Shown: one piece after another, positions 1-47,429 of the stretch
Layout: every line of letters begins with the position of its first letter
Position numbering within the stretch: the stretch's first letter is position 1
Virus record (IMG/VR): IMGVR_UViG_3300044946_000155
Coordinates: 1-47,429 of that record
Length of the DNA: 47,429 nt
Origin: a virus
Strand: one strand, 5' to 3'
Program-made: the position numbers and the translations under genes
The notes under the pieces: generated by a model
The model's input: the letters and a program-made list of their open reading frames with translations, nothing else
Database searches by the model: none
Told to the model about the DNA's origin: nothing

Positions 1-32
1 CGACTCGTCACAGTGACGGTTACATATTAAGA

Positions 33-131
33 TTCCTGTTTTATCCTTACTTTTCCGCATTTTTCCTGCCTTTCGCGCACCATTCGCGTGCTAATCGCTT
101 GCTAATTTCCTATTTATTCCATTCAATTCCT
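33..131. repeat. Helically phased TTCCT / TTCGC short repeats
   Basis: TTCCT-like words begin at 33, 43, 53 and 63, exactly 10 bases apart. Three TTCGC-like words follow at 11-base spacing (about 72, 83, 94). Then come TTTCC/ATTCC words ending at 110, 120 and 130. Similar phased arrays lie at 43333-43376 and 47341-47370. Such phasing puts each word on the same DNA face, as in protein-binding iterons of origins or centromeres; which one applies here is inference. Confidence 0.6.
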
Positions 132-208
132 ACATTATCTTTAGATTTTTTATTTGCTTTGCTTTGTTCGATATGCGGCAATTCCCCCGTATTTCTTAGA
201 TTTTTTAG

Positions 209-245
209 TTGCAATCTATAAAGTTATAAGCCTATAGTCATTTTC
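209..245 (+). promoter_or_regulatory. Promoter with CTATAGG-like operator (site A), probably leaderless
   Basis: TTGCAA (209-214), an 18-base spacer and TATAGT (233-238) make a sigma70-like promoter. The expected start point is about 245, next to the ATG at 246, and there is no Shine-Dalgarno, so the first gene may be leaderless. TTATAAG-C-CTATAG overlaps the -10 and resembles the repeats at 1667, 3625 and 5585. Confidence 0.5.
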
Positions 246-509
246 ATGAATAACGAACTGGCCTTTGGTCCTCTCAAACTCACTCAAGCAACTGCTAAGA
301 AGTTCTTACAGTCAATCGCCTGCACATTCCGCAAAACAGAGTACGGCGAATATCGCGTCAATCTCGTCGGGTCTACTGAATCGTCTGCTTACTACGCAGA
401 CTCACTCGAAGACGCTGTAAATACAGGCGTCTATATGCGTGAGTTCGCATCCAGATTGCATCCAGACTTCGTTTGCATCGCAACTGGAAGCACGTCAGGA
501 CAGAAGTAA
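246..509 (+). CDS. Small protein of unknown function ending in a duplicated AAA+ sensor-1 segment
   Basis: 87 aa, first gene of the + strand early operon. I do not recognise the first 70 residues. The last 17, from LHPDFVCIATG onward, nearly copy residues 246-259 of the next gene's product, where they form the sensor-1 strand of an AAA+ domain. At DNA level 457-494 matches 1267-1304 with two mismatches in 38, in the same codon phase. The tail is therefore probably a recombination scar that replaced the original C-terminus. The ATG has no ribosome binding site and sits about one base from the predicted transcription start, so leaderless translation is likely. Confidence 0.65.
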   Translation: MNNELAFGPLKLTQATAKKFLQSIACTFRKTEYGEYRVNLVGSTESSAYYADSLEDAVNTGVYMREFASRLHPDFVCIATGSTSGQK

Positions 510-512
510 AAA

Positions 513-531
513 TCTAAAAGGAGATTTTAGA
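513..531 (+). promoter_or_regulatory. Hairpin presenting the Shine-Dalgarno of the AAA+ gene in its loop
   Basis: TCTAAAA (513-519), loop GGAGA (520-524) and TTTTAGA (525-531) form a perfect 7-bp inverted repeat. The loop is the ribosome binding site for the ATG at 534. The stem is made of the TCTAAAA junction motif and its inverse. The structure could expose or mask the site; that is inference. Confidence 0.5.
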
Positions 532-533
532 AA

Positions 534-1661
534 ATGCTAGCAAGAGAGAATGTAACGTGCTTCCAGTGCAGCGAAGTCATTCGCGCTGGAATAGATGAGC
601 GCAAGTATGCCAGACGCGGCGAACACGTTGGGAAAAGCTTCCATGAGCATTGCTACAGCGTGTTTTTCGAGAGCGAGTCTGCTTTAATCCAGACGCAACC
701 AAACACGAATGGCGATGGATTAGCGGCGATACTGGCAACCACTTTGCAGCCCTATTTGACGCTACAGCGCGAAGAAATAACCGAGGAGCTAGAGTCAAGG
801 ATTCAAGAGATTGTCGAAGATGCAATCGCCAATATCCCAAAACAGATTCAGACGGTTTATATCCAACATGGCGAAACGCTGGGAACTGTAGACGGCCACA
901 AACATGAGCATTACGACTTGTTAGTCCGCCTTGTACAGAAACGGAAGCATATTTACCTGTATGGCGAAGCGGGAAGCGGGAAAAGCTCTGTAGCGCGTCA
1001 AATTGCCAAGATGCTAAAGCTAGATTTTAGATATCTGGCATTACAGGCACAAATGCAGGAATCTCGCATTATGGGCTACGTTTCGCCTATTACAAACAAG
1101 TATGTCGCGTCTGATTTTTATCGCTGCTATGTAAACGGTGGAGTGTTCCTTTTAGATGAACTGGAACTAGGAAACGATAATCTCATCGCTTCGCTCAATG
1201 GTGCGCTAGCGAATAAGCAGTGTGCTTTTCCGACCGGCGAGAATGGCGAAGGCGGATTACAAAACATGCATCCAGACTTCGTATGCATCGCAACTGGAAA
1301 CACGGCCGGGTATGGCGCGGATATTACGTACAGCGCGCGGCGCGCGTTGGATGGTTCCACACGTGATAGATTCTGCTACCTGCAATGGGATACAGACAAG
1401 ACTCTTGAAAAGCAGCTTGCAGGGCAGTATGGAAGTCATGCAGAAGCATGGGCGCGTTGGGTTCAAAACATGCGCGAATTGGCGAAAACTGTAGCGCGAA
1501 AGCTCGTAATTTCGCAGCGTGCTTCAATCGAGGGCGCAGACTTGCTAGCGTCTGGATTCAGCGTAGCGCAATGCGCCGATATGCTAGTGTTTCGCGGGAT
1601 TGACGCAAACACAAAGCAAAATTTGCTTGCAAGCTATCCATTGCCAGTAATCGCAATTTAA
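534..1661 (+). CDS. MoxR/CobS-like AAA+ ATPase with N-terminal Cys/His cluster
   Basis: 375 aa. Residues 9-40 hold a possible zinc site (C9xxC12, then H37, H39, C40). A helical linker runs to about 110, then an AAA+ core: Walker A GEAGSGKS at 144-151, Walker B GGVFLLDELE at 202-211, sensor-1 CIATGNT at 251-257, and arginines around 270-278 as possible fingers. This pattern fits the MoxR/CobS branch, whose members remodel partner proteins and usually pair with a von Willebrand A protein. The next gene is the likely partner. Translation should start at 534, behind GGAGA held in a hairpin loop. The actual substrate is unknown. Confidence 0.85.
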   Translation: MLARENVTCFQCSEVIRAGIDERKYARRGEHVGKSFHEHCYSVFFESESALIQTQPNTNGDGLAAILATTLQPYLTLQREEITEELESRIQEIVEDAIANIPKQIQTVYIQHGETLGTVDGHKHEHYDLLVRLVQKRKHIYLYGEAGSGKSSVARQIAKMLKLDFRYLALQAQMQESRIMGYVSPITNKYVASDFYRCYVNGGVFLLDELELGNDNLIASLNGALANKQCAFPTGENGEGGLQNMHPDFVCIATGNTAGYGADITYSARRALDGSTRDRFCYLQWDTDKTLEKQLAGQYGSHAEAWARWVQNMRELAKTVARKLVISQRASIEGADLLASGFSVAQCADMLVFRGIDANTKQNLLASYPLPVIAI

Positions 1662-1681
1662 GATACTATAGGGCTATAGGA
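1641..1681 (+). promoter_or_regulatory. Promoter with CTATAGG tandem operator (site B)
   Basis: TTGCCA (1641-1646), 17 bases and TACTAT (1664-1669) form a plausible promoter at the end of the AAA+ gene. It overlaps the tandem repeat CTATAGGGCTATAGG (1666-1680), whose last AGGA may also serve as ribosome binding site for the ATG at 1687. Confidence 0.5.
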
Positions 1682-1686
1682 ATCAT

Positions 1687-2529
1687 ATGGGACGCAAGAG
1701 AACATTTCCGAATCGAGCAGCGCGTTTGCCGTTAGATACGACGGCAAACGCTGATAGAAACGAAACGATTAGCATCTCAGAGCTACAGAGCATTTTTCGG
1801 GATATGGTGAGTGCAAACCGGGAAGGATACAGCTCTAACGATATGTCCGACCGCGATGGATTTTTCGGCGGAATGCTTCCAAGCGAAGCTTTAGACGCGC
1901 TGGAAAATGGATGGAAAAATGCTCCTGCCATCTCAGAACTGAGCATTCCGGCATTGCCAGCGCGTATAGATGAGACGGTTTTCTATAACGATGTTTGCGG
2001 AGATGTTTTAGATATCGGAGCGTATTGTGCAGGCTTGCCAGAATGCTTAATTCAAACCGAAACACGGCAGACGGTCGGAACTAAAATTCTTAGATTTGCC
2101 GTGGAAATAGGAGGGAGTTGGGCTATCCCAGCGCATGCAATGCGTCACCGTGGAACGGCAATGGTAGCCCTGATAAACGCGCTGGAATTGTCCGGTTATT
2201 CCGTTGAATTGACGATCATCCGAAGCTTCGCAGAGGACTACGGGGACGGCACAAAGCACGTTTACTTGATTCCGATCAAACAAGCTGGCGAAGTGTTAAA
2301 CATGCCACTCGTACAGTTCGCAATCGGCCATCCATCATTCTTTCGGCGCTGCTTATTCGGACTATCAGAGCACAAAATGGGCAAGTCTATGCACGAATCT
2401 AAGGCGAAGACTACGAACTATAAACCGGAAGGATTCATACACTTCAGTCACACGGACGGTTTGAGCAATAGCGAAGCCGAGTCCCTGAAGTGGGCGGAGA
2501 GCATGGTTGCAACGCTCTCCGCTGAGTAG
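1687..2529 (+). CDS. Conserved phage protein, probable partner of the AAA+ ATPase
   Basis: 280 aa. I recognise it only as a conserved phage-type protein found next to MoxR-like ATPases. A stretch near residues 150-185 (GSWAIPAHAMRHRGTAMVAL followed by a hydrophobic strand) looks like an alternating helix/strand domain similar to von Willebrand A partners, but no clear metal-site DxSxS is visible. It lies 25 bases after the ATPase gene with its own promoter-like CTATAGG repeat, so both joint and separate expression are possible. A partner role to the ATPase is inferred from position and loose fold resemblance. Confidence 0.6.
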   Translation: MGRKRTFPNRAARLPLDTTANADRNETISISELQSIFRDMVSANREGYSSNDMSDRDGFFGGMLPSEALDALENGWKNAPAISELSIPALPARIDETVFYNDVCGDVLDIGAYCAGLPECLIQTETRQTVGTKILRFAVEIGGSWAIPAHAMRHRGTAMVALINALELSGYSVELTIIRSFAEDYGDGTKHVYLIPIKQAGEVLNMPLVQFAIGHPSFFRRCLFGLSEHKMGKSMHESKAKTTNYKPEGFIHFSHTDGLSNSEAESLKWAESMVATLSAE

Positions 2530-2532
2530 CGC

Positions 2533-2588
2533 GCGTTTATGCGTCTACTCAAGGCCTCTCCAGAGGCTTTGAGTAGACGCATAAACGC
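2533..2588 (+). repeat. Near-perfect 27-bp inverted repeat (long hairpin)
   Basis: Arms 2533-2559 and 2562-2588 pair over 27 bases with one G-T and a two-base loop (CC). It starts three bases after the stop codon of the preceding gene. No T-run follows, so it is not a standard terminator. It could be an RNase III site, a transcript-end stabiliser or a recombination site. Confidence 0.85.
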
Positions 2589-2620
2589 CTAGTAAAAAAC
2601 TAAAAAGGGAGAAAACAGGA

Positions 2621-2881
2621 ATGGACACAAAGCAAACAAGACAGGAGCTTAACGCGGCGATGAAGCTATATGCGTCGTATGGTGCGATGGACTCAGAAGG
2701 CTTTTACGCTTTAGAGCGAATCGAGGATGCAATCGAAAACGGCAAACCGTTTCCACTCAAAGGTTCGAATCCGTGGGAACTATACCAGAGCGTACCGGGA
2801 TGGGACGCTGCACACACGGCGCTGATGATCACAGGCGAGAAATACTGGCGAGCGGCCATCACACAAAAACTCGGACTGTAA
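2621..2881 (+). CDS. Small protein of unknown function (86 aa)
   Basis: Mostly helical and soluble, with no motif I recognise. GGGAG lies 9-14 bases before the ATG, directly after an AAAAAACTAAAAA junction. The stop codon runs straight into the repeated leader that precedes the clamp-loader-like gene, so it is co-transcribed with that gene. Confidence 0.7.
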   Translation: MDTKQTRQELNAAMKLYASYGAMDSEGFYALERIEDAIENGKPFPLKGSNPWELYQSVPGWDAAHTALMITGEKYWRAAITQKLGL

Positions 2882-2890
2882 AACTAAAAA

Positions 2891-2936
2891 ATCTAAAACC
2901 AGTTCCGCCTGATGGCGAGAGAACGGAGCAAGCAAA
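2891..2936 (+). promoter_or_regulatory. Repeated translation leader, copy 1
   Basis: Consensus: ATCTAAAACCAG, then a CGCC-xxxx-GGCG hairpin, then GAGAGAACGGAGCAA and the ATG. This copy has loop TGAT where copies 2-4 have AGAC, while the CGCC/GGCG stem is kept. GGAG is the ribosome binding site for 2937. Confidence 0.7.
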
Positions 2937-3608
2937 ATGGATCTTTTCGGCAATAACAATCAAGGCAATCAAGGCGAGTTGAGATTCCCGGCAACACTCG
3001 CAGAGCGGTACAGACCGCAAACCATTGACGGGTTTATCGGACTGGACAAAGCTAAAAAGTTTATGTCTGGACTGCTTAGGAATCCCAAAGAATCGTCCTG
3101 GCTATTCGTGGGCCCGTCCGGTACAGGTAAAACATCTATGGCTTTAGCTTTGGCCGCGATGATTCCGGCGGAGCTGCACCATATCCCGAGTCAAAACTGC
3201 AACCTCGAAACAATCGAGCGCGTGCATCGCACATGCCACTATGTCCCCGCCGCAGGTAAAAACTATCACTTAGTTTTAGTTGACGAAGCGGATCGCATGA
3301 CCGACGCGGCACAGATCGCGCTGCTCTCCAAGCTGGACGGCACAGACACAGCGCCAAATACCATCTGGATTTTTACCTGCAACGCGATAGACCGACTGGA
3401 AGGACGTTTCCTCTCGCGTCACTTTCAAGTCGATTTTTCGAGCTACGGCATGGCGAAGGATGCCGCGTCTCTGCTAGAGGACATCTGGAACGAAGAGGCA
3501 CCAGACGATGCGAGCACGCCGAATTTTAGCCGCATCGTCAAGGAAGCGAATAACAATATCCGCGAAGCACTGATGAAGCTTGAAATGGAATTGATGCTTG
3601 TCTCTTGA
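2937..3608 (+). CDS. Clamp-loader-like AAA+ ATPase (RFC small subunit/DnaX-type core)
   Basis: 223 aa. The opening LAERYRPQTIDGFIG is typical of clamp-loader subunits. Walker A is GPSGTGKT at 59-66, Walker B LVLVDEAD at 112-118, sensor-1 asparagine at 149 and an SR pair at 160-161 in the arginine-finger position. The protein ends soon after the AAA+ lid, so the C-terminal collar domain of true clamp loaders is missing or very short. No DNA polymerase or sliding clamp is encoded in the window, so it must work with host proteins or in another remodelling task. A leader copy with GGAG precedes the ATG. Confidence 0.8.
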   Translation: MDLFGNNNQGNQGELRFPATLAERYRPQTIDGFIGLDKAKKFMSGLLRNPKESSWLFVGPSGTGKTSMALALAAMIPAELHHIPSQNCNLETIERVHRTCHYVPAAGKNYHLVLVDEADRMTDAAQIALLSKLDGTDTAPNTIWIFTCNAIDRLEGRFLSRHFQVDFSSYGMAKDAASLLEDIWNEEAPDDASTPNFSRIVKEANNNIREALMKLEMELMLVS

Positions 3609-3640
3609 CAGGCATCACAATTTCCTATAGGACTATAATC
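3605..3640 (+). promoter_or_regulatory. Promoter-like region with CTATAGG operator (site C)
   Basis: TTGACA at 3605-3610 is a perfect -35. CCTATAGGACTATAATC (3624-3640) holds the operator-like repeat and a perfect TATAAT (3634-3639). The spacings of 15 bases to TATAGG and 23 to TATAAT are both off the optimum, so the true -10 is unclear. Confidence 0.45.
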
Positions 3641-3662
3641 ATATAGACGGGAGGGCTACACA

Positions 3663-3884
3663 ATGCCGGTTAAATACGAGGTTGAAGTAGACATAGACTT
3701 TAAGCTTTTACGCAAACAGAAGAGAGTCCTCATCTCACTTGCCAGCGACAAGCGCGTACGTACCAGCAAAAGCCGAGTGGACGCACTGGAAGGAATTATC
3801 AATCTAATCGATCACATGCAGGATGCCGCAGTGGATTCAGGCGCGGCATCTGAAGACACGGTTTTCGGTTCGGAAAATATCTAA
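3663..3884 (+). CDS. Small basic/helical protein of unknown function (73 aa)
   Basis: The N-terminal strand VKYEVEVDIDFKLL is followed by a basic helix. No known domain. GGGAGGG at 3650-3656 is a good ribosome binding site. The 3' end TCGGAAAATATCTAAAAACT (3870-3889) recurs with one mismatch at the end of the next gene (4051-4070), so the junction itself has been copied. Confidence 0.65.
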   Translation: MPVKYEVEVDIDFKLLRKQKRVLISLASDKRVRTSKSRVDALEGIINLIDHMQDAAVDSGAASEDTVFGSENI

Positions 3885-3906
3885 AAACTTTAGGAGGGAA
3901 GAACAG

Positions 3907-4065
3907 ATGAACAGGTTTCTCAACTATTACGAATGCAATCACGAAGGACGGTTGGCCGCTGACCGTCCAGCCGCGATGTGGCAAGACGAATCCGAATGCA
4001 CAAACAACGACAAATGCCCCGTCTGCAACGCAGAGATTGAGCCGTACAAATCGGAAGATATCTAA
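3907..4065 (+). CDS. Small zinc-ribbon-like protein (52 aa)
   Basis: Starts at ATG 3907 behind TAGGAGGG. Cysteines and histidine in YECNHEG, SEC and KCPVCN resemble a treble-clef or zinc ribbon of the phage/plasmid small-protein type. Function unknown; nucleic-acid binding is possible. Confidence 0.65.
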   Translation: MNRFLNYYECNHEGRLAADRPAAMWQDESECTNNDKCPVCNAEIEPYKSEDI

Positions 4066-4086
4066 AAACTAAAAAGGAGAATGGAC

Positions 4087-4575
4087 ATGGACACAACACG
4101 CGAAGGACTGTCATACGAATGGAAAGTAGGGGGGCCGTGGGATACAGAGGCTATCTGCGTGCTCTATCGCAGGCCGGGATTTACAGACGCCCAGATTGAA
4201 GACGCGAAGCAGGAAATTAGCTGGCACGTAGACGTGTACGCCTTTGAAGTGGTTGAGCCGAAATCTGGAGGATACGCCGAGGACATCATCGAAGACGCGG
4301 CAGACTATGACGCTATAGAAGTGCATGGCGTTCGTGACATCGCGCCTCCAGAGGTAGCAGCCGACGGAAGTACGATCTGCGAAGTAGACGACGACAATCC
4401 GCAATTCTTTAGCGTTTACGTGCATCTGGTACAGGGCGGAGTCGAGTGCATTGGAGACTTTGAAACGCGGACGGGGGCGCGGGATTATGCCCTGCGGATT
4501 CACCGTCAATTCGGCTGGACGGTCTTCAACTACGTTGACAGCATGAACGAACCGGAACACATCGCGGGAGCCTAA
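4087..4575 (+). CDS. Acidic protein of unknown function (162 aa)
   Basis: Rich in Asp and Glu, with no motif I recognise. Two ATGs are possible, 4081 and 4087. AAGGAGA ends directly before 4081, so 4087 has the better spacing. The stop codon is only three bases before a hammerhead ribozyme, so this gene's 3' end would be made by ribozyme cleavage 31 bases past the stop. Confidence 0.7.
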   Translation: MDTTREGLSYEWKVGGPWDTEAICVLYRRPGFTDAQIEDAKQEISWHVDVYAFEVVEPKSGGYAEDIIEDAADYDAIEVHGVRDIAPPEVAADGSTICEVDDDNPQFFSVYVHLVQGGVECIGDFETRTGARDYALRIHRQFGWTVFNYVDSMNEPEHIAGA

Positions 4576-4577
4576 AA

Positions 4578-4635
4578 GGACGAAACGCGGATTCGTTTTC
4601 CGCGTCCGGGCGTAAAGCGTCCCGCTGACGAGTCC
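4578..4635 (+). ncRNA. Type II hammerhead ribozyme
   Basis: All core parts are present in the order of a circularly permuted type II hammerhead. Stem II 5' strand GGAC (4578-4581), GAAA (4582-4585), stem III ACGCGG/CCGCGT (4585-4590 with 4600-4605), cleavage triplet GTC with C17 at 4606, stem I CGGG-CG/CG-CCCG (4607-4624, one bulged T), CTGACGA (4625-4631) and stem II 3' strand GTCC (4632-4635). Predicted self-cleavage is between 4606 and 4607. It lies between two co-directional genes and would split the early polycistronic mRNA. Hammerheads are known in phage genomes, but the role at this place is open. Confidence 0.9.
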
Positions 4636-4665
4636 AAGTCAGAACCTAAAACGGAGGGGAAACAT

Positions 4666-4833
4666 ATGGAAAACGAACTCAAGCCTCATGAACAGGCGCT
4701 CATTGACCTTCTTTGGGATTACCTCAAGAAAGACCCTGAGCATAAGGACAGGCGACAAACCGGTTTCGGAACAAAGACGAAGATTGGCCTAGTGGCTAGC
4801 ATCAATCGAATTATCGCGGAGGCGCGCCAGTGA
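4666..4833 (+). CDS. Small protein of unknown function (55 aa), first gene after the hammerhead
   Basis: Starts MENELKPHEQ, charged and helical. CTAAAACGGAGGGG gives a strong ribosome binding site 7 bases before the ATG. After ribozyme cleavage at 4606 this would be the first gene on the 3' fragment, with a 59-base leader. The stop overlaps the GTG start of the next gene (GTGA). Confidence 0.65.
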   Translation: MENELKPHEQALIDLLWDYLKKDPEHKDRRQTGFGTKTKIGLVASINRIIAEARQ

Positions 4834-5045
4834 AGCTTGTCATTGAAGTTGAGATAGGCGGCAATGGGCTGCTGTCGCTGCACGATGCGCTCGAAGTCAT
4901 AACAGCAAGCATGAACGACTTTGGGTATCACCACAACGGTACACGCGGCGTAGTCGAACCCTCTAATGGTGCGCTGATTTACACGCCTGCGGGTGCAATC
5001 GTTGGTAATTGGGATGTCTTCAGCGCAAGCGAAGACGACGATTAA
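4830..5045 (+). CDS. Small protein of unknown function, GTG start (71 aa)
   Basis: Overlaps the previous gene by GTGA, which indicates translational coupling; GGAGG lies 7-11 bases upstream. The beginning MKLVIEVEIGG is a beta strand; the end is acidic. The size and build resemble small alpha/beta phage proteins without assigned function. Confidence 0.65.
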   Translation: MKLVIEVEIGGNGLLSLHDALEVITASMNDFGYHHNGTRGVVEPSNGALIYTPAGAIVGNWDVFSASEDDD

Positions 5046-5046
5046 A

Positions 5047-5093
5047 AAATCTAAAACCAGTCCGCCAGACGGCGAGAGAACGGAGCAAGTGAA
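5047..5093 (+). promoter_or_regulatory. Repeated translation leader, copy 2
   Basis: AAATCTAAAACCAG, then the CGCC-AGAC-GGCG hairpin (5063-5074), then GAGAGAACGGAGCAA. Nearly identical to copies 1, 3 and 4. Supplies GGAG for the ATG at 5094. Confidence 0.75.
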
Positions 5094-5267
5094 ATGCAGA
5101 AACGAACTGAACCTTTTACAGTCGGAGAATTGCAACGCCTGCTAGACAACTGCGACCCCAACGCAGTTATCAAGTTCGCTGGCTGGCAATGCGTCCACAC
5201 TTTAACAGTCTGCGAAACGTGGCGATCCAGCGAAGGCGCAGTCATCACATTTGAAGAAATCAACTAA
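5094..5267 (+). CDS. Small conserved phage-type protein (57 aa)
   Basis: MQKRTEPFTVGELQRLLDNC followed by DPNAVIKF and a C-terminal strand. This layout (helix LxxLLxxxxPxAxVxF, then strands) matches a widespread family of 60-80 residue phage/plasmid proteins with no assigned function. Translation is set by leader copy 2. Confidence 0.7.
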   Translation: MQKRTEPFTVGELQRLLDNCDPNAVIKFAGWQCVHTLTVCETWRSSEGAVITFEEIN

Positions 5268-5281
5268 AGGAGAATCTAAAA

Positions 5282-5581
5282 ATGCCAATGCCACCAGCGA
5301 AATTTCAACTCGGGCAATGCTGCTCAACTCGCGGCGCAATCACCGCGCTCGAAGCCACAGGCGAGGCACCTATCGTCTACCTTGCACGCCACAGCTCCGG
5401 TGATTGGGGCGACCTGAGCGGCGACGACAAAGCACGCAATGACGCCGCGCTCATCCCGAACGAAGACGGCGAGTGCGAGCGGATTCTAAGCGCGTATCAC
5501 CTGAAAGACGGGACGAAAATCTGGGTGATTACGGAATGGGATCGGTCGGTTACGACGATTCTTCTACCCAGCGAATACTAG
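5282..5581 (+). CDS. Conserved plasmid-associated protein (99 aa)
   Basis: The core ARHSSGDWGDLSGDDKARN and the end DGTKIWVITEWDRSVTTIL are the signature of a small protein common on plasmids, integrative elements and some phages. The biochemical role is not established. Its presence agrees with a plasmid-like lifestyle. GGAGA lies 7-11 bases before the ATG. Confidence 0.75.
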   Translation: MPMPPAKFQLGQCCSTRGAITALEATGEAPIVYLARHSSGDWGDLSGDDKARNDAALIPNEDGECERILSAYHLKDGTKIWVITEWDRSVTTILLPSEY

Positions 5582-5584
5582 AAT

Positions 5585-5600
5585 CCTATAGGGTGATAGG
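5585..5600 (+). promoter_or_regulatory. CTATAGG operator-like repeat (site D)
   Basis: CCTATAGGGTGATAGG lies just before the RHH gene at 5624. With sites A-C the consensus is CTATAGG-N-YRATAGG, 8-base steps. The placement suggests autoregulation by the downstream RHH protein; this is inference. Confidence 0.5.
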
Positions 5601-5623
5601 ATACCCAACAGAAGGGAAACTGA

Positions 5624-5827
5624 ATGCCAACGAAAACTAAAAAGACTAAGACGGCGGCTTCCACCAACGACGGGCGCGTATTGATTGGCGGCTTCTTTGC
5701 GCCAGAGGTACGCATGGAACTGAAAATGATCTGCGCGGCGAGGGGAATAACCCTGCAAGCCTTGCTCACCGAGGGAATTAATCTAATCCTGGCAAAGTAC
5801 GGCGACAAGAAAAAGAGAATCGCCTAA
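5624..5827 (+). CDS. Ribbon-helix-helix DNA-binding protein (ParG/CopG-like, 67 aa)
   Basis: A basic disordered start (KTKKTKTAAS) is followed by strand RVLIGGFFAPE and two helices, VRMELKMICAARGI and LQALLTEGINLILAKYG. This is the ParG/CopG layout: strand for base contacts, then helix-turn-helix dimer core. Such proteins repress their own operons by binding 7-8 base tandem repeats, and site D sits 24-39 bases upstream. Good ribosome binding site GAAGGG. A second RHH protein is encoded next to parA at 45768, so this one may be a separate regulator. Confidence 0.75.
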   Translation: MPTKTKKTKTAASTNDGRVLIGGFFAPEVRMELKMICAARGITLQALLTEGINLILAKYGDKKKRIA

Positions 5828-5880
5828 AATCTAAAACCTTAAACCAGTCCGCCAGACGGCGAGAAAGACGGGAAACGAAA
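5828..5880 (+). promoter_or_regulatory. Repeated translation leader, copy 3
   Basis: AATCTAAAACC, a short insert TTAAA, then CCAGTCCGCCAGACGGCGAG with the CGCC/GGCG hairpin, and GACGGGAAACGAA before the ATG at 5881. Confidence 0.7.
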
Positions 5881-6408
5881 ATGAAAATCACAGTTTGGAC
5901 ACTAGCAAGCGACGACGACAGCGGAACACAAGCCAGCGTTTTTTCCAACGAGTACGCGGCTGAACAAGCGTACTTCGAGGCCATTTTTACCGAGGAAGGC
6001 CCGACCCAGCGAGAAGCGAGGAAGGCTCTGGACTCCGGCGATTATGACGAACTGCACGACATCGCGCAGAAGTATTTAGAGGGCAGCTTAGATACATACA
6101 ACATCGACTCTCAGGTGGTCGAGGTGCAACCCGAGGCCGAACCGAATCGCGCAGCCTTGAATTCCCTGCCATCCGACCCCGAGGACATGAACGACGAACG
6201 CGCGTATTGGGCGGGTGAGACGCTGGCATATTTCACTAGAACCTACGGCGAGCAGGAAGGCGGCGACCGTCAGAACTTGGCCGATCTGCTGGCCGATCTA
6301 GCTCACTACTGTGACCGCAACAGCCTGAAGCTCGACGAGTGCCTTGCCACGGCTCGGATGAACTATGCAGCCGAAACCGACGAGCAGGGGGCGCAGTTTG
6401 ACCGCTAA
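5881..6408 (+). CDS. Two-part acidic protein of unknown function (175 aa)
   Basis: The first ~80 residues (MKITVWTLASDDDSG onward) resemble small phage/plasmid proteins that begin with a strand and an acidic helix. Residues ~100-165 form a helical part (AYWAGETLAYFTRTYG, LADLLADLAHYCDRN) that looks like a separate conserved helical domain. It may be a fusion of two small proteins. Function unknown. Translation depends on leader copy 3. Confidence 0.65.
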   Translation: MKITVWTLASDDDSGTQASVFSNEYAAEQAYFEAIFTEEGPTQREARKALDSGDYDELHDIAQKYLEGSLDTYNIDSQVVEVQPEAEPNRAALNSLPSDPEDMNDERAYWAGETLAYFTRTYGEQEGGDRQNLADLLADLAHYCDRNSLKLDECLATARMNYAAETDEQGAQFDR

Positions 6409-6417
6409 CGCCCACCA

Positions 6418-6451
6418 GCCGCCGGAGAGGGGGAAAACCCTGTCCGGCGGC
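6418..6451 (+). other. Strong GC hairpin after the 175-aa gene
   Basis: GCCGCCGGA (6418-6426) pairs perfectly with TCCGGCGGC (6443-6451), with an inner GGG/CCC and AAAA loop. No T-run follows. Possible RNA stability or pausing element. Bases 6452-6494 hold nothing else I can assign. Confidence 0.6.
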
Positions 6452-6494
6452 AAAGAATCGCTAGAACAGGCCATAGCGCGCGAAGACGGCCACA

Positions 6495-6533
6495 CCAAAC
6501 CAGTCCGCCAGACGGCGAGAAGACGGAGAACAC
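6495..6533 (+). promoter_or_regulatory. Repeated translation leader, copy 4
   Basis: CCAAACCAGTCCGCCAGACGGCGAG with the CGCC/GGCG hairpin and AGACGGAGAACAC before the ATG at 6534. Here the TCTAAAA part is missing. Confidence 0.7.
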
Positions 6534-6677
6534 ATGAATTACGCGGGAATAGCCCTTGTACTTGTCATGGCTTGCGTGCCTTTGGCCGCAGCCTGGCACG
6601 AACGCAAATTAAAAAATCTAAAACCGATTCCCCCCGAAACGGAGAGCACGCAACATGCAACCGGAAATTCTACCTAG
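6534..6677 (+). CDS. Small single-span membrane peptide (47 aa)
   Basis: MNYAGIALVLVMACVPLAAA forms one membrane helix, then WHERK and a polar tail. GGAG lies 7-10 bases before the ATG within leader copy 4. Its 3' part overlaps leader copy 5 and the first 23 bases of the next gene, so the tail may be incidental. Similar tiny membrane proteins are common in phage early regions. Confidence 0.5.
   Translation: MNYAGIALVLVMACVPLAAAWHERKLKNLKPIPPETESTQHATGNST
6610..6654 (+). promoter_or_regulatory. Repeated translation leader, copy 5 (diverged)
   Basis: AAAAAATCTAAAACCGATTC then CCCCCGAAACGGAGAGC before the ATG at 6655. The hairpin part is degraded; the CTAAAACC start and CGGAG end are kept. Confidence 0.55.
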
Positions 6678-6960
6678 AGGTAAACACTTGTTTTTTAAGT
6701 TCTTAGGACGTTCGCGGACGGGACGATCAACCACCGTCACCGTCCTAGTCCGCGATCCAGACGCGCAGCCAGGTCAGATCATGCAGAACGTAAGCCGCAA
6801 CGCGGCGGACGCGCTAGAGGCACCTTGGCACACATCGCAGGACGCCGTGATCCTGCAACGTCGGTATGAAACCCCGAACGAGCTGGGGGATTGGATTGCC
6901 GGCGAGCTGGGAAAGAAGATCCACTCCGAGGCGCAAGCCTTTACATGGGAATGGATCTAA
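6655..6960 (+). CDS. Protein of unknown function (101 aa)
   Basis: Basic N-terminus (HLFFKFLGRSRTGRSTTVTV) with predicted strands, then a helical and acidic C-terminus. I do not recognise a family. GGAG lies in leader copy 5; the ATG choice is well supported. The stop is embedded in ATCTAAAATCTAAA. Confidence 0.65.
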   Translation: MQPEILPRGKHLFFKFLGRSRTGRSTTVTVLVRDPDAQPGQIMQNVSRNAADALEAPWHTSQDAVILQRRYETPNELGDWIAGELGKKIHSEAQAFTWEWI

Positions 6961-7001
6961 AATCTAAACTTTTTTACAACTGAAGGGGAAAACTAAAGCA
7001 A

Positions 7002-7253
7002 ATGTCTACAAAAAAGAAAACAGAAGTAAAGTCACCTTTCACGCAAAAAATGGACCGCTTAGAAACGATCAAGTCCCACTTGAAAGTTGACCTCACAGAT
7101 GGATGGGCTTTCGATTCTATGGTGTGTATGTGTCTCGCGCAGTTTGTGACAGACGAACAATGGGACTCTGCCATTCTCACCGCTCAAACACACAAGCTGA
7201 AGGAAGCAAAGCTGGAGGAAGCAAGAAACAAGAGGGTTCTCAAAAATGCCTAA
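7002..7253 (+). CDS. Small helical protein of unknown function (83 aa)
   Basis: Lysine-rich start, a central segment DGWAFDSMVCMCLAQFV and a charged C-terminal helix with KLKEAKLEEARNKR. GAAGGGGAA lies about 15-23 bases before the ATG, a long spacing. Its end overlaps the next gene by 8 bases. Confidence 0.6.
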   Translation: MSTKKKTEVKSPFTQKMDRLETIKSHLKVDLTDGWAFDSMVCMCLAQFVTDEQWDSAILTAQTHKLKEAKLEEARNKRVLKNA

Positions 7254-7389
7254 ACCAACAGTGAGAATATTCATCGCAAGGAAGGACAGCAGCGGAAAGA
7301 TTGTCGAGGCAAAGAAAACTGCAAGGGTCAAGGCTTTGGAGAAAGCCGCGAATGATCTCTATGCAGCGGCGAAGAAGAAGAGAGGATGA
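7246..7389 (+). CDS. Small basic protein (47 aa)
   Basis: MPKPTVRIFIARKDSSGKIV then a lysine/alanine-rich helix ending AAKKKRG. It starts inside the previous gene and stops in an ATGA overlap with the next one, which fits a coupled small gene. Function unknown; the charge suggests nucleic-acid contact. Confidence 0.55.
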   Translation: MPKPTVRIFIARKDSSGKIVEAKKTARVKALEKAANDLYAAAKKKRG

Positions 7390-7616
7390 CGATGCCAGCA
7401 ATCAAAGGTGCGACGTGGAAGCTCGAAGTTGGCGTGAAGCCCGATCCTTCTCGCTTTGACGGTTTCGATAAAACGGAGACGTTTCGACTCTTTGCTGACA
7501 CTCACAACAAAGCGGTAGAGATTATGAAGAAGTACCGGAAAGACTTTAACGCCGACTACATTGTGAAATCGGAACGCGAAATCTTTCATGTGATCGTCGA
7601 CTTTCCAGAGGTTTGA
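7386..7616 (+). CDS. Small protein of unknown function (76 aa)
   Basis: ATGA overlap with the previous stop. Contains ATWKLEVGV, an aromatic-rich centre and FHVIVDFPEV at the end, a likely alpha/beta fold. A second ATG two codons in (7392) is an alternative start. No family recognised. Confidence 0.6.
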   Translation: MTMPAIKGATWKLEVGVKPDPSRFDGFDKTETFRLFADTHNKAVEIMKKYRKDFNADYIVKSEREIFHVIVDFPEV

Positions 7617-7648
7617 CGATCAAAAACAATTACGAAGGGAGAAGGGAA

Positions 7649-7834
7649 ATGCCGCTGTACAACGTGACGTATCAATACACCACTGAGGTTGAAGCCAACA
7701 GCGAGGCTGAAGCCATCGCAAAGATGCACGAAGAAAGGCTAATGAACGACGATAACGGTGTCGTCTTCGCTTACGACGTGGAAGAGGACAGGAAGCAGGA
7801 GGCAGCACGCAAAGCTAAAGCCACTGCTAACTAA
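7649..7834 (+). CDS. Small protein of unknown function, last gene of the left operon (61 aa)
   Basis: MPLYNVTYQYTTEVEANSEAEAIAKMHEE: a strand followed by an acidic helix with AEAIAKM, a common small phage fold. GAAGGGAGAAGGGA precedes the ATG at 7649; the frame is open upstream to 7613 but without an ATG. The gene converges on the - strand genes that begin at 7847 with only 12 bases between. Confidence 0.65.
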   Translation: MPLYNVTYQYTTEVEANSEAEAIAKMHEERLMNDDNGVVFAYDVEEDRKQEAARKAKATAN

Positions 7835-7846
7835 AAAAGCGCGTTT

Positions 7847-8005
7847 TTATTTCCGCATCTGCCGGCGCGATCCGCGCCGGTAGCCGCGCTTTCCGAGGGT
7901 ATGAGGTTTCGGTCCGCAACCGTTCGATGCAATCCAGGTAGCGCGGTGTTCCGTCTCGATAGACTTCGCCAGGTCTTTCTCTTGTGGTGTGTTGCTGCGC
8001 GCCAT
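7847..8005 (-). CDS. Small basic protein (52 aa) at the end of the late operon
   Basis: MARSNTPQEKDLAKSIETEH then an Arg-rich tail YRRGSRRQMRK. A strong GGGAGG sits 9-14 bases before the ATG. It follows the 65-aa gene by five bases. An inverted repeat CCGGCGC/GCGCCGG (7862-7880) lies in its 3' part. Function unknown; the basic tail suggests binding to nucleic acid. Confidence 0.6.
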   Translation of the reverse strand: MARSNTPQEKDLAKSIETEHRATWIASNGCGPKPHTLGKRGYRRGSRRQMRK

Positions 8006-8010
8006 CTCTC

Positions 8011-8208
8011 TTACCTCCCTGCTGTCCGCCGACGGTGAGCGCGGCGGCGACCGCGAGCAGCCATCTTTTGAAATTTTCTCTTGCCGTACTTCGCGCGCCC
8101 TGCCGCTGCTGCGATGCCTGCCGCGCGATCGGCAGACATGCCTTCCGATTGCATACCTTCAACCATCGCTTGAAACCTTCCGCCTCCGCCTGGTCTGTCG
8201 TCTGGCAT
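8011..8208 (-). CDS. Small conserved phage protein, Ala/Gly/Arg-rich (65 aa)
   Basis: The centre GMSADRAAGIAAAAGRAKYG followed by KRKFQKMAARGRR matches a frequent phage/plasmid small-protein pattern (helix, then lysine-rich KKFQxMAAxGRR). Role not known. GGAGG lies 8-12 bases before the ATG. Directly downstream of the secreted fibre-like gene. Confidence 0.65.
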   Translation of the reverse strand: MPDDRPGGGGRFQAMVEGMQSEGMSADRAAGIAAAAGRAKYGKRKFQKMAARGRRRAHRRRTAGR

Positions 8209-8220
8209 TGTGTTTCCTCC

Positions 8221-8982
8221 TTACTGAATCTGCAAGCTGACCGTGTGTGCCGCAATCACCCCTGATGTACACGTCCCCGTACAAGTCACCATGACCTGCA
8301 AAACGTCTGGAGTCGCGCTGTAGACAACCGGAGTCGTGTCCGTTGAATCGGTGCATCGCTGCGCTGCGCCAGTGATGGTACACGTCAGCGGTGTGACTAC
8401 GCCGTTTTTCCATAGCTGCCAGGTGTAGGTATTCCCTGCTGGTACAGCGGTGTTATAGACCACGGAAAAATGCTGTGCGGTGCCGGAGAATACGGCCATG
8501 TTTCCGATGGTGTTGGTATTCGGCGCTGCTACCTGTGTTAGCGCGGATGCGTTTACCGGGAAAAGTAAAAAATTTAAAGATGGAGCTGTAACCGATGTGT
8601 TGGCCGTCGTTGTCCAGCTCACAATCGCATTGTTCGGAGTGACCGCTGCCGGTAGTGTCGTCCAGACGAAGCCTCCCGTTCCGTTCGCTACGGGAACCTG
8701 TCCAGCGGTGCCTGTGTTGCCGTTCGCGTCGGTGGTTCCCAGACTGATACACGGAACCCATTGGTTCGTGGAATTGTTCTTGCAGTAGAGTCCCTGCGGT
8801 GGAGGGACGAAGCTTCCCTGCCCCCCGCTGGTGCTGGTCGTCGTTGCCGGCGTCCACGCGCCTCCTGCGGTCGGTTTGATGTACGCGCCTACCGGCGGCG
8901 GAGTAAAGCTCTGCGCCCATACCAGGGCGACGACGGCGAGAAATGCCAGCGTAACGAGCAGCGTTGCAAGCGGTCTTTTCAT
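8221..8982 (-). CDS. Secreted tail-fibre-like protein with Sec signal peptide (253 aa)
   Basis: The start at 8982 (MKRPLATLLVTLAFLAVVAL) is a classical signal peptide with a likely cut after VWAQ. The rest is rich in Thr, Ser, Gly, Asn and Val, with beta-sandwich character. FTPPPVGAYIKPT and FVPPPQGLYCKN form two similar proline-rich segments. AGAAGGG lies before the ATG. It follows the large beta-helix protein with 11 bases between. By position it should be a tail or adhesion protein, but a Sec signal is unusual for a virion part. Confidence 0.7.
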   Translation of the reverse strand: MKRPLATLLVTLAFLAVVALVWAQSFTPPPVGAYIKPTAGGAWTPATTTSTSGGQGSFVPPPQGLYCKNNSTNQWVPCISLGTTDANGNTGTAGQVPVANGTGGFVWTTLPAAVTPNNAIVSWTTTANTSVTAPSLNFLLFPVNASALTQVAAPNTNTIGNMAVFSGTAQHFSVVYNTAVPAGNTYTWQLWKNGVVTPLTCTITGAAQRCTDSTDTTPVVYSATPDVLQVMVTCTGTCTSGVIAAHTVSLQIQ

Positions 8983-8993
8983 ATTCCCTTCTT

Positions 8994-11621
8994 TCAATTC
9001 ACGGTATAAAGCGAACCGTTAGGAGTTTGCGCTGCTGCGCTGATATTGCAAACGGCAACGTCGATGGTGTTGGCTGCGCTGCGATGGCCGAACCAAATGA
9101 AACCTGCGCCTGGGAAAGACACCGGGGTAACGTTCGGATGTTTGCTCGCAGGCCAGTTCAAGATCGTGACCGTGGCATCTGTACACGCGCCTGGTGCCAG
9201 CGAAGTTCCGCCGATGCTTCCGGTCACGCCAGCCAGTGAAGGAGACAGCCCCCAGACTGTACCCACATTGCCCACATCGACATAGTTGCGAGTTACGACG
9301 TTGCGCGCTACGTTGCCGGCGACGTAAGCATTCGTCGTGCTTTCTATGTCGAAGCCTGTTTGCGTGGTCGGAGTCGTTTGCGTGTCGGCGCAGCTATTGT
9401 CTGTGATGACGTTGTTTAGTCCGGTTGTCGTGCCGTTGCCGGATACGTTGATGCACTCAGAAAAATTGATATTGTTCAGCGGATTGAAAATGTTCTCGAT
9501 GGTGTTTTGCGAGACGATGGTGTCATTCGATCCGGCAACGCTTATGCCTCGAACGTTGATTCCTTTTAGATGATTGCCAATGATCCTGCTTCCGCCCTGG
9601 CCGATAGGAAAACCGCTCTGGTTATTGGCTTGCGTGTTGTCAACGTCGATTCCTGCGGATCCAGTGGACGGAGTAGTGGGAGAGGTTGTGTTGGTGATGC
9701 TGTTTCCCTCGATGTCGCAGCCCACCGTAGTGCAAAGGATGGGAGAAGCTGAGGCTGTATTGATGAACTGATTATTGCGAATCGCAGAGTAGGGACAGCG
9801 ATTCACCAGGAGGGATGCGCCTATCAGAATGTTGTCGTGGATGTTCCAGTGCGAGCAGGAGAGGCCTGCATTGATCTGTGCGGTTGCACTTATGGCGCTG
9901 CCGTATCCCAGGATCGTGTTATTGCCAATTTCTATGCTCTCGACAGGCAGCTCTGAATTATTCGGCTCTCCGTGAAAGTCTCCGAACGGGATGGCGTTCG
10001 ATATGAAGTTATGCGTGACTTTGATATCGCGGCCGGCAATGAAAGAGATAAACCCGCGAAGATTGAACGTGGTCGAGGTATTGTCGTGAACGTTAATTTT
10101 CGCGCTATAGCCTGAGCCTCCCGCCGCGTAGTTCACTGTGACCGGCGCTCCGCTGGCCGGTGCGGTTTGGAAGTTGATATAGATTTGGCCGGATGAGTAA
10201 TCGACCTGAGCATTCCCGTTTAATCCGGTCGTTGGAGTAGGACCGCTGATCTTCCCCCAAAAATCACTCTGAAAGACGCTGCCGCCCGTCGTGATGGTGA
10301 CGGTGGCCGGAACGATGTTCTGGTTCTGCAGGGTGTAAATAAACTGCGTCTGCGTGCCGTTCCCCGTCCCGATGAGTTCATTGGTAAAGTTCTGTGGCGC
10401 TGCCAGGCCGAGCGCGCCGATGGTGTCCGTCTGCGTGGCGGCGAAGGTGTAAGTCCCGGCGCTTCCTCCGCTCACGGTGTAGCAGGTTCGCGCTCTCGCT
10501 GAGTCCCAGTCGGTCCAGGTGTAGATGATGCAGAAAGGCTGGCCGGCCGTCCAGGTGGGAAACGGAGCCGAGAAAACAATCGTGCCGGTCGTACCGGTCC
10601 CTGAGATAGAGCTGATCGTAAAATTCTGCGGGGTGATGCTGCCGAACGTTTGAATGCCGCTTCCACGGCACTGATCGAAGTCATTGCCGAAGATTTCAAC
10701 GTTCCAATTGTCGTTTAAGAAAATACAGTCCTGGTGCTCGAAGCTGGCCGTCTGGTTGAAGTAATTGCCGTGGAAGTCGACGTTCTGAATCTTGATGTCG
10801 TGCGCGCCTTGCAAGGGTCCGATAAACCTAGAAAATTCTAAAGAGTTGTTTGGATTCGTAAAGTTCGTGCAACCCTTCCCGCATCCGATGATCTGCACGT
10901 TTGAGCCTGTCTGCACGCACGCTAGACCGTTCCCAGGACAGTTGATGCTTATCGCTCCGAAGATGAAAGTCGCCGGCTTCGATCCTGCGACCGTACCTAA
11001 AACTAGATTCGAGGCGAAAGTTTGATTTCCCTGGATGCCGCGCACGTCGATGATCCCGCCGGCGGCAGGCAGCTTGCTATAGGCGTCCGCGATTTTTCCA
11101 TCCGGCGTCGCGTCGGGCATCATGTCCGCCGGAATGGTGATGGGCGTGCCGTAGAGCGATCCATCTATGTTTTTTACTTGTGTGCTGTACGGTCCGCCGG
11201 CCGGCTGGCCGTTCGATCCGCTGGGACAGGGAAAGCTGGCGATCGTCGAAGAGATGTCCTGCGGTCCTCCGCCTGGCTGCGCGGTAATGGTGAGCTGCGT
11301 TGTGCCGCACGAAGGCTGTCCGCCAGACTGCGCGCAGACGGTAAGCGACCATTGCGACGGAGTAGGAAAGACCTGGTTGTTATCGGCTAAGAAAATACTA
11401 AACGTGCCGGACGAGTTCATATTCGTGACGCCGGTGGTCGGAAACACTGAACCATTGAGCAGCGGCAACTGCGGCGTGGTGCTTTGATTGACAAATGCGC
11501 CTTGTACGCTGCCGTTCTGATAGCAAGACTTCGTACCTGTGACCTGGACGTATCCCTGTCCTTGCGGCCGCGCTCGACTGGTGAAGACGATCAGCAACAA
11601 AAGAACCAAAAGTTTTCTCAT
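8994..11621 (-). CDS. Tailspike-like right-handed beta-helix protein with Sec signal peptide (875 aa)
   Basis: Start at 11621, overlapping the previous stop by ATGA. MRKLLVLLLLIVFTSRARPQG is a signal peptide. Residues ~20-115 are a beta domain. From ~190 to 780 there are many asparagine-rich turns of pectate-lyase type (for example IIGNHLKGINV, TIVSQNTIENI, NVITDNSCAD), as in phage depolymerase tailspikes. The C-terminal ~80 residues form a separate domain ending NGSLYTVN. Likely role: host surface polysaccharide binding or cleavage. The signal peptide is odd for a virion protein. An upstream open extension (to 11771) overlaps another gene and was rejected. Confidence 0.75.
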   Translation of the reverse strand: MRKLLVLLLLIVFTSRARPQGQGYVQVTGTKSCYQNGSVQGAFVNQSTTPQLPLLNGSVFPTTGVTNMNSSGTFSIFLADNNQVFPTPSQWSLTVCAQSGGQPSCGTTQLTITAQPGGGPQDISSTIASFPCPSGSNGQPAGGPYSTQVKNIDGSLYGTPITIPADMMPDATPDGKIADAYSKLPAAGGIIDVRGIQGNQTFASNLVLGTVAGSKPATFIFGAISINCPGNGLACVQTGSNVQIIGCGKGCTNFTNPNNSLEFSRFIGPLQGAHDIKIQNVDFHGNYFNQTASFEHQDCIFLNDNWNVEIFGNDFDQCRGSGIQTFGSITPQNFTISSISGTGTTGTIVFSAPFPTWTAGQPFCIIYTWTDWDSARARTCYTVSGGSAGTYTFAATQTDTIGALGLAAPQNFTNELIGTGNGTQTQFIYTLQNQNIVPATVTITTGGSVFQSDFWGKISGPTPTTGLNGNAQVDYSSGQIYINFQTAPASGAPVTVNYAAGGSGYSAKINVHDNTSTTFNLRGFISFIAGRDIKVTHNFISNAIPFGDFHGEPNNSELPVESIEIGNNTILGYGSAISATAQINAGLSCSHWNIHDNILIGASLLVNRCPYSAIRNNQFINTASASPILCTTVGCDIEGNSITNTTSPTTPSTGSAGIDVDNTQANNQSGFPIGQGGSRIIGNHLKGINVRGISVAGSNDTIVSQNTIENIFNPLNNINFSECINVSGNGTTTGLNNVITDNSCADTQTTPTTQTGFDIESTTNAYVAGNVARNVVTRNYVDVGNVGTVWGLSPSLAGVTGSIGGTSLAPGACTDATVTILNWPASKHPNVTPVSFPGAGFIWFGHRSAANTIDVAVCNISAAAQTPNGSLYTVN

Positions 11622-13249
11622 GGCTGCGGTGCCTCCAACTGTGGAAGGGGCGCATACTGCGCGGGGCTCGTTGGACGACGATAATCTGAGATTTGATCGA
11701 CGGCGAAGGGTACGCCTCTGGCACTGCCCACGGCCGCTGCGCGCAGGAGATTCAATGCCTTCACACTCCATTGCGGATTTGTGAGCACGTATGCCAACAT
11801 CTTTGGCCCCACGTACTCCGCCGCGCCCGTACCCGCGCTTGCGGCCATCCCTGCAAGCGGCCGGCCAGTCATCAGACCAGTAAGAACACCCATGCCCAGC
11901 GGCAGGCCCGACAAAAGACCCACAACCCGCGCGGTGTGCATACTCCCGGCCATTCCGCTGTCCGATCGACCCATGCGGTCTAACAGCTTGGTCGCGTCTA
12001 CAATGCTGTCGTATTGGTCCCCGAAGATGAGCCGGCCGCGGCCTTCGCCTAATTGCTTCAAAGAACCTTTTAAGGATTTGACTAAATCTTTCGGGTCCAG
12101 TTCTCCTGTCTTGAGATCCCGCGCCGGATACATAAAGTTTTCGAGAACGTTGCGCGCAACATTCTGCTGCACCTCTGGCGGCATTACAGTTCTCAAGGTT
12201 CGCAATTCGTCTAAGCCGGCCTTTTCAAAAAAGCCTCCGATAACTTCCGGCCTCTGCGTCTTGAGAATTTGCCCGACGAGCTGTTCCTGCACTCTCTTGT
12301 CTTCTTCGCTGAAGAGACGGGAAGCTTCCGCCAATTTTCGTCTCGGTGCTGAATTTGTGACGTTGACGCCGGCCTGTTTGGAGAATTGTTCTTCCTGCTC
12401 TTGAATGAGTTTTTGCAGGTTGGTTGGGGTGATGTATTCGTCCGGAGCCCTGCCCAGTAGCCGTTTCACTTCTGCGTATGCAGGTTGACTGGTGAGGCTT
12501 GCTTCGTGCGCCTCTTTTACAATCCGCTGAACCTCTTTCCCTGTCTCGTAAGGGGTAAGCTTCTGACTGCTCAGATCGTTAAGCAGACGATCCATCATGT
12601 TGTTTACGTCGGCTCTTTGAGCAACGCGAAATTCTTCCATCGGTCCCGCGCCACCAGGCCAGTGCTCTAAAACGCCCTCTACTTTTTTGAGGATCTTGTT
12701 ATCTGTTGCTTCGCCTGGTGTTAGCCGGACGCCTTGGCCGGCGTCGGCTGCTTCGATGGTGCCGGCGGATTTGATCGGAGTTTTTAGAAGCTTTGAACCT
12801 ACTGTCCCGATGGCTTTAGAGGCTAGTTGTCCGCCTAGTTCGCTTCCCATCGCCAAAGAGCTTTGTCCAGACATCGACCTCATTGCTTCCGGAATCTTCT
12901 CCGGTGGCACGTCTTTGTACATCAGTTCATACAGCGATCGGCGCGCGCGATCGCCGCCCATTGCCCCCAGGCCGGCGGCTCCAACAGAAGCGGGGATTCC
13001 TAGCGGTCCCGCCGGAAGTCCGGCTGCGCCTCCGGCCATCGCTCCGAGAATTGCCCCCAGTGCCGGCAGTGAGGTTGAAAATTGATCTGCGACGTCATAG
13101 CCGTACCGCCCTAGCGCGGGAAAGCGCGCATTCTCTGGAGGCTTTTCGGACATGAGTTTGAAGGCCTCGGCCGTAGCAGGGGCCGGCTTATACTTCGTCC
13201 AGGGCTGGCCTTTCTTGTACTTTTCCCACGGCTTTTGGTCGTCGGCCAT
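11618..13249 (-). CDS. Internal virion / DNA-ejection protein (543 aa)
   Basis: Begins MADDQKPWEKYKKGQPWTKY, a WxKYK repeat seen at the start of many podovirus internal proteins. Residues ~60-105 are a Gly/Ala-rich hydrophobic stretch; the middle is a long helical region; a second Gly-rich membrane-like part is near 440-480. Such proteins are carried in the head and cross the cell envelope with the DNA. It follows the 475-aa internal protein without a gap. Function inferred from composition and position. Confidence 0.65.
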   Translation of the reverse strand: MADDQKPWEKYKKGQPWTKYKPAPATAEAFKLMSEKPPENARFPALGRYGYDVADQFSTSLPALGAILGAMAGGAAGLPAGPLGIPASVGAAGLGAMGGDRARRSLYELMYKDVPPEKIPEAMRSMSGQSSLAMGSELGGQLASKAIGTVGSKLLKTPIKSAGTIEAADAGQGVRLTPGEATDNKILKKVEGVLEHWPGGAGPMEEFRVAQRADVNNMMDRLLNDLSSQKLTPYETGKEVQRIVKEAHEASLTSQPAYAEVKRLLGRAPDEYITPTNLQKLIQEQEEQFSKQAGVNVTNSAPRRKLAEASRLFSEEDKRVQEQLVGQILKTQRPEVIGGFFEKAGLDELRTLRTVMPPEVQQNVARNVLENFMYPARDLKTGELDPKDLVKSLKGSLKQLGEGRGRLIFGDQYDSIVDATKLLDRMGRSDSGMAGSMHTARVVGLLSGLPLGMGVLTGLMTGRPLAGMAASAGTGAAEYVGPKMLAYVLTNPQWSVKALNLLRAAAVGSARGVPFAVDQISDYRRPTSPAQYAPLPQLEAPQP

Positions 13250-14677
13250 TTATCGCCTCGTCTGTGGAACTGCAACCCAGTTGTTTTGGTCGGACGGGTC
13301 GCCGCCCATGTACTTATGTCCGTCTTCGACAGTGCCTACAGGGGGCGCGCCGGGGAATACCTTCGGCTGGTTTGTTCCTGCTCCTGATCGACCGGTAATT
13401 GATTCGAGGCTGGAAGGGATGACGTTATCGTGCAGCCATTTGATTTTGTCGTACATGTTCTTTGGCGTGTCGGTCGGCTGCGGTAAATGCTTTTGAATTG
13501 TCTCGAAGGTGTATTTACCTCGCCCGATTCGCACCCAGGGGGCCGCTCCCTGAATGCCGATGGCCGCTACCTGCTTGATGATTGGCCCATATAGCGGGTC
13601 GGTCGGCGCAAAACCATTGTTGTACTGCATCCATGCGACCGAAGCGCGCAGTTTGTCTATTACAGAATTGCTGCTGGTGGCGTTCGCTTTTTCCAGATAT
13701 TGCATAACGTCCGCCGTATTTCCCATAAGTTGCTGGTCGGTCTGTACGACGGCTCGTTCCTGCTGGGATAGTCTCGCCGGTCCTATGACTCTTCCTGCTG
13801 CGTTCGGCGTTCCACCTGGCGCTGCCACTGCTGGCTGCGTCGCGGTTGGTGCGGTTTGTGGCGTTAGCGAGGGAATCACTTGTCCGGTGCCGAGATTGGT
13901 TGCGGTGTTCGGCGTGATCTGGATGGGGTTATTGTTCTGGTCTGTGGCCCATATGGTTCCCCCCTGCTGGCTTGGCCTGAACGGTGAAGGAGTCTCCAGC
14001 CCTAGCGCGGTTGCTGCTGCTTGCGGAGCTGGCGCGCCGGCGTAAACCTTCGTAGTCTCGGAAACTGTTGGAACCTCGCGCTCGTTGTTATCGGCATCGA
14101 CGTAGTGCCACACCCCCGTCCTGATTACCGAAGTCGGCGGAGTCTTGCCGATGAAAGGCTTTCCGTTTTCCATGACTCGCTGTGCGGGAAGATTTGACTC
14201 CGGCGGATAAATCCACCACCATGAGCCGTCATTCTGTTGCTTCAACGTTGGCTTTCCTTCTGCAGACGCCACTCTTCCGAGTACCTTGCGCTGGAGAAGT
14301 TCTTTCGCTGTGTCTGTTCCAAAGATTTTTTCCAGGCTGCGAAATTCCTCTTGTTCTGGCGTCTCGTCGCCGGGGCCGTCGAGCTGCCTTAAACTCATGT
14401 CGCCAGTCAGCGGACTAATCATGCGTTGGTACTGTTGTCCGCCTGGTGCGGTGTGAATGGGTCCGAAGGGAACGAGCTGTTTTCCGGCCTGTAGTCGCTG
14501 CTGCAACTCTTGCTGGCGGAGCTGCGCTTCCTGCTGCTGCGTCTGGAAGGCCTGTTTCTGCTGTTCTGCCGCGAGACGTCGGACGATTTCCTGGTTCGCA
14601 ATTTGGCGGCCTTCGGCTTGCTGTTCTCCCAAGTCTCCCAGGCCGGCGAGCGTCCCGAAGATCGCGGCCGCTGCCAT
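13250..14677 (-). CDS. Internal virion protein with Gln-rich coiled coil (475 aa)
   Basis: Starts MAAAAIFGTLAGLGDLGEQQ, a hydrophobic helix, then a Gln-rich coiled coil to about residue 65. The middle is polar with proline and threonine; the C-terminus from ~300 is helical. It starts two bases before the stop of the 199-aa gene ends (adjacent codons) and stops next to the 543-aa gene. Probably the second of three ejection-type proteins. No enzymatic motif seen. Confidence 0.6.
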   Translation of the reverse strand: MAAAAIFGTLAGLGDLGEQQAEGRQIANQEIVRRLAAEQQKQAFQTQQQEAQLRQQELQQRLQAGKQLVPFGPIHTAPGGQQYQRMISPLTGDMSLRQLDGPGDETPEQEEFRSLEKIFGTDTAKELLQRKVLGRVASAEGKPTLKQQNDGSWWWIYPPESNLPAQRVMENGKPFIGKTPPTSVIRTGVWHYVDADNNEREVPTVSETTKVYAGAPAPQAAATALGLETPSPFRPSQQGGTIWATDQNNNPIQITPNTATNLGTGQVIPSLTPQTAPTATQPAVAAPGGTPNAAGRVIGPARLSQQERAVVQTDQQLMGNTADVMQYLEKANATSSNSVIDKLRASVAWMQYNNGFAPTDPLYGPIIKQVAAIGIQGAAPWVRIGRGKYTFETIQKHLPQPTDTPKNMYDKIKWLHDNVIPSSLESITGRSGAGTNQPKVFPGAPPVGTVEDGHKYMGGDPSDQNNWVAVPQTRR

Positions 14678-15277
14678 TTAAGCCGCCTCTGGAATCAGGA
14701 AGCTGCTTAGGTCGGGGGATGACGTTGACAGGTCTGGGACGTTCTCCATTTCCGACAGGATGTAATCCAACTGTCCGGATGGAACGGATCCGGTATTGGG
14801 GGCCGTTGAAGTGCCACCACCCCTCAAACTCGCAAGGAGTTGGGACATGTTCGTCATGGGAGACGCCGTAGGTTTCGGCGCGAGTCCCAGCGTTTGCAGC
14901 AATTGCTGCATGGCGGTCTGCTGGTTCTGTTGGATATAGGGGGCAATCGCCTGGGTGAGCTGTTGCGTGTACGCGGCCGGCGAGGATCCAAGTCCCCTCT
15001 CTGCCAGGTTCGCCTGTACCTGGTTCGAGATGTCCGACGTTAAGCCAGCGGAGAGAGGCTGTGCGTATTGCGCGGCCGCTGCGGTCATCTTCGCGGGGTT
15101 TTCCATCAGGCTCGTAACGTACTTTTGCGCGCCTAGCGCCTGGTTGTTCGCTTCGGTGTTCTGAATGCCGGAATAGATATTCGCGCCAGTGCCGGCGAGT
15201 CCGAGAAGCGAGGTTAACGGCTTCATATCATTCGCGTTTGAAAGGAAACCGCCGATGCTGGAAAGAAAATCAGACAT
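14678..15277 (-). CDS. Internal virion-like helical protein (199 aa)
   Basis: Contains GLAGTGANIYSGIQNTEANNQ and the stretch NLAERGLGSSPAAYTQQLTQ, a pattern frequent in phage ejection or tail-needle-associated proteins. Ala/Gln-rich helices throughout. Placed between a membrane-anchored small protein and the 475-aa protein. Structural role inferred. Confidence 0.6.
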   Translation of the reverse strand: MSDFLSSIGGFLSNANDMKPLTSLLGLAGTGANIYSGIQNTEANNQALGAQKYVTSLMENPAKMTAAAAQYAQPLSAGLTSDISNQVQANLAERGLGSSPAAYTQQLTQAIAPYIQQNQQTAMQQLLQTLGLAPKPTASPMTNMSQLLASLRGGGTSTAPNTGSVPSGQLDYILSEMENVPDLSTSSPDLSSFLIPEAA

Positions 15278-15278
15278 G

Positions 15279-15749
15279 TCATGCCGCCTGTCTCAAGAGG
15301 GTGGAGAGTGCGTCAAGATCGAGAGGCTGGCTCTGCGTTTGCTGGTTGTTCGCGCCTGGTGTGGTGGTGACGCCTCCGGAGACGGGCGCGGCGGTGGCGC
15401 TACCGGTCGTCCCGGTCCCTGTACTCAGGCCCAAATATTGTGCGATAGAGTTTAGATCGGATGGAACCCCCGCTTGAGTCGCTGCCGCCGTATTGAACCC
15501 CGTCGATGTGAGGCCCCCGCCCGTCTGCGCCTGTACGTTGGGCTGCGCTGCCAGGAATGCGGTTTTCTGGGCTGCTGCCTGCGCTGCTGCCTGCTGCTTC
15601 GCCTGCGCTTCCGCTGCCGTCGCACTGCTGCTGGAGGAAGAGGAGGATGGCTCGTTCGCTAGCGTGTAGCCCGTCGCCGCCAGGGAGCCGGCGGCGGCTA
15701 CTCCAGTAATCAAGGGGACTAGCCACGGTATCGTTGCCAGAAACGGCAT
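15279..15749 (-). CDS. Small virion-associated protein with N-terminal hydrophobic helix (156 aa)
   Basis: Residues 5-30 (ATIPWLVPLITGVAAAGSLA) form a membrane-like helix, followed by a run of eight serines, an Ala/Gln coiled coil and a Gly/Thr-rich tail. Its first 350 bases are also open in another frame belonging to the upstream GNAT-like gene; amino-acid composition favours this frame as the real one in the overlap. Confidence 0.6.
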   Translation of the reverse strand: MPFLATIPWLVPLITGVAAAGSLAATGYTLANEPSSSSSSSSATAAEAQAKQQAAAQAAAQKTAFLAAQPNVQAQTGGGLTSTGFNTAAATQAGVPSDLNSIAQYLGLSTGTGTTGSATAAPVSGGVTTTPGANNQQTQSQPLDLDALSTLLRQAA

Positions 15750-16125
15750 TCCAGCATCCTCCGACGACGGTAAGCGTGGTTGTGTGCTCGAAAGCGATGG
15801 TTCCGCCTTTGAGCAACAGCTTGATTAAGCGCGCCTCTACGTCTCTACTATTGTCGGTAAACGTCCAATAGCTCTCAACATGTCGCTGGAAACATGCGTG
15901 CCGGATATATCGCCAGATCGGACGGACCCAGGCACCCCCCTTGCCCAGCATCCGAAGAATCAATAGCGAACGATGTACCTTCGCGGCAATCACCATACCT
16001 ATGATTTTTTTAGATTCGTCGATCGCAACCCAGACGGTTTCGCGGTCGAGCTGTGCTGGATCCCAGCCCATTTCCTTCACCGTCCAGGGGATTACATCAT
16101 CGGACTTGAGTTCGCGGCAAAGCAT
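15400..16125 (-). CDS. GNAT-like protein, C-terminus reading through the next gene (241 aa open frame)
   Basis: The first ~120 residues (VWVAIDESKKIIGMVIAA, then a helix ending in SYWTFTDNSRDV) look like a GNAT acetyltransferase fold, similar in place to the gp13-type protein of podoviruses that precedes the ejection proteins. After ~residue 125 the frame runs 350 bases into the next gene with low-complexity Ser/Gly/Arg sequence, which looks like a shadow. Either the protein has a junk tail, or a frameshift or lost stop explains it. Acetyl-CoA motif (Q/RxxGxG/A) not clear. Confidence 0.5.
   Translation of the reverse strand: MLCRELKSDDVIPWTVKEMGWDPAQLDRETVWVAIDESKKIIGMVIAAKVHRSLLILRMLGKGGAWVRPIWRYIRHACFQRHVESYWTFTDNSRDVEARLIKLLLKGGTIAFEHTTTLTVVGGCWNAVSGNDTVASPLDYWSSRRRLPGGDGLHASERAILLFLQQQCDGSGSAGEAAGSSAGSSPENRIPGSAAQRTGADGRGPHIDGVQYGGSDSSGGSIRSKLYRTIFGPEYRDRDDR
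15885..15906. repeat. 22-base direct repeat, copy 1
   Basis: Identical over 22 bases to 26907-26928. In the GNAT-like gene it encodes part of RHACFQ. The second copy lies downstream of a terminator, where it can be read as RHACFQ in an otherwise unused frame. A recombination trace is likely. Confidence 0.7.
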
Positions 16126-16230
16126 TGCATTTCACTGATAGTCTAGGACTGCAGATTCTTCCGAGTACCCCCTGATGGCCAAGCTTGGGTGGCAATGCCG
16201 CCCAGGGGAAAGGAAGAGATTAAATGCGTA

Positions 16231-16260
16231 GAAAAAAGCCAGCCCTTTGGGACTGGCTTC
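16231..16260 (-). terminator. Rho-independent terminator (- strand)
   Basis: AAGCCAGCCC/GGGACTGGCTT pair over about ten bases, and the - strand continues with six Ts. It would stop - strand transcription that has run under the + strand island (16414-17858). On the + strand the T-run is poor. Bases 16126-16230 hold no gene I can support. Confidence 0.65.
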
Positions 16261-16413
16261 TTCTGGTAGTCAAACTTTTGACTGCCTTGAGCGCTTTAAT
16301 ACGGGTATTGCTGCCGAAGTAATGCCCACTGCCCCGGTGGTTATCAGGACCATCCGGGCTTTAATCATTCTAGCATCCTGCCCTTTCGCATCCTACGCAT
16401 GGAGGGTAAACGT

Positions 16414-16575
16414 ATGGTCGTCATCGTTCTACCACTACTCGTCTGCATCCTGGGATTGATTATTTACCTGCTGGCCGCGAACGCGAAAGCGCAGGAACTT
16501 GGGCGCATCTGTTTCGCCTTCGGCCTGCTTGTCTTTTTGCTGCGGTTCGGAGCTGCCGGCGTGCTTCTGCGATAG
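16414..16575 (+). CDS. Small two-span membrane protein (53 aa)
   Basis: MVVIVLPLLVCILGLIIYLL is one membrane helix; RICFAFGLLVFLLRFG is a second. GGAGGG lies 8-13 bases before the ATG. First gene of the + strand island inside the late region. Tiny double-span proteins of this type are common in phages; holin or inhibitor roles are possible but unproven. Confidence 0.65.
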   Translation: MVVIVLPLLVCILGLIIYLLAANAKAQELGRICFAFGLLVFLLRFGAAGVLLR

Positions 16576-16588
16576 AATCATCCCCGCA

Positions 16589-16870
16589 ATGGGGAATCCT
16601 AACAAAGTGGTCGAGTTTATCCCGTCCGGACGCGGGAAGGCGCAGTGCGCGCCGGATCCCGACTATCCGAACGGCATCGCGCTTCCCTGTCCTCCTTCCA
16701 CAACGGTGAGCTGCAAAGTAGAGCTGCCTTATCCCGCGCCTGAGTGCGGCATGTGGCGCGTCGAATGCACTCTCTGTAAGTGTCAGATCCTTGTCACTGC
16801 AGCCGGCCGGCCGGACGATCCGGTGAGCGTCTGTATGCCCTGCATCACAGAGGAGGTTGCGCGCGCATGA
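16589..16870 (+). CDS. Conserved phage protein with zinc-binding cysteines (93 aa)
   Basis: Start at ATG 16589 (MGNPNKVVEF); upstream frame is open but unlike coding sequence. CKVELPYPAPECGMW and VTAAGRPDDPVSV are signatures of a widespread small phage protein with Cys pairs (C82?, CTLCKC, CMPC). No clear ribosome binding site. Function unknown. Confidence 0.7.
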   Translation: MGNPNKVVEFIPSGRGKAQCAPDPDYPNGIALPCPPSTTVSCKVELPYPAPECGMWRVECTLCKCQILVTAAGRPDDPVSVCMPCITEEVARA

Positions 16871-17091
16871 TCTTTCTAGGCTTTCTGGAAACCGTTGTTC
16901 TGGTGGTTCAGATTCTCGTCCTGGTCGCGCTTTTAATCAGCGGCCGTCTCTGGCTGCGGAATTATAAAGAGCTGCGCGCGCGCGTCGAAGCACTGGAGAA
17001 AATTGTTCATCCTATGCACGTCGTCCAGTCGATCTACGGCCAGGGGGACATCAACCAGGAAATACACGGCAACCGAAATGATCCAGCGTGA
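16867..17091 (+). CDS. Membrane-anchored coiled-coil protein (74 aa)
   Basis: ATGA overlap with the previous stop. MIFLGFLETVVLVVQILVLV is a membrane helix, then RARVEALEKIV heptads. Topology resembles small phage envelope proteins. Ends overlapping the next start. Confidence 0.65.
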   Translation: MIFLGFLETVVLVVQILVLVALLISGRLWLRNYKELRARVEALEKIVHPMHVVQSIYGQGDINQEIHGNRNDPA

Positions 17092-17296
17092 GTTTGACTG
17101 CCACGGTTTTCACGTCCAGGTGTGGCTGAACACGTTCTATCAGAAATACTTTTGGGTCACTGGCAAGGGACCGGAGCGTTTCCAGCAGGGAGCGTGCGAA
17201 TACTTCTCTACGCCCGATGAGGCGGAGCAGAATGCGCGGAAGCATCTAAAGCTACTCGCCAAAGACAGAGGGCGCGCACATGCAGCAAAGCGTTAG
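17078..17296 (+). CDS. Small protein of unknown function (72 aa)
   Basis: MIQREFDCHGFHVQVWLNTF then aromatic-rich and an acidic helix. Overlaps the preceding gene by 14 bases. Its last codons (KLLAKDRGRAH) are the coding version of a 39-base sequence that recurs as a non-coding leader at 17472. Confidence 0.6.
   Translation: MIQREFDCHGFHVQVWLNTFYQKYFWVTGKGPERFQQGACEYFSTPDEAEQNARKHLKLLAKDRGRAHAAKR
17244..17282 (+). repeat. Duplicated leader, copy 1 (inside coding sequence)
   Basis: ATCTAAAGCTACTCGCCAAA continues through GACAGAGGGCGCGCAC to the ATG at 17280. Matches 17472-17510 at 36 of 39 positions, and both copies end at a start codon with AGAGGG as ribosome binding site. Confidence 0.75.
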
Positions 17297-17477
17297 ACGA
17301 CAGATCAGAAACCAGCTCAGACGCCGGAAATTCGACAAAGCCATCAACGCGATGGCGGAGAATTTTTTTGCCTACTCCGTGGTATTCAAGACGCTCATGA
17401 TTCCCGGCTATCGCAATGTCCCGCTGCTCTGGAAGTCGCGCCGGATGAAAGGCGAAAAAACTGGAAGGGGAATCTAA
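17280..17477 (+). CDS. Small basic protein of unknown function (65 aa)
   Basis: MQQSVRRQIRNQLRRRKFDK: strongly basic helix, then a hydrophobic centre and basic tail. ATG lies at the end of leader copy 1, overlapping the previous gene by 17 bases. Possibly nucleic-acid binding. Confidence 0.6.
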   Translation: MQQSVRRQIRNQLRRRKFDKAINAMAENFFAYSVVFKTLMIPGYRNVPLLWKSRRMKGEKTGRGI

Positions 17478-17510
17478 AACTACTCGCCAAAGACAGAGGG
17501 CGCAAACATG
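17472..17510 (+). repeat. Duplicated leader, copy 2
   Basis: Near-identical to 17244-17282, but here partly outside coding sequence. The TAA of the previous gene sits in its ATCTAAAA start. Supplies AGAGGG for the ATG at 17508. Confidence 0.75.
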
Positions 17511-17858
17511 GATGAGGGATGGTCTGATGACTTGCCCTGGATCGGACAATACATTCTGGACGAAAACGGCGATGCTGTCCGAGCGGAAGGGCTGCTGAGT
17601 TGGGCGAAGTGGATGGAGGATCACCGCGCAGACCTCCACCTTGCCGAGAATAAAATCGGCAACGCGCGCGTTTCTACCATATTTTTAGGCCTGGATTACG
17701 GGCATCTCGCGGGTATTCCCCTGCCCATCGACTACAAGCCCACATTGTGGGAAACGATGGTATTCGGCGGACCGTACAATCGTTTCATGGTGCGCTATAC
17801 CTCCAAAGAGGATGCGCTAGAGGGTCACGGAAACATCGTTCAAATGCTGACCAGTTGA
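17508..17858 (+). CDS. Conserved phage protein of unknown function (116 aa)
   Basis: Contains STIFLGLDYGHLAGIPLPID, PTLWETMVFGG and RYTSKEDALEGH. This combination (FLGLDH, PxLFETMVFGG, RYxTxxEAxxGH) is a very common conserved phage/prophage protein without assigned activity. Ribosome binding site from leader copy 2. Last gene before the terminator at 17873. Confidence 0.75.
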   Translation: MDEGWSDDLPWIGQYILDENGDAVRAEGLLSWAKWMEDHRADLHLAENKIGNARVSTIFLGLDYGHLAGIPLPIDYKPTLWETMVFGGPYNRFMVRYTSKEDALEGHGNIVQMLTS

Positions 17859-17872
17859 TATACTGGACCGGT

Positions 17873-17951
17873 AAGGCCACCGTAGCGAAGTGAGCGGATA
17901 CTTCTTTGCATAAAAAAGCGCCGCTTACGCCTGTACTCGGTGGCCTTTTTT
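17873..17951 (+). terminator. Terminator with long loop between converging operons
   Basis: AAGGCCACCG (17873-17882) pairs perfectly with CGGTGGCCTT (17938-17947), followed by TTTTTT. The 55-base loop holds GAAGT/ACTTC and GCG/CGC sub-hairpins and an AAAAAA run that would act as T-run on the - strand. Ends the + island; the stop of the - strand 928-aa gene is right next to it, so it may work in both directions. Confidence 0.7.
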
Positions 17952-20738
17952 CTATCGCTGAATGGTGACGGGCGCTCCGGATGCCTTCGGTTTCGTATAC
18001 CAGTCCATTGATTCGATCTGAATTTGCGCCGGACCGGATCCGGAAATTTGCGCGTTCGCGTTCTCCGCGTCCTTCAGGATGTCAATCCTCATTTCCCATT
18101 GCTTCGCTCCGTTCGGTCCGCCCAGCACAGTGCGCCCTACGCCTCTCGACATCACGTTGTCATTGCCCTGCAGGTTCACGGTGACGTTGAGCTGTGTATT
18201 CAGGTTGTTCATGCCACGTATGACCAGGCGGCGATAAAACATCTTCGCGGATCCGCCTTGCTGGAAAACCTCGCCGGCGCGGAAGCTCCAAAGCACCTGG
18301 CTCCCATCGTCCCAGGTCACATCTCCGGAAAAGAGCCGGCGGACCGCGCCATCACTGGCACCGCCGGCGACCGTAATAGGAATGGTTCCCGGCGATCGAA
18401 TTTGCTTGAGACACGAAATCTGAAACGGCAAGTCGATGACTGCCCATTGCTTGAGCACCAGGTCGTAACAGAAAACCCGCGTCAGTCCCCCGCTGCCGAA
18501 AGCCATGTATCCCGGCGTCATGCTGCTGAAGGCGACGTTTTGATTTACAAAGGTAGGCTGCTCGATGAAGCGGCTCTGTCCGCCTGGTACGAAGCCGGCA
18601 AAGACGCGATAGGTCGAGCCTGGTTGATTCGGCGTGGTGACGGTGAAGGCCGGCGTCGTCGTGTAATTGACTTCCACTTCCGCGCTGACCGCGACCGGCA
18701 CTTCGTTGATGAGCTGTTCAACGCGCACGAACAGCGGGAAGAAAGGGGGACCGGTGACACCAGTGATCGTCACGCCTGTCAGAACTGGCTGTAAAACCGG
18801 ACACGCGGCAACGTACATGGGCGGGTTTGCGGCCTGCGCGCCTTTCGACAGGTAAGCGAAATTCCAGTCAATCGGCGCGATGTCCGGCGGACCGCCGAAG
18901 AGATACGGCCGTACTTCTTCGCTGATTAGTTTGTCATTCACGCCGTTGAAATACGCGAATCCCAAGTGGCAGAGCCTTGCGAGTCCGTAGCCAGGGAGAA
19001 ATACCAGCGTGCGGCCGGCGATGCAGCCCATGTCTGTCTGCGCGTTCTGGATCGAGAAGTCGGACGCGCCGAAGACGCCTGTTACCTGGTACATCGAAAA
19101 GTTTTTGCAGACGACGAGCGAGCCGGTAGGAGCAATGCCTATCTCCGCGATCGTGAATTTTCCCATCGCGGTGATCTGGTCGCCGTCGTCGCGATCGAGG
19201 AATGCAATGTTCGCAGGGTTCCAACTGCCGGGATTGTTCACGTCCGACATCTTCAGGCAATTCGGACCGTCCAGCTCGTCGGAAGTTGTCTCCGGCCAGG
19301 TGTTCGCAAGCCACAAGCTGCCAGCGTATACAACCGCGTTTGCGGCCCCGCGCAATGGCGTACCGGTTGAACTTGTGGCAATGCACACCCACACAACGGT
19401 GCCAGGCGAAGATTCGGGCGTCTGCGCGTTGAGGGTGTTGTTAAACACTGGCCGCGTGGTTCCCGATGTGCCGGCCTGCGAAGCTTGAAACAGGCCTCCG
19501 CTCACGCTGTCCTTGATGATGTCGCCCTGGTTCCAGGAAACCGACGCCTGCCAGTCGGTGTACTGCGCGTTGAAGCTGTTGCCGAGAGGGACGAGCGAGC
19601 CGGTGCCTCCGGATGAGGTATCGAGATACGACTGCGGCGGATAGCCGTTACCCAGCGCGAAAATCATCTGGTTTTCAAACTGGATGATCTGCGGGAGCGG
19701 CTGCGTTGCGCCTGGTACGCCGCCCTGCGGGGTCGCCGCGCCTGCTTCTGTGTCTGGCGGATTGGACGCGCCGGGGATGTTGCCCAGGGGCGGTGCGAAG
19801 AAGCTGGGTAGCACGCCGATGACGTTTGAGAAGGTTGGCGCGGTCATCAGAAAGGCCTCGACCGTCTGCGTGGTGTTGACGGCCGGCGGAGTTCCAGGAA
19901 ACGGCGTCCCGCCCATGTCGGTAAACGTGGTGCCTTGCACCAGGCCGGCAAAGAGGTTGCCCTGCTGGTTGATTTGCCCGATGGATCCGGCAATGCGTCC
20001 GTAGACGTTATAACCGACCGCTCCAGGTACAGCGGTCCATGTGATCTTGATGGCATTTTCCGGAGCTGTGGAGCTGCCGAGAGTGGATGAGGGTGCCTCA
20101 GTTTCCCCGCCCTGCCCGTCGCTGGCGGTGACGTAATAGGTGAAGACCTGGCCGGTGCCGATCGACGCGGCGAGTCCGGTGGTAACGCTGCCGCCGGTCC
20201 CGCTCTGTGCGGGAATCGCTTGCGGATAGTTGTAGACGGTCGGAGAGACGATCGTGATCTGGTTGAAGGTGACAGTCTGATTAAAAATCGGGTTGCTGAT
20301 GCCGGACTGAATGAGCGTGCCAAACGGGTTCGTGGTGGCGCTCAGGTTATGCGCGGCGGTGAGGGTGATGGTCGTCGTCGTGCCGTCATTGCTGGCGGTC
20401 GCAATCGTTCCCCCTACGTGCAGAAAGGTTAGGGCGTTCGGGATCGGCGGCGGGATCTGTGTCCCGCTCTGCCCTGTCTTCATCAGTCCGACGTAATAAG
20501 GCTGCTGTCCGGCCGGCGAGTAAAGCGCGATTTCCGTAATCGGTCCGCTGTGATCGGTGGCGTCTAGGTAGCGCGTGAAGACTTCGGATCCGTCCGTTGT
20601 GCGAAAGTTTCCGCGCACGTCGTAGAGAAGATTGGAGAGGCGCACGACGATGCCCTGGCTCTGCGCGAACTTGCCGAAGCAGGCCTGCAGGCCTTTGAGC
20701 CAGTTGCGCTGGGAAACGACTTGCCATTGCAGCGCCAT
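17952..20738 (-). CDS. gp10-like tail/head-completion protein with fibronectin-like insert (928 aa)
   Basis: Start at 20738 (MALQWQVVSQRNW) behind AAGGAG; an upstream ATG is in lysozyme sequence. Residues ~225-290 (FTYYVTASDGQGGETEAPSS, GYNVYGRIAG) are a fibronectin III-like repeat. The C-terminal half resembles the beta-propeller of podovirus packaged-DNA-stabilisation proteins (WLANTWPETTSDELDGPNCL, ITAMGKFTIAEIG). Such proteins sit at the tail hub below the portal. Assignment rests on composition, motifs and place next to lysis and head genes. Confidence 0.65.
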   Translation of the reverse strand: MALQWQVVSQRNWLKGLQACFGKFAQSQGIVVRLSNLLYDVRGNFRTTDGSEVFTRYLDATDHSGPITEIALYSPAGQQPYYVGLMKTGQSGTQIPPPIPNALTFLHVGGTIATASNDGTTTTITLTAAHNLSATTNPFGTLIQSGISNPIFNQTVTFNQITIVSPTVYNYPQAIPAQSGTGGSVTTGLAASIGTGQVFTYYVTASDGQGGETEAPSSTLGSSTAPENAIKITWTAVPGAVGYNVYGRIAGSIGQINQQGNLFAGLVQGTTFTDMGGTPFPGTPPAVNTTQTVEAFLMTAPTFSNVIGVLPSFFAPPLGNIPGASNPPDTEAGAATPQGGVPGATQPLPQIIQFENQMIFALGNGYPPQSYLDTSSGGTGSLVPLGNSFNAQYTDWQASVSWNQGDIIKDSVSGGLFQASQAGTSGTTRPVFNNTLNAQTPESSPGTVVWVCIATSSTGTPLRGAANAVVYAGSLWLANTWPETTSDELDGPNCLKMSDVNNPGSWNPANIAFLDRDDGDQITAMGKFTIAEIGIAPTGSLVVCKNFSMYQVTGVFGASDFSIQNAQTDMGCIAGRTLVFLPGYGLARLCHLGFAYFNGVNDKLISEEVRPYLFGGPPDIAPIDWNFAYLSKGAQAANPPMYVAACPVLQPVLTGVTITGVTGPPFFPLFVRVEQLINEVPVAVSAEVEVNYTTTPAFTVTTPNQPGSTYRVFAGFVPGGQSRFIEQPTFVNQNVAFSSMTPGYMAFGSGGLTRVFCYDLVLKQWAVIDLPFQISCLKQIRSPGTIPITVAGGASDGAVRRLFSGDVTWDDGSQVLWSFRAGEVFQQGGSAKMFYRRLVIRGMNNLNTQLNVTVNLQGNDNVMSRGVGRTVLGGPNGAKQWEMRIDILKDAENANAQISGSGPAQIQIESMDWYTKPKASGAPVTIQR

Positions 20739-20742
20739 CGCC

Positions 20743-21225
20743 TCACTCCTTGCAGTACCCGAGAACAATTTTTATGTTGTCGCGCGCGCGGTTCGGTACT
20801 TGCGCTGCCCAGGCGGAGTCCGCCATCTGCGCGGCTGCAGCGCAATAGTCTTTCGCCTCGAAAGCTAAGATCGTGTTTTTGAATTTAGAAAAGCCGGCGG
20901 CTCCCAGGTTGAAAATCATGTCGACGATGACCGCTTGAATTTCGTCCGGATGCTGCGCGAAATTGAAAATTTGATAGGTGGCATCGACGATCGCATCCTC
21001 GAGGTCGATGGCAAGCAGGGCTAACACTTGCACCTCGGTCAATTCCTGCAGGCCTTTGCGGACAAGTTCGTAATCCACTCCGAGAGCTTCCATGCGGCCG
21101 CGTGCGTCGTGCCGGTCGAGGTTGAATCCTACGCCGATGGTCGGGTGTCCCATCGTGTCCGCGTACACGCTATAGCGGACACCTTCGTGTTCTTTGATGA
21201 GAGCTGCCATGCTATCGCGGTTCAT
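20743..21225 (-). CDS. T4-type lysozyme (endolysin, GH24)
   Basis: 160 aa. Catalytic E14 in HEGVRYSVYADT, D23 and T29 in GHPTIGVGFNL reproduce the Glu-Asp-Thr triad of the T4/P22-like lysozyme family, which cuts the MurNAc-GlcNAc bond of peptidoglycan. No signal peptide, so it needs a holin. C-terminal helices (FNLGAAGFSKFKNTI) are also typical. Placed after two small membrane proteins that are likely holin partners. Confidence 0.9.
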   Translation of the reverse strand: MNRDSMAALIKEHEGVRYSVYADTMGHPTIGVGFNLDRHDARGRMEALGVDYELVRKGLQELTEVQVLALLAIDLEDAIVDATYQIFNFAQHPDEIQAVIVDMIFNLGAAGFSKFKNTILAFEAKDYCAAAAQMADSAWAAQVPNRARDNIKIVLGYCKE

Positions 21226-21299
21226 GACGCGCCTCTATAATCGGGAAAGCTTTCGTTGGGCTGGTTAGATGTGCGAACGGTTGAGCAGAGGCAAAACGT

Positions 21300-21500
21300 C
21301 GTTGCTGAACGCAACACGGCCCCTGCTGGATACAGGGGCCGCATCTTCCCAATGAAAGGAGACAGAGAAAATGCGGCTTCGCATTTCCCTCCATCTTGCA
21401 GTCCATCTGCCTTTGCGATGGATTGCCTTGCTTCGCTACCTCTTGACAAGGTAGCTTCGCGGATGCCTTCGGCGGTGACCAGACCACCGGAGGCATTTTT
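21300..21500 (+). ncRNA. Hairpin-rich + strand unit antisense to the late operon
   Basis: In order: GTTGC/GCAAC hairpin (about 21301-21315), GGCCCCTG/CAGGGGCC (21318-21340), AAGGAG and a 27-codon frame from 21371, GCTACCT/AGGTAGC (21434-21454) around the stop codon, and a terminator with 14-base arms (21463-21476 with 21483-21496) followed by TTTT. All lie between lysozyme and the membrane protein genes, on the opposite strand. No clear promoter seen. Confidence 0.5.
21371..21454 (+). CDS. Possible 27-aa hydrophobic-basic peptide
   Basis: MRLRISLHLAVHLPLRWIAL and a short basic end. AAGGAG lies 9-14 bases before the ATG; the stop is inside a hairpin and a terminator follows. Resembles a small type I toxin or an attenuation peptide, but there is no proof of translation. 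Confidence 0.35.
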   Translation: MRLRISLHLAVHLPLRWIALLRYLLTR

Positions 21501-21517
21501 ATTATAGCGTGGCTGCT

Positions 21518-21835
21518 TCATGGTTTATTTATGCCTTGCTTGAGGTCTTGTTTCGCCTGGTCTAACTCTTTCTGCGTCTGGTCGAGCTGCGCCTGATTCT
21601 GCTTGGTGATGGCGATTACCTTTTGGCCCAGCGGCGAATGAATGAGCACGCCGGCGAAGGTCAGCGCCCAGCCCATAAACACATATTTCCAGAGCTTGCC
21701 GGATCCGAAGTCTTGCGGGAAATGGTATTCGTTCGGGTTCATCGCAGCGGAAAACCCAGCGGCTGCGCCACCGCCCAGCATCGCTACAGCGGTCGTAATA
21801 ATCCAGTGTTTAGCTTTCTCCATCGCGGGGGTCAT
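21518..21835 (-). CDS. Membrane protein with C-terminal coiled coil, holin/spanin-like (105 aa)
   Basis: Start at 21835 behind AAGGAGAA; overlaps the previous gene by 26 bases. Two membrane helices (HWIITTAVAMLGGGAAAGFS and LWKYVFMGWALTFAGVLIH), then Gln/Lys heptads QLDQTQKELDQAKQDLKQ. Topology and position next to lysozyme suggest a lysis role; holin and inner-membrane spanin are both possible. Confidence 0.6.
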   Translation of the reverse strand: MTPAMEKAKHWIITTAVAMLGGGAAAGFSAAMNPNEYHFPQDFGSGKLWKYVFMGWALTFAGVLIHSPLGQKVIAITKQNQAQLDQTQKELDQAKQDLKQGINKP

Positions 21836-22112
21836 AGGGTGGTTCTCCTTCCTTCTTCTGCCGTGGCGGAGGAACGTCATTTGTCTCTCGAAAGGCCCAC
21901 CCGCCGAAGAGTCCAGCCAACGTCGACAACGTTGTGATGATAGGCATCAGGCCATAGCTGGTTTTCTCTTCGATCCTGCCCAGCCCGAACGCCACGGCCA
22001 AACCTACGAGACTTACCAGTAAGACCAGGCCGAAGATCATTTTTAGTCTGTCTACGGGGTTCATCTCTACACGCCCATTCTCCCCCTTTAATTTTATATC
22101 TAAGCTGCTCAT
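21810..22112 (-). CDS. Small two-span membrane protein, holin-like (100 aa)
   Basis: Two helices: FGLVLLVSLVGLAVAFGLG and LMPIITTLSTLAGLFGGWAF, with a charged Pro-rich tail. Start at 22112 gives 100 aa, or ATG 22064 gives 84 aa; neither has a strong ribosome binding site. Position directly before another membrane protein and lysozyme supports a holin-type role. Confidence 0.6.
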   Translation of the reverse strand: MSSLDIKLKGENGRVEMNPVDRLKMIFGLVLLVSLVGLAVAFGLGRIEEKTSYGLMPIITTLSTLAGLFGGWAFRETNDVPPPRQKKEGEPPYDPRDGES

Positions 22113-22114
22113 TC

Positions 22115-23398
22115 TTAAGGGACAATTCCGCCGCCAAATTCGCGGCTTAACAACGGATACACATCTACGGCGACGGTATCTTGCGGCTGAATCTGACGGT
22201 CACCCACGGCTGGTTTCTTCTTCGTTGCTTCTTTCGCGCCGGCCTCGAAGGTCTGCATAAGCTTCAAGGCCTCGTCTTCCTGCTGCTCGATGCGCCGGTA
22301 TCTCGCCAGCAAATACATGTGCATGAGCGGAATCCATGACGACGGGAGTCGCAGAGTGTTCGCGGCCATGCCTGGCGAGTAGAGCTGGGGCGCGCGCAGG
22401 CCTTTGAACATGCAGTTCAGCTCATAAACCGGTGTGCCGGCCGGCCAGTTCTGCGCGTTCGTTCCGCCCAGGCCTCGCACCAGGCTGATGAGATTGTTTC
22501 CGGACAAGGTGTACGCCACGATTTCATAATTCGCCACGATGCCGAGTCCGCTGTTGTCATTCGCCGGACTTCCGATCTGCGCGAGTCCGAAGGGTAAAAC
22601 CCACCCCGTCATGCCTGAAGTCTGCGCCACGGCGGATAAGGGATTCATCCCCACACTGAGCAAGCCCACGCCGGCGGTGCGATCGGGCTGCGTGAATAAT
22701 TCGACGATCAGCGTGTCGGCCACCTGGGTGTAGGACATCATGCCCGAGAGCGCGGTGATGGTGTTGTGACGGAAGGCGAGGCTCGATGAGCCAAGGAACA
22801 GCGGATAGCCGTCATACCAGGCGTCAGAGAGCGTCTGCCAGTCACCAGGCATGAGGTAATTCGCTTTTCCCTGCTGCGTCCCGAAGCCGCTCATGTCGGG
22901 GATGCCTCCGTTCAATCCGGAGAGGCGATTGAGCGCATCGTTGAGCCAGCGAAAGACCTGCGATGCGCTGGCGACGGGTCCGCCCGAATCAGGCAGAAAT
23001 GCGCTGTTGCCGAACGGTGGAGTGATGACGTTAAACGTCGAAGTGAAGGTGATGTTTTCGGGTTGGCCGGTGAACGGACCGGGGAAGTTGTACTGCCACG
23101 TCTCGCCGCCGGGAGAGTTGCCAAGGTAGATGTTAATCGCGGTGACGAATCTTAGCGTCTGCCCGCCGATGATGACGCTAAACGACTGGTTTGCGGCCAG
23201 CGTGATCTGCATCTCCGGACCGGGAGATGTCTCGCCCCAGATGTCAACATAGGTCGCTACTGCGTAGTACGTGCCGGCGGGAAAAAAGGGTGCGGTGGAT
23301 CCGGCAATGACGGAAATTTCGCTGCCTGGAGGAGCGAGGACGCCGGGAAGGTCGGGGACCGCTTCCCGCGCCGAAAGAATTACGTCTCCAACGAACAT
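22115..23398 (-). CDS. Head-completion / gp4-like DNA-stabilisation protein (427 aa)
   Basis: MFVGDVILSAREAVPDLPGV is the usual beginning of podovirus neck proteins that bind the portal. A beta-domain insert follows (FFPAGTYYAVATYVDIWGET). The C-terminal half is helical with QVFRWLNDALNRLSGL and LARYRRIEQQEDEALKLMQT. By order (capsid, small decoration, this gene) it should be the portal-tail adaptor. No enzyme motif. Confidence 0.65.
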   Translation of the reverse strand: MFVGDVILSAREAVPDLPGVLAPPGSEISVIAGSTAPFFPAGTYYAVATYVDIWGETSPGPEMQITLAANQSFSVIIGGQTLRFVTAINIYLGNSPGGETWQYNFPGPFTGQPENITFTSTFNVITPPFGNSAFLPDSGGPVASASQVFRWLNDALNRLSGLNGGIPDMSGFGTQQGKANYLMPGDWQTLSDAWYDGYPLFLGSSSLAFRHNTITALSGMMSYTQVADTLIVELFTQPDRTAGVGLLSVGMNPLSAVAQTSGMTGWVLPFGLAQIGSPANDNSGLGIVANYEIVAYTLSGNNLISLVRGLGGTNAQNWPAGTPVYELNCMFKGLRAPQLYSPGMAANTLRLPSSWIPLMHMYLLARYRRIEQQEDEALKLMQTFEAGAKEATKKKPAVGDRQIQPQDTVAVDVYPLLSREFGGGIVP

Positions 23399-23419
23399 AG
23401 GGGCGCGGTCCCCTTTCTG

Positions 23420-23821
23420 CTATGGGTTTCCAAAAAATTCCGAGTTGATGGTTGCGGTCGTCGTCGCTCCGCCTAGTGTCGTCGAAAAGCTCAGGCTGGT
23501 GGCCTGAATGTCCGTGATGATTTCCACGCTCACATCGAAATTCTGGCCGGCCGCTGTCGCCGGTAGGAGTGCCGGCTTGACCACGACGACGTTTGTACCG
23601 TCGGTCACGGTGACAGCTCCGATCGCGGCAGTCGTCACGGCATTGACTCCGCTCGATTTCACCCGCAGCCGGCCTTTCGTGATCGGTTGCGAAAACGTGA
23701 GTGTGATCGGTCCACTGGCCGTCTGTGCGGTTACGTCGTAAACCTGCACGATCGGCGCGCCCAGGCCCAGCATTGCACTCGCGGAGGTGTTGACAAACGG
23801 TGTCTGTAATTGCTGCGTCAT
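23420..23821 (-). CDS. Small beta-rich head protein, decoration-like (133 aa)
   Basis: Thr/Val/Ala-rich with many short strands (VQVYDVTAQTASGPITLTFS). Lies directly downstream of the major capsid gene behind an AGGAG site. Probably a capsid decoration or stabilisation protein; inferred from place and composition. Confidence 0.6.
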   Translation of the reverse strand: MTQQLQTPFVNTSASAMLGLGAPIVQVYDVTAQTASGPITLTFSQPITKGRLRVKSSGVNAVTTAAIGAVTVTDGTNVVVVKPALLPATAAGQNFDVSVEIITDIQATSLSFSTTLGGATTTATINSEFFGNP

Positions 23822-23844
23822 TTCGTTTCTCCTGGTGTCTCGCT

Positions 23845-23880
23845 CCAGGCCTGAAGGCCTTGCCGGCCATTCAAGCCTGG
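23845..23880 (-). promoter_or_regulatory. Hairpin between capsid and decoration genes
   Basis: CCAGGCTTGAATGGCC and GGCCTTCAGGCCTGG (read on the - strand) pair nearly along their full length. No T-run follows, so an attenuator or processing site that lets more capsid than downstream mRNA persist is likely. Confidence 0.55.
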
Positions 23881-23896
23881 TAGGGAGAAGAGTGCT

Positions 23897-24880
23897 TTAG
23901 TTCACGCCGTAGTAGCTGCCATTCATGCGCGGAGAGATGCAGGACATCTGCCAGGTGGTGTAGAGATTGCTCACTAGCACGCGCTGGTTGCTCGGCTGAA
24001 TGAATGGGTCGCACACGAAGTAATCCGCCCGATGCCAGACCGGGAAAATGTACTTCGAGTTCAGTAAGTAGCCCTTACCCGCCGGTGGGAAGGGATCAGG
24101 GAAGCACAACGCTGTGTTGAAAATGAAATGGGAACGGAAGCCGGCCTGCATCGCCCCTTCATCCTGAATGTTGTTCGTATACCGGATGAGTTGCGTAAAG
24201 CTGTTCTGGAAGTTATAGAAGCTGATCGGTGTCAGCACCATGATGTCGGGCAGATCGTAACCGAACTGTCCCACCAGGCCGAAGGCGCTGTTAGCAACGA
24301 CCGGAGTAAGAGCGGTGCCGCCGGCGTTGACTGGAGCTTGCGCCTTGAACCAGGAGTTCGCCGCCACGCTGCGATCGATGCCGCCAATAACGTTCGCCTG
24401 CTGGAAAACCCAGGAGTCGATATCGTCAATGTCGAGGGTCGTATTTTGCGGCGGTTGATGCCACAGAGCGCGCGAAAGCTTCATGAGTAGAGAGCCAGTC
24501 GCCTCGATCCATTTTGTGTTGATGATGTCCAGAGCGGATCCACGGTTGAGCACGATATCTGTAACCGGGATAGATACGTTCTGGTAGTACGGCCGCCAGC
24601 GTTGGTCAATCGGGGTGACGGTATCGACCACGTTGGGGGTAAGAATTTCCGTTCCGTAGTATGCTCCGCCGCTCAAGTTCTCCATGAACATCGCCGGATA
24701 GATCAGCTCGCCCATGCCGAACTTTTTGCCTTGCCTCTGCATCGCCCAGAACAGAATCGACGGCAAAAACGTATTGTCCGCGACTACCGGATAGATAAAC
24801 TTTTCCGTAATCGCGTTCATCGTCGCCGTCAACGCCGCAGTCGGGGTGTTAATCCCTGTGCCCTGTCCACCGAATGCCAT
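23897..24880 (-). CDS. Major capsid protein (327 aa)
   Basis: Contains ITEKFIYPVVADNTFLPSIL, a stretch with QRWRPYYQNVSIPVTDIVLN and YLLNSKYIFPVWHRADYFVC. Length, single-copy position right after a scaffold-like gene and the alternating strand/helix build fit an HK97-fold podovirus coat protein. I recognise the pattern, not a close named relative. The ATG is at 24880, 24 bases after the scaffold gene stop. Confidence 0.75.
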   Translation of the reverse strand: MAFGGQGTGINTPTAALTATMNAITEKFIYPVVADNTFLPSILFWAMQRQGKKFGMGELIYPAMFMENLSGGAYYGTEILTPNVVDTVTPIDQRWRPYYQNVSIPVTDIVLNRGSALDIINTKWIEATGSLLMKLSRALWHQPPQNTTLDIDDIDSWVFQQANVIGGIDRSVAANSWFKAQAPVNAGGTALTPVVANSAFGLVGQFGYDLPDIMVLTPISFYNFQNSFTQLIRYTNNIQDEGAMQAGFRSHFIFNTALCFPDPFPPAGKGYLLNSKYIFPVWHRADYFVCDPFIQPSNQRVLVSNLYTTWQMSCISPRMNGSYYGVN

Positions 24881-24904
24881 TGCTGTTACTCCTGCACTGC
24901 AAAA

Positions 24905-25762
24905 TTACTGCACTGTAAACAGCGTTCCCGCGATGCTGGGGTCACCGAACGCCTCTTGAAGCTTTTCTCTGATCGAAACTGGCCTGCCGTTCTTCCCCGT
25001 CTCCGGAGCTGACTCGAAGGAGATCCCGCCGGAGCCTGGCTGCGGCTGTCCCAGGTTCGCCATAAACTCGCCGCGCGCTTTCTGGTAGCCCTCGTCATAG
25101 CCTTCCTTGCGTACCTTCTCGGTATCGACTTTCGCCGCGATGGGACCGGACATTTCTTTCGCCGCGCGCGCTACGTCCGGAAAACCAATCTCGTCCTTGT
25201 AGCCTTTGTTGACGGCCATCTGCAGCACGTCTTCGTACTTCGCGCTGAAGCCGGCCGGCTTTTCGCCGGTCGTCAACCAGTCGAGCCAGGCAAGGCGGGT
25301 GTGATCGTTCTTGTACGCGCCGATCGCGTCATACAGGCCGCGCTTGACGATGTTCACATCGTTCCGCATGGGGTTGATAACCGCATCGAGCAGCGGCTTA
25401 TAGAGCGGATCGTCCGCGAGCTGTACGCCGGCCTCCGTCGTAGTCGTGCGGGTCGCGGTGGCCACGGCCTGACGAAGATGCTGCGGAATGTCGCCTTTTA
25501 TAAGCTGGTCGTAGGTCAGTCCGGTAGCGGCGGAGACGTTCTCCAGCACGCGCGCGAGCGTATCGACGGCGCGGCGTTGTGTCTGTTCGCGCTGGTCGAG
25601 TTCGGCAGAGCGAGTGGTCAAGGTCTGTTCGAGTTCGCCGCGTGATGCCGCGTTTTGCCGGCGAAATTCACCGAACGAAACCTCTTCGCCGTTGATGGTA
25701 AATTTCGCGTCGTCCGGATATGCCGCTTTGTCCTCGACTACTTTTTTCCAATCGACTGCCAT
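24905..25762 (-). CDS. Scaffold-like protein (285 aa)
   Basis: Starts MAVDWKKVVEDKAAYPDDAK with FTINGEEVSFGEFRRQNA, then a coiled coil (EQTLTTRSAELDQREQTQRR), helical centre and a Gly/Pro-rich end ASIAGT. Such acidic helical proteins upstream of the capsid gene guide capsid assembly and leave later. Function inferred from sequence style and gene order. Confidence 0.7.
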   Translation of the reverse strand: MAVDWKKVVEDKAAYPDDAKFTINGEEVSFGEFRRQNAASRGELEQTLTTRSAELDQREQTQRRAVDTLARVLENVSAATGLTYDQLIKGDIPQHLRQAVATATRTTTTEAGVQLADDPLYKPLLDAVINPMRNDVNIVKRGLYDAIGAYKNDHTRLAWLDWLTTGEKPAGFSAKYEDVLQMAVNKGYKDEIGFPDVARAAKEMSGPIAAKVDTEKVRKEGYDEGYQKARGEFMANLGQPQPGSGGISFESAPETGKNGRPVSIREKLQEAFGDPSIAGTLFTVQ

Positions 25763-25763
25763 A

Positions 25764-26201
25764 TCACGCTCCTGGTGCTCCTGGTGCGCCTCCGCCGGCG
25801 AGTAGTGCGCCGATGTCTGGCCCTGCGCCGGTCGAGCCGGCCATCGGACCTACGCCGGCCGAGTTCATGATCGGGCGGACGCTCTGCACTACCTGGGCGG
25901 CGGTTTGGCCGGTTTTGATGGCGCGCTCTAGCGACGTGCGCGCTTTAGAAATGTCGGTCGCCATGTCGGGGATCCGCATCGCGGCCATGAGATAGGCCTG
26001 CGCCAGTGCATCGTTGACCTGGCGCAACATGGCGACCATGCCTTGTGGGTTTGCGCCGTCGAGCTGCTGCGTTGCGCCTTGCAAGGCCTGTGCCTGCGGG
26101 GAAGGGGTTCCTGCAGGCACCGCGCCCTGTGTCGGTCCGCCAGCTCCGGCCAACATCTGGAGGATGTTCTGCGCTTCCGCTGTTTGGACAGGTGGGGGCA
26201 T
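25764..26201 (-). CDS. Head-assembly-region protein, Ala/Gly/Pro-rich (145 aa)
   Basis: Start MPPPVQTAEAQNILQMLAGA; a helical centre (GMVAMLRQVNDALAQAYLMA) is flanked by flexible Gly/Ala/Pro ends. Follows the 64-aa gene with two bases between. A minor head protein or scaffold helper is likely; no motif to decide. Confidence 0.6.
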   Translation of the reverse strand: MPPPVQTAEAQNILQMLAGAGGPTQGAVPAGTPSPQAQALQGATQQLDGANPQGMVAMLRQVNDALAQAYLMAAMRIPDMATDISKARTSLERAIKTGQTAAQVVQSVRPIMNSAGVGPMAGSTGAGPDIGALLAGGGAPGAPGA

Positions 26202-26203
26202 TG

Positions 26204-26398
26204 TCAGAATCCGTCGTGCCTCGGAATATCCGGCGGGATGTAGCCCAGAGGATCCTTGGCCTCTCCGATTTCAGGGTTCGCCGGCGTCCAGCCTTCCTGC
26301 CCACGACTCGGCCCGACGTAGAGCGGCGATTTGATTTCGTCGGGGCTAAAGCCTGGTCCTAGCCGTTCCAGTCTCGGTCTTTCTCTCTCTGCTGCCAT
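26204..26398 (-). CDS. Small protein of unknown function before the head genes (64 aa)
   Basis: MAAERERPRLERLGPGFSPD then polar and proline-rich. AAGGAGAGA lies 6-14 bases before the ATG. First of a tight group that runs into scaffold and capsid. An 8-base inverted repeat GGAAGCTT/AAGCTTCC (about 26423-26450) lies in its upstream region. Confidence 0.6.
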   Translation of the reverse strand: MAAERERPRLERLGPGFSPDEIKSPLYVGPSRGQEGWTPANPEIGEAKDPLGYIPPDIPRHDGF

Positions 26399-26509
26399 CT
26401 CGTCTCTCCTTGGGGAAGCGCCGGAAGCTTTTGACGGGGGGAAGCTTCCATGCGCCTGTTCAGTTCCCCGTCATTTTTGGATTTTTTTGACTTCTCGGTT
26501 GTCTATTGG

Positions 26510-26572
26510 CTAGACGACCCTACGGCGTCCCCTGCGGGAGCGCCGGCGTGCGCGCCTTACTACAACTGCCAT
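26510..26572 (-). CDS. Arginine-rich micro-peptide, protamine-like (20 aa)
   Basis: Twenty residues, MAVVVRRARRRSRRGRRRVV, ten of them arginine. A very strong GGGAGGT lies 7-13 bases before the ATG, better than most genes here. It sits in the head-gene cluster, 28 bases after the 87-aa gene. The composition resembles protamine or viral core peptides that bind packaged DNA; this is inference. The 26399-26509 stretch has no other gene I can support. Confidence 0.5.
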   Translation of the reverse strand: MAVVVRRARRRSRRGRRRVV

Positions 26573-26600
26573 ATGCTTACCTCCCTTCCAAGCGCGAGCA

Positions 26601-26864
26601 TCAAGCGGCTGCTCTCTGCTGCACTTCATGGTCGGACAACACCCGCCCGTCTCGTGCATCGCCGTAAATATCTAGCAATGTTCTGGCGCAACGTTCCAGC
26701 CAGTGGTGGCGCTCTATCTCGTCCGAGAAACCCCAAAAAATTTCGCGTTCGACAGTCAAAGGGACAGTAAGCTTTCCATGCAGCGCGAGCTGACAGGTCA
26801 CAAGCGCGTTCGCGCAATCGTCGTACCTGACCAGCTCTAAACCCTGAGTGCCTTTGAGCCTCAT
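26601..26864 (-). CDS. Small protein of unknown function (87 aa)
   Basis: Start taken at ATG 26864 (MRLKGTQGLELVRYDD), because the longer frame begins inside the terminator at 26938. No good ribosome binding site is visible. Contains TVPLTVEREIFWGFSDEIER. No family recognised. Confidence 0.5.
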   Translation of the reverse strand: MRLKGTQGLELVRYDDCANALVTCQLALHGKLTVPLTVEREIFWGFSDEIERHHWLERCARTLLDIYGDARDGRVLSDHEVQQRAAA

Positions 26865-26906
26865 GGGGATAAGTAAAACGCCGGGAAATCTCAGGGTCAA
26901 AAAGTA

Positions 26907-26928
26907 GCTGGAAACATGCGTGCCGGAT
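26907..26928. repeat. 22-base direct repeat, copy 2
   Basis: GCTGGAAACATGCGTGCCGG plus AT, identical to 15885-15906. It lies between a terminator and the start of the 87-aa gene, in apparent non-coding sequence. Confidence 0.7.
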
Positions 26929-26937
26929 TTTGAGCAC

Positions 26938-26967
26938 AAAAAAAGGCACCGTCTGCCAAACGGTGCC
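26938..26967 (-). terminator. Rho-independent terminator (- strand)
   Basis: GGCACCGT (26945-26952) pairs with ACGGTGCC (26960-26967); on the - strand seven Ts follow. It ends the transcript that carries the decoration-like genes (27068-28645). Bases 26968-27067 carry only a TAGCCA/TGGCTA inverted repeat. Confidence 0.85.
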
Positions 26968-27067
26968 TTCACGTTCTGAATGAAGATTCTCTTTATGGCT
27001 CTAGAGATGTCACGCGACTCTCCAGTTAGCCAGTAAGACTACTCTTGCTCCCGAAGAGTTGGCTAGT

Positions 27068-27307
27068 TTAGCGGAATCCCACAATCCAGCGCCGTACTTC
27101 CTCGGGATTGCTGATCCAGCCGGGAACCAACAGCAGGCCTACGCCGATTAAATTGCCTGCGTGGTTCTCAAAGCGTGGGTTCTTTTTCATATCACTGAGC
27201 ATCGACGCGAACGCATTCGTGATGTCGTTCGCGTCAAGATATTCCAACGCGCGTTTCTTTGCCCACTCCAGATACTCCTGATCTTGTTTTTCTTCCTCTT
27301 CGCTCAT
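27068..27307 (-). CDS. Small helical protein of unknown function (79 aa)
   Basis: ATGA overlap with the previous gene. Acidic start MSEEEEKQDQEYLEWAKKRA, then GNLIGVGLLLVPGWISNPEE. Last gene before the terminator. Probably a head accessory protein by position. Confidence 0.6.
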   Translation of the reverse strand: MSEEEEKQDQEYLEWAKKRALEYLDANDITNAFASMLSDMKKNPRFENHAGNLIGVGLLLVPGWISNPEEVRRWIVGFR

Positions 27308-27720
27308 GTCGTCGTCGGTGGATTTGCTTCCGGATCCGCCAGCATGATCGCAATCAGATTTTTTGCCTGCTGGTATGCATCGTTGAGCGAGTGCATCGTG
27401 GGGTTGGCAAACATCGTCGCGGCCAGTTGGACCAGGAGGACCTGGTTCTCGTTCTCGGTGTCGATCGGAGCCGGGATCGTCTCTCCTATCGACACCTGGG
27501 AGCCGGAAGCGTGCGAGGTTACAACGCCGGCCGTTCCGCGCGTCACTTGCAGCGCATTCGCTTCCGCTGCGTCGGTGATCGTCATGTACTCGGCATCGAT
27601 GAGCAAAATCACTCCGGCCGCGGCCGTGGTCGATTCTTCTTCGAGCATCACTTCCGTGTCGGTCGAGTTGTTCATGCTCGAAGAGAGTACGGCGGTTTCA
27701 ATACTGGCGCTTGTGACCAT
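27304..27720 (-). CDS. Capsid decoration-like protein (138 aa)
   Basis: The centre ILLIDAEYMTITDAAEANAL followed by TRGTAGVVTSHASGSQV is typical for phage head decoration or fibre proteins. The end HSLNDAYQQAKNLIAIMLAD matches HQLADAYKNAKNLVQLMRDE in the neighbouring 179-aa protein, so both share a C-terminal helix likely used for the same contact. Overlaps the previous gene by 23 bases. Confidence 0.65.
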   Translation of the reverse strand: MVTSASIETAVLSSSMNNSTDTEVMLEEESTTAAAGVILLIDAEYMTITDAAEANALQVTRGTAGVVTSHASGSQVSIGETIPAPIDTENENQVLLVQLAATMFANPTMHSLNDAYQQAKNLIAIMLADPEANPPTTT

Positions 27721-28237
27721 GAGCCGCCTCCCTGTCTTTCGCCGCTGCTTCTGCTTTGTCGGCCTTGGCTTTTTCGGCTGCTGCTATTTTGTCAGCCTTG
27801 GCTTTTTCGGCCTTAGCTGCTTTCTCGGCCGCAGCCGCTTTCTCAGCTTCGGCTGCTTTCGCGGCCTCGGCTGCTTCCTCGTCGCGCATGAGCTGTACCA
27901 GGTTCTTTGCGTTCTTGTAGGCATCGGCTAGCTGGTGGAGGTTTGACTTGGTGAAAATAATCGCTGCGATGACTAGCAAAAATTGCTGTTCCTGGGTGAG
28001 CGGTTCTTCCGGCTCCGGCTCCGACTCCGGATTTTCGGGTTCTGGTTCGTCTCCAGGATGCGGCGGCAATGCGCCTGGATCGCCCTCTGTTGCGTCGTTG
28101 GACTCGTCGTGAGGGTTTCCCTCGTTTTCCCCTTCGCCTTCGCGTTGCTGCTGGTCTTCCTCGCGTTCTTCTGCCATCACACGCCTCCTCGCCTTCTTCT
28201 TCGGGATTTTTTTAGCGGGTTTTTTGTTGGCTGGCAT
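27698..28237 (-). CDS. Basic-acidic-helical protein with KAEKAKADK repeats (179 aa)
   Basis: Lys-rich start (PANKKPAKKIPKKKARRR), a long acidic Glu/Pro/Asn linker to about residue 80, helix HQLADAYKNAKNLVQLMRDE, and then Ala/Lys/Glu repeats forming a coiled coil. Shares the HxLxDAYxxAKNL motif with the 138-aa protein downstream. Perhaps a head fibre or packaging-chamber protein; no enzymatic motif. Confidence 0.6.
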   Translation of the reverse strand: MPANKKPAKKIPKKKARRRVMAEEREEDQQQREGEGENEGNPHDESNDATEGDPGALPPHPGDEPEPENPESEPEPEEPLTQEQQFLLVIAAIIFTKSNLHQLADAYKNAKNLVQLMRDEEAAEAAKAAEAEKAAAAEKAAKAEKAKADKIAAAEKAKADKAEAAAKDREAAHGHKRQY

Positions 28238-28255
28238 CGAGGGAAATATACGCCT

Positions 28256-28645
28256 CTATGTGGGGTGAGATGCAAGCCAATGTTTCCAGGCGCGCTCCTC
28301 TTCGTTGACTTCAAGCGCCCGCATGTCGCTTAACTCTCCTGGAGTCCAGGTGCGAATGTGAGTCGGCTGGCCGAGGTTAATTTTTATTTTCCGGAATTGG
28401 CCTACGTAACCAACATTTCTGCGGGTGAGAGCAGCACATAAGCCGTGAATGTACGGGAAAACGGGAATTTGCTCTATTTCAATGCGCGTACCACGCCACG
28501 CGAAGTATCTCTTTGCGGCAGCGAACGCTGCTCCTTCGCTGCGGGTCCAGATGTAGCGGCGGTCGTCCAGTTTTCGGCTGCGGAGAAAGCGAATCGTCGT
28601 CAGGTACAGGACGGTTTCGGGCTGGGGCTTATGGGAGCGGGGCAT
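28256..28645 (-). CDS. Protein of unknown function (129 aa) beside the origin
   Basis: MPRSHKPQPETVLYLTTIRF with basic and aromatic residues, then VNEEERAWKHWLASHPT. No known domain. The ribosome binding site is weak. It begins about 100 bases from the first origin iteron, so its promoter may overlap oriV. Confidence 0.55.
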   Translation of the reverse strand: MPRSHKPQPETVLYLTTIRFLRSRKLDDRRYIWTRSEGAAFAAAKRYFAWRGTRIEIEQIPVFPYIHGLCAALTRRNVGYVGQFRKIKINLGQPTHIRTWTPGELSDMRALEVNEEERAWKHWLASHPT

Positions 28646-28745
28646 TCGGGTTTATGGAGAAAAATTTATCACCAGCGGGGGTCGCGCGCGCGTACTGCTT
28701 AGAGTATTTAGATCTTCTTAGGTACTTAAAACCTATAAAAAGGAT

Positions 28746-28990
28746 GACTGCCAGTAAAGTGGGGGAAAACGGGGGTCAGACTGCCACTGGAATGGGTGTG
28801 GAAATCTCCAAAACTGCCACTAGAATGGGTGTGGAAAACTTTTGATGATGTGGAAAATGTTGAAAACTGATCTATTTAGAATCAATAACTTATAAGCATA
28901 AATTTAGGGAGTTTTAACGATTTCCACAGGTTTTTATTGGTTTTGATAGGGTCTTCAACTGATTATTTTTTCAGACACTTAACCTGTCAT
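28746..28990. other. Plasmid-type replication origin (oriV) with 33-base iterons
   Basis: ACTGCC begins at 28747, 28780 and 28813, exactly 33 bases apart, each followed by AxTGGG(T)GTGGAAA or a close variant. TGTGGAAAA (28830 and 28849) and ATTTCCACA (28920, opposite orientation) are one or two bases off the DnaA box. An AT-rich stretch (about 28868-28985) follows. It lies downstream of repA on the same segment. Bases 28991-29111 hold a GCGTCT/AGACGC inverted repeat (29042-29070) but no gene. Confidence 0.8.
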
Positions 28991-29111
28991 CCTGGCGGAC
29001 GATTAGGGCTTCGACGTTCCCTGTCGCACAAAATCACTGTGGCGTCTCAAGGCGCAAAGGGCTTAGACGCTGGTTTTTGGGCAACAAATCCGTAATTTGG
29101 TGGCAGTGTTC

Positions 29112-30047
29112 TTAGCCGATAGGTGTCAGCTCCTTTTTTTGAGGTAGGACAGCCGGCCGCGAGGGATAGAGTTTTAGTCCCTCGTCCATTAGCTCAACTG
29201 TCAATTCCGGATAAACCTGCTTCACTTGGCGCAGAACGTGTGGAAGCTTCTCTCTGAACTCGCTGGGGTATTGGTAGCTGCAGCCGAATTGTTCTGAAAG
29301 TTGTTTCCACGTGAAAATCTGCGGTTCTGGCTTTGCTCCGTTCGCAGGGTTAGAAACTAGAAAAGTGGTGTATGTTCCCCAGCTATACAAGTCCAAGCAC
29401 ATCGCGGAGTGCCGGAGTGCTTGCAGCGCGCGAAGATCGACGGGAACCGGATGATCCATGAGCGCCTTATAAAAGTGCTCATTGAGGACGATGTAAGAGT
29501 CGCTTGTTAGCCGGCCTGGAAAATTCGCTTCGTCCCACGCGGCGTAGCCTTCGTCGGTGAAGCGCAGGAAACGCCATCTCTTCGCAATGCAGGTGTCGTG
29601 CTTAAATTCAATCGTGCATCGGAAGAGGCGCATCATCTGATCCATCAACTTGTCGCGCTGATGCCCATGTGTGGTGCGAATCTCGTACCTTGCACAAAAT
29701 TTCTTGAATAGCCGGCTCAACATGATTTTTCGGTTGCCGGTTGACATTGCTTCCCAGCCAACCTCGAAAAGCAACAAGCGCGCCGGTGAGCCGTAGGGAT
29801 AGCGGCGTTGCGGCGGGTTTTTCATGTGCTTGCTGGTGTTCTCGCCGGATGACCAGATGTAGGGGTGAATGATGATCCGGACGCCGTTCTGACTGCGCTC
29901 CCAGTGATCGACGGGGCCGGGATCGCTTTGCGGCAGAGTGCAATGGACGAGCACCCTTGGGATCCTGCAGATTTCGTGTAGGTCGGGTTCACGCCTGTCC
30001 TGAATCATTTTTATGTACCTCTCGATTCGTTCAAAATTGATACGCAT
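29112..30047 (-). CDS. repA: Plasmid replication initiator, RepA (RepA_pRL-type)
   Basis: 311 aa. Two family signatures are clear: PYGSPARLLLFEVGWEAMST with RLFKKFCARYEIRTT and QRDKLMDQMMRLFRC, and LNEHFYKALMDHPVPVDLRA followed by LQALRHSAMCLDLYSW. The C-terminal part (FTWKQLSEQFGCSY, FREKLPHVLRQVKQVYPEL) also follows the family and is a winged-helix. Such proteins bind iterons and start replication of low-copy plasmids. The iterons at 28746 are the likely target. It sits between HTH and head genes within the phage cluster. Confidence 0.88.
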   Translation of the reverse strand: MRINFERIERYIKMIQDRREPDLHEICRIPRVLVHCTLPQSDPGPVDHWERSQNGVRIIIHPYIWSSGENTSKHMKNPPQRRYPYGSPARLLLFEVGWEAMSTGNRKIMLSRLFKKFCARYEIRTTHGHQRDKLMDQMMRLFRCTIEFKHDTCIAKRWRFLRFTDEGYAAWDEANFPGRLTSDSYIVLNEHFYKALMDHPVPVDLRALQALRHSAMCLDLYSWGTYTTFLVSNPANGAKPEPQIFTWKQLSEQFGCSYQYPSEFREKLPHVLRQVKQVYPELTVELMDEGLKLYPSRPAVLPQKKELTPIG

Positions 30048-30350
30048 TCACTTGCCTTCCAAGGGTGGTGCTTATCTCGCACCGTGGTGTGCGACCCAAA
30101 TTGGTTAACAATCCGCAAAAAAAGCGGAAAACATGGGGGATCGTTACCTTTGAGGGCTTGGAAGTTTTCGAGGAATGCGTTAAGGTGAGGGTCAGCTATG
30201 TGTTTCTACTGGGTTGCGCGTGTTCTTTGGAACTTTCCGCTTCACTCTACCAGGTGAAGCGTCCAGCTTTGTTCCTTTGTTCCCTCGTAGCCGTATCACG
30301 CATTCCTCGAAAGAGTGCTTCCAACACTCTCAAAGGGCGGAAAAAATTGG
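30048..30350 (-). promoter_or_regulatory. Structured repA leader with competing hairpins
   Basis: On the - strand: an arm at 30298-30336 and an arm at 30147-30180 pair in three segments of 8, 7 and 15 bases. The first arm also forms a local AGAGTG/CACTCT hairpin, which excludes the long pairing. Between them is GCTTCAC/GTGAAGC (30239-30260). Nearer repA come TCCGC-T7-GCGGA and then TCGCAC/GTGCGA against GGTGC/GCACC, which cannot form together. This looks like RNA control of repA expression. No protein-coding gene is supported here. Confidence 0.6.
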
Positions 30351-30605
30351 TTATGGATCTCCTTTCTTTTCCGTTGAGTTTAACTGAGACAGGCCGCATG
30401 TGGGTATTCCAACCCAGGTGCGGCCGTTTTTCACCCGCAAAACTAAAAATCCTACCTCGGTGAGCAGGCCTTCCTGCGCCATTGCATACGTGCGGCTCAG
30501 GCTTTTCTCCAGCAGCGTTGCGACCTCGCGGATAGATAAATACTCATAACTGCGCGTGTTTGCAATTGCATCATTGCATAAAGCCGGAAGTGTATTGGTG
30601 CTCAT
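30351..30605 (-). CDS. Small winged-helix/MerR-type DNA-binding protein (84 aa)
   Basis: YLSIREVATLLEKSLSRTYA then MAQEGLLTEVGF and a strand ending in WVGIP: the helix-turn-helix plus wing of excisionase/MerR-like small regulators. AGGAG lies 10-14 bases before the ATG. Placed between portal and repA; control of repA or of the lysis/plasmid choice is plausible, not shown. Confidence 0.7.
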   Translation of the reverse strand: MSTNTLPALCNDAIANTRSYEYLSIREVATLLEKSLSRTYAMAQEGLLTEVGFLVLRVKNGRTWVGIPTCGLSQLNSTEKKGDP

Positions 30606-30623
30606 AGCAGTAACTCCTATGGT

Positions 30624-32291
30624 TCATTTCTTGGCCTTGCCTTCGCTTACAGCGGTCACAGCGGCGAGTGCCTGCTGCGTCTGCTGCGCTTGTTGAACTT
30701 TGTCCGCGTCCGGATAGCCCAGCATTTCCAGGCCGGTGCCAACGGGGATCTGGCCGCGCGTCATCAGTGCTTCTGCGATTTTCGAGACGACGGCCTGAGA
30801 CTTGACGTGGAACGAGCCGTCATCGAGGAACATTTCGTAGTTTTCAAGCGACTCGTCGGGCTGGTTGTAGTCGACGACGGAGAATTTCGCGCCTTCCTTG
30901 TATGCCATCTTCTGCGACGGCATGAATTCCATCATTGAGTACACGATCAGCTCGGTTAGATCGAGGACGGCTTTGGAAGCGAGCCGGCCGCGAAGCTGGG
31001 TCATCGACTGGCCGCGCAACACGGCCGCGTCGAAAAGCTCGGCCGACAGGTTGCCGGATCCTGGGTTGCCCTGGCGCGCCTGGGTGAACCCATGCAGCTC
31101 CTTTTGCTTTGTCATCAGGCGCTCGGGGAACTCGATCGCGGTCGACGGGAACGCCGGCGGGGTGACGCATTGCGGGGGCTGGCTTCCCTGATAGGTTGCT
31201 TTCTCTCCGGGGATGCCGCCGAATTTGCCCTGGTCAATCTGCGCGGACTCGGGCAGCAACCATATGCCGTTGTTCATCCGGTAGAAGTTCTCAAACGTCT
31301 GCGAGTAAAGCCGCTCGGCTAGGTTCTGCAGCGAGACGCTGTAGCGGGTCGGTGGGACCGCCCACGTTCCATAGAGGGGCGGAGTCGCCCAGACCGGTAT
31401 CAGGGGGAACTTGCGGAACGGGCATTGACCATCAGCCAGACACACATCTTCGGCATCGACGATCACGCGGCCGCGCGGGTACGTCCATTTGTACCTGGCT
31501 AGCTCGTCCGGATTTTTAGGCATTTCGCCTATCATTTCCCGCGAATAATCGAGGAAATACGTGGTGCGTAACCGACTGGCGGATCCGCGTTGTGCGGATC
31601 CGATGCCGGCGAAGGGTGGCATCTGTTGCCAGGGACCAGGGGGCAATCGAAAACCGCTGCTGGCTTCGTCGGTGCGTTGCACGTCCTGCGGCCGCGAAGC
31701 TTCTTTCGGGAGCCACTTCGCGCGCTCGGGGTATCTGCGCTTGATTTCGTCCAGGTGTACCCAATCGTCAACGATGATGAATGACCAGTTGCAGGTATAG
31801 TCCGCGTTCGGGTCGGAATGGACGGACCTCGACTCGCGCCACTTTACCCACATCTCTCCCCGATTGTTTCGCGCGAATGGATTTATGCCGAAATGCAGGA
31901 AGCCGGTCCCCATAAACTCCATTGCCACAAATGAAAAAAGCAGGTGGTAGGGAATGAACATCCGATTCCACTGTGCTTTGAACGCCTGCTCGATCGACTC
32001 CACGCGCTTATCTGAAGTCTGGTTATAGATGTAGGCCTGGGGCTGGTATTCGCTCAGATCGTTGGCTTCTTTCATGCACATCATCTGCAATTCGGGAAGC
32101 CGGACGGCCGGCCGGAAGCGGGGCGCTACCGGATTGTCGGACAAAGTAAAAAGGGTTTTAGTTTCTTCAAAGAAACTCGTACCCAACGCATCGTCGCGCT
32201 TACGATCGGCAAGATTTTGCCACTCCTCGATATGCACGATGCGCGGGTCGCGTGTGGGTGCGCTTTTGCGTTGGGTCGAGAAAACAATCAT
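30624..32291 (-). CDS. Portal protein (555 aa)
   Basis: Length, gene order (terminase, two small genes, portal, then head genes) and sequence style fit a podovirus portal: long alpha-helical parts, FIPYHLLFSFVAMEFMGTGF near the start, IEFPERLMTKQKELHGFTQA and a C-terminal Gln/Ala helix ending QALAAVTAVSEGKAKK. It forms the ring through which DNA enters and leaves. ATGA overlap with the upstream 105-aa gene. Confidence 0.78.
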   Translation of the reverse strand: MIVFSTQRKSAPTRDPRIVHIEEWQNLADRKRDDALGTSFFEETKTLFTLSDNPVAPRFRPAVRLPELQMMCMKEANDLSEYQPQAYIYNQTSDKRVESIEQAFKAQWNRMFIPYHLLFSFVAMEFMGTGFLHFGINPFARNNRGEMWVKWRESRSVHSDPNADYTCNWSFIIVDDWVHLDEIKRRYPERAKWLPKEASRPQDVQRTDEASSGFRLPPGPWQQMPPFAGIGSAQRGSASRLRTTYFLDYSREMIGEMPKNPDELARYKWTYPRGRVIVDAEDVCLADGQCPFRKFPLIPVWATPPLYGTWAVPPTRYSVSLQNLAERLYSQTFENFYRMNNGIWLLPESAQIDQGKFGGIPGEKATYQGSQPPQCVTPPAFPSTAIEFPERLMTKQKELHGFTQARQGNPGSGNLSAELFDAAVLRGQSMTQLRGRLASKAVLDLTELIVYSMMEFMPSQKMAYKEGAKFSVVDYNQPDESLENYEMFLDDGSFHVKSQAVVSKIAEALMTRGQIPVGTGLEMLGYPDADKVQQAQQTQQALAAVTAVSEGKAKK

Positions 32292-32605
32292 TGGGTCATT
32301 ACCTCGGCCGAATCGTCGGCCTTGCGTAGAAACTTCTGCAGCGTGGCTTCGTTGCCGATGCTATCGTCGGCCTCGTCCTTCAGCACTCCGTCAAGCTTCA
32401 TCAGCATGTCGACAATCTCTTTCATGCCGCTGAATCCCAGGCGGATCAGCTCGCCGGCGTGCTCCGCAATCTTGTCCTGCAGAGCTTCAAAGGCCTTTTG
32501 CGCTCCGCCGTCTACCTGGCTGCGCGCCTGGCGGAATGCGCCGAAGATTTCCCCCATCAGCGCGCTTGCCCTTTCCGACTGCTCTTTCCGCTCCAAATCC
32601 TGCAT
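32288..32605 (-). CDS. Small helical protein between terminase and portal (105 aa)
   Basis: MQDLERKEQSERASALMGEI, Gln/Ala helix and an acidic end. The frame is open upstream to 33064 but that part is Gly/Pro/Arg low complexity and lies over another gene, so ATG 32605 was chosen, 35 bases after the previous stop. The ribosome binding site is weak. Ends in an ATGA overlap with the portal gene. Role unknown. Confidence 0.6.
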   Translation of the reverse strand: MQDLERKEQSERASALMGEIFGAFRQARSQVDGGAQKAFEALQDKIAEHAGELIRLGFSGMKEIVDMLMKLDGVLKDEADDSIGNEATLQKFLRKADDSAEVMTQ

Positions 32606-32640
32606 CTCGCGCGCAGAGAGTGCGCGGCCTGGCGCCGTCT

Positions 32641-33477
32641 CTACTGCCCTCGCTCCTGGCGCTCGATCGCTTCCGCTTCCTGCTGCTGTATCTCCTGGTC
32701 CCTCTGGAGGAGCTGTTGGTGTAGGTGGTCCAGGTTGACCGGTCCCGCCGTCTCCGGACGGTCGCCGGTTTGGAAGGGGAAATGGTATGGGGCGCTTCCG
32801 TCCTGGTTTTTTTGCTGGTCCACCGGGAACGGAACCACCTGTCCCTGGGGCTGTATCGAGGCTGGCGCTAGTCCCGCCTGCGCCTTCTGCGCCATCTGGT
32901 TCGGATCGAACGGTCGGACTGGCTGCGGCGGGAACCCCGCGTAAATCATGTTCGGGTCCATTCCCTGTAGGGTAAACAGCGCGGCTGCTGGATGTTCGGT
33001 TGAGGGGGCAGGGGGGATATTTGGATAAGTCAACGTTCTTGCGGCCTCTTCTTTTAGTCTCCATTCGGCTTGCTGCCTTTCTCGCTCGGGTGAGCGAATG
33101 ATTCCACTTTGCGCGCTGACGACGGTTACTTCCAGGTGCTGTCCGTCGAGGGTGCGCGCGAAAAGGATGTTGTAATCGGTGTCGACGTACTCCATATCTT
33201 TCGCGGAGAATTTCGCCGTTCCCTTTTGCCGCAACAGCAATGCCAGCAAGAGCGCGTACTGCATACGCTCGGGGTTGGCGACATATTGCGGGTCCAGCTC
33301 CATCGGAGCGGCCGGCGTCTGCAGCTTGCGCCGCTTTTTCGGCGCTTCGAGCGGCTGCATGTCTACAACGTCGGGTATTTGCACATCCACGTTTACGTCC
33401 TGCTGCGTGTCCGCAATGTCGGGTGTATGCACTTTCGTAATTTTGGGTTTCTGCGTTGCTGCTTTTCTAGGACTCAT
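32641..33477 (-). CDS. Conserved packaging-region protein, Pro/Gln-rich (278 aa)
   Basis: Start at 33477 behind GGAGGAG, overlapping terminase by 11 bases. A basic Pro-rich N-terminus is followed by a conserved alpha/beta part (QYALLLALLLRQKGTAKFSA, DYNILFARTLDGQHLEVTVV) at about residues 72-125, and a Pro/Gln-rich tail with a terminal coiled coil. Function unknown; often found beside terminase. Confidence 0.65.
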   Translation of the reverse strand: MSPRKAATQKPKITKVHTPDIADTQQDVNVDVQIPDVVDMQPLEAPKKRRKLQTPAAPMELDPQYVANPERMQYALLLALLLRQKGTAKFSAKDMEYVDTDYNILFARTLDGQHLEVTVVSAQSGIIRSPERERQQAEWRLKEEAARTLTYPNIPPAPSTEHPAAALFTLQGMDPNMIYAGFPPQPVRPFDPNQMAQKAQAGLAPASIQPQGQVVPFPVDQQKNQDGSAPYHFPFQTGDRPETAGPVNLDHLHQQLLQRDQEIQQQEAEAIERQERGQ

Positions 33478-35194
33478 CCCTGTTCTCCTCCATGCGGCGT
33501 ATTTCATCCAGGTGGTGCTGCAGGTTCATGGTCAAAATTCCGCCCTGGGTGCTCATATGCGAAACCTTGAAATTGACTCCCTTTAGTTCCAGCGGATCTT
33601 CGTTGATCGCGGATTCGTAAGCTTCGCAGCGGCGAGGATGCCATTGGTCTTTGGCAATCCATCCCAGCGCGCCGGCATAGAAAATCTCGTCAAAATTGGC
33701 GATGGCTTCAAAGCGGAAGGCGTTTGACCACTGGACGGAGGACATCTGCTCGACAAAGGCCTCGTCGCTGGTGATGGCCTCGCGGCGTTTGATCGAAGTC
33801 AAGAGGGTATTCAGCATCATGTTGCGGGTGTAATCGGTGATGGTGAATCCCAGACTGTTCGCTGACCTGGTTGGATCTGCCTTGTCGTTCCTGCCCTTCC
33901 ACTTGTACTGGTTGGGATACCTCTCCCGGTCCCTCAGCTCTTGGAAGATCCGCGTCCCGAATCCTCCGTGGCTGTCTTCGCAGGCAATCATGGCGCGGTT
34001 GAAGTAGCAGGCAAAGGCGTAAACCGTGTTGGTTGCGAACTCCTGGCGCAAGGGGATATGCACGCGGCCGGCGATGACGCCGGTTTCCCCGTTCCAGACG
34101 ACCATTGCCAGCATGTCTGGCTCGGGCGGTCCCTCGTCGTCCTTGTCGGCCATGCCGATCACGACGCCGGCGAAGTAATGCGCGCCTGGCTCCGGAGCTT
34201 CATAGACGATAAAGCGTCCCTGGCTGTTCTCCCGCGCGCGCGCCTTGTGTCCCGGTGCCGTCTCCAGCTCCATCTGCTTAAAAGCTGTGTTTTTCGCCCA
34301 TTTACTACAGAGCGTGATGGCGTCGAAGTCAAAGACCGGATCGCCGGATGCGTTGAAGGCCTCATCGGGGTCGCCGGGGTACTCTTTCCGCCACCGATCG
34401 AGCGAACCGCCGCATTTCGAGGTGAGCGTGGTCCGGTAGAACGCAATCCGCTCCTTCGGCAGCTTCAAATCCCGCATCAGGTACTTTTCGTAGTCGTCGC
34501 GGGGGGCGTCCTTGGCGAGCTTCGGATCGCGGACGTAATCCGGGTCCTCGTGCCAGGGGAGAAAGACCGTAAGGTATTCCGTGTCGCCGGCTACAGACGC
34601 CATCCACAAATCGTAGTAGGCCTGTCCTGGGCCTTCCTTACCGTTGGGGGTTGTTTCGACCAGTACGACATTCTCGGGGTCGTCTGAGACGGTAGAAAAA
34701 ACCGCCGGGAACACGTCCGCATTGATGTAATACGCCGCTTCCGTTGCGTGCAACATCGTGAATCCCAGACCGCGAGAACCAACCACGTTGCCGGCCGTCT
34801 GCCAGGAAAGCTTTGAAGGGATTTTCCAGAAATTTATCTCCTGTTGGGTGTATTTCCATGCGTTCTTTTTGAGCGGGAGCTGCTTGCATACGCTGTGCGC
34901 TTCTTCGTACAGGGCGCGGGCGGTGATTTTCTGCTGTCCCAGGATCAGGCCGTCGGCAAACTCTTTCTCCAGTAAGTGCGCCTGCATCAAGAAACGCGCC
35001 CAGGTGGAAACTCCCAGCCGCCGGCCTTTGAGGAAGATGACGAAAAGCCTTCGCCGGCGCGCCATGTGGTCGCGGCATTTCTGCATGATGTCCTGTTGGC
35101 TGGGATTCAGACGGAAGGGGATCGGCCGGTTTGTTTGCCGGTCCCGAACGGTGAAGCTTCGGAAGAATTTCTCCGCCTGGTACAGATCCAACAT
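33467..35194 (-). CDS. Terminase large subunit
   Basis: 575 aa. The ATPase part has a Walker A variant KGRRLGVST at 56-64, a Walker B-like strand with E152 in TMLHATEAAYY, and VLVETTPNG (about 177-185) as coupling motif. In the nuclease half, HYFAGVVIGMADKDD near 355-370 is at the first metal-Asp position but lacks the usual GxDxA; MIACEDSHGGFGTRIFQEL near 413-431 is the second region. It powers DNA packaging and cuts the concatemer. ATG 35194 with GGAT context. Confidence 0.85.
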   Translation of the reverse strand: MLDLYQAEKFFRSFTVRDRQTNRPIPFRLNPSQQDIMQKCRDHMARRRRLFVIFLKGRRLGVSTWARFLMQAHLLEKEFADGLILGQQKITARALYEEAHSVCKQLPLKKNAWKYTQQEINFWKIPSKLSWQTAGNVVGSRGLGFTMLHATEAAYYINADVFPAVFSTVSDDPENVVLVETTPNGKEGPGQAYYDLWMASVAGDTEYLTVFLPWHEDPDYVRDPKLAKDAPRDDYEKYLMRDLKLPKERIAFYRTTLTSKCGGSLDRWRKEYPGDPDEAFNASGDPVFDFDAITLCSKWAKNTAFKQMELETAPGHKARARENSQGRFIVYEAPEPGAHYFAGVVIGMADKDDEGPPEPDMLAMVVWNGETGVIAGRVHIPLRQEFATNTVYAFACYFNRAMIACEDSHGGFGTRIFQELRDRERYPNQYKWKGRNDKADPTRSANSLGFTITDYTRNMMLNTLLTSIKRREAITSDEAFVEQMSSVQWSNAFRFEAIANFDEIFYAGALGWIAKDQWHPRRCEAYESAINEDPLELKGVNFKVSHMSTQGGILTMNLQHHLDEIRRMEENRDES

Positions 35195-35207
35195 GGGGGA
35201 GTGCCTT

Positions 35208-35660
35208 TCACGCTCTGCGTGCTTGCTTGATACCTGTTGCTTTCCCTTTCAGGGCGATCATGCAGGCCTGGCTGCAACTGAAAATGTTCCGCATGATGCC
35301 CGTCTCCGGATCCTTGACGGGTTCGCGGTTGTACCAAACCTTGTCCTTGTCGAACCTCGTCCCGCAGTTCTCGCAGGCCTCGGTGTTGCGCTCGGTCTGT
35401 ACGCGATGGTCGATGAGCTTCCCTGCCTGCTCATATTGCTTTCGCATCACGGCATAGGTTTCAAGTGCTGCGTCCAGATCCGCAGACTCGAAGTATTTGC
35501 GGATTTCGTCCTCGGTCTGCGTTATGCCGCTCCAGCGTTCATGCGCCACGCGCGCCATCGTGCGCGAGCGTTCTTTCTGCCCTACGCCATTCCAGCGTTT
35601 TTTTGCTTTCGCAGACTGTTTAACGGAAGCTGACGATTTTTCCAGAGTTGTCACGGTCAA
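35208..35660 (-). CDS. Zinc-ribbon protein upstream of terminase, candidate small terminase (150 aa)
   Basis: N-terminal AKKRWNGVGQKERSRTMARV followed by AHERW is a small conserved phage motif. The C-terminal half has ACENCG and SCSQACM, a likely zinc site. Helical EIRKYFESADLDAALETYAV in between. Its place just before the large subunit suggests terminase small subunit, but no DNA-binding HTH is evident; low certainty for the role. Confidence 0.5.
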   Translation of the reverse strand: MTVTTLEKSSASVKQSAKAKKRWNGVGQKERSRTMARVAHERWSGITQTEDEIRKYFESADLDAALETYAVMRKQYEQAGKLIDHRVQTERNTEACENCGTRFDKDKVWYNREPVKDPETGIMRNIFSCSQACMIALKGKATGIKQARRA

Positions 35661-35889
35661 TTTTCTCCGCCTTTCGCGTGTGCTTGTAGATCCTCAAGCC
35701 CTGCTGGCTTTTGGAAATAACGTGGATTTGTGGCCGGCGCTGCAGCTCGGTACACAGGCTGCAGCCGAAGACAAAAAACCCGCCCTTCTCTTCAAGAAAA
35801 AACATCGTGTCCCGGCTCAGGTTTTTGGGGTGCATCTGCGAGAAGCAGAGCAGCCGGCCGGCCGGCGCAAAATCGCTGATTCTAGCCAT
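35620..35889 (-). CDS. Small protein of unknown function (89 aa)
   Basis: MARISDFAPAGRLLCFSQMH, then MFFLEEKGGFFVFGCSLCTE. A single CxxC; mainly strands. Overlaps neighbours at both ends (8 and 41 bases), which points to coupled translation. Confidence 0.6.
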   Translation of the reverse strand: MARISDFAPAGRLLCFSQMHPKNLSRDTMFFLEEKGGFFVFGCSLCTELQRRPQIHVISKSQQGLRIYKHTRKAEKIDRDNSGKIVSFR

Positions 35890-36088
35890 CGTGTTTCTCC
35901 AGCCGTTCGCAGGCGTAGCGCCAGGCGTTCTTTTCGCTGAATGCGGACGGACCTACCGGCAAGTCGTCTCCGAATCCGGACTTAATCACCCAGCTCATGA
36001 TCTTCGAGCCACCCGTAGACTCGTAACGGTGGCTGTGCGCCGTTGGATAGGCCTGCAAAACGGTTTCCATATCAGTCTCTAGTGACAC
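35882..36088 (-). CDS. Small protein of unknown function, probable GTG start (68 aa)
   Basis: GGAGG lies 9 bases before GTG 36088; ATG 36070 is an alternative without a good site. Contains SHRYESTGGSKIMSWVIKSG. Overlaps the next gene by 8 bases. No known family. Confidence 0.5.
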   Translation of the reverse strand: MSLETDMETVLQAYPTAHSHRYESTGGSKIMSWVIKSGFGDDLPVGPSAFSEKNAWRYACERLEKHDG

Positions 36089-36488
36089 TGCGAAGTACCT
36101 CCGTCTGATCGGATTCAAAAAGCTTCAGGCCTTTTATCAGGCGTTGCGTGTCGTAGTCATCGCATTGCATCTGTGCATAATCTTGCACACGCGGGTTTGC
36201 GGATAGATGCAAACGCATCATTATGCGTCTCCACCAAAGGCGGATAGCCATAAACTCGCGTATTGGCTCAATCGTGATTTCCGGACCGAAGCCGAGAATC
36301 TGTAGCTCATTTGCCGCGTATCCGCGCCTGATGAGGGGGTACGCGCCTTCGATGACGCGGGTAACGATGTGGCTTCTCAGGTTGCGCTCCAGGCCGTCTA
36401 TCAGATGGTCGAGAGCTGCGCGGTCCTTCTCGCCAAACAAGGGGAGGGGGCCGGTTTCCATCGGATCGTAAGGGAGACGCGGACTCAT
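36072..36488 (-). CDS. Helical protein of unknown function (138 aa)
   Basis: Start at 36488 in an ATGA overlap with the previous stop. MSPRLPYDPMETGPLPLFGE then basic helices (HIVTRVIEGAYPLIRRGYAA, IRLWWRRIMMRLHLSA). No recognisable domain. Part of the tight run of small genes before the terminase. Confidence 0.6.
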   Translation of the reverse strand: MSPRLPYDPMETGPLPLFGEKDRAALDHLIDGLERNLRSHIVTRVIEGAYPLIRRGYAANELQILGFGPEITIEPIREFMAIRLWWRRIMMRLHLSANPRVQDYAQMQCDDYDTQRLIKGLKLFESDQTEVLRSVTRD

Positions 36489-36904
36489 GGACGTACCCTG
36501 CCGATTCCGTTGCAGACGGGGCATGTGTTGCCGCGCGCCGTAACTTTATTCCCCTGGCACCTCGGACAGATTCCCGCCGTTAACTGCTGCTGGTGCGGTA
36601 GCTGGGTGTTCTGGGGCTGGTGTGACTGATTCGTTTGGAACGGTAGCGGCGGCGGCGAGGCTTGCATCGTCGCTGGAGCCGGCTGGCCGGCCGTCGCCAG
36701 GACGCAGCGCGTCGGCGTGACGATCCAGCACTGGCCCAGCGCATTCACTAGAGCTGTCGCCAGGTGCATCAGTCCGTCCGCCTCCAGGCGAATCAACTGC
36801 GGCGGGTTGCCGTAGACCGTCATTACCGGCGACTGGTCCCCCGGCTCCGGATGCTGCTGCTTGCCGTTGGTACGAACGGCTGACTCTTTCATAATATTCG
36901 CCAT
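36485..36904 (-). CDS. Protein with DnaJ-type zinc finger at its end (139 aa)
   Basis: Start at 36904 (MANIMKESAVRT) behind GGAAGGGGAA. A Pro/Gln-rich middle leads to CPRCQG and CPVCNGIG, the CxxCxG pattern of DnaJ-like zinc fingers. The gene lies largely inside the open tail of the 261-aa frame. It resembles the 68-aa protein at 37479 in having this zinc finger type. Confidence 0.6.
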   Translation of the reverse strand: MANIMKESAVRTNGKQQHPEPGDQSPVMTVYGNPPQLIRLEADGLMHLATALVNALGQCWIVTPTRCVLATAGQPAPATMQASPPPLPFQTNQSHQPQNTQLPHQQQLTAGICPRCQGNKVTARGNTCPVCNGIGRVRP

Positions 36905-37331
36905 AGTCTTCCCCTTCCTCGATCGCAGGATGCGGCGAGACATCGACTTTCGATCCGGTCAAAAACGCTGTTTGTTTGTCGCCGTCAATGAGGATGGTGA
37001 GGCGTGGTTCCTCGCTGGCGCTGGCCTGGGTGACTGCCTCAATGCCGGCGAACATCTGCTCTGCGGCCGCTTCGTCGAGGGGCTTGGCGGCGACCTTCAT
37101 ATCCTCAGTCCAGATGTCGGGGTATTGGATCTTTCCAACCTGGAACGGCGTGGCGTGCTTCGTAACTTTGCCGTCTTTGTCGGTGGTGTCAATCGTGTAG
37201 CTGGTGGGACATTCGTTCTCTTCAATCCATTTCATGCGCGCTTCGCGCAGACGCTTCCGCTGTGCCGCGAAGTCGCCGGCAATGGACGCATACTCGCTTA
37301 CAAGCGAGTCGAACGGATCAGATGATGGCAT
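36546..37331 (-). CDS. Protein of unknown function; C-terminal third overlaps the next gene (261 aa open frame)
   Basis: Up to about residue 142 (MKWIEENECPTSYTIDTTDK, EPRLTILIDGDKQTAFLTGS, ending EDYGEYYERV) it looks like a normal soluble protein. Then 359 bases overlap the zinc-finger gene in another frame and read as Ala/Gly/Pro low complexity. A lost stop or frameshift could explain it, or the tail may be a tolerated read-through. Ribosome binding site weak (GGGG). Confidence 0.5.
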   Translation of the reverse strand: MPSSDPFDSLVSEYASIAGDFAAQRKRLREARMKWIEENECPTSYTIDTTDKDGKVTKHATPFQVGKIQYPDIWTEDMKVAAKPLDEAAAEQMFAGIEAVTQASASEEPRLTILIDGDKQTAFLTGSKVDVSPHPAIEEGEDYGEYYERVSRSYQRQAAASGAGGPVAGNDGLRQPAAVDSPGGGRTDAPGDSSSECAGPVLDRHADALRPGDGRPAGSSDDASLAAAATVPNESVTPAPEHPATAPAAVNGGNLSEVPGE

Positions 37332-37478
37332 AACAACCCCTACAAAAACTTGTGGCTTCTCCGCTCACAGAGCAACGTACACACAGGGAACGATCTATAG
37401 AGGAAAAAGCACAGCAATAAAGCCAGCGCGGAGAATCCCGCCTGGGGCGTCGTAAGGTTGTTACATGACGGGGTGTTA
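37332..37478 (-). promoter_or_regulatory. Non-coding leader upstream of the 261-aa gene
   Basis: 147 bases without a supportable gene. On the - strand TTGCTGTGC and CTATAGATC suggest a promoter, but spacing is unclear. A hydrophobic open frame through it was not accepted because it begins inside the zinc-finger gene. Confidence 0.3.
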
Positions 37479-37685
37479 CTAACTGAACACAGGCACCTTA
37501 CCACATGTGCCGCACGTCGCGCAGGGGAATCCTCCGACGCGCAGACCGGCACCGTCGCAGCCAGGGCAGGTGATTACTTTTCCGGATCCTTTGCAGATCG
37601 GACAAAGGACGGCGCATTTATAGACGGGTTTACCGTTTACAAGCCCTTTTTTCACGACATTTGGACAGCGTTCAACTTTACTCAT
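37479..37685 (-). CDS. Small DnaJ-like zinc-finger protein (68 aa)
   Basis: CPICKGSGKVITCPGCDGAG is the classical CxxCxGxG pair; further cysteines lie in FPCATCGTCGK. It may bind unfolded protein or nucleic acid, as stand-alone versions do in phages. Overlaps the receiver-like gene by four bases. Confidence 0.7.
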   Translation of the reverse strand: MSKVERCPNVVKKGLVNGKPVYKCAVLCPICKGSGKVITCPGCDGAGLRVGGFPCATCGTCGKVPVFS

Positions 37686-38116
37686 GCCGCGCGCCTGGTG
37701 GTGCGGTAGAGCGAATGTAAGGAGAAACCTTTTTTCGGTCCGCGTTTTCTTCGCGCGGCAATTTTGACGGCATCAAGTAACAGAGCGGGGCTGGTGAGAC
37801 TGCCACGGAAGAAATTGTCGGAGATGACAGGCAGGCCTCGCCTGGGTCGATCGGCCGGCTGCTCGCTGTAGACGATCGTGTTCACGTAAGGACAGACCTG
37901 CTTGACGCGCGCGGCCAGCTCGTCCCCGCCAGAACCTAAAAGTTTTAGATTTGTGACCAAAACGAAATACCATCCGAAGCGTAAATGCTCGATCGCATCA
38001 TAAGCGGATTCAGCCTGGGTGACGATAAACGGTCCGCGCGTCTCGATGACGATCTTCAGCACAGCGAGGTTGACCGGATCGCTGTCGCATACCAGGATGA
38101 ATTTTCGCTTACGCAT
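37682..38116 (-). CDS. Degenerate response-regulator receiver protein (144 aa)
   Basis: KFILVCDSDPVNLAVLKIVI with acidic D11/D13, helix SAYDAIEHLRFGWYFVLV, and S84 in VYSEQ follow the CheY fold. The phosphoacceptor position, usually D in LxTDLxLP, reads VTNLKL, so N56 replaces Asp. It should not be phosphorylated normally and may be a locked receiver or decoy. A basic tail (AARRKRGPKKG) follows. ATG 38125 is an alternative start. No output domain, no kinase nearby. Confidence 0.65.
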   Translation of the reverse strand: MRKRKFILVCDSDPVNLAVLKIVIETRGPFIVTQAESAYDAIEHLRFGWYFVLVTNLKLLGSGGDELAARVKQVCPYVNTIVYSEQPADRPRRGLPVISDNFFRGSLTSPALLLDAVKIAARRKRGPKKGFSLHSLYRTTRRAA

Positions 38117-38390
38117 GGCCTGCATGCTTCATCATGTAGATGGCCATTCGAGTATTGTTCAAAGCCTGTCGCGCTTCGTCGTGAAGCGTGTCTATATCGG
38201 CTTCGCTGGCCAGCCGCAGTTGCATATTTTCATTCCAGATAAGCACTCGCGCGCAATTTATGCAGATCGTAAAATCTTCCGGCTCCGGCCTTGCTGCTGC
38301 GAGTGTACTGGTCGCCGCATCCAGAAAAGTTCCGCAGCCGGGACAGAGAGAGGGAGTGAGGCGCGATGTCAGAAACGGAGAGCTATTCAT
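38109..38390 (-). CDS. Conserved phage zinc-binding protein (93 aa)
   Basis: Start at 38390 in an ATGA overlap. SLCPGCGTFLDAAT and DFTICINCARVLIWNENMQL form the CPxC...CxxC pair common in a small phage family. Likely a zinc ribbon; function unknown. Confidence 0.7.
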   Translation of the reverse strand: MNSSPFLTSRLTPSLCPGCGTFLDAATSTLAAARPEPEDFTICINCARVLIWNENMQLRLASEADIDTLHDEARQALNNTRMAIYMMKHAGHA

Positions 38391-38626
38391 ACACCGCGCT
38401 CTTTCTTGTAGCGATAGATGCAGACGCCGGCATTGCAAACCGTCGCCTGGTCGTCGAACCAGCTACACGGTTCGCCCATCGGATCTACGCAGGCGTTGTC
38501 ATCGGTGCAGCCGCAGAAATGACAAATGCCAGGCGGGTAACTACCGGTCTGGAGGAAGACCCGTTTCGATTGGTCTAGGGCCTGCTTGCGCGTCGGCAGA
38601 GGTACGATGCATCCCACTTCTCTCAT
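38387..38626 (-). CDS. Conserved phage protein with cysteine motif CxFCGCT (79 aa)
   Basis: ICHFCGCTDDNACVDPMGEP followed by CSWFDDQATVCNAGVC matches a very common small phage/plasmid protein (CxxCGCTxxxAC...CSWxDxxxxxC). It probably binds zinc. Its function is not known. Confidence 0.75.
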   Translation of the reverse strand: MREVGCIVPLPTRKQALDQSKRVFLQTGSYPPGICHFCGCTDDNACVDPMGEPCSWFDDQATVCNAGVCIYRYKKERGV

Positions 38627-38649
38627 GGCTTGAATCCTCCGACGGAAGA

Positions 38650-39042
38650 TTACACCTTCCGTAGATCGCCGTGATGAACTTCAAAGTCTTCAGGCGTGTC
38701 GCCTTTCTTTACGTGCATGGCATAGTGAAGCGATTGCCAGCGCCGGCGCAGGTCAACAGGACTCTTGAACTCAATCGCTCGGTGCTGAGTAGCCCAGCAC
38801 TCGGGACAACGGTGAATGCCTCGTTCTGCAAGTTTGGCGAAATAGTTGTGGGTGCGCGTCTCGCCTGCGCGCTTTCTGACTTCCCGCGAAAGCGCACCCT
38901 TATTCTGACTTGCCTTGCGCTTCTCGATACTGCTTTCGGGCAAAGGTTCTCCAGCTCGATTCATGTGGTGAGCCATCGCCATGTGTGACGACAGGCCCGA
39001 ATTGCTTTTGAATTCTTTCTGGCATTGCTGGCAAGTTATCAA
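38650..39042 (-). CDS. C2H2-type zinc-finger protein, TTG start (130 aa)
   Basis: CQQCQKEFKSNSGLSSHMAM then AH is a eukaryote-like C2H2 finger at residues 4-25. A second Cys pair CPEC lies near 79. The end is basic and His-rich. GGAG lies 7-10 bases before the TTG at 39042; there is no in-frame ATG nearby. Overlaps the RusA-like gene by 143 bases. Confidence 0.6.
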   Translation of the reverse strand: MITCQQCQKEFKSNSGLSSHMAMAHHMNRAGEPLPESSIEKRKASQNKGALSREVRKRAGETRTHNYFAKLAERGIHRCPECWATQHRAIEFKSPVDLRRRWQSLHYAMHVKKGDTPEDFEVHHGDLRKV

Positions 39043-39451
39043 TCGTTACTCCTTTGGTTCGTTGCGGCGGGGACATGACCTCAATAGTGATTTCGGTCCT
39101 TGGATTGTTCCAGTCCCTATCTACCGAGATGTTGTAATTTTTGACCCTTGAATCGTTGGCGAAAACGCCGGCCTCTTGAAGACCGTCGCCAATGTTTTTC
39201 TCGAAGTTACCCGCATCCCCTCGCTGCCGATAACCAAGAAAAACGATGACACGGACACTATACGCCTTGGCGTCAAGCATCACGCGGCCCCTGGCGAAGA
39301 GAGCAACTGCCTCTCGGTAGGCCTTCGCTTCTTTCGAGAGCTTGCGGCCTCGATGCGCGTAACCATCTTTGCCCGTATACATACAGGGTTGATAGGTGTG
39401 ATTCACTGAGGGCGGAGTCAGCGGCACCGTGAATTGTAGGGTTTGGTACAT
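38900..39451 (-). CDS. RusA-like Holliday junction resolvase with altered active site (183 aa)
   Basis: TPPSVNHTYQPCMYTGKDG, then GDAGNFEKNIGDGLQEAGVF and NDSRVKNYN match RusA. By alignment, E. coli D70, D72 and D91 correspond to D79, G81 and D100 (same 21-residue spacing), so one catalytic Asp is Gly. It may be inactive or use another residue. The family has about 120-140 aa; the last ~50 residues here overlap the next gene and may be unimportant. Confidence 0.75.
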   Translation of the reverse strand: MYQTLQFTVPLTPPSVNHTYQPCMYTGKDGYAHRGRKLSKEAKAYREAVALFARGRVMLDAKAYSVRVIVFLGYRQRGDAGNFEKNIGDGLQEAGVFANDSRVKNYNISVDRDWNNPRTEITIEVMSPPQRTKGVTIDNLPAMPERIQKQFGPVVTHGDGSPHESSWRTFARKQYREAQGKSE

Positions 39452-39489
39452 TGCTTGTCCGAAAGTATATACACGAAAGAGTTATGGTT

Positions 39490-39741
39490 TTAGTTGTTTT
39501 CTTCGCCTGGTTTAAGCACGACGCCATGCGAAAGGACTCCGCCGATGTTAAAGCCGTCCTTCTCCGTGAGTGCGATGAAGCAGTTCAAGCAGGCAACTTG
39601 CATCTTCCGCTTTCGCGCTGTCTTGATATTCTCTGCACAGCAGTACCGTTCGTCGCCGCAGAAGTCGCAAAGCACCACAACCATGTCGTTGTCTAGCGGG
39701 ATGGGGCTATTCACCACGAACAATTTCCTTACATCTTTCAC
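39490..39741 (-). CDS. Small zinc-ribbon protein (83 aa)
   Basis: VVLCDFCGDERYCCAENIKT and VACLNCFIALTEKDG give two Cys pairs. Probably binds zinc and perhaps nucleic acid. Overlaps the upstream 62-aa gene by four bases (ATGA). No family name. Confidence 0.6.
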   Translation of the reverse strand: MKDVRKLFVVNSPIPLDNDMVVVLCDFCGDERYCCAENIKTARKRKMQVACLNCFIALTEKDGFNIGGVLSHGVVLKPGEENN

Positions 39742-39926
39742 GTTCGCTGTTCCTCCACGCTGGAGCTGAGAACGAGCCTCAGTAGATCGCCGGCCGTTGT
39801 GGTGATGTCATTCACCACGTCCAGAAATTCCTGTGGCTGGTCTGAGAGCCGGATGTATGAAAGCAGAACGTCGGTCAAGGCCATACGCTGAGAGGTTGTC
39901 AGTCGCAGGATTACGGTCGGTTTCAT
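39738..39926 (-). CDS. Small helical protein of unknown function (62 aa)
   Basis: MKPTVILRLTTSQRMALTDV, a strand and then helices. Resembles small phage proteins with an RHH-like beginning, but without the full motif. Coupled by a four-base overlap on both sides. Confidence 0.55.
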   Translation of the reverse strand: MKPTVILRLTTSQRMALTDVLLSYIRLSDQPQEFLDVVNDITTTAGDLLRLVLSSSVEEQRT

Positions 39927-40093
39927 TTCTTCTCCTGTGAAAGAGCTTGTTTGCTCATAACGAGCGCAAGATCGTAAATGTCTTGTCCAAGGCCCGGATT
40001 TTGATCCTTCATCGCCGCGCCACTAGCGTATCCCAGCGCAAGGAATAAAGTGCAATACTGCGTAACTGAAATTTCAAATTTATATGTGTCCAT
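39923..40093 (-). CDS. Small protein of unknown function (56 aa)
   Basis: Start at 40093 (MDTYKFEISVTQYCTLFLAL), four bases after the HerA stop, behind GGAGGA. A longer frame begins inside the HerA gene. Helical, with a hydrophobic centre; no known domain. Confidence 0.6.
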   Translation of the reverse strand: MDTYKFEISVTQYCTLFLALGYASGAAMKDQNPGLGQDIYDLALVMSKQALSQEKK

Positions 40094-40097
40094 GAAT

Positions 40098-41870
40098 CTA
40101 TCCTCCAATTGGAAATAAGATGTCACGCGCGCGGACTTGGCCGGACGCAGGGTACTCGATCAGCCCGAAGCTTTTCAAGCGAGAGCGCGGAACCGAATAG
40201 CTGGACGACGCCGCCGAATACCCTGCATCGTGCGCCAGGTCTTCGTTAGTCATCGCGTCGGGATACGCCTCGATGAGCGGACGCAGCAAGCGGCCTTCCG
40301 GTCCTGGAAGCTTCGCGTAGATCATATGGTGAAGGCCTGCGTTAGTTGCGGGAGTATCGGTATCGTGCGCGAGAGCGCGGCCTTTCGGCGTGAGCTGGAT
40401 CCGTCCATTTGCCATGTATTCGACCGTCTGCTTTCGAGCAAGGATACTGCGAGGAACGGTGTAGCTCGATGACTTGAAGGAATAGCCGGCGAGAAATGCG
40501 ACGGCGGGTTGTTCCGGATCCGCTACGCCGATCGCTTCAAACCATGCGATTGCGTCCAGGATGCGCTGCTCCGGTCCAGTTAGCCCGTCGTTCGACGGCT
40601 GTCCCATCTCCGCGAAGGCAGGCTCGGCCCGTAGGACGCGCGCCTGTACCATCGGCCGTACAGGCGGCGGAGCTTTCGCCTCGCTGGTGCGCTCCTTGTA
40701 GGCGACACTCGCGTTTTTCACATACGCCTCTATTGTCGCCTCTATATCGTCGCTTTCCAGCACGACGACCAACTGCCGCGCTACATGCTGCGCCTTCCGC
40801 AACTGCTCAGAATACTTGGCGAGCTGCGAACGAATCGGCTTTAACAGCGTTGCGGTGTCGATCTGCGGCTCTTTCGCGGGAGCTGGTTTCTTCTTTAGTT
40901 CGCGCTCCAGCTCCGCGATGCGCTTCCGTAAGGCCTGGGGGTCATCCTTCTGCGCGCGGGTGATAACTTCCTCAAGGTCCGATTTCAGCGCGGCAACGTC
41001 AAGCTTCGTGAGGACTCTCGCCTTTTGCGTTGCGCCCACTTTCGGCGTGGCGGTTGAATCGAACGTTGTCTTTTTGGCGAAGTGCATTCGCTCGAAGATC
41101 CGCAACCAGGACGGGGACCACACAAACCCCTCGCCTTGGTGCAGGCCGGGCAGCTCTCCCACCAGGGCGCGGTCGCTGGCGCTGTGCTCCTCTACCCACC
41201 TTTGCAGCGCGTCCCGCTCCTGGCGTCCGTTCACCTGCAGGACGAAGAGGCATTCGGTCTGGTTCAAGACTTCCTTGTTTACGCTCTGCGGCCGCTGGGT
41301 GATGAGAGTCGCGCCGATACCGTAATTGCGTCCCAGGCGAATGATCTGCTCAAATGCGCCCAACATCTCGGCCTCGCTAAATTTCTCGTCCTTGCGCGTC
41401 GGACGCGGAAACTGCGGAGCAAAGAGCTGGGCTTCCTCGATAAAGATATGGACCGGAGAGGTCTGCCTTTTTTTTAGATGAAAGAACTCCTCGGCAAAAT
41501 CCGCCGCGAAGCGTTTGCGTTCGCCGGTGCGAAATTCCGAGATGTCGATGATCGCGGAGATGGGCTTCTCGACCAGTAGCCTCGCGATGCGCGCGCCGGC
41601 CTCGATCGAAATGGGAACATCGCCGCGCCTTCCTCCAATGATAAAAATCTCTTTACCTTTAGATTTTCCGTCCGCCTGCAGGCGCAGCCCCCACCACAGT
41701 CCAATCGGATCTAGGATGACGACTTGTGCGCCAGCATCGAGCATCTGTTCGGCAATCATGGTAGCGAGATAGGTTTTCCCCGCTCCACGTCGGCCGATGG
41801 TGGCAAGGACCTGGGTGACGGCATCAATGGGGAGGCGCAGGGCATCGCTGATTTTTAAGCCTGTATTCAT
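40098..41870 (-). CDS. HerA/FtsK-type ATPase with tandem winged helices (590 aa)
   Basis: Start at 41870 in an ATGA overlap with the HNH gene. Walker A GRRGAGKT at 26-33, Walker B VHIFIEEAQLF near 157, and ATLITQRPQSVNKEVL (sensor region) identify a HerA-like DNA translocase. A coiled coil follows (IAELERELKKK). The C-terminal ~150 residues hold two similar winged-helix units, each with the SSSYxVPRSxL motif. The same type of tandem unit forms the 223-aa protein two genes upstream. Confidence 0.8.
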   Translation of the reverse strand: MNTGLKISDALRLPIDAVTQVLATIGRRGAGKTYLATMIAEQMLDAGAQVVILDPIGLWWGLRLQADGKSKGKEIFIIGGRRGDVPISIEAGARIARLLVEKPISAIIDISEFRTGERKRFAADFAEEFFHLKKRQTSPVHIFIEEAQLFAPQFPRPTRKDEKFSEAEMLGAFEQIIRLGRNYGIGATLITQRPQSVNKEVLNQTECLFVLQVNGRQERDALQRWVEEHSASDRALVGELPGLHQGEGFVWSPSWLRIFERMHFAKKTTFDSTATPKVGATQKARVLTKLDVAALKSDLEEVITRAQKDDPQALRKRIAELERELKKKPAPAKEPQIDTATLLKPIRSQLAKYSEQLRKAQHVARQLVVVLESDDIEATIEAYVKNASVAYKERTSEAKAPPPVRPMVQARVLRAEPAFAEMGQPSNDGLTGPEQRILDAIAWFEAIGVADPEQPAVAFLAGYSFKSSSYTVPRSILARKQTVEYMANGRIQLTPKGRALAHDTDTPATNAGLHHMIYAKLPGPEGRLLRPLIEAYPDAMTNEDLAHDAGYSAASSSYSVPRSRLKSFGLIEYPASGQVRARDILFPIGG

Positions 41871-42379
41871 CGCGTACCTGCTCCTCTTCTCGTCAGGCCA
41901 TGTCTTAGACGCCACACAGTTGATTGTGAAACTCCGAACAGTCGGGCAAGATCGCGCTGCTTTCTATCGGTCATCAACCTTAGTTCAGCGATTTGCTCAT
42001 CAGTCAAATGAGCATTGGGATTATGCAGGCCGGTCAATGTTGGCGGTTTAGAATGCCTGCCCCTGGATCTCATATCTGCGAGGTTTTTGTCTTGCGTGCC
42101 GACATACAGATGATTTGGCCTCCAGCATGGTCTGTTATCGCATTCATGCAATACAAACAAGCCGTCTGGTTTTCCACGAAACAGAATGTAGGAAAGGTGA
42201 TGAATGTAACGATCCCGATCGTGGATGGAAATAGACCCGTAACCGTTCTTTTTATATCCAGTCCATTCCCAGCATCCGTTGTCGTGAAAGATCGTCTTTT
42301 TAGTGATCCGGCGGATTATATGTTCAGCCGGTATCTCTTCAAAGATCTGCGTTACCACGTCCAATTTCAGGCCGGTCAT
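41867..42379 (-). CDS. HNH endonuclease with C-terminal HTH (170 aa)
   Basis: CWEWTGYKKNGYGSISIHDR, then HHLSYILFRG, HECDNRPCWRPNHLYVGT and NLADMRSRGR: an HNH of the homing-endonuclease type. From ~125 there is LTDEQIAELRLMTDRKQRDL with ARLFGVSQSTVWRLRHG, a resolvase-like HTH. Free-standing members are mobile, but here it is joined by ATGA overlaps to both neighbours, so a part in the module is also possible. Confidence 0.8.
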   Translation of the reverse strand: MTGLKLDVVTQIFEEIPAEHIIRRITKKTIFHDNGCWEWTGYKKNGYGSISIHDRDRYIHHLSYILFRGKPDGLFVLHECDNRPCWRPNHLYVGTQDKNLADMRSRGRHSKPPTLTGLHNPNAHLTDEQIAELRLMTDRKQRDLARLFGVSQSTVWRLRHGLTRRGAGTR

Positions 42380-43047
42380 GCGGTTGCTACCTGCGGGGTG
42401 GCAGACCAGGTGAACCAGTGCAGTGATAGGCGGACGGTGGAAAGTAGACCGAAATCAACGAACCCGCCTTCGCGGAGCTGAGACAAGCGTTCGCGGAAAG
42501 CGGAGGAATCAACACTCTGTTCAGCATGTTCCGCTAGCTGTTGCCGCGTAATCCATTCGTGGGAGCTGGAGAGAGCGAAGAGACTGGAAAGTAAATCCGC
42601 TTCGTATTTCCGGAAAAAAGTGGAGGCTCGCCGTACCAGCTCTGCAGCTTCCAGAGGAACAGGATCCGGCGCGATTGAGCCGCGCACATTCGCCGCCAGA
42701 GAGACGCATCCTGGGCCAGCTCTGAAGATCAAATGCTCTTTCGTAAGCCTTGCCAGTGCGTTCCGGTAAGGCGAGGTCTTTGGGTTTATGCGAGAGATGA
42801 CAGCAAGCCAAGGGCGGGGAACTGTATCCACCCCAACAGCCGCGCAACTCGCCAGAGCCTTGAGGACGGATAACTCTATGTGATTCGTCGGAAGCGTGAA
42901 CCCGTTGGGGCTGGGCGCGTTCCCACTTGCCAGAGCTGAGAGCATGTCGAGGTTTCCCTGAAAGAGCTTCGCGCATTCGTCCAGCTTTTTCTGAAGCACG
43001 TCACAGTTACGGATGATTCTTTGAATATCGTTTTTTCTTGGTGTCAT
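42376..43047 (-). CDS. Tandem winged-helix protein, homologous to the end of the HerA-type ATPase (223 aa)
   Basis: Residues ~60-120 (LSVLKALASCAAVGVDTVPR, PYRNALARLTKEHLIFRA) and ~160-205 (TRQQLAEHAEQSVDSSAFRE, RLSQLREGGFVDFG) match the two winged-helix units of the HerA C-terminus in layout and key residues. An N-terminal helical part (IIRNCDVLQKKLDECAKLFQ) may oligomerise. Coupled to the HNH gene by ATGA. Likely a DNA-binding partner of the ATPase; inference. Confidence 0.65.
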   Translation of the reverse strand: MTPRKNDIQRIIRNCDVLQKKLDECAKLFQGNLDMLSALASGNAPSPNGFTLPTNHIELSVLKALASCAAVGVDTVPRPWLAVISRINPKTSPYRNALARLTKEHLIFRAGPGCVSLAANVRGSIAPDPVPLEAAELVRRASTFFRKYEADLLSSLFALSSSHEWITRQQLAEHAEQSVDSSAFRERLSQLREGGFVDFGLLSTVRLSLHWFTWSATPQVATA

Positions 43048-43062
43048 TTTCTTCTTTCTCTT

Positions 43063-43302
43063 TTACTGGGGGCGAAGGATGGAACTCTGTTGCTGTTGTG
43101 GTTGGCGGAGAATGTACACAGCGGCCTCTGCAGCTCCGCACGCTGTTACCAGGTGAGTGAAATAGGTAAGGTGTCCGCGTGCGCCGGCGTCGATGGATAG
43201 TTGCAGCAGGCGATGTAGAACATTCGAGCATTTCTCTAGTACGTCTCCGATTTCGTTCTCGGACATCCCAGGGCGCATCTGAATCAAAACCTCATCTTTC
43301 AT
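43063..43302 (-). CDS. Small protein, first gene of the - strand run (79 aa)
   Basis: Start at 43302 (MKDEVLIQMRPGMSENEIGD) behind AGGAG. Helical, with a Gln-rich end. It starts at the divergent region with phased repeats, so it is the first gene under that control. No family recognised. Confidence 0.6.
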   Translation of the reverse strand: MKDEVLIQMRPGMSENEIGDVLEKCSNVLHRLLQLSIDAGARGHLTYFTHLVTACGAAEAAVYILRQPQQQQSSILRPQ

Positions 43303-43332
43303 GCAGTTTTCTCCTGTCCTCGAAAGCATACT

Positions 43333-43376
43333 CCTAAAATCCTGAAAAATCCTAAATAATCCTGTATTTTTCCTAA
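43333..43376. repeat. Phased TCCT repeats in the divergent region
   Basis: CCT begins at 43333, 43341, 43351, 43361 and 43372 (steps 8, 10, 10, 11) with AT-rich filling (AAAATCCTGA AAAATCCTAA). It is the same word as at 33-131 and, on the other strand, at 47341-47370. It lies between the - strand run and the Gp37/Gp68 gene and could be an operator or replication/partition site. Confidence 0.6.
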
Positions 43377-43448
43377 CAAAAGATTATGATGCGTAGACGG
43401 ATGTGTGGGTGTGTAAACCTGCGCCATTACGAAAGGACGGGGATATAG

Positions 43449-44438
43449 GTGAAACAAACTGCTATTAAATTTGCGGACTCGACCTGGAATCCGATTCGAG
43501 GATGCCAGCACGCGGGGGACGATTGCCTGAATTGCTGGGCGGAACGGATCGCCGGCCGCTATGCGAAGCGCGGGGAGACGTACTACACGATCGCCAAGAT
43601 GGTAGAAGACAAGCCGCGATGGACGGGGAAGGTGAAGATTGTCGAGGACAAGTTCTACGATCCGCTGCTTTGGCAAGATCAGGTGGCCGACAATTTCAGG
43701 CCAGGCAGAGCAGCCAGAGTGATTAAGACTGTGCAGGTCGCCAGCATGTCTGACCTCTTTTACTCCAAGGTGACGGACGAGATCCGCGACCATGTTTTCG
43801 GCGTCATCGCTCAGTCGGGGACCATTACGTTTCAGGTGCAGACGAAGTACGCCGAAGAGATGCACGCCTATTTTACGCATCCGAAAGTCTGGGCGCGGAT
43901 CGAGCGCGCAACACGGAAAATTTATAAGGCGTACAACGGCAAGGCCTATCCATCTAAAGGGCATCTAAAAGGGCCGCTTAGAAATACATGGCTCGGTGTT
44001 TCGATCAGCGACCAAAAGACGGCGGACGAGCGTATCAGCATCTTGCAGAAAATCCCTGCGGCGATGCGCTACGTCCAGGCAGCTCCGCTGCTGGGTGACA
44101 TCACGCTAAAGAAGTACCTGACGGGGCGGAAGCGTCTCGGCTGGGTGATTGCCGGCGGCGAGTCTGGAGAGGACGCCAGACCATGCCGGCCGGCGTGGAT
44201 GCGCGCGCTGCGGGACGAATGCCAAGAATTTAAAACGCCGTTCTTTATGCACCAGTGGGGCGCATGGCTTCCCGTCAACACCGATCAGCTCAAAGAGCAC
44301 TGCGGTCCGAACTCGGTTCTTTATGTCTGGCCTGACGGAGAGATGAGCGTAAACCTGGAAAAGAGTGATATTAGGACTATGCAGAGCTTCGGCACACTGC
44401 TAGACGGAGTGGAGTGGACGGAGGTTCCAAAAGTATGA
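43449..44438 (+). CDS. Gp37/Gp68 family phage protein (DUF5131), GTG start
   Basis: 329 aa. TWNPIRGCQHAGDDCLNCWA with C19, C26 and C29 is the family signature; later GGESGEDARPCRPAWMRAL and FFMHQWG also belong to it. The cysteine set and fold suggest a radical-SAM-like metal site, but the reaction is unknown. Starts at GTG 43449 behind GGGGA. The family is frequent on phages and plasmids. Confidence 0.85.
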   Translation: MKQTAIKFADSTWNPIRGCQHAGDDCLNCWAERIAGRYAKRGETYYTIAKMVEDKPRWTGKVKIVEDKFYDPLLWQDQVADNFRPGRAARVIKTVQVASMSDLFYSKVTDEIRDHVFGVIAQSGTITFQVQTKYAEEMHAYFTHPKVWARIERATRKIYKAYNGKAYPSKGHLKGPLRNTWLGVSISDQKTADERISILQKIPAAMRYVQAAPLLGDITLKKYLTGRKRLGWVIAGGESGEDARPCRPAWMRALRDECQEFKTPFFMHQWGAWLPVNTDQLKEHCGPNSVLYVWPDGEMSVNLEKSDIRTMQSFGTLLDGVEWTEVPKV

Positions 44439-44866
44439 GCTATCAGCATTACATGATCGAGGAAAGCGACCGTCAGGCGATTGTGCTGGCGTTGGCGATG
44501 CTTTCATTGCAAAGGCCTGGATGGGACTGGATGCTGGGCGGAATCGCGGAGAAGCTAGGCGGGGTTGTCGAAGGACGCTATATGTACGACGAGCTAAAGC
44601 GGTTGAACGAGGACCGCAGGCCGTCGGTGGTTCAGACTGGACCGCTGCACATGCAGGTGTGCGTCCCCCAGGAATACACGGACAACCAGGTGGAGATTTT
44701 CGCAAATTATATAAGCCCATGCGGAACAACTGAAGGCTGGAAGATCCGCAGGAACTTAGGAGCGGTGGTGGGATCCGCGATCAATGTGGAGAGTAGTAGT
44801 ACCTATTTTGAACGAGTGGAATGCGGTGAAAAGCCTCGGTTCGTGCATGTTCTTTTGGAGGCATGA
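44435..44866 (+). CDS. Protein of unknown function, possibly two conserved parts (143 aa)
   Basis: ATG 44435 overlaps the previous stop (ATGA). First part: AMLSLQRPGWDWMLGGIAEK then YDELKRLNEDR, a frequent phage pattern. Second part: YISPCGTTEGWKI and GEKPRFVHVLLEA, also common as a separate small protein. It may be a natural fusion. Function unknown. Confidence 0.65.
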   Translation: MSYQHYMIEESDRQAIVLALAMLSLQRPGWDWMLGGIAEKLGGVVEGRYMYDELKRLNEDRRPSVVQTGPLHMQVCVPQEYTDNQVEIFANYISPCGTTEGWKIRRNLGAVVGSAINVESSSTYFERVECGEKPRFVHVLLEA

Positions 44867-44939
44867 ACCACAATTGTAAACACGCGCACACGCGGCTGTG
44901 TGACATTATGAATCTGCAACAGTACACAAGGGTGAAAGT
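44867..44939 (+). promoter_or_regulatory. Leader of the partition operon with CACGCG repeats
   Basis: CACGCGCACACGCG and CACAC-GCGGCT-GTGTG lie before the ATG at 44940. A related GTGTGGGTGTGTAAACC is found near 43403, and TTGTAAAC here resembles it. Could be the operator or centromere for the ParA/RHH pair. No clear promoter spacing. Confidence 0.35.
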
Positions 44940-45164
44940 ATGGATTTGAGCACCGACCTAAAAGAACGATTCGACGAGACGATGAAAGAATTTATTCGTC
45001 CGGAGATGCAGGAGATTCGCGCGATCCTCAAGCGGATCGAACTAAAACTTGATCTAAAAACTAAAACCGCTTTACTTAACCTGGACATGACCATCCTCGG
45101 AAGCAACGAACCGTTCAGCGTTCGCCTGGACACGGCGGAGGAAACTTCCAGGTGGGTCCAATGA
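44940..45164 (+). CDS. Coiled-coil protein coupled to parA (74 aa)
   Basis: MDLSTDLKERFDETMKEFIR followed by EIRAILKRIELKLDLKTKTA: heptad-rich. ATGA overlap with parA and GGTGAAAG before the ATG. Not known from standard two-gene ParA/RHH loci, so it may be an extra partner or a leader gene. Confidence 0.6.
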   Translation: MDLSTDLKERFDETMKEFIRPEMQEIRAILKRIELKLDLKTKTALLNLDMTILGSNEPFSVRLDTAEETSRWVQ

Positions 45165-45790
45165 TAATCACCGTCGCCAGCTATAAGGGGGGCGTAGGGA
45201 AGACGACGACGGCGATTCACCTGGCCGCGTACTTCCAGAGGTTCGCCCCTACGCTCCTGATCGACGGGGACGCGATCCGCTCAGCAACGAAATGGAGCCG
45301 GCGAGGGACGGGAGATAGTTTCCCGTTCCGCGTTGTCGACGAAACCCAAACCGCGAAGTATGCCGCGAAGTACGCGCGCGGTCACATCATCATCGACACG
45401 GAAGCGAATCCTTCCCAGGTCGACTTCGCCCAGGTTGCGGACGGATGCGATTTGCTCATCATTCCGGCCGTTCCTGAAACCACAGCCACCGATGGACTGA
45501 CCTACACCCTCTCCAAGCTGCAGCAGATCGGCAACGACCGCTACAGGGTATTACTGACAAAGGTTCCCCCCAAGCCGCGTACAGATGGGGACCAGCTTCG
45601 TGCGACTCTAGTAAGGAGCCGCATACCAGTGTTTACTGCGGAAGTCCCCCAGCTAGTTGCTTTCGACAGAGCCTCTGAGAATGGAGTACCAGTCTATGAC
45701 GTTAAAAACGAAAACGCCGCGCGCGCGTGGGAAAGCTACGAACAAGCGGGAAGGGAAATCTATAAAAATGGCAAACCCAGGAAGAAGTAA
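45161..45790 (+). CDS. parA: ParA-type partition ATPase (ParF-like, 209 aa)
   Basis: Start at ATG 45161 in an ATGA overlap; the longer frame starts at 45152. Deviant Walker A KGGVGKTT at 9-16, the following strand TLLIDGD, and Walker B HIIIDTEANPSQ. The small size without N-terminal HTH places it in type Ib (ParF-like), which uses a small RHH partner, and one is encoded at its 3' end. It would move plasmid copies to daughter cells. Confidence 0.88.
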   Translation: MIITVASYKGGVGKTTTAIHLAAYFQRFAPTLLIDGDAIRSATKWSRRGTGDSFPFRVVDETQTAKYAAKYARGHIIIDTEANPSQVDFAQVADGCDLLIIPAVPETTATDGLTYTLSKLQQIGNDRYRVLLTKVPPKPRTDGDQLRATLVRSRIPVFTAEVPQLVAFDRASENGVPVYDVKNENAARAWESYEQAGREIYKNGKPRKK

Positions 45791-46025
45791 ATTCGCCGCA
45801 CTCACCAGCTTTAGGGATGGATCGTCTGTAGAGAAAGGACGAGCGACACGGAGGGACGGGCCGAAGCGGAGTCATCCGGATTGGATGCAGACTTCGATCT
45901 ACCTCCGCAGGGAAACACGTAGGCAAGCCAAGCGGATTCTGTTTGATCGAGACGACATAGATTTTGGGGAGCTGATGGAATCTCTCCTGTCGGATTGGGT
46001 CCAAAAGCAGAAAGGCAAGCCATGA
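45768..46025 (+). CDS. RHH partition partner (ParG-like, 85 aa)
   Basis: Starts inside parA (23-base overlap). Basic flexible N-terminus (RATRRDGPKRSHPDWM), then strand QTSIYLRRE, helix TRRQAKRILFDR and helix DFGELMESLLSDWVQ: the ParG layout. Expected to bind the centromere and parA operator and to stimulate ParA ATPase. The 10-base phased repeats or CACGCG repeats could be the site. Confidence 0.78.
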   Translation: MANPGRSKFAALTSFRDGSSVEKGRATRRDGPKRSHPDWMQTSIYLRRETRRQAKRILFDRDDIDFGELMESLLSDWVQKQKGKP

Positions 46026-46174
46026 ACAATGTCCAATTCATTTCGCTCATGGCGGTGGGCGTGACCGTGGCTATCTACTTTAACGTCCGCATCGACCGAA
46101 CCAACGACAAGATAGACACTCTACGCTTAGATGTGCTTGAACGGCGCATCTATGCTCTGGAAACTAAAAACTAA
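46022..46174 (+). CDS. Small single-span membrane protein (50 aa)
   Basis: ATGA overlap with the RHH gene. MNNVQFISLMAVGVTVAIYF is a membrane helix, followed by a charged helix (TNDKIDTLRLDVLERRIYAL). Last gene of the partition operon, directly before the terminator. Confidence 0.6.
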   Translation: MNNVQFISLMAVGVTVAIYFNVRIDRTNDKIDTLRLDVLERRIYALETKN

Positions 46175-46202
46175 AAAACGTTTTAGATTTGAAAAAACAG
46201 AG

Positions 46203-46233
46203 AGCGCAGCCGTTAAACTGGTTGCGCTTTTTT
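46203..46233 (+). terminator. Rho-independent terminator of the partition operon
   Basis: AGCGCAGCC (46203-46211) pairs with GGTTGCGCT (46220-46228) with one G-T, followed by TTTTTT. Confidence 0.85.
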
Positions 46234-46254
46234 ATTTGATGAGGGGAAGCGTAA

Positions 46255-46512
46255 ATGTTTGAGCCTGGCTACTGGATGAACGAAACCTCTGGAGTCTTGC
46301 GCGCGCCCATCATGGCGTACTTGCAAAAGGAAAAGCTGACTCCGGATCAAATCCAACTCATCAAGGCGTATATCTGCCAGTGGATCTATGCGGACGTGTG
46401 GCTTAGTCCGAAACTCGGAAGGCTGCGAAAGATGGCGTCTGCAATAGACTCGGAAGAGGCGATCGACAATTGGCTCACAGAGGCGTTGTGTGAGGGGATT
46501 GATCCGCTATGA
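46255..46512 (+). CDS. Protein of unknown function (85 aa)
   Basis: MFEPGYWMNETSGVLRAPIM, then LTPDQIQLIKAYICQWIYAD. This sequence style (Tyr/Trp-rich, conserved LTPxQIxxIRxYLRQWI) occurs as a small conserved protein on plasmids and phages. Role unknown. GGGGAAG lies before the ATG. Confidence 0.65.
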   Translation: MFEPGYWMNETSGVLRAPIMAYLQKEKLTPDQIQLIKAYICQWIYADVWLSPKLGRLRKMASAIDSEEAIDNWLTEALCEGIDPL

Positions 46513-46528
46513 ATGAAAGGGGAACCGA

Positions 46529-46735
46529 ATGGCGTTAGGACCAGGTATATACGATGCGCTGTGTACCTATGTACGCGAACAATCCCAGGCAGAGGGCGCG
46601 ATTGTGATTGTTCTAGGGGGAGAACTTGGAAGCGGGTTCTCAGTGCAGATCGCGGAAGAAGCTGCAGCCCTTAATCTCCCGAAACTGTTGCGGGAGATGG
46701 CCGCCGAGATAGAGACATCCTTCCGGCCGAACTGA
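46529..46735 (+). CDS. Small protein of unknown function (68 aa)
   Basis: MALGPGIYDALCTYVREQSQ, AIVIVLGGELGSGFSVQ, LPKLLREMAAEIE. A common conserved small phage/plasmid protein (YDxxCTxxRExxxAxxxxVxV...GSGFSVQ). Function unknown. GGGG before the ATG. Confidence 0.65.
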   Translation: MALGPGIYDALCTYVREQSQAEGAIVIVLGGELGSGFSVQIAEEAAALNLPKLLREMAAEIETSFRPN

Positions 46736-46860
46736 TGGCCTGGAGGCATCGTGCAAGCGTTAGGAGACACCCCAGGACGGCCTGCGCCATGCGGATAGTA
46801 ATCAACGCTGGATTCATCTTCCGGCGATTCCTAGAAGGCAAAGAGAGAGAAAAACGATGA
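46735..46860 (+). CDS. Possible 41-aa basic peptide coupled at both ends
   Basis: TGATG overlap with the previous stop and ATGA overlap with the next start make an exact fit. MAWRHRASVRRHPRTACAMR then IVINAGFIFRRFLEGKERE. Composition is basic. Alternative start at 46789. Translation is plausible but unproven. Confidence 0.4.
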   Translation: MAWRHRASVRRHPRTACAMRIVINAGFIFRRFLEGKEREKR

Positions 46861-47297
46861 CAGACGAACAACGAGTTTCGATAACGCACCACGCCTGCGG
46901 GAAGACGAGCTACAACAAGCAGGACATTGCAAAGAAGTATTGCGGTCACTGCCATATCTTCATGGCTAAAGGTACGTACACAATCAATGAGCCAGTGCCA
47001 GAGGAAATGCCTACTGGTCAAGGATTCTGGGTGAATGGAATTGTCGCAGTTCGAGACGGGATACCATACATCCAACTCAGCAACGAAAAGGGAATGATCG
47101 CGCAGCTCACCATGAGCCAAGCGCGCCAAGTTGCAAACGACATAGTAATCATGTGCTCACGCAGCGAAGCGGACGCGATGATATTCAAATTCTTCAACAA
47201 GTTTGAATTGCCACAAGCAGCCGGACTCTTGATGCAAGAGTTTAGGGACTTCCGATTTGAGCTGGATGAAGATAAGCCAGAGCGGACCGAAAGCTAA
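46857..47297 (+). CDS. Protein of unknown function with Cys/His cluster (146 aa)
   Basis: HACGKTSYNKQDIAKKYCGH then CHIFM: C14, C29, C32 and H33 could bind metal. The middle has GFWVNGIVAVRDGIPYIQLS, then helices. The stop lies in GCTAAAAATCTAAAG. No family recognised. Confidence 0.65.
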   Translation: MTDEQRVSITHHACGKTSYNKQDIAKKYCGHCHIFMAKGTYTINEPVPEEMPTGQGFWVNGIVAVRDGIPYIQLSNEKGMIAQLTMSQARQVANDIVIMCSRSEADAMIFKFFNKFELPQAAGLLMQEFRDFRFELDEDKPERTES

Positions 47298-47340
47298 AAA
47301 TCTAAAGCTAAAATACTAAAAAACACGCCTCGGATAAATC

Positions 47341-47370
47341 AGGAAAAACTAGGACAAAATAGGAATTTAT
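47341..47370. repeat. Phased AGGA repeats (inverse of the left-end array)
   Basis: AGGA begins at 47341, 47351 and 47361, exactly 10 bases apart (AGGAAAAACT AGGACAAAAT AGGAATTTAT). Read on the other strand it is the TCCT array found at 33-131 and 43333. If the genome is circular, this and the left-end array flank one control region of about 120 bases. Confidence 0.65.
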
Positions 47371-47372
47371 CA

Positions 47373-47408
47373 ATGCTCTTGACAAAAGTTGAGAGCATGT
47401 GCTAAGGT
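47373..47408 (+). promoter_or_regulatory. Promoter -35 inside an inverted repeat
   Basis: ATGCTCT (47373-47379) and AGAGCAT (47392-47398) are a perfect 7-base inverted repeat that includes the first base of TTGACA (47379-47384). A -10 such as TAAGGT (47403-47408) is weak. It would fire rightwards out of the window end, into base 1 if circular. Confidence 0.45.
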
Positions 47409-47429
47409 GATTGACCAAGACACGGCCAT

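Follow-up and report, generated by a model that had tools for sequence, protein, structure and literature searches.

Operon splitting by hammerhead ribozymes of phages was proposed in 2011 (Perreault et al. 2011, PMC3088659). Type II hammerheads with cores similar to the one considered here cleave fast in vitro, and a triple hammerhead array of A. tumefaciens cleaves in E. coli (PMC3088659). Together with twister ribozymes, hammerheads are common to phage-linked neighbourhoods, for a reason that is unknown (PMC10085705), and the use that phages make of self-cleaving ribozymes is regarded as an open question (PMC3088659, PMC6155905, PMC10085705). In Rfam, the type II hammerhead is represented by RF02276 (Hammerhead_II), a model of 66 positions with a gathering cut-off of 37 bits, in which stem II has 2 bp and the tail is conserved; it matches the pseudoknotted type of PMC3088659.

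The locus described here belongs to a linear virus record of the IMG/VR class (47,429 bases; the window hereafter, i.e., the whole stretch of DNA that was analysed). By every feature that can be assessed in silico, positions 4578–4635 of the window are a type II hammerhead, and cleavage is predicted. RNA of this type is already known and common in phages after stop codons, and the window copy represents a new example of it.

Anatomy of the site and support for the hammerhead fold

The ribozyme lies between co-directional phage genes, with a stop codon immediately upstream and a Shine–Dalgarno site downstream. The features of the site are as follows:

4081–4575 (+), upstream gene, 164 aa, with the stop codon TAA at 4573–4575 (162 aa if read from the in-frame ATG at 4087)
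4578–4635 (+), type II hammerhead ribozyme, 58 nt, recognized by the core and three stems, folding, shuffles and the covariance model R1
4578–4581 (+), stem II 3' strand GGAC, the partner of 4632–4635
4582–4585 (+), core GAAA (G12, A13, A14, A15.1), invariant across 57 relatives
4585–4605 (+), stem III hairpin, 7 bp (4585–4591 with 4599–4605, loop 4592–4598), A15.1–U16.1 being the final pair
4606–4607 (+), predicted cleavage between C4606 (C17) and C4607 (1.1), from the sequence and the established hammerhead mechanism
4607–4624 (+), stem I hairpin (4607–4612 with 4618–4624, loop UAAAG at 4613–4617, bulged U4620)
4625–4631 (+), core CUGACGA (C3–A9), invariant across 57 relatives save N7
4632–4635 (+), stem II 5' strand GUCC, the partner of 4578–4581
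4638–4642 (+), anti-core tail GUCAG, the complement of CUGAC (4625–4629) in the core and able to form a competing hairpin
4653–4659 (+), Shine–Dalgarno-like GGAGGGG of the downstream gene, from the sequence
4666–4833 (+), downstream gene, 55 aa, start codon ATG at 4666

According to folding, the descriptor and R1, three helices are present, of which stem II is open while stems I and III are closed by loops; the sequence and the descriptor give the conserved core with H17 at the cut. Read from the sequence, the triplet at the cut is GUC ending at C4606. The first-pass annotation, made from the sequence alone, had placed the cut between C4606 and C4607, and the anatomy of the site agrees with this as the predicted position. 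It was also right about GGAGGGG in the leader of the downstream gene. Certain details need revision: stem III, described as 6 bp with A15.1–U16.1, is indeed there but comprises 7 bp when this pair is counted; the flanking genes of 162 and 55 aa are the right pair, but the upstream open reading frame extends to 164 aa from ATG 4081; the ribozyme does begin just after the stop codon, but 2 bases (4576–4577), not 3, separate TAA from stem II. The upstream 164-aa protein has no Pfam match and one relative (46% identity), found in L002. A relative of the downstream 55-aa protein (66% identity) is present in L002 as well, separate there from the homologue of the 164-aa protein.

A descriptor comprising all three hammerhead types with a perfect core was applied to both strands of the window and returned a single match, at 4578–4635. 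Dinucleotide-shuffled sequences yielded 0.05 loose matches per shuffle, and in none of the 60 shuffles were the stems as good. The covariance model R1, constructed from 57 aligned phage copies whose stem II has 4 bp (the window excluded), gave 54.3 bits (E 5.5e-20) at the site and 10.8 bits for the runner-up in the window. Hence, the shuffles and the R1 score argue that the site is not a product of chance, and the complete type II hammerhead of the first-pass annotation stands with all of its elements present. When folded alone with ViennaRNA, the segment 4576–4640 adopts the hammerhead secondary structure. A search for variant-core hammerheads in the window and its relatives returned none. 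Covariation of the stems in the alignment A1 is partly circular, since its members were chosen by pairing. A form comparable to the bulged U of stem I occurs in about 1% of the family, as seen by a descriptor biased towards perfect stems.

A search with a covariance model, the check suggested earlier, gave a divided outcome: Rfam 15 at the gathering score found no match at the site, whereas the purpose-built R1 matches it. At a relaxed threshold, Rfam produced only a partial type I alignment in the window (16–19 bits), and the 37-bit cut-off for membership in RF02276 was not reached at the site. The possibility of taking this miss as evidence against the ribozyme was rejected, since RF02276 fails clear members as well: 19 clear phage type II copies scored 24–35 bits, all under the cut-off. 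The miss stems from the requirement of the model for a 2-bp stem II and a pseudoknot between loop I and the 3' tail. In the window, such a pseudoknot (at least 4 pairs) is absent: by reading, no 4-mer of the tail AAGUCAGAACCUAAAACGG could pair with loop I GUAAAGC, even with wobble pairs allowed. Such a pseudoknot is known as the tertiary contact behind fast cleavage by type II hammerheads. Overall, the current type II model of Rfam, which lacks this subfamily, misses a common group of phage ribozymes at its cut-off.

Abundance in phages, placement after stop codons and likely role

A scan of IMG/VR with the pattern GGACGAAA-GUC-CUGANGAGUCC revealed at least 120 viral stretches; two further scans, in which stem II had other sequences, also yielded at least 120 each. 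Many phage contigs harbor several type II copies. Among bacteria and archaea, about 85,000 genomes gave 53 raw matches to the same pattern, with 16 copies passing the structural filter. The element is therefore largely viral, mainly of phages. When isolated phages were searched with the site at the DNA level, nothing rose above noise, and no isolated phage close to that of the window was found.

To assess the placement of the family, frames open for 50 codons or more were considered and the stop codon closest to each ribozyme was taken, with random places in the same loci serving as controls. The end of the stop codon fell within −4 to +2 nt of the ribozyme in 63% of the copies listed (n = 185) vs. 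4% of the controls. In an independent set with mostly other stem II sequences, the figure was 77% of the copies listed (n = 244) vs. 3%. The commonest layouts include a one-base overlap between the end of the stop codon and stem II (+1, typically UAG), direct adjacency (0) and a 2-nt gap (−2); the window copy, with its 2-nt gap, represents one of the commonest classes. A start codon with a Shine–Dalgarno-like site is situated no more than 60 nt downstream in 162 of the 185 copies listed. Thus, the succession of stop codon, ribozyme, Shine–Dalgarno site and start codon is the rule in phage copies, and the stop-adjacent placement, which the first-pass annotation took for an unusual case, turned out to be a common phage layout (63–77% within −4 to +2 nt).

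Likely, the phage is a tailed one whose early polycistronic mRNA the window hammerhead splits in cis, leaving hairpin-capped ends. The RNA would fold co-transcriptionally and then be cut between C4606 and C4607. Hammerhead chemistry leaves a 2',3'-cyclic phosphate on the C4606 side and a 5'-OH on the C4607 side. The upstream mRNA would end with the stem III hairpin and a C carrying the cyclic phosphate; the downstream mRNA would start from the 5'-OH of the stem I hairpin and retain its own leader with GGAGGGG. A hairpin is expected on both new ends because stems I and III are closed in type II, the only permutation with this property, and protection of both messages is plausible. As a result, each of the two genes would have a message of its own, with its own stability and translation. 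A ribosome stopped at 4573–4575 would, judging by its footprint, cover GGACGAAA; therefore, cutting would wait until the ribosome leaves. The sharp placement after stop codons, along with the exchange of ribozyme classes between related phages (see below), argues for mRNA cutting exactly between genes.

A tail complementary to the catalytic core

Directly 3' of stem II, the window reads AAGUCAG, of which GUCAG is the complement of CUGAC in the core. With the NUCAG tail defined as lying 0–2 nt after stem II, UCAG takes this place in 48 of 440 distinct copies (about 11%, among the copies listed), while no other permutation of these four letters exceeds 10. The enrichment is seen both in the discovery set (37 vs. 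5.4 expected) and in the replication set (23 vs. 4.6 expected). The N of the tail is complementary to the core N7 in 46 of the 48 (39 U7–A and 7 C7–G; permutation p < 2e-5), or in 38 of 40 if one case is taken per contig and N7 (p 4e-5). The evidence of covariation comes mainly from the discovery set; the replication set alone includes two C7 members with the tail (covariation p 0.07). A family-wide MFE test of core–tail pairing in 440 members displayed no excess (52% vs. 51% in shuffled tails); hence, anti-core pairing is claimed here for the NUCAG subset only. In this subset, the covarying tail offers a simple mutational handle.

In the 3' product of the window RNA, the anti-core hairpin, directly adjoining stem I, amounts to 6.9 kcal/mol. 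For the uncut RNA, the hairpin is predicted to beat stem II by 2.7 kcal/mol when tertiary contacts are left out of the model, and the nearest-neighbour probabilities in the presence of the natural tail are 0.0 for stem II and 0.98 for the anti-core hairpin. Given this modelled preference before cleavage, the activity could be low, unless cutting precedes the synthesis of the tail or tertiary contacts outweigh the preference. We read the tail as a trap that would make the cutting one-way: GUCAG would capture the core CUGAC after cutting, promoting product release and precluding rejoining. A true off-switch is the main alternative. More tentatively, the tailed copies may form a group of their own among phage type II hammerheads, with a built-in off-switch in which the 5-base tail after stem II pairs with CUGAN and changes in step with the variable base there. 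Post-cut (or late-cut) locking of the core beside stem I would then result in a one-way cut and a double hairpin at the downstream 5' end.

The same tail could instead keep a real hammerhead off, so that it cuts little in the cell and serves as a conditional switch, the release coming from a protein, from a ligand or from ribosomes moving at the stop codon before it or the start codon behind it. The predicted advantage of the anti-core hairpin (2.7 kcal/mol and 0.98, in a model without tertiary terms), the covarying complementarity (46/48) and the stop codon directly beside stem II are compatible with such a switch. However, the tail is carried by only about 11% of the family, the energy model omits core and tertiary contacts as well as co-transcriptional folding, and no ligand-binding domain was seen, so a conditional switch seems unlikely.

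Neither a description of an off-switch tail nor one of exact stop-codon abutment was found in the searchable papers, and the same is true of the failure of Rfam for this subfamily. Judged by these papers, the priority of the three additions (the sharp statistic on stop codons, the covarying tail and the Rfam failure) is uncertain.

Related phages and comparison with known systems

The early operon codes for a MoxR-like AAA ATPase, a DUF7192 protein and a clamp-loader-like AAA protein, and its relatives were found in eight IMG/VR contigs. The examined region of these eight contained no type II hammerhead; two weak R1 matches in the relatives (16.5 and 14.7 bits) were not accepted. In L003, syntenic with the same clamp-loader operon, no ribozyme was detected in the region by the descriptor, Rfam or R1. 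L008, which has six early-region genes in common with the window, carries twister-P5 at 3011–3068 (+) (Rfam, 43 bits), in the gap that separates the stop codon of the clamp-loader gene (2998) from the start codon that follows (3088). In L004, which has only the clamp loader in common with the window within the stretch compared, a type I hammerhead is located at 2622–2683 (+), where its core CUGAUGA includes the stop UGA of the upstream ORF 2355–2633 and the next start is at 2710; this ribozyme is based on the descriptor only, the Rfam HH9 score being 18.8 bits, under the cut-off. Thus, different ribozyme folds occupy the same kind of early intergenic place in related phages. Because the relatives possess other self-cleaving classes in their early gaps, it is the cutting rather than the sequence that seems to be kept.

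The variation of ribozyme class and place between related phages, the lack of a type II hammerhead at the same place in the relatives examined and the rarity of the bulge in the family could also be signs of a decayed or nearly neutral ribozyme, i.e., a mobile relic at the junction, with stem I weakened by the bulged U4620 and of no use to the phage. The perfect core, the two other stems left intact, the R1 score of 54.3 bits, the precise stop-codon placement common to hundreds of copies and the compactness of phage genomes speak against such decay and make it improbable. Splitting of the early mRNA in cis appears to be the best explanation, against which the bulged stem I, the missing loop I/tail pseudoknot and L003, with no ribozyme detected in this region, may be counted. 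A non-ribozyme origin is hardly credible: the hairpin 4583–4607, which on the minus strand is the complement of the stem III region with CGTCCTTTTA behind it, is the strongest of 11 terminator-like sites in the scan, but a minus-strand intrinsic terminator was rejected here since this number is not above chance (10.1 expected by shuffling), and this reading, like that of a chance structure, leaves stem I, CUGACGA and GUCC unexplained and is opposed by the R1 score and the shuffles.

Several side observations concern the same genomes. A short motif, (C/T)CTAAAA or ACTAAAAACTT, recurs immediately after stop codons or before Shine–Dalgarno sites in several early intergenic gaps of the window region 3880–5290 (e.g., near 3881, 4063, 4571, 4645, 5049 and 5275), as well as at L003:3988 and L008:2996. 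The window displays two separate terminase large subunit matches, at 33467–35194 (−) (phrog_2, E 6.9e-14) and 40098–41915 (−) (phrog_2666, E 9.3e-18); two such proteins are unusual for one phage. No homologue of the window terminase was detectable in the early-operon relatives G001–G008, some of which are fragments; judging by these sequences, the early module (window 1–8000) seems to be exchanged between phages with different packaging genes. A ribbon-helix-helix antitoxin-like protein is encoded at 5624–5827 (+) of the window (PF20605, E 1.7e-17), and a 217-aa protein resembling, by reading of its sequence, a ParA ATPase at L003:5322–5975 (+); such proteins are in keeping with a plasmid-like (partitioning) lifestyle.

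Among the known systems, the self-cleaving RNAs described in PMC10085705 also feature different classes near the same phage-related genes, as does the twister-P5 of L008, although the folds differ. The type II hammerheads of RF02276 and PMC3088659, from bacteria and prophages, resemble the window copy in the permutation (only stem II open), the core and the phage genes on both sides. In contrast, they possess a stem II of 1–2 bp and a loop I/3'-tail pseudoknot, whereas the window copy has 4 bp and no pseudoknot; its UNANG-like loop I and anti-core tail also set it apart from this type. The closest likeness is that to the phage type II hammerheads with a 4-bp stem II in IMG/VR: the pattern, the stem lengths, the UNANG loop I and the layout of stop codon, ribozyme and Shine–Dalgarno site are the same, and a subset of them bears the NUCAG tail, as the window copy does. 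The latter differs from this family by the bulged U in stem I and by being single, whereas many phages have several copies.
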